Part shown: in pieces, positions 1 to 53,318 of the stretch | Layout: every line of letters starts with the position of its first letter | Numbering within the stretch: the first letter of the stretch is position 1 | From: an uncultured Oscillospiraceae bacterium | Lineage (GTDB): Bacteria; Bacillota; Clostridia; Oscillospirales; Oscillospiraceae | Length of the DNA: 53,318 bases | Direction: 5' to 3' | Assembly (NCBI GenBank): GCA_947630755.1 | Contig: CANRIU010000011.1 | Location: forward strand, 1 to 53,318 | Translations under genes and position numbers: made by a program | The notes under the pieces: model-generated | Seen by the model: the letters and a program-made list of their open reading frames with translations, nothing else | The model's database searches: none | What the model was told of the DNA's origin: nothing

Positions 1-4
1 GATC

Positions 5-101
5 GTATGAGACGACTTTTTGGCGGCTTTGCCGCCAAAAAGAGCGACGCGTAAGCGGCGCTTCTCCAATAAAAAGTCTACTTTTTATTGGAGAATAGTA
101 T
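5..101 (-). repeat. Three-hairpin structured repeat, copy A
   Basis: Read on the minus strand the element opens with ATACTA. It continues with a perfect 15-bp stem and 4-nt loop (62-95), a small 19-nt hairpin with TTAC loop (43-61) and a perfect 12-bp stem with 3-nt loop (16-42). It closes with CGTCTCATAC. The same layout, with the same lengths, recurs on the plus strand at 47257-47353. Stem bases differ between copies but remain paired. The element lies downstream of the pectate lyase terminator and may continue beyond the window edge. No protein-coding signal was seen. Family unknown to me; a mobile hairpin repeat or a structured RNA are both possible. Confidence 0.8.
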
Positions 102-135
102 TACTCCATAAGGGCGTGAGGTTACATACTATACT

Positions 136-175
136 GTCGAAAAAGCGGACCGCAGGAGCGGTCCGCTTTTTCGAC
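136..175 (-). terminator. Rho-independent terminator of the pectate lyase gene
   Basis: A perfect 18-bp inverted repeat with an AGGA loop lies seven bases beyond the pectate lyase stop. The outer part of the stem is GTCGAAAAAGC, so the 3' arm carries a run of T within the stem. The same outer stem sequence recurs in hairpins at 44944-44972 and 51457-51487. Confidence 0.75.
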
Positions 176-182
176 TATATTA

Positions 183-2219
183 TTATTTATAGAGCTTGTT
201 TGACTCATCCACGTCGCCTGTTATGGCGTCGCGCCAGGCGCTGGGGGCGGTGCGGATGGAGGTATTCGAGCGGTAGACCCCGCGGGGAGCGGAGAGGGGA
301 TTTGCGCGGAAGATGAAGTTTTGCTGCTCGTTATCTATGGAGACGCAGCCCGTCAGGCGTATGGCGCCGGGGTTGAAGTTGTCGGAGAAGCCCGCCATGG
401 AGTTTTTGAAGGCTGTGCAGCTCTCCACCACATGGCCCACGGGCATACCCTCGCCGCCGAGCTTGAAGCCGTTGCCGCCGCCTCCGCCGCGGATGACGTG
501 GGAGGGGTCCTCCGGGTCCACCCAGATGCCGTTTAAGTAGGCCACGCAGTTGCGCAGCGTCACGGGGGCGTTGGGGCCCTTCTCCACCTTGTTGTAGAGG
601 TCAAAGCCGTCGTCCACGTTGCCGTAGGCCACGCAGTCCTCAAAGACGTTCCCCGGTCCCACGCCCAGCTTCGGCGCGAAGCCGTCGGCGTTCATGTTGC
701 GAATGTCCCTGTTGCCGTAGGAGACGCAGTTTTTCACGAGGTTGTAGCAGGGCCAGGCAAACTGGAAGCCCTCCGGCGTGCCGTTGCCAAGTAAAAGGCC
801 AGTCTCGTCGCAGTGGTGGAAGGAGCACTTCTCCACGGTGTTGAAGCTGCCGCTGAGCTCCGAGCGCTTTCCGGTAAATTCAAGGCCGTATATGCGCCAG
901 AAGTTCGCGGTGGTCTTAAGGCAGGCGTTGACGAACCGGACGGCGGCGCCCTTCGCAGGCATTATGGTCTTGACGCCCTCAAGGGCTCCGGAGTGCTCCG
1001 GCCCGAGAAGGAGGCTGCGGGTGTAGTCGCCCTCGAGGAGGTATATGGTGCCGCCCTGGGAGAGGCGGCGGAGGGCCTCCTCGAGGCTCGTGGGCTCCTC
1101 GGCGGTGCCGGGGGCGTCGTCAAGCCCATCGGGGGAGGCGTAGATCTGGTCGGTCCTGAAGGAGCGGGGGGTGTAGGTTATGGTGAAGCTCTCCGTGATG
1201 CTGCCGGAGGGGAAGTCGTAGACGCACTCCAGCTCGTTTTTCCCGGGGAGGAGCGTCAGCGCCATATTCGCCGGGTGGCGGTCGAGAAGCTCCACCGTGC
1301 CAAGGGGCTCCTCCCCGCGGCTGACATACACAAAGCCGCTCTTGTTGCCGTGGAGGGTGAGTATGTAGCTCTCATCCGTGCTCACGGTGCCGGAGCGCAG
1401 GAAGAGGGTGGGCTTTACGTTGTGGTTCTCCGGTCTCCACAGCGGCGGCAGGACATCTGGCAGAGTGCAGGGGGTGACGGTAAGGTCGATATTCTCAAAG
1501 CGGACCTCGGCGTTGCGGGAGGTGAAGAAGCCCACATACATGCTGCCCTTTTTGAGCTGTGTGAGGAGGTTCACGCCGCAGCTCTCCGGGTAGTACCTCT
1601 CCCCCATCGCCCCGTCGGCGCCCATGGTCCTGACGAAAAAGCCCCGGTCGTCCCGCCCGAGCTCCATCCTGACGCTCTCTCCCCCGGTGACCACGGGCTT
1701 TGCGCCCTCGAGCTTCCTCTCGTCAAGCTTCACGCCCACAAGGTCGTGGATGTTGGCCACGCCCCGGCGGCAGACGGCGCTGGGGGTGTTCTCATCCCTG
1801 TTTCCCGCCAGAACGCCGACAAAGACCATGTTTGAGGCGGCGGGGAGCTCCTGAAAGCTGGGGTCGAAGGGCTCACGCCGGGCAATACCAAGACTGTCCC
1901 GGGCCATTATGCCAAAGCCGCACTGCTGGGGCGTGTCCTGTGTGCCAAGCCGACCATAATTCAGTACCCGGACATCGGCGCTGAGAGTGAAGTGCTCCCG
2001 GTCCGGGTCAAGCTCCACATACCTGAAAACTATTCCGTCGTGGCCCCCGGCGATCTTGCCGCCCCGGCTCTCCAGCGTGACCGAGCCGTCCGGCTCCGGG
2101 CGGGCCTCGTTGAGGCCGACCTTGTCGGCGTACTCAGGGAGCTTTACCGTGGAGGTGAGGTTTAAGTCCGTGGACTGTCCGAATACCCTGGTCTGCCAGA
2201 GGTGAATCGTATCTGACAT
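183..2219 (-). CDS. PL9-like pectate lyase (right-handed beta-helix)
   Basis: Predicted pectate or polygalacturonate lyase of 678 residues. The C-terminal part (about 358-678) is a repetitive parallel beta-helix. Its calcium and catalytic residues match those known from Dickeya Pel9A (D209, D233, D234, D237, K273): D512 in ADGFAPKLG, D536 and D537 and D540 in NVDDGFDLYNK, and K586 in NGFKLGG. The 24-residue step from the first to the second aspartate is preserved exactly. Residues 1-250 look like a concanavalin-type beta-sandwich and 265-350 like an Ig-type linker; both are inferred. No signal peptide or membrane segment is visible, so the enzyme may act inside the cell on imported oligogalacturonides. 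It starts at ATG behind an AGGAGG site and is monocistronic. Substrate specificity is inferred from the family. Confidence 0.82.
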   Translation of the reverse strand: MSDTIHLWQTRVFGQSTDLNLTSTVKLPEYADKVGLNEARPEPDGSVTLESRGGKIAGGHDGIVFRYVELDPDREHFTLSADVRVLNYGRLGTQDTPQQCGFGIMARDSLGIARREPFDPSFQELPAASNMVFVGVLAGNRDENTPSAVCRRGVANIHDLVGVKLDERKLEGAKPVVTGGESVRMELGRDDRGFFVRTMGADGAMGERYYPESCGVNLLTQLKKGSMYVGFFTSRNAEVRFENIDLTVTPCTLPDVLPPLWRPENHNVKPTLFLRSGTVSTDESYILTLHGNKSGFVYVSRGEEPLGTVELLDRHPANMALTLLPGKNELECVYDFPSGSITESFTITYTPRSFRTDQIYASPDGLDDAPGTAEEPTSLEEALRRLSQGGTIYLLEGDYTRSLLLGPEHSGALEGVKTIMPAKGAAVRFVNACLKTTANFWRIYGLEFTGKRSELSGSFNTVEKCSFHHCDETGLLLGNGTPEGFQFAWPCYNLVKNCVSYGNRDIRNMNADGFAPKLGVGPGNVFEDCVAYGNVDDGFDLYNKVEKGPNAPVTLRNCVAYLNGIWVDPEDPSHVIRGGGGGNGFKLGGEGMPVGHVVESCTAFKNSMAGFSDNFNPGAIRLTGCVSIDNEQQNFIFRANPLSAPRGVYRSNTSIRTAPSAWRDAITGDVDESNKLYK

Positions 2220-2263
2220 GGTTATTCCTCCTGATTTGTTTTTTTCAAATATTGTAATTATTA

Positions 2264-2291
2264 ATTATATCAATATATCAATAAAATTCAA
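2264..2291 (-). promoter_or_regulatory. Promoter of the pectate lyase gene
   Basis: On the minus strand TTGAAT (2291-2286) is followed after 16 bp by TATAAT (2269-2264). It lies in a very AT-rich stretch between the dnaE terminator and the lyase start, about 45 bases upstream of the start codon. The repeated TGATATATTGATATAA sequence around the -10 box could hold a regulator site, but no clear dyad was found. Confidence 0.6.
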
Positions 2292-2305
2292 TATATTTCG
2301 GCAAA

Positions 2306-2334
2306 ATAATCGGCGGGGAGGCCCCGCCGATTAT
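2306..2334 (-). terminator. Terminator of the hprK-dnaE operon
   Basis: Perfect 13-bp arms (2306-2318 and 2322-2334) with a 3-nt loop lie just after the dnaE stop and are followed on the minus strand by ATTATTTTG. It ends the hprK-murB-rapZ-whiA-dnaE run. Confidence 0.8.
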
Positions 2335-2339
2335 AAGAT

Positions 2340-5300
2340 TTATTTTACTACCACGTTTTCCCCGCCGAGCATCCCGGAAAGCTCCTCCACAAGGGCGGGG
2401 TGGATGAGGCACTTTGAGCCCAGACGGCGCTTTGTGTCGGAAAAATAGACTATGAGCTGCTGGTCCCCGGGGAACATATTGAGCACGAGCTTCAGCCTTT
2501 TAAACTCCGGCGAGCTCTCGCCGGGGAGCTTCACATACAGGCGCAGGGCCTCGGCGGGGGTCTCAGGCTCACGCCGCCTGTCTGTCATGGGCCGCAGAAG
2601 GGTTATCACCGCCTGTGGCTCCTTCTCGTCCCGGATGGAGAGCCGCCCCTTCACAGTGACTATGGTGCCCTCCCGGAGGTAGACGCCGGAGGCGTCAAGT
2701 ATCCGCTGGAAGGCGAGAAGCTCCATGGACCCGGTGCCGTCGTCCAGGGTGACGTAGGCCATCATGCCGCCGTTTTTCGTGGATTTCATCCTGACGGTGG
2801 TTATCACTCCCGCGAGGGTAATCTCCTGGTCGTCAAAGTATGTGTGCTCCTCCCGCTCCGGGTCTGAGTAGTCGGAGATTATCCCGCCGATGGACACCGC
2901 GCCCATGTTCCTCGCCGCGGCGCGAAAGCCGTCCATCGGGTGGCCGGAGAGGTACAGCCCCGTGACCTCCCGCTCCATGCCCATGAGCTCCTGTGGGGAG
3001 AACTCCTCCACGTCGGGAAGGGGTATGGCGTGGGCCGTCTCGCCGCTGTCCTCCGAAGCCATGCCGAAGAGGTCAAGCTGCCCCTCCACGTTCTTCCGGC
3101 GGGAGTCGGCGATGGCGTCCAGTGTCTGGCCCGCTATCTCCATGAGCTGCCGGCGCTTGGCACCCAGGGAGTCGAAGGCCCCGGCCTTTATGAGGCTCTC
3201 GAGGGCCCGGCGGTTCAGGTCCGCGCCGTACATGCGCTCGCAAAAGTCGTTGAAGGAGGTGAAGGGTCCTCCCCTCTCCCGCTCCTCCACAACGCCGTCG
3301 ATGAATTTGGAGCCTATGTTCTTCACCGCCACAAGGCCGTAGCGGATGTCGTCCCCCTCCACCGCAAAGCGGCTGCGGGAGTGGTTTATGTCCGGGGGCA
3401 GGAGCTTTATGCCCATGCTCTGGCACTCCGCCGTGTACTCCGCCACCTTCTCGGCGTAGCCCAGGACCGAGCTCATCAGCGCGGCCATGTACTGGCGGGG
3501 GTAGTGGCACTTGAGGTACGCCGTCTCATAGGCCACCACGGCGTAGCACACGGCGTGGGCCTTGTTGAAGGCGTAGTTTGCAAAGTCGGTTATCTCGTCG
3601 TATATGCTCCCGGCAACTTCCTCGGGCACGCCGTTTTTGACGGCCCCGGGGATTCCCCGCTCCCCGTCGCCGAAGATGAAGGTCCGGCGCTCCTTTTGTA
3701 TCTCCGCCATCTTCTTTTTGGACATGGCGCGGCGTATCATGTCCGCCTGCCCCAGGGAGAAGCCCGCGAGGCGGCGGAATATCTCGATTACCTGCTCCTG
3801 ATATACTATGCACCCGTAGGTGACGTTCAAAATCGGCTCCAGAAGCGGGTGCTTATAGCGTATTTTGTCCGGGTTTACGCTGGCCTCGAGGAACCTAGGT
3901 ATGGAGTCCATGGGTCCCGGGCGGTAGAGGGCAATGACGGCGGTGATGTCCTCGATGTTTTTCGCGCGCATACCGACGCACACCCCGGTCATGCCCGCGC
4001 TCTCAAGCTGGAACACCCCGGAGGTCCTGCCGGAGGCAAGCATATCGTAGGTCTCTTTGTCGTCGTCGGGGATGCGGGATATGTCGAAGCCGGGCTCCGT
4101 CGCCCTTATGTCCATTACGGCGTCATTGATGATGGTGAGGTTGCGAAGGCCCAGAAAATCCATCTTCAAAAGGCCCAGCTCCTCGATGGTGGTCATGGTG
4201 TACTGGGTGGAGATGGTGTTGCCGTCCTTTTTTGATATGGCCAGGGGCACATATGTGTGCACCGGGTCGCGGGTTATGACCACCCCCGCGGCGTGGGTGC
4301 CGTAGTCCTTGGGCATATCCTCAATGGCGAGGGCCGTCTCTATTACCTTACGGCATCTGGGGTCCTCCTCCATCTTGTCCCGGAGCTGCTTTGAGGTGCG
4401 TATGGCGTCGGAGAGGGTTATCCGGAAGTCGTTTGGCAGGGTCTTTGCAAGCTCGTTCTCCTCGGCGAAGGTGAGCCCCAGTGCCTTGGAGACGGAGCGG
4501 ACGGCGTTTTTGGCCTTAAGAGTGTTGAAGGTGATTATCTGGGCCACATGGTCCGCGCCGTACTTGCGCTTTACATACTCCACCACCTCGCCCCGGCGGC
4601 GCTCGCAGAAGTCCATGTCAATATCCGGCATGGAGACGCGCTCGGGGTTTAAAAACCGCTCAAAATAGAGGCCGTATTTTATTGGGTCAACATCCGTTAT
4701 GTGCAGGCAGTAGCTCACCACGCTTGCCGCGGCGCTGCCCCGCCCGGGGCCAACGGGGATGCCCTGGCGCCTGGCGTACATGACGAAGTCCTGGACGATG
4801 AGGAAGTAGTCCGTAAAGCCCATGCGGTCTATCATGTCGAGCTCGTATCTGAGCTGCTTTTCCACCTCCGGGCGGCCGGGGTAGCGCTCCCGAAAGCCCT
4901 CCATGCAGAGCTTCTCCAGATACTCTTTGGAGGTGTACCCCTCCGGCACGTCAAATTTCGGCAGGTGGTAGTGACCGAACTCAAACTCCAGATTACATTT
5001 TTCCGCGATTATATTCGTGTTGTCCGCCGCCTCCGGGATGTCCGGGAAAAGGGCGCGCATCTCCTCCTCGGTCTTGAGGTAGAGCCCGTCGCCCGTGAAG
5101 CGCATACGGTTCTCGTCCTCCACCGTCTTGCCCGTCTGTATGCACATGAGCACGTCCTGGGCGTAGGCGTCCTCCCGGCGCAGGTAGTGGACGTCGTTTG
5201 TGAGCACGAGGGGTATGCCGGTCTCCCTCGATAAGCGCACCAGCCCCCTTGCGGCGCGGCGCTCCTCCGGGATGGCGTGGTCCTGTATCTCCAGGTAGTA

Positions 5301-5819
5301 GTTGCCCTCGCCGAAAATCTCAAGAAACTCAAGGGCGGTCTTTTTCGCCTCGTTGTAGCGGTCCTGGAGAATGTACTGGGGCACCTGGCCCTGTATGCAG
5401 GCGGAGAGGGCGATTAGCCCCTCGGAGTGGCGGCGCAGAAGGTCCATGTCTATCCGGGGCTTCATGTAGAGCCCCTCCACAAAGCCCATGGACACCATGT
5501 AGCAGAGGTTTTTGTACCCCGTCTCATTCTTGCAAAGGAGTATGAGGTGGTAGCGGACGGAGTCCTCCCCGTGCTCCTTGTCAAAGCGGGTCCTGGGGGC
5601 GACGTAGACCTCGCAGCCGATTATGGGCTTTATGCCCTCCTTTTTGCACTCCTTGTAAAAGGCCACAGCGCCGTACATGACGCCGTGGTCGGTTATGGCG
5701 AGGGCCGTCTGGCCCAGCTCCCTGGCCTTTTTCGGAAGCTCCCTTATCCGGCAGGCGCCGTCAAGAAGGCTGTACTCCGAATGGACGTGAAGGTGAGTGA
5801 AAGACATATGACGCCTCAT
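2340..5819 (-). CDS. dnaE: DNA polymerase III subunit alpha (DnaE)
   Basis: Replicative DNA polymerase of the DnaE type, 1159 residues, normal for the family. The N-terminal PHP domain begins with HLHVHSEYSLLDG. The polymerase core carries the catalytic aspartates in MPDIDMDF, followed by DYGTHAAGVVI and GPMDSIP. A helix-hairpin-helix region and a C-terminal OB fold (about 980-1060) come after. The first ATG overlaps the whiA stop by 4 bases. A second ATG at 5807, which gives the usual start MSFTHLHVHSEY, has GAGG six bases upstream and may be the true start. Low-GC Firmicutes normally also carry PolC, so this copy is the DnaE1/DnaE3-like enzyme. It is the last gene of its operon. Confidence 0.96.
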   Translation of the reverse strand: MRRHMSFTHLHVHSEYSLLDGACRIRELPKKARELGQTALAITDHGVMYGAVAFYKECKKEGIKPIIGCEVYVAPRTRFDKEHGEDSVRYHLILLCKNETGYKNLCYMVSMGFVEGLYMKPRIDMDLLRRHSEGLIALSACIQGQVPQYILQDRYNEAKKTALEFLEIFGEGNYYLEIQDHAIPEERRAARGLVRLSRETGIPLVLTNDVHYLRREDAYAQDVLMCIQTGKTVEDENRMRFTGDGLYLKTEEEMRALFPDIPEAADNTNIIAEKCNLEFEFGHYHLPKFDVPEGYTSKEYLEKLCMEGFRERYPGRPEVEKQLRYELDMIDRMGFTDYFLIVQDFVMYARRQGIPVGPGRGSAAASVVSYCLHITDVDPIKYGLYFERFLNPERVSMPDIDMDFCERRRGEVVEYVKRKYGADHVAQIITFNTLKAKNAVRSVSKALGLTFAEENELAKTLPNDFRITLSDAIRTSKQLRDKMEEDPRCRKVIETALAIEDMPKDYGTHAAGVVITRDPVHTYVPLAISKKDGNTISTQYTMTTIEELGLLKMDFLGLRNLTIINDAVMDIRATEPGFDISRIPDDDKETYDMLASGRTSGVFQLESAGMTGVCVGMRAKNIEDITAVIALYRPGPMDSIPRFLEASVNPDKIRYKHPLLEPILNVTYGCIVYQEQVIEIFRRLAGFSLGQADMIRRAMSKKKMAEIQKERRTFIFGDGERGIPGAVKNGVPEEVAGSIYDEITDFANYAFNKAHAVCYAVVAYETAYLKCHYPRQYMAALMSSVLGYAEKVAEYTAECQSMGIKLLPPDINHSRSRFAVEGDDIRYGLVAVKNIGSKFIDGVVEERERGGPFTSFNDFCERMYGADLNRRALESLIKAGAFDSLGAKRRQLMEIAGQTLDAIADSRRKNVEGQLDLFGMASEDSGETAHAIPLPDVEEFSPQELMGMEREVTGLYLSGHPMDGFRAAARNMGAVSIGGIISDYSDPEREEHTYFDDQEITLAGVITTVRMKSTKNGGMMAYVTLDDGTGSMELLAFQRILDASGVYLREGTIVTVKGRLSIRDEKEPQAVITLLRPMTDRRREPETPAEALRLYVKLPGESSPEFKRLKLVLNMFPGDQQLIVYFSDTKRRLGSKCLIHPALVEELSGMLGGENVVVK

Positions 5820-6718
5820 TTCTCATTCCCGGCAAGCTCCATGAGCCTGCGCAGGCGGTGGTTAAAGCCGGACTTTGTGACCGGGGGGTCGGAGAGCTTC
5901 CCCAGCTCCTCGATGCTCAGCTCCGGGTACTCCTCCCTTAGGCGGGCCGCCTCCCGGAGCTTGTCCGACAGCGTGTCAAGGCGCCCGGAGCGGCGGAGGG
6001 CGCGGATGTTCTCCAGCACCTGGGCGCTGGCCTCCACGGTCTTTGCCACGTTCGCCGTGTCGCAGTTTACCTGTCGGGTGACTATGTTCTTCATGTCCTT
6101 CTCTATCTTCGCGCCCATGACGCGCATAGCCGCGACCGGGGCGCCGATGGTGGTGAGGATGTCCTCCACGACGGCGCTCTGCTTGAAGTACATGATGTAA
6201 TTTCCGGCTCTGGCGGCGCACTTGGGCTCAAAGCCCATGTCGAGAAACAGCGCCGTCATCTCACGGCTGACCATGTAGTGCCCGGTGACCAGCTCCAGAT
6301 GGTAGCGCTTTTCCGGGTCGGTGACGCTCCCCCCGGCGAGGAACGCCCCCCGGAGGAACGCGGCTCTCGCCTCGTCGTCCTCCAGAAGCCCCAGGTTCAC
6401 ATGGTGGCTCAAAATTCCGCCCCCGGCGTAGCCGAAGGCGTCAAGTATCTTCTCCATGCTCCCGGGATCCGAGACGATGAAGGCGCGCTTGCCCGCGCTC
6501 TCCTCCCCGGGCAGAACGTCAAAGGAGATGCCGAAGGCGCGGTCCAGAAGCCTCGGAAGGCGCCTGGCGAAATCCTCCGAGCCCGTGACCACGCGGATCT
6601 GGCGCTCCGAAAAGGTGTTGCAGAAGAGCATGACCCCGTAGCACTCCGCCAGGGCCCTGGAGCCCCGGCCCACGCTCTGGCGGCAGAGCTCCTTTTTTAC
6701 CTCCGCTGAAAACGTCAT
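5816..6718 (-). CDS. whiA: DNA-binding protein WhiA
   Basis: WhiA family protein of 300 residues: a degenerate LAGLIDADG-endonuclease-like fold in the N-terminal two thirds (RGAFLAGGSVTDPEKRYHLE) and a C-terminal helix-turn-helix (about 220-295, with LSIEELGKLSDPPVTKSG). In Streptomyces WhiA is a sporulation activator. In Bacillus it influences cell division and chromosome segregation. It sits 10 bases after rapZ and overlaps dnaE. In most Firmicutes glmR (yvcK) lies between rapZ and whiA; here it is absent. Confidence 0.95.
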   Translation of the reverse strand: MTFSAEVKKELCRQSVGRGSRALAECYGVMLFCNTFSERQIRVVTGSEDFARRLPRLLDRAFGISFDVLPGEESAGKRAFIVSDPGSMEKILDAFGYAGGGILSHHVNLGLLEDDEARAAFLRGAFLAGGSVTDPEKRYHLELVTGHYMVSREMTALFLDMGFEPKCAARAGNYIMYFKQSAVVEDILTTIGAPVAAMRVMGAKIEKDMKNIVTRQVNCDTANVAKTVEASAQVLENIRALRRSGRLDTLSDKLREAARLREEYPELSIEELGKLSDPPVTKSGFNHRLRRLMELAGNEK

Positions 6719-6728
6719 GGCCCGGCCC

Positions 6729-7586
6729 TCAGCTCTTTCCGATGTCGCGGTGGATGCACTCCGTCTCCTGCCCCTTGGCGGCGAGGTACCTCGCCAGGGC
6801 CTCGGTGACGGCGACGGAGCGGTGGTGGCCGCCCGTGCAGCCGATGCAGACAGTGAGGTTCATCTTCCCCTCCTCCTGATAGTTCGGCAGGAGAAAGTCG
6901 ATGAGCTCCTCAAGCTTCCCAAGAAACTCCCTTGACTGGTCGGAGTTGAAAACATAGTCGTACACGTCGTCGTCGAGCCCGGTTTTGTTTGTGAGCTCCG
7001 GGACGTAAAATGGGTTCGGCAGAAAGCGCACGTCAAACACAAGGTCCGCCTCTATGGGTATGCCGTACTTAAAGCCGAAGGACATGACCGTGACGCGGAT
7101 GCGCTCCTTGGACTCCGTGCCGAAGAGGCGAAAGAGTGTGCGCTGGAGGCGCCCCAGTGTGAGGCCCGTGGTGTTTATGACGTAGTCGGCGCGCTGGCGC
7201 ACGGGCTCCAGCATTTTCATCTCTCTCCTCACGGCGGCCTCCAGCCCCTCCGCCTCCCCGCCCAGTGGGTGGCGGCGGCGGGTCTCCTTGTAGCGCTTCA
7301 CCACCGTGTCCACCGTGGCGTCGACGTAGAGTATCTTGTAGTCGTACCCGGCGGCGTGTATCTCGTCAAGGGCGCGGAAGAGCTCGTCAAAGCCCTCCCG
7401 GGAGCGTATGTCGGAGACAAGGGCGACGCGCTCGTACCGCCCCCTTGTGGCGGCGCAAAGCTCCGCGAATTTGGGCATAAGGGCAACAGGCATATTGTCC
7501 ACGCAGTAGAAGTCCAGGTCCTCCAGCGCCGCGGCGACGCGGCTCTTCCCCGCGCCGGAAAGTCCCGAAATTATGAGCATATCCAA
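6729..7586 (-). CDS. rapZ: RNase adapter / nucleotide-binding protein RapZ
   Basis: RapZ (YvcJ) family P-loop protein of 285 residues. The Walker A motif GLSGAGKS is at residues 8-15, DIRSREGF lies near residue 60, and the conserved C-terminal segment CIGCTGGHHRSV near 252-263. In E. coli RapZ senses glucosamine-6-phosphate and directs decay of the GlmZ RNA; in Firmicutes its role is less clear. The assigned start is TTG, seven bases after GAGGTG. An ATG two codons later is the alternative but lies 13 bases from that site. It lies between murB and whiA. Confidence 0.94.
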   Translation of the reverse strand: MDMLIISGLSGAGKSRVAAALEDLDFYCVDNMPVALMPKFAELCAATRGRYERVALVSDIRSREGFDELFRALDEIHAAGYDYKILYVDATVDTVVKRYKETRRRHPLGGEAEGLEAAVRREMKMLEPVRQRADYVINTTGLTLGRLQRTLFRLFGTESKERIRVTVMSFGFKYGIPIEADLVFDVRFLPNPFYVPELTNKTGLDDDVYDYVFNSDQSREFLGKLEELIDFLLPNYQEEGKMNLTVCIGCTGGHHRSVAVTEALARYLAAKGQETECIHRDIGKS

Positions 7587-7629
7587 AAGGCGTCACCTCT
7601 CATCTGGCTGTGTATGAAAATTTATGCGG

Positions 7630-8541
7630 TCAGCGTATTACCCGGATCTCCGGCTCCAGGGTTATCCCGGTCCTCTTCCGGACAGTGTCGCAGACAAGCT
7701 CCATGAGGGCGTCCACGTCCTCAAAGCTCGCCCCGCCGGCGTTCACGATAAAGCCCGCGTGCTTCTCCGAAACCCGCGCCCCGCCGATGCTTGCTCCCTT
7801 GAGCCCCGCCTCGTCGATGAGCTTTGAGGCGAAGCCGTTCTCCGGGCGCTTGAAGGTGCTACCGGCGGAGGGGAGGTTAAGGGGCTGCTTCTCCCGGCGG
7901 CGGGCCGCAAGGTCCTCCATCTTCTCCTTTATCGCCCTGGGGTCCCCGGGGCGCAGGCGCAGGGCGGCGGAGAGGATGACCTCCTCCGAGCCCTCAAAGC
8001 GGCTGGTCCTGTATCCGAAGCGGCAGTCGCGGTTTGCCACGGTCCGCAGCGTCCCGTAGCAGTCAAGGAACGTGACGGACTCCACCACGTCCTTAAGCTC
8101 CCCGCCGTAGGCCCCGGCGTTCATGTATATCCCGCCGCCGAGAGACCCCGGTATGCCGTGGGCAAACTCAAGCCCCGTGAGCCCCGCTTCCAGCGCGGCG
8201 TTCCCCAGTCTCGACAAAAGCACCCCGGCGCCGGAGATGATGCTGTCAACGCTGACACGCACCGTGTCAAGCCTTGCGGTGCTGAGCACCACAAGGTCGT
8301 GGGGCCTGTCGGAGAAGAGCACGTTTGAGCCGTTGCCAAGGACCATGTACGGTATGCCCCGGCGGCGAAGCTCTCTGACGGCCCAGACGAACGCCTCAAG
8401 GCTCTTTGGCTCGGCGAAAAGGCTCACCGTCCCGCCGATGCGGAAGGTGGTGTGGCGGCGCATGGGCTCGCCGAAAAATATTCCCGTGCCGGGAAAGCCG
8501 GAGTTGAGCTCCCGGGCAAACAAGTCGATATAATCTGTCAT
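7630..8541 (-). CDS. murB: UDP-N-acetylenolpyruvoylglucosamine reductase (MurB)
   Basis: NADPH- and FAD-dependent MurB, which reduces the enolpyruvyl group to give UDP-MurNAc, the second committed step of peptidoglycan synthesis in the cytoplasm. It has 303 residues. FAD-binding motifs include VLGNGSNVLFSD and GIPGSLGGGIYMNAGAYGGE. SAGSTFKRP carries the catalytic serine region of the shorter type II enzyme. The last glutamate is in ITLEPEIRVI. The start overlaps hprK by 4 bases, implying translational coupling. Confidence 0.96.
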   Translation of the reverse strand: MTDYIDLFARELNSGFPGTGIFFGEPMRRHTTFRIGGTVSLFAEPKSLEAFVWAVRELRRRGIPYMVLGNGSNVLFSDRPHDLVVLSTARLDTVRVSVDSIISGAGVLLSRLGNAALEAGLTGLEFAHGIPGSLGGGIYMNAGAYGGELKDVVESVTFLDCYGTLRTVANRDCRFGYRTSRFEGSEEVILSAALRLRPGDPRAIKEKMEDLAARRREKQPLNLPSAGSTFKRPENGFASKLIDEAGLKGASIGGARVSEKHAGFIVNAGGASFEDVDALMELVCDTVRKRTGITLEPEIRVIR

Positions 8542-9479
8542 TTGCTCTCCAAGCTGTCAAAATAGTCGTCGAGCTGCTCCGCGAAGTCCTTCCCGGAGTT
8601 GTAGCCCATCCTCTTCTGCCTGTTGTTCATGGCGGCGACCTCGATTATCACCGCAAGGTTCCGCCCCGGGCGTATGGGCACCACGATGTAGGGCACCTGT
8701 ACGCCGAGAATGTCTATCTTCTCGGTATCCGAGCCCATGCGGTCGTAGGAGTTCTCCGCGTTCCAGTTCTCAAGCTTTATGACCAGGTCCACCTTCTCGC
8801 TCCACTTCACTGCGCCGTTTCCGAAGATGCGCCGCACGTCCACCACGCCAATGCCGCGAAGCTCGATATAGTTGCGTATGAGGTCCGGGGCAGTGCCCGT
8901 GAGGGTGGTGGAGTTTACCTTCTTTATTATTACCGCGTCATCGGAGATGAGGTGGTGGCCGCGCTTTATGAGCTCGATAGCCGTCTCGGACTTGCCCATG
9001 CCGGACTCGCCCAAAATGAGCACCCCCTCGGAGTAGACCTCCATAAACACGCCGTGGCGCATTATCTGGGGGGCCAGTGCGTTATTGAGCTTTGTGGTCA
9101 GCTCGATTATGAGCTCGCTGGTCTCCCGGTGGGACTTGAGTATGGTGACGTCGTGCTCCCTGGCGGAGTCCAGCGTCCCCTCCGGGATATTTACGTCGTG
9201 GGCGATGATTATGGCGGGGACTCCGCTCTCCATCAGCACGTCCAGCTTCCTGCGGCGCTCCTCCTCGGAAAACTGCTGGAGGTAGGCGTCCTCGTTCCAG
9301 CCGAGGATCTGGATACGCTCGGTGGTGAAGTTGGTGTAAAAGCCCGTGAGCTGAAGGCCGGGTCGGTTTATGACCGCGGTGGAAATCATCTTTTTTCCGA
9401 AGTCGCTGGAGGCGTAGAGTATCTCAAGCCCCGTCTCCTCCACCAGCTTTTTAAGGGTCATTCCCTGTGTAGCTTCCAT
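8538..9479 (-). CDS. hprK: HPr(Ser) kinase/phosphorylase (HprK)
   Basis: Bifunctional kinase/phosphorylase that adds and removes phosphate on Ser46 of HPr and Crh, the central switch of catabolite repression in Firmicutes. It has 313 residues. The N-terminal domain ends near 130. The P-loop GESGMGKS is at 157-164, His142 precedes it, DD at 180-181 follows, and the signature ELRGIGVVDVRRIFG lies at 206-220. It has a GGGAGGAG ribosome binding site and its own promoter, and leads the murB-rapZ-whiA-dnaE operon. Its likely target in this window is the HPr-like protein at 41951-42214, which keeps Ser46. Confidence 0.96.
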   Translation of the reverse strand: MEATQGMTLKKLVEETGLEILYASSDFGKKMISTAVINRPGLQLTGFYTNFTTERIQILGWNEDAYLQQFSEEERRRKLDVLMESGVPAIIIAHDVNIPEGTLDSAREHDVTILKSHRETSELIIELTTKLNNALAPQIMRHGVFMEVYSEGVLILGESGMGKSETAIELIKRGHHLISDDAVIIKKVNSTTLTGTAPDLIRNYIELRGIGVVDVRRIFGNGAVKWSEKVDLVIKLENWNAENSYDRMGSDTEKIDILGVQVPYIVVPIRPGRNLAVIIEVAAMNNRQKRMGYNSGKDFAEQLDDYFDSLESK

Positions 9480-9534
9480 TTTTCTCCTCCCAATATTTAA
9501 TAAAGTCGCCAGGAGTCACAATAGTATGTGTATA

Positions 9535-9563
9535 ATTGTAAATTAATTTTGTCGATTTGGCAA
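9535..9563 (-). promoter_or_regulatory. Promoter of the hprK operon
   Basis: Minus-strand TTGCCA (9563-9558), 17-bp spacer, TACAAT (9540-9535), about 55 bases before the hprK start. It is divergent from the rpmB promoter. Confidence 0.65.
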
Positions 9564-9609
9564 TAGGCTGAGGCACATAAAAAATATATTCTGAAATAAA
9601 AAATTATAC

Positions 9610-9638
9610 TTGCATTTTTTGATAAGTTCTGCTACAAT
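9610..9638 (+). promoter_or_regulatory. Promoter of rpmB
   Basis: TTGCAT (9610-9615), 17-bp spacer, TACAAT (9633-9638), about 38 bases upstream of the rpmB ATG. The leader is short, with no autoregulatory structure seen. Confidence 0.7.
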
Positions 9639-9676
9639 AATCAAGCTTATGAATTCACTGCAAGGAGGTGCAGCAG

Positions 9677-9865
9677 ATGGCTAAGTGTGAATTTTGCGGC
9701 AAGGGCGTCTCATTTGGTATTCAGGTGAGCCACTCCCACAGAAGATCCAACCGTACCTGGAAACCGAATGTCAAACGTGTCAAGGCCGTGGTCGACGGCA
9801 GCCCCCGCCACGTTTACGTCTGTACTCGGTGCCTCCGCAGCGGCAAGGTCACCCGCGCGGTGTGA
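9677..9865 (+). CDS. rpmB: 50S ribosomal protein L28
   Basis: Ribosomal protein L28, 62 residues from the ATG at 9677. Two cysteine pairs, CEFC at residues 4-7 and CTRC near the C-terminus, mark the zinc-binding form. The basic segment HSHRRSNRTWKPNVKRV is the rRNA-binding core. The ATG lies nine bases after AAGGAGG; an in-frame GTG at 9668 overlaps that site and is unlikely. The gene stands alone between two minus-strand operons and has its own promoter and terminator. Confidence 0.95.
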   Translation: MAKCEFCGKGVSFGIQVSHSHRRSNRTWKPNVKRVKAVVDGSPRHVYVCTRCLRSGKVTRAV

Positions 9866-9883
9866 TTTTCTCATAATACCGCA

Positions 9884-9938
9884 AATCCCCGCCTTTGGGC
9901 GGGGATTTTTTTGTCAAAGCCCTTTGGGCTTTTTTGAC
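9884..9938. terminator. Double hairpin between convergent rpmB and the DUF6056 gene
   Basis: AATCCCCGCC/GGCGGGGATT (9884-9907) is followed by seven T and is a strong plus-strand terminator for rpmB. A second hairpin at 9913-9938 (GTCAAAGCCC with GGGCTTTTTTGAC) can also serve the minus-strand gene ending at 9942. Confidence 0.8.
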
Positions 9939-9941
9939 AGT

Positions 9942-11303
9942 TTACGGCGCGTTCCGCTCTTCCTCCGGCTCCTCCGGGCCGTCCTTCTCGGTGCCAAGGA
10001 CCCTTATGCCGTAGTACGCACCCATATAGCCGTTGGGCCAGGCGTCGATCGACTCAACGTCCAGGTCCTTAAGGCCCCAGCAGGCGCTGTACTTTGTCTC
10101 GGGGAAAATGAGCCGGAGGACCGCCTTGTCCTCTCCGGCGGCCTTTGCCTCGGCAATACTTATCTCCCGGGCCGAGTAGGAGGTGTGGGTGTGCCAGATG
10201 TCGTACACGCCCGTTATGAGGGACAGGGCGGTCACCACCGCCAGCGCCCCTCCCACGCAGGAGACCGCCTCCGCCCTGCCCCGCTCAATAAGCCCCGGGA
10301 CAAGTACCGCGACGGCGGCGATGAGCAGCATCGCCGTGGTGCAAAAGCACCGCTCCGGGTAGTAGCTGGCGGCTGTGAGCATATAGTTTGCCGCAACGGC
10401 CCCGGCGGCGTAAATCACGGACTCCGTGAGCCTCTCCGGATCGACCCTGGCGAAAAGCCCCATGACCATGGCGGCGGCCCAGGCAATAAGCAGCCAGAGG
10501 CCGTTGGATCTCAGCATGGCGGTGGCGTTTTTGAAGTTTTGCAAAAGCAGCGCAAGGTAGAGCCCCGAGCCCTTGGCCTTCATCTGGGCGGGCATACTCA
10601 TCATCAGGATATACCCCGCAACGGCGGCGGCTATGGGGATAAAGAGCCACGTCCGAAGGCTCTGCTTCTTCACGACCCTTCCGAGAACGATAAAGCACAA
10701 GCCCAGGAATATGCAGATGAAGGACGTGACCTCCGTATACATCCCGAAGGGCAGCGCGAGGACTGAGAACAGGAGCTTTTTCCACAGAGGGACGGCGGCC
10801 TGCCCGCCGCGGTATCTCAAAATAAACGGGCGCAGGAACAACAGTCCGAAAAGCAGCGCCCACAGGTAGTTGACAGAACCTGTCTGCCACAGCGCAACCT
10901 GCCCGAATACGGGCATGAAGTACCAGACTGCGGCGAAGATGGCTGTCAGGAGGAGGAGATCATCCCCCTTCTCCGGCCTTACAAGGCTGTACAGGGCGTA
11001 TATAAACCCCGTGAACACCACGGCGTTCACGACGTCAAAGACGGCCTTGGGCCAGAGCATGAAGAGCTGCCCCAGTCCGTGGCTTATGAGCCGACCGTTC
11101 ATTATCCTTGCGTGGACCGCCATGGAGGGGAATATGTCCCAGACGCTCTCTATCCACCACTGGGTCTTGAAGCTCTCCATGTACGCAAAGTCGTCCGCCA
11201 CATAATGGGTGAGCAGATTTAAAAGGAGCATGAAAAGGCCGATAAGGCCGAGGGCCGCCCATATGGCCCGGCGTGAGGCGTTGAGCCTCTTTAATTTTTC
11301 CAA
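9942..11303 (-). CDS. DUF6056 multi-pass membrane protein
   Basis: Integral membrane protein of 453 residues with about ten hydrophobic segments. The pattern HYVADDFAYM near residue 33, followed by MNGRLISHGLGQ, resembles GT-C type glycosyltransferases of the DUF6056/GtrII kind, where a paired acidic motif after the first membrane helix is catalytic. The start is TTG, ten bases after AAAGGAGA. It sits 48 bases after a GtrB-like glycosyltransferase, which makes polyprenyl-phosphate-linked sugar; together they would form a surface-glycan modification pair. The sugar and acceptor are unknown. The C-terminal about 75 residues are predicted to be outside the membrane helices. Confidence 0.75.
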   Translation of the reverse strand: MEKLKRLNASRRAIWAALGLIGLFMLLLNLLTHYVADDFAYMESFKTQWWIESVWDIFPSMAVHARIMNGRLISHGLGQLFMLWPKAVFDVVNAVVFTGFIYALYSLVRPEKGDDLLLLTAIFAAVWYFMPVFGQVALWQTGSVNYLWALLFGLLFLRPFILRYRGGQAAVPLWKKLLFSVLALPFGMYTEVTSFICIFLGLCFIVLGRVVKKQSLRTWLFIPIAAAVAGYILMMSMPAQMKAKGSGLYLALLLQNFKNATAMLRSNGLWLLIAWAAAMVMGLFARVDPERLTESVIYAAGAVAANYMLTAASYYPERCFCTTAMLLIAAVAVLVPGLIERGRAEAVSCVGGALAVVTALSLITGVYDIWHTHTSYSAREISIAEAKAAGEDKAVLRLIFPETKYSACWGLKDLDVESIDAWPNGYMGAYYGIRVLGTEKDGPEEPEEERNAP

Positions 11304-11351
11304 ATCAGCATCTCCTTTCCCGGTTTTGTGCTGCTCCGGCGCGAAGGCATC

Positions 11352-12266
11352 TCAGCCGCACTCCCGGGAGATTATGAATCTGGGCCTTCCCAGGCTCTGG
11401 CGGAAGACCCGGCCCAGGTAATAGCCCGCGACGCCAAGGGCGGCGAGTATGCACCCGGCGGCTAAAAGTATCATCACGCCGAGAAACACGAGCCACCCCT
11501 CCGCGTCAACGCCGACGGCGGCGTATAGGATGCCCGTTATAACGGCGGCGAGGGCAAAGAACACGCCAAGGATGGTGGCAAGCTGCATCGGAGCCGTGGA
11601 GAAGGCGGTGACGGAGGATACGGCGTAGCGGGCCAGGGACCTGAAGGACCACTTGGACTGACCCGCTGTCCTCTCGGCCACGTCGAACTCCACCTCCGCC
11701 CGGCGAAAGCCCACGAAGGCCGCAAGGCCCCGGAAGAACACGTTCTCCTCCGTCAGGGCGAGAAGGGCGTCCACGACCTTCCGGTCCATGAGCTTAAAGT
11801 CCGACGAGCGCCTCATATCAAGGCCCGCGAGCCTTGATATGACGGCGTAGAAGGCCCCGGCGCAGAATCTGTGCAGGGCCGACTCCCGGCCCCTGTCCCG
11901 CTTTACGCCCTCTATCAGCTCATAGCCCTTTTTCCAGAGGGCGTACATCCGGGGAAGCTCCTCCGGCGGGTGCTGGAGGTCGCAGTCCATCACCGCAGCG
12001 CACTCCCCCCTTGCCCGGCTAAGACCCGCGAATATGGCCCGGTCCTTCCCGAAGTTGCGGGAGAAGGATATGCCCCGAACATTTTCGTCCGCCTCCCGGG
12101 CGCGGAGCACGGCCTGCCAGGTGTCGTCCCCGGAGCCGTCGTCCACGAAGATGAGCTCGTAGGGGATCTTCGCCTCCCGCAGCACCCCGGCGACAGTGAG
12201 GGCAGCCCGCTCCACCATGGCCTCCTCGTTGAAGGCCGGGATTATAACAGAGAGCAGATCATTCAT
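11352..12266 (-). CDS. GtrB/DPM1-like family 2 glycosyltransferase
   Basis: Glycosyltransferase of 304 residues that probably transfers a sugar from a nucleotide donor to undecaprenyl phosphate on the inner face of the membrane. The GT2 motifs are VIIPAFNEE, FVDDGSGDDT and DCDLQHPPEEL. Two membrane helices at about 232-255 and 265-290 are typical of the GtrB/YkcC group. It has a GAGGTAGAGAGA ribosome site. The 88-bp gap before it (12267-12354) holds no gene; a weak promoter with TTGCGG and TTAAAT boxes is possible. The downstream DUF6056 protein is its probable partner. Confidence 0.88.
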   Translation of the reverse strand: MNDLLSVIIPAFNEEAMVERAALTVAGVLREAKIPYELIFVDDGSGDDTWQAVLRAREADENVRGISFSRNFGKDRAIFAGLSRARGECAAVMDCDLQHPPEELPRMYALWKKGYELIEGVKRDRGRESALHRFCAGAFYAVISRLAGLDMRRSSDFKLMDRKVVDALLALTEENVFFRGLAAFVGFRRAEVEFDVAERTAGQSKWSFRSLARYAVSSVTAFSTAPMQLATILGVFFALAAVITGILYAAVGVDAEGWLVFLGVMILLAAGCILAALGVAGYYLGRVFRQSLGRPRFIISRECG

Positions 12267-12354
12267 TCTCTCTACCTCTTTTCGTCTTTACCCATTTAAA
12301 TTTAGCCACCGTCATCCCGCAAATTCAGGGAATGGGTGTAAAATCAATACACTT

Positions 12355-13566
12355 TTAATTGTCCGCGCCCCTGCCGTTGTATACGGGCGAGAGCAGCGAC
12401 TCATAGTCGCGTATGCACACCACCAAGTCCGACTTATATTCCGCGATGTACTCCCCGAGGGTCATATCCGTGTAGTGCCGGAGGTCCAGGGAGCGCATGA
12501 CGTTGAAGCTGGGATACATGAGGCACTCCACTGCGTTGGTGAAGCTGTCGCCGTATATGAGGATGCTGGGGAGGCTGTCGCGGTCCGTGTCTATCACCGT
12601 CTCTGACATGTCCCCGCCCATGTAGAAGGAGTAGGTCACGTCCTGCCCCGGGTCCCCGGGCATGGCGTACACCGTGGGCTCGTGCTCTATCCCCCAGTCC
12701 CAGCGGCGGAAGGGCACGGGGTCGTAGAGGTCAAAATATGTCAGCTTCTCGTCGTTTGTCCACAGGCCCATGAGCTTTCTGTTTCTTGAGCCGAGGTAAG
12801 TGTTCGGAAGCTGCCTGAACACCCCGTCGGACTCCGACGGGACGTGGACCGACGCCCCGGTGTCGGCGTTGTAGCGCTCAAGTATCTCCCGGCAGGTGAG
12901 AAGCCCGCCGTAGAGGGGGTAGTGGTTGTCCACCGTGGAGCCGAGCTCACGGGGGGAGCCGAGGCCGGCGAAGACCTCGCCCATGTCGATATACCCCACC
13001 CCGGCGCTCTCGAGGGAGGTCTTCAGGGCCGCCCGGGAGAGGGCGGTATACTCCGCGTTATTGTTTAGATACCGGGGGTAGTCGTCCTCAAAGTACGCGT
13101 ACTGGCAGGGCACGGCGACGTAGTAGAACGCCGCCCCCACCGACGCCGCCGCGTCCCGGACGGAGGTGAGGTTTTCCGTCATCCGGGCAGCAGCCTCCGG
13201 TATGCCGGAGGTGTCGAACATATCAAAGGGGAGGAACGGCAGCAGAATGTCGTCCTTCACCACCACCTCGTTCACCACCGGGCGGCGGAGGACGCGAAGG
13301 TCAATAAATGTGTCAAGCTTTAAAAGTATGCTCCGCCCCGGGGCCTGGTCGGCGAGGTAGTCGTCCAGCTTTTTGAAATACTCACCGGAGATGACCTCCC
13401 CGGCGGAGAGGTCGGGCATCTGAGCGAGGCTCCGGTTCTCATAGTAGGACCAGGTCCCCTTGTCCCGGAATATTCCCACGGCTAAAAGCAGCGCCAAAAA
13501 CGCGCCGAAGGCGGCGATAATGAGGCGGTCCGCCCCGGCGGAGAGCTTCTTTTCCCTGTCGTCCAC
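12355..13566 (-). CDS. DHHW-family (AlgJ/AlgX-like) protein
   Basis: Membrane-anchored protein of 403 residues with one N-terminal helix (about 14-33) and an SGNH-like extracytoplasmic domain. D213 and H215 in TVDNHYP and S341 in YGDSFTNA correspond to the Asp-His and Ser of AlgJ/AlgX-type O-acetyl esterases and transferases. It immediately follows an MBOAT protein (12-base gap), the usual pairing for O-acetylation of an exported polysaccharide. The start is GTG with GAGGGGGTGAGA upstream. The target polymer is unknown; the neighbouring glycosyltransferase suggests a cell-wall glycan. Confidence 0.82.
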   Translation of the reverse strand: MDDREKKLSAGADRLIIAAFGAFLALLLAVGIFRDKGTWSYYENRSLAQMPDLSAGEVISGEYFKKLDDYLADQAPGRSILLKLDTFIDLRVLRRPVVNEVVVKDDILLPFLPFDMFDTSGIPEAAARMTENLTSVRDAAASVGAAFYYVAVPCQYAYFEDDYPRYLNNNAEYTALSRAALKTSLESAGVGYIDMGEVFAGLGSPRELGSTVDNHYPLYGGLLTCREILERYNADTGASVHVPSESDGVFRQLPNTYLGSRNRKLMGLWTNDEKLTYFDLYDPVPFRRWDWGIEHEPTVYAMPGDPGQDVTYSFYMGGDMSETVIDTDRDSLPSILIYGDSFTNAVECLMYPSFNVMRSLDLRHYTDMTLGEYIAEYKSDLVVCIRDYESLLSPVYNGRGADN

Positions 13567-13578
13567 ACTCTCACCCCC

Positions 13579-14994
13579 TCAGAACTGAAAATAGATGAAC
13601 GGGTTGAAGCTCCCGGAGGCGAGCTTCATGTAGGAAAGACCCAGCACCGCAAATCCCAGCGCAGCCGGGACGAGGCGTATGAGGAGCACCCTCGCGAAGG
13701 GTCTTCCCTCCGTGAGCCTCTCCGCCCGCGCCCTCACAGCGTCACGGATGGGCAGGGACGCCGCGGCGGCGATGAGCAGCTGCGGCAGGTACTCGAGTAT
13801 GTAGTACCCCCCGCCCGCATAATTTAATTCGTTAAAACCGAGCATCGCCTTAAGGTAGCTTACGGCGTGAGAAATGCTGTCGGCTCTGAATATCACCCAG
13901 CCCAGCACCACGGCAAGGAGGGTGTACAGGTGTCTCAATACCGATGGCAGCTTTTTCAGCGCTTCGCCCCACAGGAATTTTTCCCCGGTAAGGAGCAGAA
14001 GATACCACGCTCCCCAGAGGATGAACGTCCAGTTCGCGCCGTGCCACAGGCCCGTCAGCAGCCACACCACCGCAAGGTTGCGAAGCTGCCGGAGCTTTCC
14101 GCAGCGGCTGCCCCCCAGGGGGATGTACACATAGTCCCGAAACCAGCTGGACAGGGAGATGTGCCACCTGCGCCAGAACTCCGTGACGGAGCGGGAGATA
14201 TAGGGGTAGTTGAAGTTTTCGAGAAACTCAAAGCCGAAAATCCTGCCAAGGCCGATGGCCATGTCGGAGTAGGCGGAGAAGTCAAAATAAATCTGGAAGG
14301 TGTAGGCGATTATCCCCACCCACGCCTGAAGCGCCCCAAGGCTCCCCGGGGCGCGGGCAAAGGCGGCGTCCGCCGCCTCGGCAAGGGCGTTGGCGATGAG
14401 CATCTTCTTTCCCATGCCGAAGCAAAAGCGCACTACGCCGGAGGCGAACTTATCCGCGGTCTCCCGGCGGTTTTGTATGTCGTCGGCTACCGTGGAGTAG
14501 CGCACGATGGGTCCCGCCACAAGCTGCGGAAAGAGGGCGGCGTAGAGGGCCATGTTAAGGGGATTTTTCTGGAGTAAGGACCTGTCGCGGTATACGTCAA
14601 TGACGTAGGAGAGGCCCTGGAAGGTGTAAAAGGATATGCCGATGGGCATCACTATCTCCGGCACTGTGACGCGAAGGCCCAGCGCCCGAAGCTCACCCAG
14701 GGCAAAGCCCGCGTACTTATAGTACCCCAAAATCCCGAGCCCCGCTGCCGATGCCAGAACAACGGAGAGCTTTCGCACCCGGTCCCTTTTTGAAAGTCCC
14801 GCCATAAGGCCGCACAGGTAATTCACCGCCACGCATACAAGCAGCAGCGCCAGGTATTTCGCTCCCACCCAGCAGTAGAAAATGAGGCTGAAGGCCAGAA
14901 GAACAGGATTTCTCAGCTCCCGCCTTGCGAAAAAGTACACCGCCAGGAGCACCGGGAGAAACCAGACGAAAAACGTCACGCTGGAAAAGACCAT
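13579..14994 (-). CDS. MBOAT O-acyltransferase (AlgI/DltB-like)
   Basis: Membrane-bound O-acyltransferase of 471 residues that moves acyl groups, usually acetyl, across the membrane to an extracellular acceptor. Conserved features are PIGISFYTFQGLSYVIDVYR, FPQLVAGPI, FWRRWHISLSSWFRDYVY with H278, and the catalytic H318 in LTGLWHGANWTFILWG. About eleven membrane helices are visible. A good ribosome site (AAGGAGATATTTAG) lies upstream. It begins 27 bases after der and is followed directly by the DHHW protein, so der may share its transcript. Confidence 0.92.
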   Translation of the reverse strand: MVFSSVTFFVWFLPVLLAVYFFARRELRNPVLLAFSLIFYCWVGAKYLALLLVCVAVNYLCGLMAGLSKRDRVRKLSVVLASAAGLGILGYYKYAGFALGELRALGLRVTVPEIVMPIGISFYTFQGLSYVIDVYRDRSLLQKNPLNMALYAALFPQLVAGPIVRYSTVADDIQNRRETADKFASGVVRFCFGMGKKMLIANALAEAADAAFARAPGSLGALQAWVGIIAYTFQIYFDFSAYSDMAIGLGRIFGFEFLENFNYPYISRSVTEFWRRWHISLSSWFRDYVYIPLGGSRCGKLRQLRNLAVVWLLTGLWHGANWTFILWGAWYLLLLTGEKFLWGEALKKLPSVLRHLYTLLAVVLGWVIFRADSISHAVSYLKAMLGFNELNYAGGGYYILEYLPQLLIAAAASLPIRDAVRARAERLTEGRPFARVLLIRLVPAALGFAVLGLSYMKLASGSFNPFIYFQF

Positions 14995-15021
14995 CTAAAT
15001 ATCTCCTTTTTGGGGAAAGGC

Positions 15022-16347
15022 TCACTCCTCCCGCTCGCCGCGCTCCCGGATGAGGAGGCGTATGGGCGTGCCCTCAAAGCCGAAGGCGGCGCGGAGCTGG
15101 TTTTCAAGGTAGCGCTGGTAGGAGAAGTGGAAGAGCTCCGCGTCGTTGCAGAATATGACGAACGTGGGTGGCCGGACGCTGACCTCGGTCATGTAGAATA
15201 TCTTGAGCCGCCTGCCCTTGTCGGAGGGGGGCTGGACCCGGGCCTGGGCATCACTGAGGACGTTATTGAGAAGTCCCGTGGTTATCCTGCGGCAGGACTG
15301 GTCGTTGACGCTCTTCGCAAGGCTGAATATCCTGTCTACCCTCTGCCCCGTGAGGGCGGAGACGAAGAGTATCGGCGCGTAGGGCATGAAGGAGAGGTCC
15401 CGGCGTATGTCCGCACGGAGCCTGTCCATTGTCTTCCCGTCCTTCTCCACCAGGTCCCACTTGTTCACAAGGATGATGCTGGCCCTTCCGGCCTCGTGGG
15501 CCATCCCGGCGACCTTCGTGTCCTGCTCGGTGACGCCGTCCCGGGCGTCCAGCATTATGAGGCACACGTCCGCCCGCTCAATGGCGAGCTGCGCCCGCAT
15601 GACGGAGAATTTCTCCACCCGGTCCTCGACCCGGGACTTCCGGCGCATACCTGCGGTGTCAATGAGGAGAAACCTGCCCTCCCCGTTTTCAAAGGGCGCG
15701 TCCACGGCGTCCCGGGTGGTCCCGGCGACATCGGAGACTATGACCCGCTCCTCCCCCAGTATCCGGTTGACTATAGAGGATTTGCCCACGTTGGGCTTTC
15801 CGATAAAGGCGAGCTTAACCGCGTCCTCGTCGGCGTTCTCCTCCTCCGGCGCGGGGAAATGCTTAAGGCACTCGTCAAGTATGTCCCCGGTGCCGTGCCC
15901 GTGGAGGGCCGAGAGGGGTATCGGGTCGCCAAGGCCCAGGGCGTAGAACTCATAAATATCCGGGTTCACGGGGCCCACGGAGTCCATCTTATTGACGGCC
16001 AGCACCACAGGCTTGCCGGAGCGCTGGAGCATCGCCGCGACCTCCTGGTCCGCGGCGGTGACTCCGGTGGTTATGTCCCCGACGAAAATAATGACATCCG
16101 CGGAGTCTATGGCGATGAGGGCCTGCTCCCGCATGAAGGTCAATATCTCGCTGTCGGTGTTGGGCTCAATGCCGCCGGTGTCAACTATGTCAAAGGTCCG
16201 GCCCGCCCACTCGCACTGGGCGTAGAGGCGGTCACGGGTGACGCCGGGGGTGTCCTCCACTATGGACAGGCGCTGTCCGGCAAGGCGGTTAAAGAGAAGG
16301 CTCTTGCCCACGTTGGGCCTTCCCACTATGGCTGCTAATGGTCTCAT
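15022..16347 (-). CDS. der: Ribosome biogenesis GTPase Der (EngA)
   Basis: Tandem-domain GTPase needed for 50S maturation, 441 residues. The first G domain has GRPNVGKS near the N-terminus, DTGG and NKMD. The second has GKPNVGKSSI, DTAGMRRKSR and NKWD. The C-terminal KH-like domain includes PPTFVIFCN and RYLENQLRAAFGFEGTPI. The ATG at 16347 is preferred: GGAGGAG lies just upstream, whereas the in-frame GTG four codons earlier overlaps that ribosome site. It lies 33 bases after the DUF512 protein. Confidence 0.96.
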   Translation of the reverse strand: MRPLAAIVGRPNVGKSLLFNRLAGQRLSIVEDTPGVTRDRLYAQCEWAGRTFDIVDTGGIEPNTDSEILTFMREQALIAIDSADVIIFVGDITTGVTAADQEVAAMLQRSGKPVVLAVNKMDSVGPVNPDIYEFYALGLGDPIPLSALHGHGTGDILDECLKHFPAPEEENADEDAVKLAFIGKPNVGKSSIVNRILGEERVIVSDVAGTTRDAVDAPFENGEGRFLLIDTAGMRRKSRVEDRVEKFSVMRAQLAIERADVCLIMLDARDGVTEQDTKVAGMAHEAGRASIILVNKWDLVEKDGKTMDRLRADIRRDLSFMPYAPILFVSALTGQRVDRIFSLAKSVNDQSCRRITTGLLNNVLSDAQARVQPPSDKGRRLKIFYMTEVSVRPPTFVIFCNDAELFHFSYQRYLENQLRAAFGFEGTPIRLLIRERGEREE

Positions 16348-16380
16348 ATGCTCCTCCACGCTCCCCTCCGGGAGTCAGAT

Positions 16381-17691
16381 TCATGACAAAAATACATCTA
16401 ATAACGGCTCCCCGCCGTTGTCCATGGGCACCACGGGGACGCCAAGCTCCCGGGTGAGGTCCTCCACGGTCACGTCGTCGAGAAGCACGTTCTCCCCGTC
16501 CTTAAGCATCCTGTTCGTTATATAGAGCCGCTCCCCCAGATCCCGGCCCCTGAGCTGTGAGATGAGGTCCCGGCCCGTTATGAGCCCCGCCACGTCGATA
16601 GTGTGCCCGAAAAAGTCGTTGACGATGGGGTAGACCCGGACGTCTATCTCCGGGAAGCGGCGCTTTGCCATGTCCCGGAGCCTGATTATCGTCCCCGCGG
16701 CGGAGACGCCGGTGGCGATGGATATATGGCTCCCCCGGGCAGGGCCACGGGCCCCCGCAAGAGCGTCCTCAAACTCCTTATAGAGGAGCCGCAGCATCCC
16801 CACGCCGTTTTCAAGCTGTGGGTAGCCCTGGTAGAAGCTGTCCTCCGGGACCTCAAGCCCGGCCTTCAGATAAAGCTCGTCCGAGCAGAAGAATATCCTG
16901 CTGCCGCTGCGGCGAAAGCACCGCTCCCCAAAGCGCTCCACCTGCCGAACGGTCCGGCGGGCGCTCATTTTATCAAATGGCTTTATGGGGTAGAGCCCCT
17001 CCCGGAATTTTGTGAGGCCCACGGGTATGACGGCGACGCTCTTCACCGCCGGGGCCAGGTGGGACAGCGCCCGCATGGTGTAGTCGAGCTGGTAGCGGTC
17101 GTTTATCCCCGGGCAGCAGACTATCTGGCAGTTAAGCTCGATCCCGGCATCGGCAAAGCGCTTTAAAAGCTCTATCCCCCGCCCGGCGTGCCTGTTCCCA
17201 AGCATCATGCACCGGAGGGAGGGCTTCATGGTGTGGACGGAGACGTTTATCGGGGAGATCTTAAGGTCGATTACCCTCTGCACCTCCCGCTCCCCCAGAT
17301 TCGTCAGGGTGAGATATGAGCCCGTGAGGAATGAGAGGCGCACGTCATCGTCCTTGAAATAGAGGGTGTCCCTCATCCCCGGGGGCATCTGGTCCACAAA
17401 GCAGAATATGCAGTTATTGGCACAGGAGCGGGCGGAGTCCATGAGGTACTCCTGAAACTCCAGCCCCGCGCTGCGCCCCTCCTCCTTCCGGAGCCTGACG
17501 GTGTACTCCGAGCCGTCGGGGCGCTCAAGGGTGAATTCCGGGTCCGGGTCGTAGGTGTAGTACATATAGTCCAGCACGTCCCGGACCCTGCTGCCGTTGA
17601 CGGCCTTGAGCCGCTCCCCCGGAGCTATCCCGGCGGCCTGCGCCGGAGAGCCGGGGTCCACGGAGGATATTGTGTTCATACCGCCTGACAT
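16381..17691 (-). CDS. DUF512 radical-SAM protein with N-terminal PDZ domain
   Basis: 436-residue protein of the DUF512 family. Residues 5-70 form a PDZ-like domain (ISSVDPGSPAQAAGIAPGE). Cysteines 90, 94 and 97 in CANNCIFC are a radical-SAM iron-sulfur motif, and the C-terminal DUF512 region contains GYPQLENGVGM and FFGHTIDVAGLITG. The gene commonly lies next to der in Clostridia, as here, but its substrate is unknown; a role in ribosome or tRNA chemistry is only a guess. The start ATG follows AGGGGGAAGG. A terminator separates it from rpmF, so it has its own transcript or depends on read-through. Confidence 0.9.
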   Translation of the reverse strand: MSGGMNTISSVDPGSPAQAAGIAPGERLKAVNGSRVRDVLDYMYYTYDPDPEFTLERPDGSEYTVRLRKEEGRSAGLEFQEYLMDSARSCANNCIFCFVDQMPPGMRDTLYFKDDDVRLSFLTGSYLTLTNLGEREVQRVIDLKISPINVSVHTMKPSLRCMMLGNRHAGRGIELLKRFADAGIELNCQIVCCPGINDRYQLDYTMRALSHLAPAVKSVAVIPVGLTKFREGLYPIKPFDKMSARRTVRQVERFGERCFRRSGSRIFFCSDELYLKAGLEVPEDSFYQGYPQLENGVGMLRLLYKEFEDALAGARGPARGSHISIATGVSAAGTIIRLRDMAKRRFPEIDVRVYPIVNDFFGHTIDVAGLITGRDLISQLRGRDLGERLYITNRMLKDGENVLLDDVTVEDLTRELGVPVVPMDNGGEPLLDVFLS

Positions 17692-17770
17692 TGACCTTCC
17701 CCCTCAAAATATAAGGCGGCGGGAGCGCGCCCGCGCCGCCGGAGATATGACGCTTTGCCCCTTATTAACG

Positions 17771-17798
17771 AAAAAGCGGCGGGAGACCCGCCGTTTTT
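17771..17798 (-). terminator. Terminator after rpmF
   Basis: CGGCGGG/CCCGCCG (17777-17783 and 17787-17793) is flanked by A and T runs and reads as a terminator on the minus strand. A second GC-rich dyad at about 17713-17738 lies between it and the DUF512 gene. Confidence 0.75.
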
Positions 17799-17811
17799 CC
17801 AAAAATCGCTT

Positions 17812-17994
17812 TTAGTTGTTCACAGATACGACTTCACGGCCATTGTATGTGCCGCAGGCCTTGCAGGCTCTGTGGGGCAGATGAAGCTCGCCGCACTTCG
17901 GGCAAGCCACGAGAGCGGGAACGCTGAGCTTCCAGTTGGAACCGCGCCTTCTGTCTCTCCTCGCCTTGGATACTTTCCCCTTCGGTACCGCCAT
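17812..17994 (-). CDS. rpmF: 50S ribosomal protein L32
   Basis: L32 of 60 residues with the family start MAVPKGKVSKARRDRRR and a four-cysteine zinc ribbon, CPKC then CKAC. It follows yceD by 25 bases, the almost universal yceD-rpmF pairing, with a good TAGGAGGTG ribosome site. Confidence 0.97.
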   Translation of the reverse strand: MAVPKGKVSKARRDRRRGSNWKLSVPALVACPKCGELHLPHRACKACGTYNGREVVSVNN

Positions 17995-18019
17995 AATGAC
18001 ACCTCCTAGTAAAAATTCA

Positions 18020-18514
18020 TTATTTCTCCAGAAGCTGCCCTAAAGCGAGCAATCTGGGGTCCAGGTCCTCCCCGCAGCCGCAGGGTCCCTCGTTTAAATC
18101 CTTGCCGCACTTGGGGCAAAGGCCCAGGCAGTCTTCCCTGCACAAAAGCCTCGGCTCAAAATTGAGGATAATGTGGTCCCGGGCGGCCTCCGTAAGGTCC
18201 GCCGCGCCGTCCACGATGAGGTAGTAGTCCTCGTTATCCTCATCCTCAAGCTCCTCGGTGAGGTATGCGGCCCCCTCCATCCGAAGCTGCTTCGGAAATT
18301 CCTTCAGGCATCTGGCGCACTGACAAATAAGCTCCGCCGAGATGCGAAAGCGCGTCTCAATATGTCCGGCGTGGTTCTCCACTCTCCCCGTCACGGTGAC
18401 GGGCGTCAGGTACCTGAGCACGCCATCGAGGTCGAGGTCGGAGCTGTCAAGCTCAAACTCATAGTCGAGGCCTTTGCCGGGCGAGGCGATAAGCTCCCTG
18501 AGATCCAAAACCAT
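18020..18514 (-). CDS. yceD: DUF177 (YceD) protein
   Basis: YceD/DUF177 protein of 164 residues, linked in bacteria and plants to 23S rRNA accumulation and almost always encoded before rpmF. Two cysteine clusters (CQCARC near 90 and CREDC...CPKCG...CGCG near 130-150) suggest metal binding, as in other Clostridial members. The ATG at 18514 lies eight bases after GGAGGAGG. A TTG six codons earlier overlaps that site and is less likely. The exact biochemical role is unknown. Confidence 0.9.
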   Translation of the reverse strand: MVLDLRELIASPGKGLDYEFELDSSDLDLDGVLRYLTPVTVTGRVENHAGHIETRFRISAELICQCARCLKEFPKQLRMEGAAYLTEELEDEDNEDYYLIVDGAADLTEAARDHIILNFEPRLLCREDCLGLCPKCGKDLNEGPCGCGEDLDPRLLALGQLLEK

Positions 18515-18545
18515 CGAGCCCACCTCCTCCAAGTCGCGCTTAGGT

Positions 18546-18574
18546 ATTATAATCTAAAAAAATGCCAATGTCAA
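18546..18574 (-). promoter_or_regulatory. Consensus promoter of yceD-rpmF
   Basis: TTGACA (18574-18569), 17-bp spacer, TATAAT (18551-18546): a perfect sigma-A consensus, suited to a ribosomal protein operon. The start codon is about 32 bases downstream of the -10 box. Confidence 0.88.
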
Positions 18575-18604
18575 TAGTTTTTTCTCTCCTTTTCATTTCA
18601 TATC

Positions 18605-18633
18605 TTTTCATTTTCGCGGAATGATGCTATAAT
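18605..18633 (+). promoter_or_regulatory. Extended -10 promoter of the pseudouridine synthase gene
   Basis: TATAAT at 18628-18633 is preceded by TGC, an extended -10 element. The -35 box TTTTCA lies 17 bp upstream. It is divergent from the yceD promoter and about 50 bases before the gene. Confidence 0.6.
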
Positions 18634-18682
18634 TACCCTGTCCGCCGGGGCGGATGGAAAATATATGTTTTTTGAGGATATT

Positions 18683-19651
18683 ATGAGGGAATTTACGATA
18701 AACCAAAACGACGCGGGACAGCGCCTTGACAGGTTCACCGGCAAGGCGGCGCCGCTGCTGCCGGAGGCGCTGCTGCAAAAATACATCCGGATAAAGCGCG
18801 TAAAGGTCAACGGCAGGGGTTCAAAGCGGGATGTGCGCCTTAACGCCGGGGACAGGGTGCAGATGTATATAAACGATGAGTTTTTCCAGGTCCCCACGGA
18901 GGAGAACTCCTGGCTGCGGGTCAACGTCCCGAGGGTCAACGTAGTCTACGAGGACGGGAACATCCTCCTCGCCGACAAGCCAGCAGGGGTACTCTGCCAC
19001 GCCGGGGAGGAGGGGGAGTGGAACACCCTCATCAGCAACATAAAGGCGTACCTCTATAAGTCCGGCCAGTGGGACCCCGCCGCGGAGAACTCCTTCTCCC
19101 CAGCCCTCTGCAACCGCATCGACAGGAACACTCAGGGGCTCGTCATCGCCGCAAAGACGGCGGAGGCGCTGCGGGTGATGGACGAGAAGATACGCCTTCG
19201 GGAGATAGATAAATACTACCTCGCCGCCGTCCACGGGCGCATGAGCCCGCCGGAGGGGGAGCTCTCCGGGTTTATCTTTAAGGACAGCGTGAAAAACCGG
19301 GTCTACGTCCGGGAAAAGCCGGAGCCGGGCGCCAGGACCGCGAGGACGAGGTACCGGACCCTCCGGTACAAAAACGGCCTCTCTCTTTTGGAGTGCGAGC
19401 TTCTCACCGGGAGGACCCACCAGATAAGGGCGCAGCTGGCCGCGGCGGGCCACCCGCTGGTGGGGGACGGAAAGTACGGGACGGACAGGGCGGACAGGTC
19501 CCTCGGCCTCACGGGCCAGGCCCTGTGCTCATATAAGCTGCGCTTCTCCTTCAGGGGAAGCTCCGGCGCGCTGGACTATCTGAGCGGCAGGGAGTTTCGG
19601 ATCCCGGAGCCCGAGTTTGCGGTAAAGCTCTTCGGAGACAGTGATATGTAA
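18683..19651 (+). CDS. RluA-family pseudouridine synthase
   Basis: 322-residue rRNA pseudouridine synthase. An S4 RNA-binding domain (about 1-65) precedes the catalytic domain. D147 in CNRIDRNTQGLVIAAK is the catalytic aspartate of the RluA class, with QG in place of the usual SG. LLTGRTHQIRAQLAAAGHPLVGDGKYG is the conserved C-terminal region. The ATG at 18683 follows GAGGATATT; an upstream in-frame ATG at 18665 has no ribosome site. The target uridine in 23S rRNA is not predictable from sequence. A weak hairpin at 19663-19681 may end the transcript. Confidence 0.9.
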   Translation: MREFTINQNDAGQRLDRFTGKAAPLLPEALLQKYIRIKRVKVNGRGSKRDVRLNAGDRVQMYINDEFFQVPTEENSWLRVNVPRVNVVYEDGNILLADKPAGVLCHAGEEGEWNTLISNIKAYLYKSGQWDPAAENSFSPALCNRIDRNTQGLVIAAKTAEALRVMDEKIRLREIDKYYLAAVHGRMSPPEGELSGFIFKDSVKNRVYVREKPEPGARTARTRYRTLRYKNGLSLLECELLTGRTHQIRAQLAAAGHPLVGDGKYGTDRADRSLGLTGQALCSYKLRFSFRGSSGALDYLSGREFRIPEPEFAVKLFGDSDM

Positions 19652-19823
19652 TGGGGACTTTCAAGGAGCCCCGCGGGCCTTTTCCGGCAAATCGGGAATC
19701 GGGCGGGTCCTGCATTTTTTACCGCTTCTGTGCTTATGACCGCCAAAGCGCGCCTGGCGGGACGGGGAATTAATTTATTATTACGAATTTGTCGAAAAAA
19801 TGCCCAAACAGCCCAAAACAGTA

Positions 19824-19852
19824 TTGACAAGCCGGGTAAGAATCTGTATATT
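19824..19852 (+). promoter_or_regulatory. Promoter of the potABCD operon
   Basis: TTGACA (19824-19829), 17-bp spacer, TATATT (19847-19852). It lies in the 318-bp region 19652-19969 between the pseudouridine synthase gene and potA. No gene was found in that region. It leaves an untranslated leader of about 110 bases. Confidence 0.8.
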
Positions 19853-19862
19853 TATCACGAAC

Positions 19863-19911
19863 AAATCCGTGGGGGAGCTTTGGCTGGAAGCCGGGGCCCC
19901 CTCACGGATTT
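19863..19911 (+). promoter_or_regulatory. Long leader hairpin before potA
   Basis: AAATCCGTG (19863-19871) pairs with CACGGATTT (19903-19911), extended by a GGGG/CCCC run. It falls just after the predicted transcription start. No T run follows, so it is not a simple terminator. It may be an RNA control element or only a stabilising 5' structure. Confidence 0.5.
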
Positions 19912-19969
19912 CAAAATACTGTTCAGCGGCGCGGCGCTCCCGCTTCGCTGCGAAAAGAGGGGGAGGATA

Positions 19970-21145
19970 ATGTCCAAAGAACTCATACGTCTCAAAGACG
20001 TAAGCATGTCCTTCGACGGCGAGACCGTGCTGGACAACCTGAACATCTACTTCAACGACAAGGAATTTCTCACGCTGCTGGGGCCTTCGGGCTGCGGCAA
20101 GACCACGACGCTGAGGATAATCGGCGGCTTCCAGAGGCCGACCTCCGGCGATGTGTTCTTCGACGGCGCGAGGATCAACGATGTCCCGCCGCACCTGAGA
20201 CAGGTGAACACGGTGTTCCAGAAGTACGCTCTGTTCCCGCATCTGAACGTCTACGACAATGTGGCCTTCGGCCTGCGCATACCAAAGTGGGCCGGCGGCG
20301 GGACCGATATATCGGCAAAAAGGGAAAAGGTAAAATTATCAAAGGGAGAGATCGACCATCGCGTTCGGGAAATGCTGGAGATCGTCTCCCTGAAGGGCTT
20401 TGAGCACCGCTCAGTCACGAGCCTGTCCGGCGGACAGCAGCAGCGCGTCGCCATAGCGCGGGCGCTGGTGAACAGGCCCAAGGTGCTGCTCCTTGACGAG
20501 CCCCTGGGGGCGCTGGACATGCGCCTTCGCAAGGACATGCAGCAGGAGCTCAAGCGCATCCAGCAGCAGATGGAGATAACCTTCATCTACGTCACCCACG
20601 ACCAGGAGGAGGCCCTGGCCATGTCCGACACGGTGGTGGTGATGAACGAGGGGAAGATACAGCAGATAGGCACCCCCGAGGACATCTACAACGAGCCTAA
20701 GAACGCCTTTGTGGCGGACTTTATAGGTGAGTCCAACATCGTGGACGGCATCATGCGCGAGGACCGGGTGGTGGAGATATTCAGCAGGCGCTTTGCCTGC
20801 CTCGACTCCGGCTTTGCCAAAGACGAGCCCGTGGACGTGGTCATACGCCCCGAGGACGTGGACATCGTCTCCGAGGCGGAGGGCCAGCTCCGGGGTGTTG
20901 TGACGGCTGTGACCTTCAAGGGCGTGCACTACGACACGATAGTTGACTTCTACGGCTTCAAGTGGCTCATCCAGACCACCGACTTCTGCCCCGTCGGCAG
21001 TCACATCGGGATAAAAATCGACCCCGACGGCATCCATGTGATGAGAAAGAGCAAGTACTCCGGTATGTTCGGCGATTACTCCTCCTACTCCGAGGAGTAC
21101 GACGAGATAAACGAGGAGGAGGCCGGGAAAGAAGATGAAGAATAA
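19970..21145 (+). CDS. potA: Spermidine/putrescine ABC transporter ATPase (PotA)
   Basis: ATP-binding subunit of a polyamine importer, 391 residues. Walker [10 protein letters not shown] is at 38-46, the signature LSGGQQQR is central, and Walker B VLLLDEP is followed by the switch histidine in THDQEEAL. The C-terminal TOBE domain (about 280-375) is regulatory. It starts at ATG 19970 with GGGGGAGG upstream; longer in-frame readings lack a ribosome site. Residues [12 protein letters not shown] near 110-122 form a short insert not typical of PotA. The acidic tail EEAGKEDEE overlaps potB by 11 bases. Confidence 0.95.
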
Positions 21146-22001
21146 GCGCTCCCTCTTCGCCGTGCCCTACATCATCTGGATGGCCCTTTTCGTGGTCATA
21201 CCGATAGTTATCATGCTCGTATACTCCCTCTCTGTCGCGGGTGACGGGGAGGATCTCTCCGCGAGCCTTGAAAACTACACTGGCATGGTGCTCTACGCCA
21301 GCGTTTTCGGGCGCTCCTTCTGGCTCGCTTTCATTGCCACAGTCATATGCCTTCTCATCGGCTACCCCGTGGCCTACATGATGAGCAGGGAGGGCCCCGG
21401 CTTTCAGCGTGTGGCAATGGCCCTCATAATGCTGCCAATGTGGATGAATTTCCTTCTCCGCACCTACTCATGGATGGCGATACTGGAAAATAACGGGCTT
21501 TTGAACCAGCTTTTCCAGAAGCTTGGGATTATCGCCCTCTACAACAGGCTCACGGGCTCGGATATACAGTATTTCCAGATGATACGCACACCCGGCGCCG
21601 TGGTGCTGGGTATGGTGTACAACTACCTGCCCTTCATGATACTCCCCATATACACCGTCCTCACGAAGCTCGACGCAAAGCTCATCGAGGCGGCGGAGGA
21701 CCTGGGGGCAAACTCCGCGCAGGTGTTCGCCCGGGTGACCCTCCCGCTGTCGCTGTCCGGCATAATCTCCGGCGTGACCATGGTGTTCGTGCCCTCCGTG
21801 TCCACATTTGCCATATCCCGCCTCTTAGGCGGCGGAACGCAGATGATGCTGGGCGATCTCATTGAAAATCAGTTTCTTGGCGGGGCATACAACCCCCACC
21901 TTGGCGCCGCCATCTCCATGGTGATGATGGTGATAGTCGTTGTGTGCATGGTGATAATGCGTCACTTCGGCGACGGTGACGAGGAGGCTATGATGCTCTG
22001 A
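21135..22001 (+). CDS. potB: Polyamine ABC transporter permease (PotB)
   Basis: Inner-membrane permease of 288 residues with six helices. The cytoplasmic coupling loop [20 protein letters not shown] contacts PotA. The start codon lies inside the end of potA and the stop overlaps the next gene by one base (TGATG), so the three genes are translationally coupled. Substrate is inferred from the whole operon. Confidence 0.95.
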
Positions 22002-24010
22002 TGAAGAAAAACGGCTTCGGGGGCAGGTCCCTCATCGGTCTTTGCTTTCTCTTTTTGTACCTGCCCATATTCCTGCTCATAATTTTCAGCTTCAACGCCG
22101 GGGATTCCTCCGCCGTGTGGCGGGGCTTCTCCCTGAAATGGTACGGGGAGCTTTTCCAGAATCGGCTGGTGCTGGATTCTCTGGCCACCACCCTTCTCGT
22201 CTCGCTCCTTGCCACAGCCATCTCCACCGTGGCCGGCACCTTCGCCGCCATTGGGATATACTCCCTGAGCAAAAAGCTCCGAGACCCGGTGCTGGTGGTG
22301 AACGACATACCCATGATGAACGCGGATATTGTCACGGGCGTGTCGCTGCTGCTTTTGTTTGTGGCGTTTTTCAACGGCTGGGGGTCCATCGCCAAATGGC
22401 TCAACTCTTGGCAGAGCCTCATTGAATTTCCCACGCGCCTCACCCTGGGCATGGGGACGCTGCTCATCGCCCACGTCTCCTTCAACATCCCCTACGTTAT
22501 CCTCAACGTGGCCCCGAGGCTGCGGCAGATGGACAGGAACCTGATGGAGGCCGCCCAGGACTTAGGGTGCACCTGGTTCCAGGCGTTTTACAAGGTGATG
22601 ATCCCCGAGATAAAGCCCGGCATCGTCTCCGGCGCGCTCATCGCCTTCACCATGTCCGTGGACGACTTCGTGATAAGCTACTTCACCGCGGGGTCCGCCA
22701 CCCAGACCCTGTCCATGACCATCTACGGCATGACGAAAAAGCGGGTGACCCCTGTGGTCAACGCCGTCTCGACCCTCATGTTCCTGGCGGTGCTCATAGT
22801 GCTGGTGATAAACAACATCCGCTCAAATAAGCAGGCGCAGCTTGCGGCAAAGCGCGCGTCCCTCCAGCCCGTGAGGGAGAACCCCCGTGTGGAGCGCTTC
22901 CGGGAGTGGATGGGCACGCCGAGAGGCAAGTTGGCCCGCCGTGTCACCGCCACGGTGCTTGCTGTGGCATTTGTAGCAACAACGGTGTTCCTCACTGCCT
23001 TCACCACCTCGCAGCCCGTGGTCAACGTGTGCTCCTGGGGTGAGTATATCGACGAGGACCTGATAGACGAATTTGAGGAGCAGACGGGCATCCGCGTAAA
23101 CTACCAGACCACGGACTCCAACGAGACGCTCTACTCCCTTCTCAAGTCCGGTGGCGCCGACTACGACGTGGTGGTCCCCTCGGACTACATGATAAGCCAG
23201 CTCATCGAGGAGGGGATGCTGGAGGAGCTTGACTACTCCAAAATACCGAATTTTGAGAAGATCGGCGAGCGCTTCCGGAACCTCCCCTACGACCCGGAGA
23301 ACAGGTACACCGTCCCCTACACCTGGGGCACCGTGGGGATGATATACAACTCCTCCATGGTGGATGAGGAGCTCACCAGCTGGTCGGCCCTCTACGACGA
23401 CAGATACGCCGGGCAGGTGCTGCTCATAGGCAACTCCCGGGACGCCTTCGGCATGGCGCTGAAGTATCTGGGCTACTCCCTCAACACCACGGACCCCGCG
23501 GAGATAACCGAGGCCTACGAGCTCATAGCCGACGCGGCCTCCCGTGGTGTTTTCCAGGGCAAGGTCATGGATGAGATATTCCAGACCATGGAGGGCGGCA
23601 ACGCCGCCATAGCCTTCTACTACGCCGGGGACTACCTCACCATGCTGGAGAACAACGAGGACCTCAAGTTCGTGGTCCCGGAGGAGGGGTCAAACTGGTT
23701 CGTGGATGCCATGTGCGTGCTCAAGGACGCCCCCCACTACGACGAGGCAATGGAGTGGATAAACTTCATCGCCTCCACGGAATCAAACCTGCGGAACATG
23801 GACTACATCTGGTACGCCAGCCCCAACGAGGAGGCGCTGGAGATGTACCCGGAGTGGTACGAGGAGCAGTACGGCGAGGAGCTGGACATGGACATCTACA
23901 ACATCATGGCGGCGCCTCAGGAGGTGCTGGACAGGTGCGAAATGTACGTCTGCCTGCCGAAATCCGTGCGGACCCTCTATAACGACCTGTGGATAAAGCT
24001 TGGGATATGA
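22001..24010 (+). CDS. potCD: Fused polyamine permease and substrate-binding protein (PotC-PotD)
   Basis: A single 669-residue reading frame joins two normally separate subunits. Residues 1-275 are the PotC permease, six helices with coupling loop EAAQDLGCTWFQAFYKVMIP. A basic linker (276-313) leads to an extra helix (about 314-335), which places residues 341-669 outside the cell. That region is a PotD-type binding protein starting VNVCSWGEYIDEDLIDEFE and including DYDVVVPSDYMI, TWGTVGMIYN and WIKLGI. There is no lipobox, so the extra helix replaces the lipid anchor. No frame break or internal start is needed. Similar fusions are known in other Firmicutes; the substrate, spermidine or putrescine, is inferred. 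Confidence 0.93.
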   Translation: MKKNGFGGRSLIGLCFLFLYLPIFLLIIFSFNAGDSSAVWRGFSLKWYGELFQNRLVLDSLATTLLVSLLATAISTVAGTFAAIGIYSLSKKLRDPVLVVNDIPMMNADIVTGVSLLLLFVAFFNGWGSIAKWLNSWQSLIEFPTRLTLGMGTLLIAHVSFNIPYVILNVAPRLRQMDRNLMEAAQDLGCTWFQAFYKVMIPEIKPGIVSGALIAFTMSVDDFVISYFTAGSATQTLSMTIYGMTKKRVTPVVNAVSTLMFLAVLIVLVINNIRSNKQAQLAAKRASLQPVRENPRVERFREWMGTPRGKLARRVTATVLAVAFVATTVFLTAFTTSQPVVNVCSWGEYIDEDLIDEFEEQTGIRVNYQTTDSNETLYSLLKSGGADYDVVVPSDYMISQLIEEGMLEELDYSKIPNFEKIGERFRNLPYDPENRYTVPYTWGTVGMIYNSSMVDEELTSWSALYDDRYAGQVLLIGNSRDAFGMALKYLGYSLNTTDPAEITEAYELIADAASRGVFQGKVMDEIFQTMEGGNAAIAFYYAGDYLTMLENNEDLKFVVPEEGSNWFVDAMCVLKDAPHYDEAMEWINFIASTESNLRNMDYIWYASPNEEALEMYPEWYEEQYGEELDMDIYNIMAAPQEVLDRCEMYVCLPKSVRTLYNDLWIKLGI

Positions 24011-24021
24011 TACAAAAAAGG

Positions 24022-24047
24022 CCGCCCCGGAGTTTCCTCCGGGGCGG
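24022..24047 (+). terminator. Terminator of potABCD
   Basis: Perfect 11-bp stem CCGCCCCGGAG with loop TTTC, 11 bases after the potCD stop, followed by TATCATTT. It lies between convergent genes and may work both ways. Confidence 0.75.
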
Positions 24048-24111
24048 TATCATTTGGCGGGGGCATGGCCCTCGCCGGAAAGGGGGACGTAAGTAAGCTC
24101 CCGAAATGCTC

Positions 24112-24516
24112 TCAGGTCTTGCCGGAGAAGCGGTTGCCGCACTTGCGGCAGGTGATTTGGATCTTCCCCTGCCCTCTCGGGACACGGAGAAGAGTGTGGC
24201 AGGTGGGGCAGGTGAAAAACTTGTACTCCTTGCGCTGGGAAAAACGCAGGCGCAGATTTTTGAACCACATCCTTATGCCGTAGGTCATGTCCATGTATCT
24301 TCTGCACTCCGCGGCGCGCTTGTAGACGTTCCTCGAGCATATCCGCCAGCAGGTGTAAATCATCAGCACCAGAGACAGGGCCTGCATGACAAGGCCGAAT
24401 ATCCCCCCAAACATCGACAGGAGCAGGGACACGAAGGTGAGGACCCATGTGAGCTTGGCAATGGGGTCAAAGCCGTTTCGTCCCTGAAAGAAATTATACA
24501 AAAACCGTCTTATCAT
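24112..24516 (-). CDS. Small membrane protein with C-terminal zinc ribbon
   Basis: Unrecognised protein of 134 residues. It has two adjacent hydrophobic segments (about 20-40 and 42-58), a basic middle (residues 65-100), and a zinc ribbon at the C-terminus: CPTC then CRKC, with LRVPRGQGKIQITC between. The ATG at 24516 is preferred because AGGGGG lies just upstream; an earlier ATG adds ten residues. The ribbon should face the cytoplasm. It is isolated between potCD and ftsZ, facing away from pot. Function unknown; nucleic-acid or protein binding at the membrane is only a guess. Confidence 0.7.
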   Translation of the reverse strand: MIRRFLYNFFQGRNGFDPIAKLTWVLTFVSLLLSMFGGIFGLVMQALSLVLMIYTCWRICSRNVYKRAAECRRYMDMTYGIRMWFKNLRLRFSQRKEYKFFTCPTCHTLLRVPRGQGKIQITCRKCGNRFSGKT

Positions 24517-24624
24517 GGCGCGCCCCCTGATACAGTTCTGATACATATTATTTTAGTCAAAACCCGCCCGGTGTTCTTTAATAATTTGTAAATAAACATT
24601 TGATTATGGGTAAATAATTGACTG

Positions 24625-24651
24625 GCGGAAAAGCCCTTCGGGCTTTTCCGC
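24625..24651. terminator. Hairpin upstream of the zinc-ribbon gene
   Basis: Perfect 12-bp stem GCGGAAAAGCCC with TTC loop. It sits between ftsZ and the zinc-ribbon protein and may back up the ftsZ terminator at 24704-24727. The AAAAGCCC core is shared with several other hairpins in the window. Confidence 0.55.
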
Positions 24652-24703
24652 AAAGGGGGGGCGTGCGGGGGATTTTCTGGATTTGAGTTTTTGGGTAAAT
24701 TTA

Positions 24704-24727
24704 AGCGCCGGACGGATGTCCGGCGCT
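24704..24727 (-). terminator. Terminator of ftsZ
   Basis: AGCGCCGGAC pairs with GTCCGGCGCT across a 4-nt loop, 17 bases beyond the ftsZ stop, followed on the minus strand by TAAATTTA. A near copy of this stem occurs at 37542-37563. Confidence 0.7.
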
Positions 24728-24744
24728 GTTTTACATGTCTTATT

Positions 24745-25866
24745 TTACTTGTTATTGAAAATCTTGAAGATGGTGTCGAAGGGGTCCTCCTCGGGGGGCT
24801 CGGGCTTCGGCTCAGGCTTTGCCTCCGGCGCGGGCGCGGGTGTGTCCTTCTTTTCGGCGCCGCCGGAGTAGAAGTTGGACCTGGTCTCCGGGACGGATTT
24901 GGCGGGGTTCTCGTCAAAGCGCGTGGCAATGACGGTGACGCGGATCTCATCGTCCATGCCGTCGTCAAAGGCGACGCCGAAGATGATGTTCGCGTCGGGA
25001 TGGGCGGCCTCGTGGACCAGGGACGCGGCGCTCTTGATGTCGGCAAAATCCGTGTCGGCGGAGCAGGTGATGTTCATGAGAACGCCCCTCGCGCCGTTGA
25101 TGGAGGTCTCCATGAGGGGGCTGGAGATGGCGGCCCGGGCGGCCTCCTCGGCCTTGCCCTTGCCGGCGGCCTTGCCCATGCCCATGTGGGCGTAGCCGGC
25201 ATCCTTGAGGATGGCGGTGACGTCCGCGAAGTCGAGGTTGATAAAGCCCGTGCCCTTTATGAGCTCGGAAATGCTGGACACCGCCTGCTGGAGGACGGAG
25301 TCCGCTATCTCAAAGGCGTTTGCCAGAGTGAGCTTCTGCTCCGTGGCGTGCTCCAGACGGTCGTTGGGGATTATGAGCAGAGCGTCCACCTTGCCCAGGA
25401 GCTCCGCGATGCCCTCGTTTGCCTGGTCCATGCGGCGCTTGCCCTCAAAGCTGAAGGGCTTTGTCACAACGCCCACAGTGAGGATCCCGGTCTCCCTGGC
25501 GATGTCCGCGACCACGGGCGCGGCGCCGGTGCCGGTGCCGCCGCCCATTCCGGCGGCGATGAACACCATGTCGGTGTTCTCCACGACCTTGGCAATATTG
25601 TTGCGGCTCTCCTCCGCGGCCTTCTTGCCAACCTCGGGCTTGGAGCCCGCGCCCTGACCGTGGGTGAGCTTCTCACCTATCTGGACCTTGGTGTCGGCGG
25701 CGGACATGCTAAGCGCAGGCTTATCGGTGTTGAGGGCTATAAGCTCCACACCCGGCGCGCCAACCTTCGCCATGCGGTTGATGACGTTGTTTCCGGCTCC
25801 GCCGATCCCGATGACCTTTATTTCAACAACATTGTCGGGACCCGACTCTAATGTGGTGTTTGGCAT
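24745..25866 (-). CDS. ftsZ: Cell division GTPase FtsZ
   Basis: Tubulin-like GTPase that forms the Z ring, 373 residues. GIGGAGNNVINRM opens the nucleotide site and the tubulin signature GGGTGTGAAPVVA lies near 108-120. The T7 loop region NLDFADVTAILKDAG carries the catalytic aspartates. After a proline- and glutamate-rich linker (about 335-358) the protein ends DPFDTIFKIFNNK, unlike the usual DIPxFLR-type tail. It has a GAGGAGG ribosome site and its own promoter, separate from ftsQ 132 bp upstream. Confidence 0.97.
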   Translation of the reverse strand: MPNTTLESGPDNVVEIKVIGIGGAGNNVINRMAKVGAPGVELIALNTDKPALSMSAADTKVQIGEKLTHGQGAGSKPEVGKKAAEESRNNIAKVVENTDMVFIAAGMGGGTGTGAAPVVADIARETGILTVGVVTKPFSFEGKRRMDQANEGIAELLGKVDALLIIPNDRLEHATEQKLTLANAFEIADSVLQQAVSSISELIKGTGFINLDFADVTAILKDAGYAHMGMGKAAGKGKAEEAARAAISSPLMETSINGARGVLMNITCSADTDFADIKSAASLVHEAAHPDANIIFGVAFDDGMDDEIRVTVIATRFDENPAKSVPETRSNFYSGGAEKKDTPAPAPEAKPEPKPEPPEEDPFDTIFKIFNNK

Positions 25867-25923
25867 ATTTATATCCTCCTCAGGCGTTCTGTCGCCCTAT
25901 CTTTTGTATATAATTCTGTGTTT

Positions 25924-25959
25924 ATTTTAAACTCTTTTTATGCTCAGGTCAAGAGCATA
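25924..25959 (-). promoter_or_regulatory. ftsZ promoter with a dyad over the -35 box
   Basis: TTGACC (25952-25947), 17-bp spacer, TAAAAT (25929-25924). The -35 hexamer sits in the centre of a perfect dyad, TATGCTC (25939-25945) and GAGCATA (25953-25959), with a 7-nt spacer. The arrangement would let a dimeric DNA-binding protein block or modulate the promoter. The leader is about 58 bases. Confidence 0.65.
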
Positions 25960-25998
25960 TTGGAATTTTTTATTTGATAAAGGGAATTTACATTTATT

Positions 25999-26739
25999 TT
26001 AGTAGTAAAGTCCGCCGTTATTCTCGTTATAATACACCTTTTGGCCCGTGCCCCTCTCCGGGTGGTCGCGGAGGAAATTGTCCAGAAGGTTGAATTTGTT
26101 GTCCCAGTTCCCGGCCTTCCCAAAGTCCACTCTGTATCCGTAATACTCAAAGGTTATCGCGGACAGGTTCGACACGTCAAGGCTCGTTGTGAGCTCCAGC
26201 TTGCCGTTGTCCCGGAGGGCGGTGAGAGTCTCGGTTATGGCGGTGAGGCGCACGGTCTCGGCGGAGCCCAGGGTAAGCGCCTTGCCAACCTCCGGCTTTT
26301 CGGGAGTCGCGCCGCTTATGACCACGAGGCCCTCCGGCGCGGAGGAGACCTTCTCCAGTATCCTCCCGGTCAAATCAATGACCCAGTAGCTCCCGTCATA
26401 GGGTATGTAGGCCGCCGGGACGCTCTCGGTGACGCGGATGACCACGGAACCCGGAAGCCGCCGCTCCACCTTTACGGAGTCTATGTATGGCAGCTGGGAT
26501 TTGATGGCGACCTCCGCCTTCCCGGAGGAGAGGAAGAAGATGCTGTTGTCCTCCTCTATCCCGGAGGCGAGAAGTATCTCCCTCTCAGAATACCTGGCGG
26601 CCCCCTCCACGGTGATGTCCGATATTTTGAAAAACAGCGCCATTGCCGTTATCAATATTATTACGGTGAACGCCACAGCAAGGGTGACGTACAGCGCCGC
26701 GCCTCGTCCCGCGGCCCATCTTCCCTTTGGGTTAGCCAT
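25999..26739 (-). CDS. ftsQ: Cell division protein FtsQ/DivIB
   Basis: Bitopic division protein of 246 residues. One membrane helix (about 15-37) is followed by a POTRA domain starting FKISDITVEGAARYSEREIL (about 37-105), then the beta domain with SVPAAYIPYDGSYWVID and the C-terminal segment VDFGKAGNWDNKFNLLDNFL. It links FtsL and FtsB-type proteins to the division complex. It is 14 bases after murA and is the last gene of the dcw run before the ftsZ promoter. Confidence 0.92.
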   Translation of the reverse strand: MANPKGRWAAGRGAALYVTLAVAFTVIILITAMALFFKISDITVEGAARYSEREILLASGIEEDNSIFFLSSGKAEVAIKSQLPYIDSVKVERRLPGSVVIRVTESVPAAYIPYDGSYWVIDLTGRILEKVSSAPEGLVVISGATPEKPEVGKALTLGSAETVRLTAITETLTALRDNGKLELTTSLDVSNLSAITFEYYGYRVDFGKAGNWDNKFNLLDNFLRDHPERGTGQKVYYNENNGGLYY

Positions 26740-26753
26740 GTCTCTTTATCCTT

Positions 26754-28007
26754 TCAATCTATTCTCTCGGCCTGCGCCCCGACGGAGCGGAGCGCTTCCG
26801 CAATATTCTCATATCCTCTGTCTATGTGGTGTACTCCTGTAATTATGCTCTCTCCCCGGGCCGACAGCGCCGCGACTATCAGCGCCGCCCCGCCCCGCAG
26901 GTCCGGCGCGGCGGTCACGGCCCCGTGGAGCCTCACAGGCCCCTCGGTGATCGCGACTCTGCCGTCCACCTTTATCTCCGCGCCCATGCGCCGGAGTTCC
27001 GGCACATGGCGGAAGCGGTTTTCAAATATGGTCTCCACAAAAACGCTTATCCCCTGTGCACGCAGCGCCGATGCCATCAGCGGCGGCTGGGCGTCGGTGG
27101 GAAAGCCGGGATAGGGCCGGGTGGTCACCGTCCTTGGCGGGCGGAGAAGCTCCGGTGACCTGACAGAGAGCTCATTTCCCTGCCAGTCAAGCTCCACGCC
27201 CATCTGCCCGAACACCCGCAGCACTGCCTCCAGGTCGCGCTGGCAGGCGCCTTCAAGCGTGAGCTCCCCTCCCGCGGCGGTGACTGCGGCGACCCAGGTC
27301 GCCGCGGCTATCCTGTCCGGGATGATGGTGTGCTCCGCGCTGCCCAGGCTCCCGCCTCCCTCCACCGTCACGGTGGAGGTGCCGTCCCCGGCGACCCTGA
27401 CGCCGATGGACCTTAAGTATCCCCCGAGGTCAAGTATCTCCGGCTCCCGGGCGGCGTTGGTGATGAGGGTCACGCCCCTTGCGGCGCTGGCGGCGAGCAT
27501 GGCGTTCTCCGTCGCCCCAACGCTGGGAAAAGTCAAATCTATCCTCCCGCCCACAAGGGCCGGGGCTCTCAGGATTATGTTCCCGCCGCTCTCCTCGATG
27601 GAGGCGCCGAGACGCTCCATAGCCAGAAGGTGCAGGTCTATGGGCCTGGGGCCCAGCTCGCACCCGCCGGGCATGGACAGCTTCGCCTCGCCGCAGCGGG
27701 CAAGTATGGCTCCGAGGAAAATGACCGAGGAGCGCATCTCCCGCATGAGGCAGTCGGGAATGTCGCATCTTGTCATGGCGGAGGAGTCCACATATGCCGT
27801 GCCCCGGGAGTACTCCGCCCGGCATCCCAGGTGCCGCAAAATTCTAAGCGCCGCGTCCACGTCGGTGAGGTCGGGACAGTTTTTTATGACTGTCTCCCCT
27901 CCCGAGAGGATGGACGCCGCCATTATGGGAAGGACGCTGTTTTTCGCGCCCTGAACGTGTATTTTTCCGGAAAGGGCTCGCCCGCCCGTTATCCTCAAGC
28001 CGCTCAT
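26754..28007 (-). CDS. murA: UDP-N-acetylglucosamine 1-carboxyvinyltransferase (MurA)
   Basis: First committed enzyme of peptidoglycan synthesis, adding enolpyruvate from PEP to UDP-GlcNAc. From the ATG at 28007 it has 417 residues, and K22 and N23 (in GAKNSVLPIMAA) fall at the same numbers as in E. coli. That supports this start over an ATG six codons upstream, which would overlap the GGGGGG ribosome site. The catalytic cysteine is C116 in MPGGCELGPRPIDLHL, so fosfomycin sensitivity is expected from that residue. It occupies the place between murG and ftsQ where murB or murC is often found. Confidence 0.95.
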   Translation of the reverse strand: MSGLRITGGRALSGKIHVQGAKNSVLPIMAASILSGGETVIKNCPDLTDVDAALRILRHLGCRAEYSRGTAYVDSSAMTRCDIPDCLMREMRSSVIFLGAILARCGEAKLSMPGGCELGPRPIDLHLLAMERLGASIEESGGNIILRAPALVGGRIDLTFPSVGATENAMLAASAARGVTLITNAAREPEILDLGGYLRSIGVRVAGDGTSTVTVEGGGSLGSAEHTIIPDRIAAATWVAAVTAAGGELTLEGACQRDLEAVLRVFGQMGVELDWQGNELSVRSPELLRPPRTVTTRPYPGFPTDAQPPLMASALRAQGISVFVETIFENRFRHVPELRRMGAEIKVDGRVAITEGPVRLHGAVTAAPDLRGGAALIVAALSARGESIITGVHHIDRGYENIAEALRSVGAQAERID

Positions 28008-28065
28008 AGTACCCCCCGAAATCAATAGGTTTTCAGGTCATACTATGCGCGCCGCCCCGGCGGGG

Positions 28066-29202
28066 TTACTTGTCCGCTTTCTCCTTCAAAAGAGTGAGGA
28101 TGGTGTCAACTATCCTCTCTGAGGCGTCCCGGACGCCCATCTTCGCCGCGGCGGCCTCCATCGCCGAAAGTCGGTCCCTGTCTCTCAGCAGTGAAACCGC
28201 CTGATTATAAAGCTGCTCGCCCGTGCACACGTCCTCCGTGACGACTACCGCCGCCCCGGCGGCCTCCAGGTGCCTTGCGTTCTTCTCCTGATGGTTGTTC
28301 GTCACGTTTGGGCTTGGCACGAGTATGGACGCCCGCCCCTCGGCGGTGAGCTCCGCAATGGTGGACGCTCCGGCGCGGCAGATGATGAGGTCCGCCGCAG
28401 TCATTACCGTGCCCATGTTGTCGATGTAGCTCCTCAGGTCCTCCCACTGGGGAAGTCCGTAGACCCCCATGGCCCCAAGGCGCTCTATCATCCGCTGCTT
28501 TCCCGTCTCGCCGCTGCCCGTGGCGTGGAGGTGGTGCATCTCGCCGCTTCTGGCGTTGAGCCTTATGAAGTCCGCCATCTGCCCGTTCATCCCGTCGGCC
28601 CCAAGGCTCCCCCAGAAGGAGACCACGAGGGGCTTTGAGGTGATGCCAAGCTTGCGCTTTGCCTCCTCACGGGTCATCGTCTCGAAGTCCTCCCGCACGG
28701 GGGTCCCGGTGACAACAACTCTCTCCGGCTTTTTGTAGTGCTCGCTGACCTCCGGGAAGGCCACCATCATCCTGTCCGCAACGCCGGAGAGCATCCTTGT
28801 GGTGAGGCCCGGGACGGCGTTGGACTCGTGCATAAGCGTGGGTATTCTCCGCCTTGCGGCGGCCTTCAGCACGGGCCAGCAGACATACCCTCCCGTGCCG
28901 ATCACGCAGTCCGGGCGGAAGGAATCGATTATCTCCCGGCTCTCCCGGCCGGAGACGGAGAGGTTGCGTATGGTCTTCAGGTTATGCTTTATATCAGCGG
29001 GCTTCACGCCTCTGGCAAAGCCCGTGATGGTTATGTTCCTGAGCTCATAGCCCGCGGCGGGAACAAGGCGCTTCTCCAGGTCCCGGCCCGAGCCCACGAA
29101 AAGAAATTCGCTGTCGGGCATAAGCTCCCTCAGTCTGCCCGCGACCGCGAGGGCGGGGTTTATGTGGCCCGCTGTCCCTCCGCAAGTGAATAGAAATCTC
29201 AT
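28066..29202 (-). CDS. murG: Lipid II synthase MurG
   Basis: Membrane-associated GT28 enzyme that adds GlcNAc to lipid I, 378 residues. The N-terminal G loop is CGGTAGHINPALA. GTGGYVCWP and HESNAVPGLTTRML follow. The C-terminal donor site contains CRAGASTIAEL and PSPNVTNNHQEKNA; in the last, N replaces the usual A/T before the second N. The start overlaps ftsW by 4 bases. Downstream murA follows after 58 bases. Confidence 0.95.
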   Translation of the reverse strand: MRFLFTCGGTAGHINPALAVAGRLRELMPDSEFLFVGSGRDLEKRLVPAAGYELRNITITGFARGVKPADIKHNLKTIRNLSVSGRESREIIDSFRPDCVIGTGGYVCWPVLKAAARRRIPTLMHESNAVPGLTTRMLSGVADRMMVAFPEVSEHYKKPERVVVTGTPVREDFETMTREEAKRKLGITSKPLVVSFWGSLGADGMNGQMADFIRLNARSGEMHHLHATGSGETGKQRMIERLGAMGVYGLPQWEDLRSYIDNMGTVMTAADLIICRAGASTIAELTAEGRASILVPSPNVTNNHQEKNARHLEAAGAAVVVTEDVCTGEQLYNQAVSLLRDRDRLSAMEAAAAKMGVRDASERIVDTILTLLKEKADK

Positions 29203-30413
29203 TTTGCCCTCTCGTCCTCATTTTTTTGTTTTCGCAGTGGTATCTCTCTGGATATGGCAAGAACTATACCCATCTCAATAAGCTGTATCCAAAGCGCCGT
29301 GCCGCCGTAGCTGAAGAACGGCAGCGAGATGCCCGTGCAGGGTATCAGATTCGTGACCACGGCGACATTGAGGACGACCTGAATGGCGAGCTTGCTGGTG
29401 ATGCCCACCGCCACAAGCGCCGAAAAGCGATCTCTGGCGTGGACCGCCAGCCAGTAGCCCCGGATGACAAGCAGCGCGAAGAGCACGAGTATGAGCATCG
29501 CCCCTATAAAGCCCAGCTCCTCGCAGACTATGGGGAAGATGAAGTCGTTGTGCTCCTCGGGGAGGTACATATACTTCTGACGGCTCTGGCCCAGCCCCAG
29601 CCCCAGAAGTCCGCCGGAGCCTATGGCGTAGAGAGACTGGATTATCTGAAGTCCCGTGTCCCGGGGGTCGGACCAGGGGTCGAGCCAGGAGGTTATCCTG
29701 GCGCTGGCGTAGCCCATCTTCGTCACGACGAAATATCCCACCGTGCCCACGACCACAATGCCCACCACGAAGTACTGCCACCTTGTGCCGCCGGCGAACA
29801 TCATCACGGCGCCGATGGCTATGACGATGACCGAGGCGGAGATGTGTGGCTCCAACATCAAAAGTCCCACCGTCACGACAAGGATCAGGGCGAAGGGCAT
29901 GACGCCGTATTTGAATGTGCCCATAAGGTTCTTGTAACGGCAAATCATCGTGGAAAACTCAAGTATTATCGCGACCTTCGCAAGCTCCGAGGGCTGGAAG
30001 GTGGTTATCCCCAAATCGAACCAGCGGTTCGCGCCCACGGTGCTCCGGCCCACGCCGAAGGGCACCACCAGCGCCAGCATCACAAGGCTCACGATAAGCG
30101 CCATGCGGGAGATCCGGCGGTAGAAGCTCATGGGGAATCTGGATGCCACCAGCATGAGCGCGACCCCGGAGACGGCGAAGAAAAGCTGCTTTACAAAGTA
30201 CCCTGTGGCGTCGTCCTCCTTGTAGTAGGCCCGGGCGAAGCTTGCGGAGAGGACCATCACCACGCCGATGGTGAGAAGGAGCATGGTGAGAAGGAAGAAG
30301 GGCAGGTCTATCGGCCCGCGCTCAATATGGCGGCTCTCCTCCGTCCGGTCGCGGAGCTTCTGGGGCTCGTAGACCTCGGTCCGGTTCGCGGAGCCGGAAT
30401 CAGCGTATTGCAT
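29199..30413 (-). CDS. ftsW: Septal peptidoglycan polymerase FtsW
   Basis: SEDS-family glycosyltransferase that polymerises lipid II at the septum, 404 residues with about ten helices after a hydrophilic 37-residue head. Diagnostic segments are FQPSELAKVAIILE, the catalytic loop SWLDPWSDPRDTGLQ near 242-255, and GISLPFFSYGGTALW. A GGGAGGAGG ribosome site lies upstream. Its partner PBP is encoded at 32963-35290. murD is usually next to it but is missing here. Confidence 0.93.
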   Translation of the reverse strand: MQYADSGSANRTEVYEPQKLRDRTEESRHIERGPIDLPFFLLTMLLLTIGVVMVLSASFARAYYKEDDATGYFVKQLFFAVSGVALMLVASRFPMSFYRRISRMALIVSLVMLALVVPFGVGRSTVGANRWFDLGITTFQPSELAKVAIILEFSTMICRYKNLMGTFKYGVMPFALILVVTVGLLMLEPHISASVIVIAIGAVMMFAGGTRWQYFVVGIVVVGTVGYFVVTKMGYASARITSWLDPWSDPRDTGLQIIQSLYAIGSGGLLGLGLGQSRQKYMYLPEEHNDFIFPIVCEELGFIGAMLILVLFALLVIRGYWLAVHARDRFSALVAVGITSKLAIQVVLNVAVVTNLIPCTGISLPFFSYGGTALWIQLIEMGIVLAISREIPLRKQKNEDERAK

Positions 30414-30446
30414 ATGTCCTCCTCCCTGGAAAAAACCAGATGACCG

Positions 30447-31451
30447 TCAGCCCAAAAGGCTGGGTCCGAAGCGGTGTCTCACCGCGAAAAATGTGAGTAC
30501 AGCCAGCGCCGTGCTGACGGCGGTGAAAACGGCGAATATCCGCCGCTCGCCCCAGCCGCACAGCTCCAGATGGTGGTGGAAGGGCGCCATTTTGAAAAAG
30601 CGCTTTCCGTGGGTGAGCTTGAAGTACACCACCTGAATGATGTCCGAGAGCGTCTCGATTATATAAATTGCCCCTAAAGGCACCAGCACCAGCGGCATAT
30701 CCAGCGCGAAGGCCGTGGCGCACACCGCGCCCCCGAGAAACAGCGACCCCGTGTCGCCCATGAATATCTTCGCGGGGTAGAAGTTGAAGATGAGAAAGCC
30801 GATAAGCCCCCCCGCCATCGCGGCCCCGAAGAGCCCCACGGAGGAGTATCCCCAGGCCGCGGCGATGAGGGCGTAGCACAGCGCCACAGGCGCCGACACC
30901 CCCGCCGCCAGTCCGTCTATGCCGTCGGTGATGTTCACGGCGTTGACGCAGCCCACGATAATGAATATCGCCAGAGCTACATAGACCGGGTAGGGAATGT
31001 GTATCGTAACATCAAAAAAAGGAACGTAGAGGTCGGAGCTTAAGTGCCCCTCCAGCTTTAAAAGCATCACCAGCACCGCCGCGGCGGCGATCTGGAGGGC
31101 AAGCTTCTGGATCGCCGTGAGGCCAAGGTTGCGCTTTTTCTTTACCTTCTCGTAGTCGTCAAGAAATCCTATGAGCCCGAAAAGCGCGGAGAAAACAAGG
31201 ATTATTATGTGCCTCCAGTCCCCGGCGGCGATCTCCTCGATGCCGCCTATGACGCACATAAACGCTATCCCCGCGATAAACATGAGCCCGCCCATGGTGG
31301 GGGTGCCCTGCTTGCCCCTGTGCCAGGTCGGACCGTCCTCCCGGATGGTCTGTCCGGCCTTCATCCGGCGTAGCGCCGGGATAAGGGCCATTCCCGTAAT
31401 TATCGTCACAAGGAAGGAGCCGACAAAGGCCCACACCAGGTCTAAAATCAT
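30447..31451 (-). CDS. mraY: Phospho-MurNAc-pentapeptide transferase (MraY)
   Basis: Integral membrane enzyme that makes lipid I, 334 residues with about ten helices. It has D98 and D99 in GFLDDYEKVKKKRN, NAVNITDGIDGLA, the metal ligand region FMGDTGSLFLGG, and PFHHHLE near the C-terminus. It lies five bases after murE with no murF between them. Confidence 0.96.
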   Translation of the reverse strand: MILDLVWAFVGSFLVTIITGMALIPALRRMKAGQTIREDGPTWHRGKQGTPTMGGLMFIAGIAFMCVIGGIEEIAAGDWRHIIILVFSALFGLIGFLDDYEKVKKKRNLGLTAIQKLALQIAAAAVLVMLLKLEGHLSSDLYVPFFDVTIHIPYPVYVALAIFIIVGCVNAVNITDGIDGLAAGVSAPVALCYALIAAAWGYSSVGLFGAAMAGGLIGFLIFNFYPAKIFMGDTGSLFLGGAVCATAFALDMPLVLVPLGAIYIIETLSDIIQVVYFKLTHGKRFFKMAPFHHHLELCGWGERRIFAVFTAVSTALAVLTFFAVRHRFGPSLLG

Positions 31452-31455
31452 TTGT

Positions 31456-32916
31456 TTACCTCATTTCAGCTTTTGCTTTGAGAGCCTCGGCAACTACCTC
31501 GCGCTCGTCGAAATGGCGCTTCTCCCGCCCGATTATCTGGTACGTCTCGTGTCCCTTCCCGGCGAGGACCACCACGTCCCCCTCCCCGGCAATATCCAGC
31601 GCCCGGGCTATGGCCTCCCGGCGGTCGGGTATCACCTCGTAGGGTGTGTCCATGTCGGAGCTCTCGACTCCCCGGAGGATGTCCCGGATTATGTCCCCGG
31701 GCCGCTCCGTGCGGGGGTTGTCGGAGGTCACGATAACGTAGTCAGACCGCTCCATGGCTATGCGCCCCATGATGGGCCTTTTCGCGCTGTCCCTGTCTCC
31801 GCCGCAGCCGAAGAGGACTATCGTGCGGTTCTGGGCAAATTCGCTCACCGTGTCAAGGATGTTCTCCAGCGCGTCGGGCGTGTGTGCGTAGTCTATGAGC
31901 ACGGTGTAGGGCGTGCCCGTTGGCACCACCTCCGCCCTGCCCTTCACTCCCACGCATTTATCCAATGCGGCGCGGACATCCTCCAGCGCTATCCCGGCGC
32001 ACAGGGCGCCGGAGGCGGCGGAGAGGGCGTTATATACGCTGAACATTCCGGGGATCCCAAGGCGCATCTTCTCGAGCTTTCCCGTCATAAGGGCGCAGAA
32101 GCTGACGGAGTCCAGGTGGAGCTTTATGCTCCTCGCCGTGAGGTCCGCCTCGTTGTACCTTGCGGAGTATGTGAAAAGCCTTCCGGTCACGCGCTTCAGC
32201 ATGACCTTCGACCAGGGGTCGTCAATGTTTATTATCGATGTGCGGCACATGGAGAAGAGCCGCGCCTTTGCCTCGGCGTAGTCCTCCATGGTCCTGTGGA
32301 AGTCCAGGTGGTCCTCGGTGAGGTTCGTGAATATCCCCTGCTCGAACTCTATACCGTACACCCGGTCGAGGTAGAGCGCGTGGGAGGAGACCTCCATCAC
32401 CACATAGTCGCACTCCGCGTCCGCCATACGCCGCAAAAGCTCATGGAGCTCAAGGCAGTCCGGCGTCGTCCGGTCAGTTTCGAACTCCTCGCTTCCTATC
32501 ATGTTCCTGTTCGTGCCAATGAGACCTACCTTGTACCCCCCGGCGGTCTCAAGTATCTGCTTTATGAGGTTCGTGGTGGTGGTTTTGCCGTTGGTCCCGG
32601 TGACGCCTATCATCTTCATCTCCCGGGCGGGATTTCCGTAGAAATTCCCCGCCGCCACGGCCATCGCCCGGCGGGAGTCCTCGGTGAGGACGCAGGGCAC
32701 GCCCTCGACGCTCTCCTCGGCGATAACCACCGCCGCCCCGGCGCTGACAGCGGCGGGAATAAAGCGGTGCCCGTCGCTCTCAAAGCCCCGGACCGCGATA
32801 AAAACGCACCCCGGCGTGACCTTCCGTGAGTCCGTGCAGACCCCCGTGACCTCCATCTCCGGGTCCGCGGTGAGCTCCACGACGTCCATATTCTCCAAAA
32901 GGCTGCGAAGCCTCAT
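31456..32916 (-). CDS. murE: UDP-MurNAc-tripeptide ligase (MurE), meso-DAP type
   Basis: Cytoplasmic ligase adding the third residue of the stem peptide, 486 residues. The ATP site is GVTGTNGKTTTT, the carbamylated lysine region is near TEDHLDFH and KARLF, and the substrate-selecting motif is DNPR in VTSDNPRTERPGD, which marks addition of meso-diaminopimelate rather than lysine. It follows the PBP by 46 bases. Neither murF nor murD appears in the cluster. Confidence 0.95.
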   Translation of the reverse strand: MRLRSLLENMDVVELTADPEMEVTGVCTDSRKVTPGCVFIAVRGFESDGHRFIPAAVSAGAAVVIAEESVEGVPCVLTEDSRRAMAVAAGNFYGNPAREMKMIGVTGTNGKTTTTNLIKQILETAGGYKVGLIGTNRNMIGSEEFETDRTTPDCLELHELLRRMADAECDYVVMEVSSHALYLDRVYGIEFEQGIFTNLTEDHLDFHRTMEDYAEAKARLFSMCRTSIINIDDPWSKVMLKRVTGRLFTYSARYNEADLTARSIKLHLDSVSFCALMTGKLEKMRLGIPGMFSVYNALSAASGALCAGIALEDVRAALDKCVGVKGRAEVVPTGTPYTVLIDYAHTPDALENILDTVSEFAQNRTIVLFGCGGDRDSAKRPIMGRIAMERSDYVIVTSDNPRTERPGDIIRDILRGVESSDMDTPYEVIPDRREAIARALDIAGEGDVVVLAGKGHETYQIIGREKRHFDEREVVAEALKAKAEMR

Positions 32917-32962
32917 GCGATCCGCCCCCCAAAGCTTCTCCCCAAGTTATTCCGGGATAAAA

Positions 32963-35290
32963 TCAGTATCTTCCAAGGTTGGAGCTGTCCACCAGCGTCA
33001 CGCTTATGACCGCCCCGTAGGGCACCGTCTCCCCCGCCTCGATGGCCTGGGCGGCGACCTTGACGTTGGCTATCGCCGGGGACGCGCCGGAGGTATCCAG
33101 GAACAGTCCCACGTTCTGAAGGGCGTTTCGCGCCTGTGCCACGGTCATACCGTAGAGGTTAGGCACCACCACGTCCTCCTCGGGGCTCGCCTCGCCAAGG
33201 TAGATTATCATCTGGCTCCCGGCGGCTATCTGCGCCCCCGCGTTGGGGAGCTGCCCGGTGATCTGGGTGCCCTCGCCCACCTCCCGGAGCTTAAGGCCCA
33301 TCTCGTTGGCCCTTGTGCGGGCGGTGATGAGGTCCATGTTTGTAAATCTCGGCACGGTCACGTCGAGGAGCGCCTCCTCCTCGGCGGTATAAGTGGCCTG
33401 AACGCCAAGATATGGGAGGATCTCGCTCATTATCATGCCCACATAGGGCGCGGCCATCTGTCCGCCGCCTATGTATATGCCGGAGTCCTTGCTGGGGTTG
33501 TCGAGCACCAGCAGCACCGCGACCTCCGGGTCGTCGCAGGGCGCGACGCCGCAGAAGGACACCATGTACTCCCTGACGCCGGTCTGCTTCTCAAGGGCCG
33601 TCTTTGTGGTGGTCCCCGTCTTGCCTCCCACCCGGTAGCCCGGGACGTAGGCGTTGGAGCCGGTGCCTCCCTCGTCGGCGACGACCGACTCAAGGATGTC
33701 CGCCACAAGGGCGCTCGTCTCCTCGCTTATCACCTGGCGGACAACGGTGGGCTCCTTTGAGTATATGACCTCGCCGTCCTGGTTTCGCATCTCCCTGACG
33801 ATGTAGGGCTCCATCAGGTACCCGCCGTTTACCGCGGCGGAGACAGCCGTTATCATCTGAATGGGCGTGACGTTGAAGGTCTGCCCGAAGGACGCGGAGG
33901 CCAGAGAGGATTTGTTCCATGAGGTAAACTCCGACTTGGGCCACCACTGGCTGCGGGCCTCGCCGGAGAGGTCGATCCCGGTCTTGTTGAGTATACCGAA
34001 GGCGTCCACATAGTTGTAGTATGTCTCCGCCCCTATCTTAAGTCCGATGTTCGCGAAGGCCACGTTGCAGGAGTGCATCGCCGCCTCCCGCAGGGTCTGG
34101 TCGCCGTGGCCTATGCGCTTCCAGCAGTTGAGGTCCGTGTCGCGCCCGGGGATGGTGCCCGCGGGGATCCTGGCGTTGCAGGGGAAGTTGTCGTTCTCGT
34201 GGACAACGCCCTCCTCAAGGCCGATAGCCATGGTGATTATCTTGAACACCGACCCCGGCTCATATGTGTCGGAGATAGCCATATTTCGCCACTGGGCCAG
34301 TCTCGCCGCTCTCTGGGCCTCCGAGCGCTCCTCCGGCGTCTCCAGAAGGTCTATCTCCGCCTGAGTTTCCTCCGGCAGCGCCCAGGGGTCGTTTAAGTCG
34401 TAGGAGTTTGCGTTGGCGAGGGCCAGTATCTCCCCGGTCTTTACGTTCATCACAATGACGCAGCCGCCGTTGAGGATGTAGTTTGCGTCCATGGCCTGTG
34501 CCAGATACTTCTCCGCCACCCCCTGTATGGTCGCGTCCAGCGTCAGGGTTATGTCGTTGCCGTCGATGGCGTCGTTGTAGTTCTGGTAGTTCTCAAACAG
34601 CATCTCCGTGCCGTTTTGGGCAACAAGCCGCACCACCGAGCCGTTGGTGCCCTCCAGCTTGTCGTCATAAAGCGCCTCCAGCCCCTCGAGGCCGAAGTTC
34701 TCCGTCCCCACAAAGCCTATGACGTGGCAGGCCAGCGCCCCCATGGGGTAGTAGCGCTTTGAGTCCTCCTCTATGTGCACCCCGGCCAGGGTGTACTCGT
34801 TTATGAACGCCCGGACCTCGTCCGCAAGCTCCGCCTCTATCTTCGTGGCTACGGTCTTGTACCAGGACTTCGTGTCCTTCATGTCCTCCAGAAGCTTATC
34901 ATAGTCCGCCCCGAGGATGCGGTTGAGCTCCCGGGCTATGAGCTCCGGGTCGTCGCCGTAGTGCTTCTCGTTGGCCTTATACTCCTTTGTGGAGTATAGC
35001 TCTATCTCATAGGGGGAGATGAATACCGTGTATGCCGTGGCGGACTTTGCCAGCACAACGTGGTTCGTGTCGTATATCGTCCCTCTGGAGGCGTTGACAG
35101 CCACGGACCGTGTCTGCTGGTTCACCGCCCGCTCCTCATAGAAGTCGTGGTCCCGGATCATAAGGTTATATAACCGTACCGCCAGAACCGAAAACGCAAC
35201 TACGCCGCACACCAGCGCAAGAATGAGTGTGCGGCCAAGTATCATGCGATTGGGCCTTTGCCCCTCTCTTTTCCCTGTGGATCTCGCCAT
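32963..35290 (-). CDS. Class B penicillin-binding protein with PASTA domains (FtsI/SpoVD)
   Basis: Septal D,D-transpeptidase of 775 residues. It has a short cytoplasmic head, a membrane helix (about 19-43), a pedestal domain (60-240) and a transpeptidase domain. The active site is S347 in EPGSVFK with K350, SCN at 407-409 and KTG at 557-559. Two PASTA repeats (about 640-698 and 706-768) end the protein, as in SpoVD and Pbp2x. Whether it serves vegetative division, spore cortex formation or both cannot be told from sequence. It follows the FtsL-like gene by 65 bases and has an AAGGGGA ribosome site. Confidence 0.93.
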   Translation of the reverse strand: MARSTGKREGQRPNRMILGRTLILALVCGVVAFSVLAVRLYNLMIRDHDFYEERAVNQQTRSVAVNASRGTIYDTNHVVLAKSATAYTVFISPYEIELYSTKEYKANEKHYGDDPELIARELNRILGADYDKLLEDMKDTKSWYKTVATKIEAELADEVRAFINEYTLAGVHIEEDSKRYYPMGALACHVIGFVGTENFGLEGLEALYDDKLEGTNGSVVRLVAQNGTEMLFENYQNYNDAIDGNDITLTLDATIQGVAEKYLAQAMDANYILNGGCVIVMNVKTGEILALANANSYDLNDPWALPEETQAEIDLLETPEERSEAQRAARLAQWRNMAISDTYEPGSVFKIITMAIGLEEGVVHENDNFPCNARIPAGTIPGRDTDLNCWKRIGHGDQTLREAAMHSCNVAFANIGLKIGAETYYNYVDAFGILNKTGIDLSGEARSQWWPKSEFTSWNKSSLASASFGQTFNVTPIQMITAVSAAVNGGYLMEPYIVREMRNQDGEVIYSKEPTVVRQVISEETSALVADILESVVADEGGTGSNAYVPGYRVGGKTGTTTKTALEKQTGVREYMVSFCGVAPCDDPEVAVLLVLDNPSKDSGIYIGGGQMAAPYVGMIMSEILPYLGVQATYTAEEEALLDVTVPRFTNMDLITARTRANEMGLKLREVGEGTQITGQLPNAGAQIAAGSQMIIYLGEASPEEDVVVPNLYGMTVAQARNALQNVGLFLDTSGASPAIANVKVAAQAIEAGETVPYGAVISVTLVDSSNLGRY

Positions 35291-35355
35291 TTTTATCCCC
35301 TTGACTTAACTCTCCTCAGCCTCTTGCCCGCCTTACCTTCCAAGTTTATGGGCTG

Positions 35356-35934
35356 TCATCGGAAATATTCCGGTATCTCCTTCAGGAACCCAACCACCTG
35401 TGCAAAAAATCCCGCCGTCTCGTCCTCAGCCAGTATCTCCGCCCTGTCAGACATATATACGCTGTAATACACGTTTCCGCCGTCCTCGGGCCTTGTCATG
35501 CCAAGTATATTCACGGCGTAGGCCTCGATCTGGGCCATGTCAAAGGTCTCCTCGTACTTTATCCTCAGCGCCTCGTTTTTGTCCTCAAGGGCGGAAATGG
35601 AGGAGCGCACCTGGGAGATCTCCCCGGAGATCGCCGCCAGCTCCACAAATCCCATGAGCACCGAGATCATCAGCACCGCCGCGGCCAGCGCCCCGATGAT
35701 GCCAAGGACAGGTATTCCGAACACCTGTGTCTTCGCCTTTTCCTTTGCCCGGGCCTGCTCCCGCTCCAGGAGCCTCTCCCGGATGCGCTCCCGCTGGAGC
35801 TCCTCCGGCGTGGGAAGGGGCGCGTACTCCTCCTCGGGCATGGGCAGAGCCGTCGCGACCCTGTCAAGGTCATAGGCCTCGGAGCCGTAAACTGCCCGTC
35901 CGGCATATTCAACTCTCGCCGCTGCTGCTGCCAT
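35356..35934 (-). CDS. ftsL: FtsL-like division protein
   Basis: Bitopic protein of 192 residues in the ftsL position between rsmH and the PBP. A long charged cytoplasmic head (1-70, rich in E and R) precedes one helix (about 71-96), a coiled coil (about 98-128) and the terminal segment AQIEAYAVNILGMTRPEDGG, where IE..A...LGM..P is typical of FtsL/FtsB-type septum proteins. The 70-residue head is longer than in most FtsL proteins. Assignment rests on topology and synteny since the family is weakly conserved. Confidence 0.8.
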   Translation of the reverse strand: MAAAAARVEYAGRAVYGSEAYDLDRVATALPMPEEEYAPLPTPEELQRERIRERLLEREQARAKEKAKTQVFGIPVLGIIGALAAAVLMISVLMGFVELAAISGEISQVRSSISALEDKNEALRIKYEETFDMAQIEAYAVNILGMTRPEDGGNVYYSVYMSDRAEILAEDETAGFFAQVVGFLKEIPEYFR

Positions 35935-35964
35935 TCTCTCTTGTCCTTTCCGGGGGTTATCTCT

Positions 35965-36894
35965 TTAGACCCTCTCCGCAAGCCTTAGCTTTGCGCTTCT
36001 GGAGCGTGGATTCGCCTCCAGCTCCTTTTCCGTGGGTGTTATCGGCTTTCTTGTTACGCTGCGCATCGTCCTGACAAAGCCGCATACGCAGACCGGAAAT
36101 TCCGGCGGGCAGGTGCACCCGTTCTCCCGGGAGCGTATCGCCGTCTTCACTATCCTGTCCTCAAGGGAGTGGAAGCTTATCACCGCAAGCCTCCCGCCCG
36201 GCCTTAAGGCGTCCATCGCCGCCTCAAGCCCCTCCCGGAGGGCCCCGAGCTCGTCATTGACGGCTATCCTTATGGCCTGAAAGCACCGCTTTGCGGGGTG
36301 CTGCTTCTCCCGGAGCGCCGATGCGGGCATGGCGGACTTTATGGTGTCCACCAGCTCCAGCGTCGTCCCCAGCGGCCTCTCGGCCCGCCGCCGCACTATC
36401 CTCTCCGCTATCCTGGCGGAGTAGCGCTCCTCGCCGTACTCAAAAAATATCCTGCGAAGCTCCGCCTCGCTCCAGGTGTTGACCACCTCCGCCGCCGTAA
36501 CGGGTGACGAGCGGTCCATCCGCATATCAAGGGGCGCGTCCGCCATGTAGGAAAACCCGCGCCGGGCGTCGTCCAGCTGCGGGGAGGACACCCCCAGGTC
36601 CAGGAGCACCCCGTCCACGCCCTCAACGCCAAGGTCCCGGAGGATCGACGCCATGTCGCGGAAGTTTCCCCGCACAAGCCTCACCCTCGGGCCCAGGGGC
36701 CGGAGACGCTCCCCGGCCTCAGCTATCGCCGTTTCGTCACGGTCAATGCCGATGAGCCGACCTGTCGTCAGTCTCTCGGCAATGGCCTGGGAATGGCCGC
36801 CCCGCCCGAGCGTGCCATCCACATATGTGCCATCGGGTCGTATGTTCAGCCCCTCAATGCACTCATCAAGGAGCACCGGGATATGCCGCTCCAT
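35965..36894 (-). CDS. rsmH: 16S rRNA (cytosine1402-N4)-methyltransferase RsmH
   Basis: SAM-dependent methyltransferase (MraW) of 309 residues. It begins HIPVLLDECIEGL, has the SAM loop VDGTLGRGGHS, GVLLDLGVSSPQLD, and the C-terminal block GGRLAVISFHSLEDRIVK. It modifies C1402 in the 30S P site. The start overlaps the mraZ stop by one base. Confidence 0.97.
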   Translation of the reverse strand: MERHIPVLLDECIEGLNIRPDGTYVDGTLGRGGHSQAIAERLTTGRLIGIDRDETAIAEAGERLRPLGPRVRLVRGNFRDMASILRDLGVEGVDGVLLDLGVSSPQLDDARRGFSYMADAPLDMRMDRSSPVTAAEVVNTWSEAELRRIFFEYGEERYSARIAERIVRRRAERPLGTTLELVDTIKSAMPASALREKQHPAKRCFQAIRIAVNDELGALREGLEAAMDALRPGGRLAVISFHSLEDRIVKTAIRSRENGCTCPPEFPVCVCGFVRTMRSVTRKPITPTEKELEANPRSRSAKLRLAERV

Positions 36895-37310
36895 CAGAAG
36901 TCCAGCTCCTGAAGGACCTCGGCGATGTTCTCAGGCGTGGTCTCAACGCTGTCAACAGCATCCCACGCAGCCTCATCCCAAAATTCGGCACATTCGCCCG
37001 CGCCGACCACGGCGACATTCTTGTCCAGCGCGGCGAATTCACGCAGAGCCTGCGGGAGAAGTATCCTCCCCTGGCTGTCAAGCTCGCACTTCGCCGCGTG
37101 GGAGAAGAGCGGGCGCATCTTTCTCTGCTTGATAAGGGGCATGGACTTTATCTTCTCCATGAACCGATCCCAGCTCGAGGACGAGTAGGCCGTCAGGCAC
37201 TTGTCCATGGATATGGTGACGTAAAATACATCCCCCAGCTCCTCCCGAATGCGGGAAGGAATGGCAAGACGCCCCTTTGCGTCTATCGTGTGCCTGTAAA
37301 CGCCGGTCAT
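36894..37310 (-). CDS. mraZ: Transcriptional regulator MraZ
   Basis: First gene of the dcw cluster, 138 residues. Two AbrB-like DNA-binding halves are visible: HTIDAKGRLAIPSRIREEL at 7-25 and CELDSQGRILLPQALREFA near 75-95. The ATG at 37310 has GGGGAATGGAAG upstream; an earlier in-frame ATG adds 15 residues lacking homology to the family start. MraZ represses its own operon by binding short direct repeats. A matching site lies in the leader at 37351-37376. Confidence 0.95.
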   Translation of the reverse strand: MTGVYRHTIDAKGRLAIPSRIREELGDVFYVTISMDKCLTAYSSSSWDRFMEKIKSMPLIKQRKMRPLFSHAAKCELDSQGRILLPQALREFAALDKNVAVVGAGECAEFWDEAAWDAVDSVETTPENIAEVLQELDF

Positions 37311-37350
37311 CTTCCATTCCCCTTTCTTCCACATTTTTTGGGGTTTGTGA

Positions 37351-37376
37351 TACACTTCTGTACACTTCTCCCCACC
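37351..37376 (-). promoter_or_regulatory. Putative MraZ operator boxes
   Basis: On the minus strand three units at 10-base spacing read GTGGGGAGAA, GTGTACAGAA, GTGTATCACA, starting about 13 bases after the -10 box. MraZ is known to bind repeated TGGG-type (E. coli) or AAGTGT-type (Mollicutes) boxes at one helical turn. This site contains both flavours. Confidence 0.65.
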
Positions 37377-37387
37377 GGGATGGTTTT

Positions 37388-37416
37388 ATTATAGAATCCC
37401 CCGTAGAAAAAAGCAA
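37388..37416 (-). promoter_or_regulatory. Promoter of the dcw cluster
   Basis: TATAAT (37393-37388) with a weak -35, TTGCTT (37416-37411), at 17-bp spacing. The leader to mraZ is about 75 bases and contains the MraZ boxes. The rest of the 398-bp gap up to 37708 holds an AT-rich stretch, a terminator and a repeat. Confidence 0.65.
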
Positions 37417-37541
37417 GAAGAATTTTGAATTTACCAAAACTTTTTTTGGTTCATTGTGTTGACATAAAAATGGGACCACAATATATGCCAATTCCTGTTT
37501 TTCAAGGAAATCGCGAATTGACATAAAACCCAAATAAAAAA

Positions 37542-37563
37542 GCGCCGGACATACGTCCGGCGC
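37542..37563 (-). terminator. Terminator of the coaD-side transcript
   Basis: GCGCCGGAC/GTCCGGCGC with ATAC loop, followed on the minus strand by TTTTTTATT. It ends transcription from the coiled-coil gene upstream (37709) before the dcw promoter. Confidence 0.82.
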
Positions 37564-37564
37564 G

Positions 37565-37705
37565 GCAGCCTGTCAAATAACTCAACTTTAATATTCTTTC
37601 CGGCGGCATGTACGTCGGAAAAAATCCCTTTTGCCGCCCAAGTGCCGCCTGCGGCGGCGCACAGGGCGGGCTCATGGTTTGAAGGGCCCATCGGGCCTTT
37701 TCATG
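37565..37705 (-). repeat. Composite 3'-end repeat, copy 1
   Basis: Between the coiled-coil gene stop and the terminator lies a stretch whose core, AAAAGGGATTTTTTC on the minus strand followed by a GACGTACATGCCGCC loop and CAGGCTGCCGC, recurs at 44857-44973. A hairpin at 37681-37705 and a GCCGCC/GGCGGC dyad near 37650 precede the core. Family unknown. Confidence 0.6.
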
Positions 37706-37708
37706 GAA

Positions 37709-38215
37709 TCAAAGCTCAATATCCGTGGGGTTCTGCTGCTCTCTCGGGGGCATCACCGCGGCGGAGGCGGTGCGGAAGCGGGAGCGGGAGCCCCGGACCT
37801 CGTTCAGGGCCTCGGTAATGGCCTCCTCGGTGCGGCGGAGGGCGTCGTCGGCGTAATCGTTGGCGACGCGCTTGAGCTCGTTGGCCTTCGCCTCGGCGGA
37901 GGATATTATCTCGTTTGCTCTCGCCTTTGCGGCGCGGACGATCTCCTCCTGGTCCACCATCTGGCGGGCGCGCTGCTCGGCGACCTTGCGCATGGACTCC
38001 GCCTCACGCTTGGCGTTGCTGATGTACTCGGCTCTGGAGGAGACGAGGCGCTTTGCCTCGGCAAGCTCCGTGGGGAGCTGCGCCTTTATCTCGTCAAGAA
38101 GGTCCAGCACCTTGTCCCGCTCGATCACGCACTTCTCCGCGCCCAGAGGGAGTCCCCAGGCATCCGTGACCATGTTGTAAAGCATATCTATGAGTTCCTG
38201 AACGTCGTTGCCCAT
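37709..38215 (-). CDS. Coiled-coil protein next to coaD
   Basis: Unrecognised soluble protein of 168 residues, mostly charged helix. Residues 22-140 form a long alpha-helical stretch rich in A, E, K and R with heptad spacing, similar in composition to ATP synthase b/E-type stalks and DivIVA-like proteins. The head MGNDVQELIDMLYNMVTDAW is acidic. No membrane segment or catalytic motif is seen. No strong ribosome site precedes the ATG. It follows coaD by 44 bases; such proteins near coaD occur in other Clostridia, from memory. Function unknown. Confidence 0.75.
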   Translation of the reverse strand: MGNDVQELIDMLYNMVTDAWGLPLGAEKCVIERDKVLDLLDEIKAQLPTELAEAKRLVSSRAEYISNAKREAESMRKVAEQRARQMVDQEEIVRAAKARANEIISSAEAKANELKRVANDYADDALRRTEEAITEALNEVRGSRSRFRTASAAVMPPREQQNPTDIEL

Positions 38216-38259
38216 ATCTTTTCTGTCCTTTCTTTTTCGTCTGGGTAAAAATATCTATC

Positions 38260-38745
38260 TCAAATGTCCCGGCAAAGCCGCGACAGCACATCCTGAGTTA
38301 TCTCCCTGGGCACCACCTTTGAGATGTCCGCGTTGTACGCCGCCATCTCCCTCGCGATGGTGGAGGAGAGGTAGGTGTACTTCTCATCCGCGGTGAGGAA
38401 CACCGTCTCGATCTCCGGCGCCAGCTTTTTGTTGAGGAGGGCTATCTGAAACTCCATCTCAAAATCCGACACCGCCCGCAGGCCCTTTATGATGAAGCCC
38501 GCGTCCTGGGACCTGGCGAAATCCACCAGCAGCCCCTTGCAGGTCGCCACCTCCACGTTCCCGTACTTCCCCGTGACCCGGCGGACGAAGTCCGCCCGCT
38601 CCTCCAGCGTAAAGCAGGGGCGCTTTGCGGAGTTCACCGCCACGCAGACTATCACCCTGTCGAAAATCCTCGATGCCCTTTTTATAATGTTCAGGTGCCC
38701 GAGAGTTATGGGGTCAAAGCTCCCCGGATAAACAGCGGTCTTCAT
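38260..38745 (-). CDS. coaD: Phosphopantetheine adenylyltransferase
   Basis: CoaD, the penultimate enzyme of coenzyme A synthesis, 161 residues. The nucleotidyl-transfer motif is PGSFDPITLGHLNII (T/HxGH). KGLRAVSDFEMEFQIALLNKKL and the ATP-binding YTYLSSTIARE are conserved. It overlaps rsmD by 4 bases, the usual rsmD-coaD pairing. Confidence 0.97.
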   Translation of the reverse strand: MKTAVYPGSFDPITLGHLNIIKRASRIFDRVIVCVAVNSAKRPCFTLEERADFVRRVTGKYGNVEVATCKGLLVDFARSQDAGFIIKGLRAVSDFEMEFQIALLNKKLAPEIETVFLTADEKYTYLSSTIAREMAAYNADISKVVPREITQDVLSRLCRDI

Positions 38746-39287
38746 GTGTCAAGCCTTTCAAGGATGGTGAGCTTTATGCGCCCGTAGACGTACTCCCGGC
38801 GCAGGTAGCGGTCCTCCGGGAGCTCCGGCAGGACCTTTTTATCCTCGCTCTCGCAGACCATTATACCATTTTTATTTAATATGTCAAATCTATTAATGAT
38901 ATTTATGGCCTTTTCAAGGCTGTCGTCGGCGTAGGGCGGGTCGAGGAACACAATATCCAGCCCCCTCGCCCCCTCGAGGTAGGCAAGGGAGTCGTCTCTC
39001 ACCACCCTGGCCCGTGCCTCGAGGCGCGTGGCCCTGAGATTATCCGCCACTATCCTCGCGGCCTCGGGGCTTCGGTCCACAAAAACGCAGGACTCCGCCC
39101 CCCGGGAGAGGGCCTCGATGCCAAGCTGCCCCGTCCCCGCGAACAGGTCCAGCACCTTCGCCCCCGGCACCGAAAACTGGATTATATTGAACATGGACTC
39201 CTTCACCTTGTCGGTGGTGGGCCGGATGTCGTAATTCGACGGTTCCCGGAGTTTCCGCCCACGGGCGGAGCCTGTTATCACTCTCAT
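38742..39287 (-). CDS. rsmD: 16S rRNA (guanine966-N2)-methyltransferase RsmD
   Basis: SAM-dependent methyltransferase of 181 residues. It has RPTTDKVKESMFNII, the SAM loop VLDLFAGTGQLGIEALSRGA, and the catalytic motif FLDPPYAD. It is coupled by 4-base overlaps to uvrC upstream and coaD downstream. Confidence 0.96.
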   Translation of the reverse strand: MRVITGSARGRKLREPSNYDIRPTTDKVKESMFNIIQFSVPGAKVLDLFAGTGQLGIEALSRGAESCVFVDRSPEAARIVADNLRATRLEARARVVRDDSLAYLEGARGLDIVFLDPPYADDSLEKAINIINRFDILNKNGIMVCESEDKKVLPELPEDRYLRREYVYGRIKLTILERLDT

Positions 39288-41116
39288 TTTTCCCTCTCCT
39301 CGCTGTGAAAATAGTCGTAAACGGCCCTGGCAGTATTTTTCGGGACCACGGCGGCAAGCTCCTCCACCGAAGCCGCCTCCACGGCCCTGACGCTGCGAAA
39401 ATGCTTCAAAAGCTCCGCCTTCCGCTTCTCCCCCACTCCCGGGATGCCGTCGAGCCTCGAGCCCCTGACTCTCCTTGACCGGAGGGTGCGCTGGTACTCT
39501 ATGGCGAAGCGGTGCGTCTCCTCCTGGATATTGCCGATATACGCGAAGGCCGCCGGGTTTGCCTGTATGCCTATCTCCCGCCCATCGGGAGTCACCAGCG
39601 CCCTTGTGCGGTGCCGGTCGTCCTTGACCATGCCGAATACGGGCACGCTGACCCCCTGGGCCAGCATCGCCTCCCGGGCCGCCGCGGCGTGTTTGTCGCC
39701 GCCGTCTATGAGCAGCAGGTCCGGCAGCTTCCCGAAGCTCTCATCCCCGGAGGCGTACCTTGCAAATCGCCGCCCCACGGCCTCCCGCATGGAGCCGTAG
39801 TCGTCCTGGCCCTCAATGGTCTTTATCCTGAATTTTTTGTACTCGCTCTTTTTCGGCCTTCCCCGCTCAAACACCACCATGGACGCCACCACGTCGTCCG
39901 CGCCCAGGTTCGAAATGTCGAAGCTCTCCACCCGCACGGGTATGTCCTCAAGCCCCAGTGCGTCCCGGAGCCAGGAGGCCGTCTTTGAGACCCGCTCCTC
40001 GGCGGTGGTGCTGCGCTGAGTCTCCTCCCGGGCGTTCTCCGCCGCCGCCTCCATAAATTCCCGGTACATCCCGCGCTTCGGCACCATCACCTGCACGCCG
40101 TGCCCCGCCTTTTCGGTGAGAAACTGCTCCAGCTCCGCCATATCCTCGGTCTCAGTGGGCAGAAGCACCCTCTCCGGTATTATATCCGCGTCAAGATAAT
40201 ACTGCCTCACAAGCATGGAAAGGCTCTCCGCCGTCTCGCCCAGCGGGTCCTCCAGAAGCTCCATATCCTTCGCCAGAAGCTGCCCCTGGACGTAGTGGAG
40301 CACGGTGAAGGCGCTCTTGACCTCCCCCTCGAAATACCCCACGGCGTCGGTGTCGGAGGCCGCCTTCATGAGCACAGTCTGCCTCGTCTCCAAAAGCTCC
40401 AGCGACCTTATCTGATCCCGGAGCCGCGCCGCCTCCTCGAACCTCAGCTCCTCCGCCTCCCGGTTCATACGCTCCGTGAGCTGCCGGGTGAGCTCCCGTC
40501 CCCTGCCCTTCAGGACCATCACCGCCTCGTTTATCCTCTGGCGGTAGTCCTCCTTCGTCAGCACCCCCCGGCACCAGGCGTCGCAGACGCCCATGTGGTT
40601 ATTAAGGCACGGCCTCTCCCGGCCAATATCCCTCGGAAACTGCCTTGAGCAGGTGGGCAGGCGCAGGGCCTTCAAAAGCGCCTCCAGGGCAGACCTGGTG
40701 TTCCCACGGGAGGCGAAGGGTCCGAAATACTCCGCCCCGTCCTTCCCCCGCCGGGAGGCAAGGGAGAAGCGGGGGTAGTCGCTCTTGACATCGAGCCTCA
40801 CAAAGGGATAGCCCTTGTCGTCCTTGAGCAGTATGTTGTACTTGGGGGAGTAGTGCTTTATGAGGGAGTTCTCCAGGACCAGCGCCTCAAACTCGCTCTT
40901 TGCGATTATCACCTCAAAGTCCGAGATGTTCGACACCATGGCCTCGGTCTTGGCGTTGTGGGCGCCGTGGAAGTAGGAGCTCACACGGTTTCGCAGCGCC
41001 TTGGCCTTCCCCACATAGATGACAGTCCCGTCGGCGGAGTGCATGATGTAGCAGCCGGGCTTCAGCGGCAGCGCCGCGGCCTTCTCCCTCAATTCGTCAA
41101 GCTTCGGGTTTGCCAT
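39284..41116 (-). CDS. uvrC: Excinuclease ABC subunit C
   Basis: Nucleotide-excision repair endonuclease, 610 residues. The GIY-YIG nuclease is at the N-terminus (KPGCYIMHSADGTVIYVGKAKALRNRV). The UVR motif near 200-235 (REAEELRFEEAARLRDQI) contacts UvrB. The RNase H-like nuclease includes VESFDISNLGADDVVASMVVF and LLIDGGDKH. A double helix-hairpin-helix (GIPGVGEKRKAELLKHF) ends the protein. Confidence 0.96.
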   Translation of the reverse strand: MANPKLDELREKAAALPLKPGCYIMHSADGTVIYVGKAKALRNRVSSYFHGAHNAKTEAMVSNISDFEVIIAKSEFEALVLENSLIKHYSPKYNILLKDDKGYPFVRLDVKSDYPRFSLASRRGKDGAEYFGPFASRGNTRSALEALLKALRLPTCSRQFPRDIGRERPCLNNHMGVCDAWCRGVLTKEDYRQRINEAVMVLKGRGRELTRQLTERMNREAEELRFEEAARLRDQIRSLELLETRQTVLMKAASDTDAVGYFEGEVKSAFTVLHYVQGQLLAKDMELLEDPLGETAESLSMLVRQYYLDADIIPERVLLPTETEDMAELEQFLTEKAGHGVQVMVPKRGMYREFMEAAAENAREETQRSTTAEERVSKTASWLRDALGLEDIPVRVESFDISNLGADDVVASMVVFERGRPKKSEYKKFRIKTIEGQDDYGSMREAVGRRFARYASGDESFGKLPDLLLIDGGDKHAAAAREAMLAQGVSVPVFGMVKDDRHRTRALVTPDGREIGIQANPAAFAYIGNIQEETHRFAIEYQRTLRSRRVRGSRLDGIPGVGEKRKAELLKHFRSVRAVEAASVEELAAVVPKNTARAVYDYFHSEEREK

Positions 41117-41131
41117 GCCGTCCCTCCTCTT

Positions 41132-41863
41132 TCACGACCCCCGCTCCTCCTGGTCAAGCATGTATTTTGTCAGCAGATAAATTCTTTGCGTCAGAGCCCC
41201 ACAGTTCTCCCCGGCGCGGCCCGCCAGGGCCGTCCGGGCGAGGTCCAGCTCCGGGCCAAACTCCGGGCACTCCCGCCCAAGTCCGGCGAGCACGTCCTCC
41301 TTGCGAAAGGTGGTGAATTTGCCCCTGGACATGAGGAAATACGCCCCCTCCACCACCACGAAATATCTGGCCAGCTTCCTTGCGGCATAGGCCGGGTCCC
41401 GGGGTATCTCCCCCGTGCACTCCGGGCGCCGTCCGGCCAGGGCGTCGGCAAGGCACCTTCTGGCAAACGGCAGTCTTAGCCGCGCGGTACGCCCGTCGGG
41501 CTTCAGGCCGCCAAGTCTCGCGTCCATCTCCCCCGCCGCGTCCCGACCGGAGAGAAGCTCTGAATTGTATCGCAGCATAAAACGACAAAAGGGGTCCGAG
41601 GCGAGCCGTTTTTCCGTCAGCATCCCCACATGTGCGCCGTTCAACTCCGGGAAAAGGCGCTCCAGTTCCCGCTCCACCCTCTCCGCCTGCGTCGCATCCC
41701 CCGGCCTTTCCTCGCGCAACACAGCAAAGCTGTCCAGGTCCGACACCCCCGGCACGGCATCCCCATAGTAGAGACTGCCCGTGAGGTATATCGCCTCAAG
41801 TCTCTCCCCGAAGGCAGCGGCGCAGAGGCTCACGCAGCGCTCTTTGATCCCGTCAAAACCCAT
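41132..41863 (-). CDS. Nucleotidyltransferase-fold protein
   Basis: 243-residue protein with a Pol-beta/MNT nucleotidyltransferase motif: LTGSLYYGDAVPGVSDLDSF near 26-45, where GS and the DLD pair are the triphosphate and metal ligands. The rest is helical, like the substrate-binding half of aminoglycoside or other small-molecule nucleotidyltransferases. The ATG at 41863 lies eight bases after AAAGGGG; an earlier ATG overlaps the upstream hairpin. It is 15 bases before uvrC and may share its transcript. Substrate unknown; an antibiotic-modifying role is not shown. Confidence 0.75.
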   Translation of the reverse strand: MGFDGIKERCVSLCAAAFGERLEAIYLTGSLYYGDAVPGVSDLDSFAVLREERPGDATQAERVERELERLFPELNGAHVGMLTEKRLASDPFCRFMLRYNSELLSGRDAAGEMDARLGGLKPDGRTARLRLPFARRCLADALAGRRPECTGEIPRDPAYAARKLARYFVVVEGAYFLMSRGKFTTFRKEDVLAGLGRECPEFGPELDLARTALAGRAGENCGALTQRIYLLTKYMLDQEERGS

Positions 41864-41896
41864 ATCTGCGCCCCTTTCGTCTTTTTTAAACATGCC

Positions 41897-41935
41897 AAAG
41901 CGGCCTGTTTCATTGTTTCTGAAACAGGCCGCTTT
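41897..41935 (-). terminator. Terminator after the HPr-like gene
   Basis: Perfect 16-bp stem AAAGCGGCCTGTTTCA with a 7-nt loop, 15 bases after the HPr-like stop. Only a short T run follows on the minus strand. Confidence 0.7.
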
Positions 41936-41950
41936 TATTTTGGGGATTTC

Positions 41951-42214
41951 TCACTCAGCAAAATCGTGGGAGATGAGCTCGCAAAGGGTCTCCACCGCGC
42001 ACTCCTCGTCCTCGCCCTCGGCGGCGATGTTGACGGTCATGCCCTTGATTATGCCCAAGGACAGGACCCCCAGCAGGCTCTTGGCGTTGACGCGGCGCTC
42101 GTCTTTCTCGATCCACACACCGCACTTGAACTCATTTGCCTTCTGGGTGAAGAAGGTCGCGGGTCTGGCGCGAAGGCCGACCTGATTTCTAACCTCTACC
42201 GTTTTAACAAACAT
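41951..42214 (-). CDS. HPr-like protein with Arg15 (Crh-type)
   Basis: Small PTS-related regulator of 87 residues from the ATG at 42214, seven bases after AAGGAGGGG. Alignment to HPr places R15 in VGLRARPAT where the phosphocarrier has His15. S46 in RRVNAKSLLGVLSL, the HprK target, is kept. B. subtilis Crh shows the same pattern with Gln15 and very similar sequence (KVEVR, NAKS, GEDE). The protein therefore cannot carry phosphate between EI and EIIA but can serve as a CcpA corepressor when phosphorylated by HprK (8538-9479). It is a single gene with its own promoter. Confidence 0.93.
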   Translation of the reverse strand: MFVKTVEVRNQVGLRARPATFFTQKANEFKCGVWIEKDERRVNAKSLLGVLSLGIIKGMTVNIAAEGEDEECAVETLCELISHDFAE

Positions 42215-42277
42215 TGATGCCCCTCCTTGTAAGTGCGCGTTGTGGCCGCGCCCAGCCATCAATATTACCTTGGATTT

Positions 42278-42306
42278 ATTTTATCAGAGCTCCCTGCCAG
42301 CGTCAA
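42278..42306 (-). promoter_or_regulatory. Promoter of the HPr-like gene
   Basis: TTGACG (42306-42301), 17-bp spacer, TAAAAT (42283-42278), giving a leader of about 55 bases. It shows that the gene is transcribed apart from mutS2. Confidence 0.8.
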
Positions 42307-42389
42307 TAAATAATAGTGTTGAATATTGGGGTGAAATTGATGAATTTTAGTGCGATTTTGACAAACACCGCAGGATGATTTCCATAATT

Positions 42390-44756
42390 TTACTTTATTT
42401 CCACTATGGTGACGCCGCTCTCGCCCTCGCCGAAACGACCCAGACGGTAGCTCTTCACCTGACGCGACCGCTTAAGGCAGTCGTGCACGGCCCTGCGCAG
42501 GACCCCGGTGCCCTTGCCGTGGATTATTGTCACCTCGTTCACATGGCGCATCTGGCAGCCGTCTATAAACCGCTCCACCAGCGCCACGGCCTCCTCCGCG
42601 GTCATGCCCCGGATGTCGAGCTCCGATTTCGCGCTCTCGGTGGACATGGGCACGGAGACGGAGGCGGGCTTAAATTTCACCTTCTCCGCCTTTGTCACCC
42701 GCACCTCGCTCTGCTTTGCGGTGACCTTCATTATCCCCGCCTGGAGCTGGAGGGTCCCGTCGGCGTTGACCTTCAATACCTGGGCCTTTGTGCCGATGGA
42801 GATTATCTCCACCGTGTCCCCCTCCACCGCGTCCCGGGTCCTCTCCCGCTCCACAGGGGCGGAGCGCTCCGGGGTCACCTTCTCCTGTGCCTCGTTGAGG
42901 TCCCGGCGCAGCGCCGCCTTTGCCTCGTTGAAGCGCTGCCAGTCGGTGTCCGACGCCGCCTCCCGGCGAAGCCGCTCTATCTCCCTGAACGCCTCGTCCG
43001 CGGCGTCCCTGGCCTGCTCGATTATCCTTTCCGCCTCGGCTCTGGCGTTTTTGGTGAATTTAAGCCGCTCCTCCTCCGCCTTTTTCCGCTCGCGCTCCGC
43101 TATCTCCAGATCGTCCCGGGCCCGGCGGAGGGCCTCCGCAGTCTCGGCCTTGCGCTCCTCGGAGGCCTTCCTGTTCTCCTCCAGCTTTGTAAGCGCCTCC
43201 TCGAAGTCCACGTCCCCCTTGTCCATGCGCCGGCGGGCGTCGTCGATAATGTGCCCCGGAAGGCCCAGCCGCTCGGATATGGCGAAGGCGTTGGACTTGC
43301 CGGGTATGCCCAGCAGCAGGCGGTATGTGGGCTTCAGGGTCTTTACGTCAAACTCGCAGGAGGCGTTCATGACCCCTCTCTCCGTCATGGCGTAAATCTT
43401 CAGCTCCGCGTAGTGGGTGGTGGCTGCGATGTGGGCGCCCACGCTCCTGGCGTACTCGATTATCGCCACGGCGAGAGCCGCGCCCTCGGTGGGGTCGGTG
43501 CCCGCGCCAAGCTCGTCAAAAAGCGCCAGCGTCCCCTCCCCGCACTCCTCCAAAATCCCCACGATGTTCGTCATGTGGGAGGAGAAGGTGGAGAGAGACT
43601 GCTCTATTGACTGCTCGTCGCCGATGTCGGCGAGGATCTTGTCAAAAAGCGGTATTACGCTCTCATCCCCGGCGGGTATGTGAAGCCCGCACTGGGCCAT
43701 GAGACAAAGCAGTCCCAGCGTCTTGAGGCTCACCGTCTTGCCGCCGGTGTTGGGCCCCGTAATGACAAGCGTATCAAAGTCCCCGCCCAGCTCGATGTCT
43801 ATCGGCACCGCCTCGGACTGCTTCAAAAGCGGGTGACGGGCCTTGTGGAGCCGCAGCACCCCGGAGTCCGACAGCTCCGGCTCCATGCAGTTCAGCTTAT
43901 AGCTCAGCTTCGCCTTGGCAAATATGAGGTCCAGCTGCACCAGCACGTTGTAGTCCAGGGCGATGTCCTCGGAGAAGTCCGACGCCTCGGCGGAGAGCTC
44001 CCGCAAAATGCGCTCTATCTCCCGCTCCTCCCGGGCGAGGAGCTCCCGGATCTCGTTATTTGCCTTCACGGCGCTCATGGGCTCGATGAACAGCGTCGCC
44101 CCGGAGGAGGATATGTCGTGGGTGAGCCCCGGCACGGCGCCCTTGTGCTCCGCCTTCACGGGAACCACATACCGCCCGTTTTTCATGGTTATTATTGGCT
44201 CCTGGAGGGCCTTTGCGTAGGTGGGGGATGTGATGATCTTCTGGAGCGCCTCCCGCACCCGGCTCCCCGCCACTCTCATCGCCCGGCGTATGTCCGCCAG
44301 CTCCGGCGAGGCGGAGTCCGCCAGCTCGTTTTCGCCGATGAGGGAGTTCGTTATCTTCTCCTCAAGGTACTTGTTCTGATGGAGGGACGAAAACAGATAC
44401 CCGATGGACCTGGCGCCGCTCTCGTCCCCGGAGGCGTAGGACATCGCCGCCCTCGCGGCCCTCAGCACCCCGGCTATGTCCGTGAGCTCCCGGGTGTTGA
44501 GCATCCCCCCTGCGTCGGCGCGCTTCAGGCTGTCACGGATGTCCTTGACACCGGAGAAGGACGGCGCGGAGTAGAGTGTCATCATGTCCCGGGCGTCGGT
44601 GGTCTCCCGGAGCCTGCGCTCCGCGTCCGCCCTGTCGAAGGTCGGCCGCAGGGCAAGTGCCGCCTCCTTCGCCCCGTCGGAGACAGCCTCCCCGGCAAGA
44701 AGCTCAAGCACGCTTGGAAGCTCAAGTATGTTCTGGGACTTTTCGTAAAGTGTCAT
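42390..44756 (-). CDS. mutS2: Endonuclease MutS2
   Basis: MutS2 of 788 residues. The MutS-type ATPase has Walker A ITGPNTGGKTVSLKT near 330 and FDELGAGTDPTEG. A long coiled coil (about 510-630) follows, then a KOW-like segment, and a C-terminal Smr nuclease domain with LDIRGMTAEEA and IIHGKGTGVLR. In Bacillus MutS2 acts on collided ribosomes; in other bacteria it suppresses recombination. No mutS is nearby. Confidence 0.96.
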   Translation of the reverse strand: MTLYEKSQNILELPSVLELLAGEAVSDGAKEAALALRPTFDRADAERRLRETTDARDMMTLYSAPSFSGVKDIRDSLKRADAGGMLNTRELTDIAGVLRAARAAMSYASGDESGARSIGYLFSSLHQNKYLEEKITNSLIGENELADSASPELADIRRAMRVAGSRVREALQKIITSPTYAKALQEPIITMKNGRYVVPVKAEHKGAVPGLTHDISSSGATLFIEPMSAVKANNEIRELLAREEREIERILRELSAEASDFSEDIALDYNVLVQLDLIFAKAKLSYKLNCMEPELSDSGVLRLHKARHPLLKQSEAVPIDIELGGDFDTLVITGPNTGGKTVSLKTLGLLCLMAQCGLHIPAGDESVIPLFDKILADIGDEQSIEQSLSTFSSHMTNIVGILEECGEGTLALFDELGAGTDPTEGAALAVAIIEYARSVGAHIAATTHYAELKIYAMTERGVMNASCEFDVKTLKPTYRLLLGIPGKSNAFAISERLGLPGHIIDDARRRMDKGDVDFEEALTKLEENRKASEERKAETAEALRRARDDLEIAERERKKAEEERLKFTKNARAEAERIIEQARDAADEAFREIERLRREAASDTDWQRFNEAKAALRRDLNEAQEKVTPERSAPVERERTRDAVEGDTVEIISIGTKAQVLKVNADGTLQLQAGIMKVTAKQSEVRVTKAEKVKFKPASVSVPMSTESAKSELDIRGMTAEEAVALVERFIDGCQMRHVNEVTIIHGKGTGVLRRAVHDCLKRSRQVKSYRLGRFGEGESGVTIVEIK

Positions 44757-44856
44757 GTCTCATCCCCCGCAGTTATAATTATTATGATTATACCCAGAAT
44801 ACCACACTTTCCCGTCTTTTTCAAGCCTTCTCCCAAATGCCCGTCTCCCCAGTCAA

Positions 44857-44973
44857 AAAACCGCCCCGCATATTGCGGGGCGGCAGCCTGTAAAAAATCA
44901 AATATATTTTTTTCGGCGGCATATGCGTCGAAAAAATCCCTTTTGTCGGAAAAGCCCGAAGGGCTTTTTCGAC
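44857..44973 (-). repeat. Composite 3'-end repeat, copy 2
   Basis: On the minus strand, right after the ABC permease stop, the order is: hairpin GTCGAAAAAGCCC/GGGCTTTTCCGAC (44944-44972), AAAAGGGATTTTTTC, a stem TTTTTTCG/CGAAAAAA around GCATATGC, then CAGGCTGCC and the terminator at 44861-44883. Copy 1 at 37565 shares the middle, and copy 3 at 51383 shares the first hairpin and the ATATTTGAT segment. Confidence 0.65.
44861..44883 (-). terminator. Terminator of the GntR-ABC operon
   Basis: CCGCCCCGCA pairs with TGCGGGGCGG across TAT and is followed on the minus strand by TTTTTTGAC. It separates the ABC operon from mutS2. Confidence 0.82.
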
Positions 44974-44975
44974 AG

Positions 44976-45773
44976 TTATTCAAGATTCAGCTTTTTTTGC
45001 AAAAAGTACGCGGTGATAAGGTAGCACGCCGCCCCGCCCGCCGTAATCAAGGCGCAGATGTAGGCGAAAATCAGCCTCCATGCGGACATGAAGTCGTCGA
45101 TATGAAGATCGAACCTTTCGGGCCGGATCCCCAGCACGATGTAGTTCACGCCGTATAGGAACAGGCACCAGAATATGAACATCACAACGAAGGTGACGAT
45201 GGAGAAGAGCATCTTCCTGCTGGCGAAGGAGTGCCCCACGGAGAGGGAGGCGTAGAAGCTCAGGCTCATGAGGATGGCGCTGAGCACAAGCATCACCAGC
45301 ACTTCCGTCAGAAGCTCCAGATTATTTATGTCCCCTAGCGTCTTTAAAAGCTCCCCCAGGGTCTGCCCCAGGGACTTTATGAAGCCCACATCCAGCGACA
45401 CCACTATCAGCGACAGCACCGCGCACAGCGCCGTTGCGGCGTACCAAAGCGTTGATACAATGACCTTGCTCCATATGTGTGTGTGGACGCTCACTGGCAG
45501 GGTGTGCATGATGTACCCCTCGTCCTTAAGGAGGTTATTGCGAAAGCGCATCGCCATCACATACACCGACACGAAGCCCAGGGCGAACAGTCCCACGCCG
45601 AAGATAATAACAACTATGCCGGAGATCAACACCAGCACCCCCGGAACGTCCTTTCCGTCCATGAACCGCAGTGCCAGATTCGCCATTGCCGACACAAGGA
45701 GCATCAGCCCCATCACCGGCAGCATCGTCACCGACGTCGCCCGCAGCTCATGGCGGATAAGCCTTCCTAACAT
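44976..45773 (-). CDS. ABC transporter permease
   Basis: Membrane protein of 265 residues with six predicted helices, partner of the ATPase directly upstream (7-base overlap). It resembles ABC-2 type permeases of YtrC/YtrD-like systems in layout, but no diagnostic motif was found. The regulator is of the YtrA type, so a cell-envelope stress or lantibiotic-response role is possible. Substrate unknown. Confidence 0.75.
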   Translation of the reverse strand: MLGRLIRHELRATSVTMLPVMGLMLLVSAMANLALRFMDGKDVPGVLVLISGIVVIIFGVGLFALGFVSVYVMAMRFRNNLLKDEGYIMHTLPVSVHTHIWSKVIVSTLWYAATALCAVLSLIVVSLDVGFIKSLGQTLGELLKTLGDINNLELLTEVLVMLVLSAILMSLSFYASLSVGHSFASRKMLFSIVTFVVMFIFWCLFLYGVNYIVLGIRPERFDLHIDDFMSAWRLIFAYICALITAGGAACYLITAYFLQKKLNLE

Positions 45774-46462
45774 TTGAACACCTCCCTGAAAACCATGTCC
45801 ACGCTCTTCCCGTGCCGCTCCCTCAGATCATCCGCCGATGACGCCAGCGCCACCCGGCCCTTGTTGAGGAAAACAACGTCGTCCAGCACCCGCTCCACGT
45901 CGGCGATGAGGTGCGTGGAGATTATGACGCTCGCCTCCGGGTTGTAGTTTGAAATGATCGTCTCCAGAATGTAGTCCCGGGCCGCCGGGTCAACACCCCC
46001 GATAGGCTCGTCCAAAAGGTACAGCTTCGCCCTGCGGGCCATCACCATGATGAGCTGCACCTTCTCCCGGCTGCCCTTTGACAGGTGCTTCAGCTTCTTC
46101 CCCGTGTCCAGCTCCAGGCGCTTGAGCATCTCCTCCGCCGCGGCCCGGTCAAAGTCGTCGTAGAAATCCGCGTAAAACCCCATAAGGTCCCGGGCGCTCA
46201 TCCAGTCCGGCAGGCACTGGCGCTCCGGCAGGAAGGAGATGAGCTTCTTCGTCTCCGTCCCCGGCTTTTTCCCGCCCACAAGTATCTCCCCGGAGCCTGG
46301 GGCGAGAAGCCCGTTCGCCAGCTTGATGAGTGTCGTCTTCCCCGAGCCGTTGGGCCCCAAAAGCCCCACTATCCGCCCGGACTCCACCTCCAGATCCACC
46401 GCCTCTAGGGCTGTCACCCGCCCGAAGGACTTGGTAAGTCCGGAGCATTTTAATATTGCCAC
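45767..46462 (-). CDS. ABC transporter ATP-binding protein (YtrB-like)
   Basis: ATPase of 231 residues. Walker A GPNGSGKTT is at 36-44, the signature is LSKGSREKVQL (LSKGS in place of LSGGQ, common in drug-export types), and Walker B is LYLLDEPIGGVD with the switch histidine in STHLIADVE. The start is GTG with GGAGG eight bases upstream. It lies between the GntR regulator and the permease and forms an exporter with the latter. Confidence 0.9.
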   Translation of the reverse strand: MAILKCSGLTKSFGRVTALEAVDLEVESGRIVGLLGPNGSGKTTLIKLANGLLAPGSGEILVGGKKPGTETKKLISFLPERQCLPDWMSARDLMGFYADFYDDFDRAAAEEMLKRLELDTGKKLKHLSKGSREKVQLIMVMARRAKLYLLDEPIGGVDPAARDYILETIISNYNPEASVIISTHLIADVERVLDDVVFLNKGRVALASSADDLRERHGKSVDMVFREVFKC

Positions 46463-46465
46463 CTT

Positions 46466-46840
46466 TCATTCCTCCTTTTTATCCGTGTCTACTAAATCAA
46501 TGAGCCCATGGAGCTCCTCCCGCTTAAAGCCCAGGGCCTCCATGGACGAGAGAAATTCCCTGACGCTCCTCCGGGCAAGCTCCCGGCGGACGCTGTCGAT
46601 AATGCCCCGGTCCTCCGTGACATACCTCCCCGAGGTGCGAATGGCGTACACAAGCCCCTCTCTCTCCAGCTCCGACAGCGCCCGCTGGAACGTGTTCGGG
46701 TTCACCCCGGCGGACACTGCCAGCTCCCGCACCGCCGGGAGCCTCTCCCCCGGTCCAAGCTCCCCGGAGGCGATGGACCGCTTCAGCTTCTCGACTATCT
46801 GTCCGTAAATCGGCCCACCGCTGTCAAAATTCCACTCCAT
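46466..46840 (-). CDS. GntR-family regulator, YtrA type
   Basis: Short GntR regulator of 124 residues. The winged helix (about 8-75: PIYGQIVEKLKRSIASGEL and VNPNTFQRALSELEREG) is followed by only about 50 residues, as in the YtrA subfamily, which lacks a large effector domain. It is the first gene of the operon with the ABC ATPase and permease. A 19-bp-arm palindrome overlaps its promoter, so it very likely represses its own operon. AGAAGGAGGTG is the ribosome site. Confidence 0.92.
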   Translation of the reverse strand: MEWNFDSGGPIYGQIVEKLKRSIASGELGPGERLPAVRELAVSAGVNPNTFQRALSELEREGLVYAIRTSGRYVTEDRGIIDSVRRELARRSVREFLSSMEALGFKREELHGLIDLVDTDKKEE

Positions 46841-46883
46841 CTCACACCTCCTTCTGTGCGCATTGTTTGAAGCTCTCGGTTTT

Positions 46884-46925
46884 AACTGTGTTATTGTATT
46901 AACCGCTTAATACAATAACACAGTT
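46884..46925. promoter_or_regulatory. Palindromic operator for the GntR regulator
   Basis: Perfect 19-bp arms, AACTGTGTTATTGTATTAA at 46884-46902 and its complement at 46907-46925, around CCGC. The site covers the -10 region of the operon promoter. YtrA-type regulators are known to use such long palindromes. Confidence 0.85.
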
Positions 46926-46940
46926 TATTGCCCCTGTCAA
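46912..46940 (-). promoter_or_regulatory. Promoter of the GntR-ABC operon
   Basis: TTGACA (46940-46935), 17-bp spacer, TATTGT (46917-46912). The -10 box lies within the right arm of the palindrome, so bound regulator would occlude RNA polymerase. Confidence 0.8.
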
Positions 46941-47010
46941 CCCCCTTTTATACTTTTCTCCAGAAAAAATCAAGGCATTTTGAGAAGCGCCGAGAAGCTG
47001 TTTCAACAAT

Positions 47011-47049
47011 CTGAAACCGACCTGTTGAAACTCAACAGGTCGGTTTCAG
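47011..47049. terminator. Long perfect hairpin in the 558-bp gap after the GntR promoter
   Basis: An 18-bp perfect stem CTGAAACCGACCTGTTGA with AAC loop, followed by TATTTTCGG on the plus strand. No gene reads into it from either side within the gap 46841-47398. It may be a stray terminator or part of the repeat-rich segment. Confidence 0.5.
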
Positions 47050-47256
47050 TATTTTCGGAAAAATTCCTTGAAGCTTTTTCACCATGGTAAACGCCCCGAT
47101 GACAGCGGTCATGCCCCTGTTTACACCCCGGACAAAAGGAAATTGTCAGGCGGGTAGTTCAACTTGGTCGACGATTTCATACCCTGATTCAAGGACACGA
47201 GAAAACTCTATTTTGCGTATATGGGTTGAAAATGGAACAAATGACGCCGCCATTTT

Positions 47257-47415
47257 ATACTATTCCCAGATAAAAATATCAATTTTTATCTGGGAAGGCC
47301 GTGCTACGCACAGCCCATTTAAGCGCTGGAAGCGCTTAAATGACGTCTCATACAAAACCTGACGCGCCTTCGGCGCTATAAAAAGTGCAAAGCACTTTTT
47401 AACAGGTTTTAGTAT
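47257..47415 (+). repeat. Three-hairpin structured repeat, copy B, with 3' junction
   Basis: ATACTA (47257-47262) is followed by a perfect 15-bp stem with ATCA loop (47263-47296), a 19-nt hairpin with TAC loop (47297-47315) and a perfect 12-bp stem with GGA loop (47316-47342). ACGTCTCATAC follows. These match copy A (5-101) in every length. Copy B continues into an 8-bp stem (47354-47361/47403-47410) enclosing hairpins GCGCC/GGCGC and AAAAAGTGC/GCACTTTTT, and ends in TAGTAT, the complement of its first six bases. Its right end overlaps the last codons of the 2H-phosphoesterase gene. Confidence 0.8.
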
Positions 47416-47827
47416 TACAGCATATTGGATGCAGATCCACGCCCGGCTTATACAGCAGCGTTGTATGAGGATACCAACTGTCCGTTTGTGTCCATTGGTT
47501 TAGGGATTTGTCATACGCTGCCGCAATGCGCCTGTGTACTTCTTCCAATAATCCTGCTCTTTCCGGAGATGCGACGATAATTGGCGCACTATCTAAAGTT
47601 CCTTCTAAAACCTCAATCTTTTTGTACTCCACGGTAAAAGGCGAAAGCCCCACAAATAGATGCTTACAGAATTGCATAAATTCCGTCTCATTATCTCCAA
47701 TGTAAGTGGCAAGCGTAATATGACCATGCAACGGATTTGAAGGTGTAAAATCAGAAAATGCATTTCTTTGTATCGCCGCAAGCGTTCCTGTAGCGAGTTC
47801 ATCAAGTTTTGCGATAACACACAGCAT
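47399..47827 (-). CDS. 2'-5' RNA ligase-like 2H phosphoesterase, 3' end replaced by a repeat
   Basis: Protein of 142 residues with the two HxT motifs of the 2H phosphoesterase family: GHITLA near 35 and PHTTLLY near 120. The family acts on 2',3'-cyclic or 2'-5' nucleotide ends. The last codons (NTKTC) and the stop lie in the right end of repeat copy B, so the reading frame probably ends earlier than its homologues. The gene is clearly richer in A and T than its neighbours, a sign of transfer. GAGG lies ten bases before the ATG. Activity is uncertain given the clipped end, though both catalytic motifs remain. Confidence 0.7.
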   Translation of the reverse strand: MLCVIAKLDELATGTLAAIQRNAFSDFTPSNPLHGHITLATYIGDNETEFMQFCKHLFVGLSPFTVEYKKIEVLEGTLDSAPIIVASPERAGLLEEVHRRIAAAYDKSLNQWTQTDSWYPHTTLLYKPGVDLHPICCNTKTC

Positions 47828-47879
47828 GGTGAATTTTCCTCAAACAATCCCGAGTATTCGAGCTATACTAATATTTTAA

Positions 47880-48123
47880 CACACAGGCCAGACGGTTTCA
47901 TAATGTCACTTGTCTTCTAAGTGCGCACTTACTCACCATCGACAGGGCCGGCAGTCGTGCGCTCGACCAGGGGGACACTCCAGCGGGCCTTGTCCCTGCT
48001 GGCAGCACCGGGCCGGGAGGTTGTCAAGGGATCGGCTCCTCCTTGCCTACGGCACCCTTGACAGCTTCCCGACCCTTTTCAGAATGTGAGCTTTTGGGTG
48101 AAAGACCCCTTGACAAATCGTTT
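47880..48123. other. Non-coding, possibly mobile-element-derived stretch
   Basis: The 332-bp gap 47828-48159 has no convincing gene. It holds a 12-base palindrome AAGTGCGCACTT (47919-47930) and a 21-base imperfect inverted repeat (48010-48030 with 48055-48075, 18 of 21 matching). Base composition switches sharply from AT-rich to GC-rich near 47935. It may be a remnant of an integrative element; this is inference. Confidence 0.4.
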
Positions 48124-48163
48124 GTGACGGGAGTTGAACCGATGCGGGTTCGGCTCCCGTCAC
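48124..48163 (-). terminator. Bulged hairpin over the M56 gene stop
   Basis: GTGACGGGAG (48124-48133) pairs with CTCCCGTCAC (48154-48163), with an inner GAACC/GGTTC stem. The stem includes the stop codon of the M56 protein. It lacks a strong T run, so it may be a weak terminator or an RNA-stabilising 3' end. Confidence 0.5.
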
Positions 48164-50220
48164 CTTAACCCCTTTATATACTCCATGAGCTCCGCATCCA
48201 CCACCCCGAACAGGCCGTCATAATAGATGATGCTTGACTCATAGGAGAAAAAGCAGGTGACGCCCGTGCGGTTTAATGTAAACTCCCCGTCGAAGGTGAA
48301 GGGCCGCCTGTTTGCCGCGTCGTCAGGTGTAATGTCGGTTATCTGCCCGAGGATATACTCAAGCTCCTCCCCCTGTTCCGGTGTGAGCTCATATGCGGCG
48401 GCGGTTACCGGAGCGGAGTCCACCCCCTCCCGGAAGGGCCGTTCGTAAAACGTCGCGCTGCCGCCCATCATCTCCCGCCCGCCCATGAGCTGGATGAGAA
48501 TCCACCCGGCGGGGTAGTCACGGCGAAGAGCGCTGTCGGAGCAGTCCTCCATCCGGTGAAGGGTGACATACTTATAAAAGTTGAACCAGTCGTTCCCACC
48601 CACATTGTCCGGGTCCACCCACTCCACCTCGAACTCGAAATTGAAGCCCTCGATGTCGTCGATTATCCTCTCGCACACCTCCCAGAGGATGTCCGCCCGG
48701 AGGCCCTCCGCCCCCTCAAGGAGCAGAGTGAGGCCCCAGCTCAGCGTCTCCTCCCCGCCGGAGACGAGAAGGTCAAACTCACTCTGGTGCGCCGCGATAA
48801 GGCTCTCCGCGCTGTCCCCCGGGCCGCCGGACTCTATTTTCAAAAGAAGCTCCATCGCCTCATCAGGCGCGGCATCATTTCCCTCCGTCTCGGTAAGCCT
48901 CACCACGGCGAGCACCCGGGAGTCGTCGGAGAAGTAATCCGTCTCCCCCTCGGCGTCATAGTAGCCCACCACCATGTAGAGGGAGCCGTCCCTTTGCTGG
49001 AGGAGGATGTACTGCCTGTCGCCGCTTACAGCCCGCCAGGCGTACCGGTTTTGGCGGCAGAGCCTCTTAATTGGTCCGCGCCCGTCGCTGTCCCCGGGGA
49101 AAATGTGGTCAAGGATGGCGCTCGTCACGCTGAAATCCTCAAATCTCCCCGCCTTCTCCCCCTCGGGGCCGATAAGCAGCTCCATATCTGAGGCAAGGCT
49201 GAAGCTCTCCTCCGCCCCCTCGCCGTAAATTATCTCCGCCGGGCGGTAGGTCGCGCCGAAGGGGCTTTGAAGCTCTATTACGGGGTCCGTCATGAGGAAC
49301 ACGGCGGCGGCAGCTATGGCAGCGACGGCGGCGAGGACCGCCCAGAGCCCGGGCTTTTTGAAGCTCATCACCGCCCTGATCCGCGCCTTCACCCCGGTCT
49401 CCCCGAAGGCCAGAGGGCAGGGCGCCACACGTCGGCGGCGGACGGCGCAGCATAAAAGCGCCTCGGAGTAACCCTGCCGATCCTCGAGGGACATATCCCG
49501 GCATACCCTCTCGTCGCAGGCAGCCTCCAAATCCCGGCAAAAGAGGACGTAGGCCATCCAGACAAGCGGGTCAAAGCAGTACACCGTCAAAATAAGATAC
49601 CCTAGGGGCTTCCACAGGTGGTGGAGCCCCCTTATGTGCGCCCTCTCGTGGGCGAGGACGTACTCCGTCTCCACCTCTGTGAGGTAAGTCGGCAGGTATA
49701 CGGTGGGCCTCAGTATCCCAAGCACGAAGGGCGTGTCGATAAATTCACAGCGCTTCACGCCCTTCTCCACCAGCACCGCTGCGGCGACGCGCCGTCTCAG
49801 CCGAAAACAGCTCCACAGCGCGTAAGCCGTCATTCCCAGCGCCCCGGCGGCCCAGAGTATCCCCGCCCCCTCGCTGACGACGAGCGCCCTGTCCGGAGTC
49901 GCGGGCATGGGAATGTTCCCCTCCCCGCCCGAGACCGGAAGCCCGGTATTTATGCTGTAATTCGGGCTGTACCCGCCACCGACCCTGTCGGCGGCGTATA
50001 TCACCCCCACGGGCAGCGTCTCCCGGCTGGGGACGAGGCTCGCGGGGCTCTCCGGCAGCGCCGGGCACAATAGTCTCACCGCCGCAAGCGCCCAGAGAAG
50101 GCAGATATACCGCTTCGGCGCCCGCCTCAGCACCAGCCGCAAAACCGCCACTGCCAAAATGAGCCACCCCGCGGCGATGGAAATGTTCACCAGCCGCAGA
50201 AAAATCTCACCCGGGCTCAT
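48160..50220 (-). CDS. BlaR1/MecR1-like M56 membrane metallopeptidase
   Basis: Signal-transducing zinc protease of 686 residues from the ATG at 50220 (GGAGG nine bases upstream). A GTG three codons earlier overlaps the blaI stop and is the alternative. Membrane helices flank the M56 protease core: the zinc motif HERAH is at 191-195 and the third ligand E232 is in RDLEAACDERV. FGETGVKARIRAVMSFKKP precedes the last helix (about 290-307). The remaining about 375 residues are extracytoplasmic but show no penicillin-binding SxxK domain, so the inducer is probably not a beta-lactam. It would cleave or inactivate the BlaI-type repressor encoded just upstream. Confidence 0.88.
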   Translation of the reverse strand: MSPGEIFLRLVNISIAAGWLILAVAVLRLVLRRAPKRYICLLWALAAVRLLCPALPESPASLVPSRETLPVGVIYAADRVGGGYSPNYSINTGLPVSGGEGNIPMPATPDRALVVSEGAGILWAAGALGMTAYALWSCFRLRRRVAAAVLVEKGVKRCEFIDTPFVLGILRPTVYLPTYLTEVETEYVLAHERAHIRGLHHLWKPLGYLILTVYCFDPLVWMAYVLFCRDLEAACDERVCRDMSLEDRQGYSEALLCCAVRRRRVAPCPLAFGETGVKARIRAVMSFKKPGLWAVLAAVAAIAAAAVFLMTDPVIELQSPFGATYRPAEIIYGEGAEESFSLASDMELLIGPEGEKAGRFEDFSVTSAILDHIFPGDSDGRGPIKRLCRQNRYAWRAVSGDRQYILLQQRDGSLYMVVGYYDAEGETDYFSDDSRVLAVVRLTETEGNDAAPDEAMELLLKIESGGPGDSAESLIAAHQSEFDLLVSGGEETLSWGLTLLLEGAEGLRADILWEVCERIIDDIEGFNFEFEVEWVDPDNVGGNDWFNFYKYVTLHRMEDCSDSALRRDYPAGWILIQLMGGREMMGGSATFYERPFREGVDSAPVTAAAYELTPEQGEELEYILGQITDITPDDAANRRPFTFDGEFTLNRTGVTCFFSYESSIIYYDGLFGVVDAELMEYIKGLR

Positions 50221-50225
50221 GCCTC

Positions 50226-50576
50226 TCACCTCCCGATTATCCTGCGTATCTCGGCGATCTGCTCCTCCGTGAGCTCCTCCCGCCGCCCCAGCGCCGCGAT
50301 GAAGGAGGGCAGCGAACCCTCAAAGGTCTTTTCCACGAGCTCGTCCATCTGGGCAAGCTGCACCTGCTCCTTTGTGACAAGGCTCGTCACCGTGGCATTC
50401 TCGTTTTTCACCACTCCCCTGTCGGACAGGCGCTTTATCACCGTGTAGGTGGTGGTCCGGCTCCAGCCCAGCTCCTTTGCGCAGATTTTCGCCAGCGCGG
50501 TGCTGTTTATGGGCTCCTCCCGCCACAAAATGAGGCAGAATCGGTACTCGCTCTCAAATATCTTCGGTGTGTCCAT
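50226..50576 (-). CDS. blaI: BlaI/MecI-family repressor
   Basis: Winged-helix repressor of 116 residues from the ATG at 50576, with GGGGGAAATTTT upstream; an ATG six codons earlier precedes that site. INSTALAKICAKELGWSRTTTYTVIKRLSDRG is the recognition region and the C-terminal helices (about 75-116) serve dimerisation. It is co-transcribed with the M56 sensor. Two dyads in its promoter are the probable binding sites. No beta-lactamase gene is adjacent; the rest of its regulon lies elsewhere. Confidence 0.93.
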   Translation of the reverse strand: MDTPKIFESEYRFCLILWREEPINSTALAKICAKELGWSRTTTYTVIKRLSDRGVVKNENATVTSLVTKEQVQLAQMDELVEKTFEGSLPSFIAALGRREELTEEQIAEIRRIIGR

Positions 50577-50597
50577 AAAATTTCCCCCAGTCATTGT

Positions 50598-50641
50598 ACG
50601 TCTAATGCGTTAGACTGAATATAGTCTAACGCATTAGACGT
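50598..50641. promoter_or_regulatory. Double BlaI operator
   Basis: Two dyads, GTCTAATGCGTTAGAC (50600-50615) and GTCTAACGCATTAGAC (50624-50639), lie 24 bp centre to centre. Together they form a larger perfect palindrome of 19-bp arms about GAATAT. They cover the spacer and start region of the blaI promoter. Confidence 0.88.
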
Positions 50642-50651
50642 ATTTTGTCAA
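50623..50651 (-). promoter_or_regulatory. Promoter of blaI-M56
   Basis: TTGACA (50651-50646), 17-bp spacer, TAGACT (50628-50623). One BlaI dyad fills the spacer and overlaps the -10 box; the other covers the start site. Confidence 0.75.
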
Positions 50652-50714
50652 GGGGAAAGTGTAAATTTCTCACTCCCGGCAGAAAAAATTGTCAGGGAAA
50701 AGCACAAGCGCTCT

Positions 50715-50743
50715 TTACAAACGCAATTACATAATGGTATAAT
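50715..50743 (+). promoter_or_regulatory. Extended -10 promoter of the orphan membrane-anchored gene
   Basis: TTACAA (50715-50720), 17-bp spacer, TATAAT (50738-50743) preceded by TGG. It is divergent from the blaI promoter. Confidence 0.7.
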
Positions 50744-50798
50744 TTACACAGTTTTTCTGTAAATTTAATCACATAATCTGAAAAGGACGGCGTGTGCT

Positions 50799-51311
50799 AT
50801 GGCGGTAAAAATTCCAAAAAAGGAAGCGCCCAGGTTTCTCCTGGTGTTCCTCGTGATATTCGTCATCTTTATGATAATCCTCGGAATAATGCTCGGGGGC
50901 GGAGGGGAGCCGGAAGCTCCATATTCGTCCGATATGGAGAGCGGCGACAATGCGTATGTTGACATCACATATTGCAAACCAAAATACGCCATGGGTACCA
51001 AGGGCAAGCCCGGCTTGGGAACGACCGACATCGTCTGCGAGGTCCAGACAACCGACAACGGTACCATGCTGATGGCGTTTCCGGAGTATTATTACGTCCA
51101 GGGGACAAGAAACTTTGAGGGCGGCACGGTGGTCGACCGGGTAAGCTTTTTCAGCCTCGAAGCTTTCAGCTCATCCTCTTATCCCATTTTGTCCTTCGAT
51201 ACGCCCTACCGCATACACTGCGAGGTAACAGAAACGGAAAAATACGATTTATTGGATGAAGAGGGCGAAAAGGTCGTCCTTGAAATGAATTATAATAATG
51301 AAGAGGGCTGA
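50799..51311 (+). CDS. Unrecognised membrane-anchored extracytoplasmic protein
   Basis: Protein of 170 residues with a basic head (MAVKIPKKEAPR), one hydrophobic helix (about 13-33), a glycine-rich turn and an acidic extracytoplasmic domain of about 130 residues, probably beta-rich (alternating V, Y and T strands). No cysteine lipobox or catalytic motif is present. A weak AAAAGGA lies about 12 bases before the ATG. It has its own promoter and terminator, so it is monocistronic. I do not recognise the family. Confidence 0.7.
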   Translation: MAVKIPKKEAPRFLLVFLVIFVIFMIILGIMLGGGGEPEAPYSSDMESGDNAYVDITYCKPKYAMGTKGKPGLGTTDIVCEVQTTDNGTMLMAFPEYYYVQGTRNFEGGTVVDRVSFFSLEAFSSSSYPILSFDTPYRIHCEVTETEKYDLLDEEGEKVVLEMNYNNEEG

Positions 51312-51350
51312 GCGTATCGGTTAAACCGGTAGCGCTTTTCCACCGACATA

Positions 51351-51382
51351 AAAAGGGCACAGGTGAAAGCCTGTGCCCTTTT
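51351..51382. terminator. Terminator after the orphan gene
   Basis: Perfect 13-bp stem AAAAGGGCACAGG/CCTGTGCCCTTTT with a 6-nt loop. A and T runs on both sides allow use in both directions between convergent genes. Confidence 0.82.
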
Positions 51383-51487
51383 ATGCTTTTCAAAAAACAC
51401 TTTATCAAATATTTTGCAGGGACATGCGCCTTGCAGAAAAATCCGCACGTTTCCCTTGTCGGAAAAGCCCGCCAGGGCTTTTTCGAC
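51383..51487 (-). repeat. Composite 3'-end repeat, copy 3 (divergent)
   Basis: Between the two terminators the minus strand carries GTCGAAAAAGCCC...GGGCTTTTCCGAC (51457-51487), then AAGGGA, a T-rich stem with CGCATGTCC loop, and AAAATATTTGATA. Order and several strings match copy 2 at 44857-44973. Confidence 0.55.
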
Positions 51488-51525
51488 AAACTACTGGCAC
51501 AGGCTTTCGCCTGTGCCAGTAGTTT
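51488..51525 (-). terminator. Terminator of the oppF-DUF3899 transcript
   Basis: Perfect 17-bp stem with TTTC loop, touching the stop codon of the DUF3899 gene. Its core GGCACAGG/CCTGTGCC is shared with the hairpin at 51351-51382. Confidence 0.75.
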
Positions 51526-51911
51526 TACTTTACCGCGTAATAAATGCCCAGCGCCGCAACGGACGCGGCGAGGTACGCCGCCCCCGCCAGGAGCATGGAC
51601 CTGGGGGACTTGCGCTCCTCCGCCTTGCGCTCCCGGTACTGGTGAAGGTCCTCCTTCTCGTCCTTCCTGAGAAGCGGAATGAAGGTCTCCACCGTAGTCT
51701 TGACGCCGTAGCCCAGAACGTCAAAGACGCCCTTGTTGTTGACGCTCCTTATCCCCCCGATTCCCAGGAGCATCACCGCCGAGACGAAAAGCCCGTCACA
51801 CAGGCATCTCGTCACAGAATAATCCCTTGAGAAGTTCAGCGCGAACACCGCGGCGGCAATCACCGCGCCCACGGCGGCGCTCAGGAGGAATTCCTTCGTC
51901 GACTGCTTCAT
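51525..51911 (-). CDS. DUF3899 membrane protein
   Basis: Small membrane protein of 128 residues with helices at about 8-26, 36-55 and 107-126. The middle cytoplasmic loop ([39 protein letters not shown]) has the tyrosine and charged pattern of DUF3899 proteins common in Clostridia. Function unknown. It overlaps the oppF stop by 4 bases, so it is part of that operon. Confidence 0.8.
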
Positions 51912-53065
51912 TTTCCGGCAAGCTGCGCCTGAATACGCTCAAACTCCGCGTCGTTGCACTGTACGAAGTGCCCCGGGCGCACCTCACGGAAGGAGGGCTT
52001 GTCAACGCTGTAATCATGCTCCGCCAGGGGGTTGTAGGTGATGCGCTTCCTGGCCTTCTCGTAGATGGGGTCGGGCAGAGGTATGGCGGAGAGCAGCGAC
52101 CTTGTGTAGGGGTGCAGCGGGTGGGCGAAGAGCTCGTCGGAGTCCGCCAGCTCCACCATCTTGCCGAAGTACATGACGCCGATGCGGTCGGAGAAGTACT
52201 TGACGACGGAGAGGTCGTGGGCGATGAAGAGGATGGTGAGGCCGAACCTGTCGCGAAGGTCGTTGAGCAGGTTGATGACCTGCGCCTGCACGGACACATC
52301 GAGGGCCGACACCGGCTCGTCGGCGATGATGAGCTCCGGGTTCATGATGATAGACCGGGCCACGCCGATACGCTGGCGCTGACCGCCGGAGAACTCGTGG
52401 GGATAGCGGGAGGCGTGCTCAGGCACAAGTCCCACCAGCTCCAGCATCTCATAGACCTTCTTGTCGATGACCTCCTTGTTGCGCTCGCCCTGGATTATGA
52501 GCCCCTCGGAGATTATCTCTCTTACCGTCATACGGGGGTCGAGGGACGCGATGGGGTCCTGGAAAATCATCTGGATCTGGGTGACAAGGCGGGTGTTTCT
52601 GGCCTTGCGCATCTCGTCCCTGTACTCTGCCTGGAGCTTTGACCGCTCCTCGCCGCTGGCCTTCGCGATAAGAGGCTCGTATTTGGCCCTGCACTCCTCC
52701 TGGAGCTTCCGGGAGTACATCTTGTCACAGTTTTTCTGGTCGTTCTTTGCCGCCTTGATTTTCTCCCGGATCTCCGCCTGCTTTGCGGAGTCGCCCCTGG
52801 CGGCCTTGAGCTCCTCCCGGAGCTTCTGGGTGCCTGCGGCAATGCGGACGCCCTTGAAGTACACGTCTCCGGAGGTTATGTTGTAAAGCTTTATGATGGA
52901 CCGCCCTGTGGTGGTCTTGCCGCAGCCGGACTCGCCCACGAGGCCAAAGACCTCGCCCTTCTTAATCTCGAAGCTTACGTCGTCCACAGCCTTGGTGGTG
53001 AAGCTGCCGGCCTTAAAGTACTGGCAAAGGTGCTCAACGCGGAGCAGGGTTTCCTGTTCACTCAT
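51908..53065 (-). CDS. oppF: Oligopeptide/dipeptide ABC transporter ATPase (OppF/DppF-like) with insertion
   Basis: ATP-binding subunit of a peptide importer, 385 residues. Walker [10 protein letters not shown] is at 44-52, [19 protein letters not shown] is the Q loop, FSGGQRQR is at 225-232 and LIIADEP is Walker B. Between strand SGDVYFKG and the Q loop, residues about 78-158 form a charged, helical insert of roughly 70 residues that the usual OppF lacks. The C-terminal OppF/DppF segment (about 320-385) lacks the cysteines of the standard family. It follows oppD with an 8-base overlap. Confidence 0.92.
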
Positions 53066-53318
53066 CGTGGGTCTCCCTCCTCTTATTCATTCTCGCGATC
53101 CTGTCCACGACCGCCTTGGGGGGATCGACCTTCGGCGCGTCGGGGTGCAGGAGCCATGTGGCGGCAAAATGCGTGTCGCTTATCTGGAACATAGGCGGCT
53201 GCTTCTCAAAATCTATCGCCATGGCGTACTGGTTCCGGGGCGCAAAGGCGTCGCCCTTGGGCGGGTAGATCATGTTGGGCGGCGTGCCGGGGATGGCGGT
53301 CAGCTTCTCGTTGGTGTC
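53058..53318 (-). CDS. oppD: Oligopeptide ABC transporter ATPase OppD, C-terminal part
   Basis: The window ends inside this gene; only the last 86 residues are visible. [20 protein letters not shown] and [13 protein letters not shown] correspond to the conserved OppD/DppD tail. In the canonical tail this region has four cysteines (as in GCPFAPRC), thought to bind an iron-sulfur cluster in related ATPases; here these positions hold D, N and other residues. It overlaps oppF by 8 bases. Domains upstream of the window cannot be assessed. Confidence 0.85.

Follow-up and report, generated by a model that had tools for sequence, protein, structure and literature searches.

Two 97-nt stretches in a 53,318-nt DNA window (the whole stretch analysed here, from an uncultured Oscillospiraceae bacterium) pose the question of why hairpins that differ in sequence should keep the same geometry. 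An initial annotation, made from the letters alone, placed them at positions 5-101 on the minus strand (copy A) and 47257-47353 on the plus strand (copy B), and took their covarying stems as a sign of selection on structure, as in a regulatory RNA or a hairpin DNA substrate such as REP or IS200-type ends. Both copies were present at these coordinates and on these strands with the ends described for them, and the window contains two matches to the pattern ATACTATT-N60-90-GTCTCATAC, for which 100 shuffles give an expectation of 0.00. The three hairpins proposed form in each copy, with folding z-scores of -9.0 (copy A) and -8.9 (copy B) and no equally stable fold among 200 shuffles; the opposite strands also fold (z = -7.3 and -9.2, respectively). 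The compensating changes were likewise found as described. Between copies A and B, counted on ten distinct copies, 4 of 15 pairs in stem 1 and 5 of 12 pairs in the last stem (stem 3) are altered on both sides, and the middle hairpin varies while retaining TAC in its loop.

The 97 nt proved to be only the left part of a longer element, which measures 156-157 bp in one subfamily (B) and 166 bp in another (A) and continues beyond the linker, via a branched fourth hairpin, to AGTA. The linker sequence CGTCTCATAC occurs at 25 sites in the bacterium's own genome, as compared with 8 for the reversed pattern. Nineteen of these sites lie within the element, with ATACTATT at the 97-nt spacing each time, and one further site belongs to a copy truncated by a contig end, of which the right half remains. 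The genome thus contains 19 copies, 18 of them complete, plus degenerate ones. Subfamily B accounts for 16 of the 18 complete copies and subfamily A for the other two, copy A being a third member of the latter. TACT/AGTA termini are present in all ten distinct complete copies and are common to both subfamilies, although the inverted repeat is short, the ends of copy B matching at 8 of 12 positions.

Copy B is a complete 157-bp element of subfamily B (47258-47414, plus strand) that reads TACTA...TAGTA and is flanked by TTA on the left (47255-47257) and on the right (47415-47417). Its hairpins 1, 2 and 3 occupy 47263-47296, 47297-47315 and 47316-47342, and the linker CGTCTCATAC lies at 47344-47353 and contains the letters TCA-TAC, possibly a relic of the end of an inner element. 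The branched hairpin 4 (47355-47409), whose coordinates were transferred from the identical layout of another copy (L002), has a stem that pairs 47355-47361 with 47403-47409 and encloses inner hairpins at 47364-47376 and 47379-47401. Copy A, on the minus strand, is the left part of a subfamily A element cut by the contig start (1-100), with hairpin 1 (15 bp, 4-nt loop) at 62-95, hairpin 2 at 43-61, hairpin 3 (12 bp, 3-nt loop) at 16-42, the linker CGTCTCATAC at 5-14 and the left flanking repeat, TAA on the minus strand, at 101-103. Its right half is probably the one found on contig C41, since the two pieces belong to the same subfamily, share overlapping end letters and have TAA outside both.

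All 18 complete copies are bordered by an identical TNA trinucleotide on both flanks, and all four middle bases were observed (TAA, 13 copies; TGA, 2; TCA, 2; TTA, 1). When left and right flanks were re-paired at random, a mean of 9.9 matched and 18 was reached in none of 10,000 trials. Short derivatives sharing these ends, each with the same TNA on its two flanks, were also found (L058, TGA; L087, TTA; L140, TCA; L138, TTA). Without its duplications the element spans 156-166 bp, too short for a transposase gene. Because it is short, has inverted termini, is flanked by target duplications and is dispersed in many copies, its anatomy is that of a miniature inverted-repeat transposable element (MITE). 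One degenerate copy (L042, G000:C54:2536-2749) contains a hairpin 3 stretch that resembles the 3′ part of a tRNA; in L091, ARAGORN called no tRNA gene.

A candidate for the mobilising enzyme emerged from the termini. A second MITE family, present in two relatives (G013 and G018), has ends and a duplication of the same type, with paired TNA+TACT ends approximately 165 bp apart among the matches listed in the three genomes searched. The terminal pattern TNATACTAWTMYCHRATWAAA was found in 24 of 34 genomes of the genus, and its reversed-pattern control scored 0 in all 34. End variants at contig edges pointed to a locus in G017 (L174) at which such ends enclose a transposase encoded in two overlapping frames, giving an insertion sequence (IS) with the boundaries TTA-TACT...AGTA-TTA. 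The first frame encodes helix-turn-helix domains and scores 60 bits against the NCBIfam IS630 model, below the cut-off of 100; the second matches that model at 7e-40 and 137 bits (cut-off 100) and Pfam DDE_3 at 1.6e-22. A second full-length copy of the IS lies in G022 (L196), with flanks TGA/TGA. Of 25 bases compared, the transposase-upstream end of the G017 IS shares 23 with the left and 20 with the right end of subfamily A; the downstream end of the IS shares 24 of 25 with the second MITE family. Agreement was lower for the left end of subfamily B (only 16 of 25 with the G017 IS) and for the L196 ends against subfamily A (16-17 of 25). From these likenesses, the mover is likely to be an IS630-family (DDE_3) insertion sequence.

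Transposase relatives were detected in 6 of the 34 genus genomes. The bacterium's own genome, which is 89% complete, yielded no match to the protein and none to PF13358, and no IS630 transposase relative was found in G018, the genome with nine matches to the covariance model described below. The source IS would thus be missing from, or unassembled in, the genome that carries the MITE. An IS4/IS5-type mover was considered and rejected: PF01609 matched once in the own genome, not at all in G018 and four times in G013, and TACT ends do not frame the own-genome locus, L169. The DDE_Tnp_1 transposase at L169 lies inside an apparent terminator palindrome, and from the look of its ends we take it to be IS1182-like.

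These observations bear directly on the hairpin DNA substrates suggested by the initial annotation. REP/RAYT and IS200/IS605 elements also carry hairpins at the ends of mobile DNA, and a substrate of an HUH (Y1) transposase would account for the hairpin architecture, though for that only. The MITE described here has inverted termini, a 3-bp duplication around every one of the 18 complete copies and a left end that matches a DDE-type IS630-family element. To our knowledge, neither IS200/IS605 nor REP/RAYT elements generate target duplications, and IS200/IS605 also lacks short inverted termini. The presence of target duplications in particular disfavours such ends, which we regard as scarcely credible here. 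What stood of the original proposal is a dispersed family with compensated stems; what found no support is its suggestion of REP or IS200-type ends. We conclude that the element is a non-autonomous DNA transposon of 156-166 bp, most likely moved by an IS630-family DDE transposase supplied in trans, and assign this interpretation a probability of about 0.88.

We then asked whether the TNA duplication is a property of the IS itself. A contig database contained 222 stretches encoding a relative of the transposase, and the best 80 of these, mostly from Oscillospiraceae, Clostridiales and Ruminococcus, were retained. Fourteen had too little flank, 21 lacked a TACT...AGTA pair within the limits used and 45 had one; since the ends were sought by these letters, the letters are not themselves a result. 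TNA was present on both sides in 41 of the 45 copies and was identical in 32. The 13 copies without an identical 3-mer comprise nine with TNA of differing middle base and four with another flank. Among second-family copies, including those of G040-G042, the two flanking TNA trinucleotides differ at the middle base in 4 of 15. The duplication also extends beyond this clade, as five of six plasmid copies annotated as IS630 (from Acidithiobacillus, Sinorhizobium (2), Rhizobium, Polaromonas and Thermus, hand-picked from 40 of 879 records) have TAC ends with the same TNA flanks, the sixth being ambiguous.

An empty site was available for a related element. At L295, a 166-bp MITE with TACT ends (1597-1762, both TNA copies included) lies just upstream of an IS630-family transposase gene; it splits a TATAAT-like box. 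When its flanks were joined and compared with two homologous ISs (L285 and L287), no gap appeared at the joint. L287 reads TAA once and L285 reads TAG, and each of the two alignments has 1-3 gaps some bases to the left of the joint. This comparison is between homologous ISs at 73-79% identity as opposed to an orthologous locus, and among the loci compared such a homologue was found for only 1 of 38 joined sites. For copy B, no empty site was found in 34 genus genomes.

In the available text of the ISY100 report, in vitro transposition produces TA duplications and TA targets are called exclusive for the superfamily (PMC2170065). The 2-bp TA duplication taken as the mark of Tc1/mariner-IS630 elements was not what we observed: the repeat is a 3-bp TNA in 18 of 18 elements, in 32 of 45 ISs and at one homologous empty site. 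One could suppose that the element makes a canonical TA duplication within a longer preferred target, so that the empty site would read TNATATNA; TA does follow TNA at each end, as would be needed, and IS630-family elements are described as duplicating TA in the part of that report available to us. The repeats are direct and non-palindromic (TCA/TCA, TGA/TGA), and the homologous empty site lacks the 5-nt gap at the joint that the TA model requires. We therefore regard a hidden TA duplication as very improbable. Our searches of the open literature found no report of TNA duplication for IS630, nor any of miniature inverted-repeat elements in Oscillospiraceae; ISfinder and subscription papers lay outside these searches, so the TNA feature may be known to specialists.

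How widely the folded element is distributed was determined with a covariance model built from the ten distinct complete copies, the approach by which the initial annotation had proposed to find further members. Additional copies with many further compensated stem changes were recovered in the own genome and in relatives. The model gave 42 matches in the own genome, a figure in which palindromes matched again on the opposite strand are counted too. Six of 40 genomes had matches, the own genome among them, and G018 had nine. On reading the matches, G018 and G013 contained true relatives, the G030 match being left out of this reading. Matches in G005, G020 and G013:C165 (L127-L130) were rejected, as by eye they look like other hairpin arrays; these loci have several near-perfect hairpins, by eye without TACT ends, and appear to represent another repeat family of the genus.

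Across 197 genomes of the order, five matched, again including the own genome. A genome of another genus in the same family (G103) has two clear copies, whose sequence is largely different and whose hairpin order is the same; their linker reads CGTCTCATGC, and they are flanked by TTA/TTA and TGA/TGA. A third match there is partial. A member of another family (G084) shows partial likeness with GCGTTTCATACGA, and the match in G044 was set aside, having only a hairpin-1-like part in common. Hairpins 1-2-3, the linker CGTCTCAT(A/G)(C/T) and the branched hairpin 4 are thus kept across two sister species and another genus. A narrow pattern combining linker and hairpin 4, which recovered only four of the own sites, was found in 2 of the 197 genomes, the own genome and G103. 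The motif pair of the element gave 0 matches in viral contigs; one viral locus with an end of the second MITE family was read as a chance match within an open frame.

Pairing across copies was measured in two alignments. In a plain alignment of the ten distinct complete copies, double-sided changes affect 16 of 61 pairs, and covariation scores 0.200 as compared with 0.086 after shuffling, neither figure being matched in 500 shuffles. Further pair types did not exceed the shuffled level in this alignment (19 versus 19.1; 307 of 500 shuffles as high). An alignment of 22 distinct copies, taken from 21 hand-picked sources with E values up to 1e-10 and fitted to the covariance model, so that its counts lean towards structure, gave 40 of 61 pairs changing on both sides, 94.2% of cells paired and a score of 0.394, versus 0.141 after shuffling and no more than 0.082 when partners were slid. 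This alignment, whose fitting could itself create such a bias, has 20 G-U types as compared with 10 A-C types; the excess leans weakly towards a plus-strand RNA. Apart from truncated ones, the aligned copies all keep one order of modules, and the linker and a CGCGC...GCGC hairpin are conserved across genera.

The double-sided changes, the covariation scores, the G-U excess and the retention of linker and architecture in a second genus would all fit a dispersed structured regulatory RNA or mRNA-processing module whose fold is under selection and for which mobility is the means of spread. Against this, the two strands fold about equally well, loops are found in inverted forms, the 18 copies are oriented both ways relative to neighbouring frames and, in the unfitted ten-copy alignment, further pair types stay at the shuffled level. 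The Rfam results also count against it, and they bear out the initial annotation, which had recognised no named family: no family reached its cut-off in the window, and lax limits at four loci gave three weak matches (L005, L324), the best over the element scoring 20.6 bits of the 63 needed. An RNA identity is accordingly unlikely in our judgement.

Matched changes need not come from selection on pairing. Template switching between the arms of a palindrome can yield matched changes in both arms, and two loops are present both as one sequence and as its exact reverse complement in different copies within one genome (GTGCAAAGCAC/GTGCTTTGCAC, and ATATCAAT/ATTGATAT in L012), as fits arm copying at the DNA level. 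On balance, we favour the view that the matched stem changes arose largely in this way, one palindrome arm being copied from the other, although no other part of our interpretation is as uncertain. Arm copying does not explain the conservation of the linker and one inner hairpin between genera, and the folded strand may have a function.

Frames of at least 90 aa that reach 60 bp past both sides of the element were seen for 0 of 18 copies; as a frame test over the element cannot detect an interrupted gene, the flanks were joined after removing the element. Nine of 18 joints then fell in a stop-to-stop frame of at least 100 aa, versus 907 of 1080 control positions at the same loci. The intergenic siting anticipated by the initial annotation is thus borne out only in part, such a frame being absent at nine of the 18 joints as compared with 16% of controls. 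Insertions avoid open frames, and some may interrupt genes. Orientations relative to neighbouring frames, compared irrespective of gene identity, were mixed among the 18 copies. Two copies (L004 and L025) coincide with a frame's stop codon, and their TGA or TAA duplication places a stop on either side of the element.

Several features border the window copies. A 142-aa frame (47399-47827, minus strand) runs into copy B, whose right end supplies the stop codon; the product of this frame matched nothing in Pfam or NCBIfam. With copy B removed, a 177-aa stop-to-stop frame spans the joint, so this may be a gene cut short. No terminator-like site was found inside copy B, and promoter-like matches overlapping its right end were at background (1 versus 1.1 expected). 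A self-complementary stretch (46884-46925) lies upstream of a GntR-type regulator (46466-46840, minus strand), perhaps as its operator, and recurs near the same GntR-type gene match in nine other genus genomes. Beside copy B, 109 bp (47109-47217) are 94% identical to a contig end in G023 and are perhaps another mobile piece. Beside copy A, a 23-bp inverted repeat (131-180) past the stop of a pectate-lyase-like gene (183-2219, minus strand) resembles a terminator of that gene.

As for how the MITE would move, an IS630-family DDE transposase acting in trans most likely recognises its ends, which begin TACT like those of the IS. It would excise the element and insert it at TNA sites, a 3-nt stagger giving the TNA duplication. 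Mobilisation in trans and cut-and-paste chemistry are what we infer from the ends, the duplications, the copy number, the likeness of subfamily A to the IS ends, the short derivatives and the empty site of a related element, all read from sequence. The body appears to resemble two folded-back IS ends (hairpins 1 and 4) joined by hairpins 2-3 and the linker, and in subfamily A a separate folded-back arm follows each IS-like end. The linker letters TCA-TAC would fit a past insertion of an inner element into a TCA target. Because both A ends resemble the upstream end of the IS and the linker has this look of target plus end, the arrangement hints that two minimal palindromic elements were combined.

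A broader extension of the IS630 reading is possible, though doubtful: a wide IS630 subgroup, in Clostridia and beyond, would insert with 3-bp TNA duplications, implying another strand-transfer stagger within the Tc1/mariner superfamily, and one MITE lineage would keep the four-hairpin fold and the unpaired CGTCTCAT(A/G)(C/T) linker from one genus to another because the folded single strand, whether DNA or RNA, has a function of its own, such as that of a transposition substrate or a read-through silencer.

The closest known system is RUP, an approximately 107-bp pneumococcal repeat for which IS630-Spn1 is the proposed mover in the available text of two reports (PMC2229807, PMC3049150). As described there, RUP, like the MITE characterised here, is repeated between genes, forms hairpins and has IS630-family-like ends. 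Likened by description as opposed to sequence, RUP targets contain a TA dinucleotide, whereas our element duplicates TNA, and its four-hairpin body and conserved linker are unlike RUP as far as that text goes. BOX of Streptococcus is closest in modularity; in the part of PMC3049150 available to us it is a modular family of small repeats with terminal inverted repeats, target site duplications and strong folds, with another proposed mover (ISSpn2) and a variable number of modules in contrast to the constant order here. Among full insertion sequences, the probable mover shares DDE_3 and a match to the NCBIfam IS630 model with IS630/ISY100 of the Tc1/mariner superfamily; ISY100 duplicates TA, again according to the accessible text of PMC2170065, whereas identical TNA flanks 32 of the 45 IS copies here. 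The element is accordingly best described as an IS630-type MITE that combines a TNA duplication with a body of four hairpins kept in two genera. It is the 3-bp TNA duplication in place of the reported TA, together with the elaborate fold kept across genera, that makes it unusual.

With these results, a hitherto anonymous repeat becomes a transposon system that can be tested, in an uncultured Oscillospiraceae bacterium and its kin. They also serve as a caution that perfect covariation among repeats can stem from palindromic DNA and not just from selection on RNA. Should orthologous empty sites bear out the TNA duplication, the TA rule for IS630/Tc1/mariner elements would no longer hold generally.
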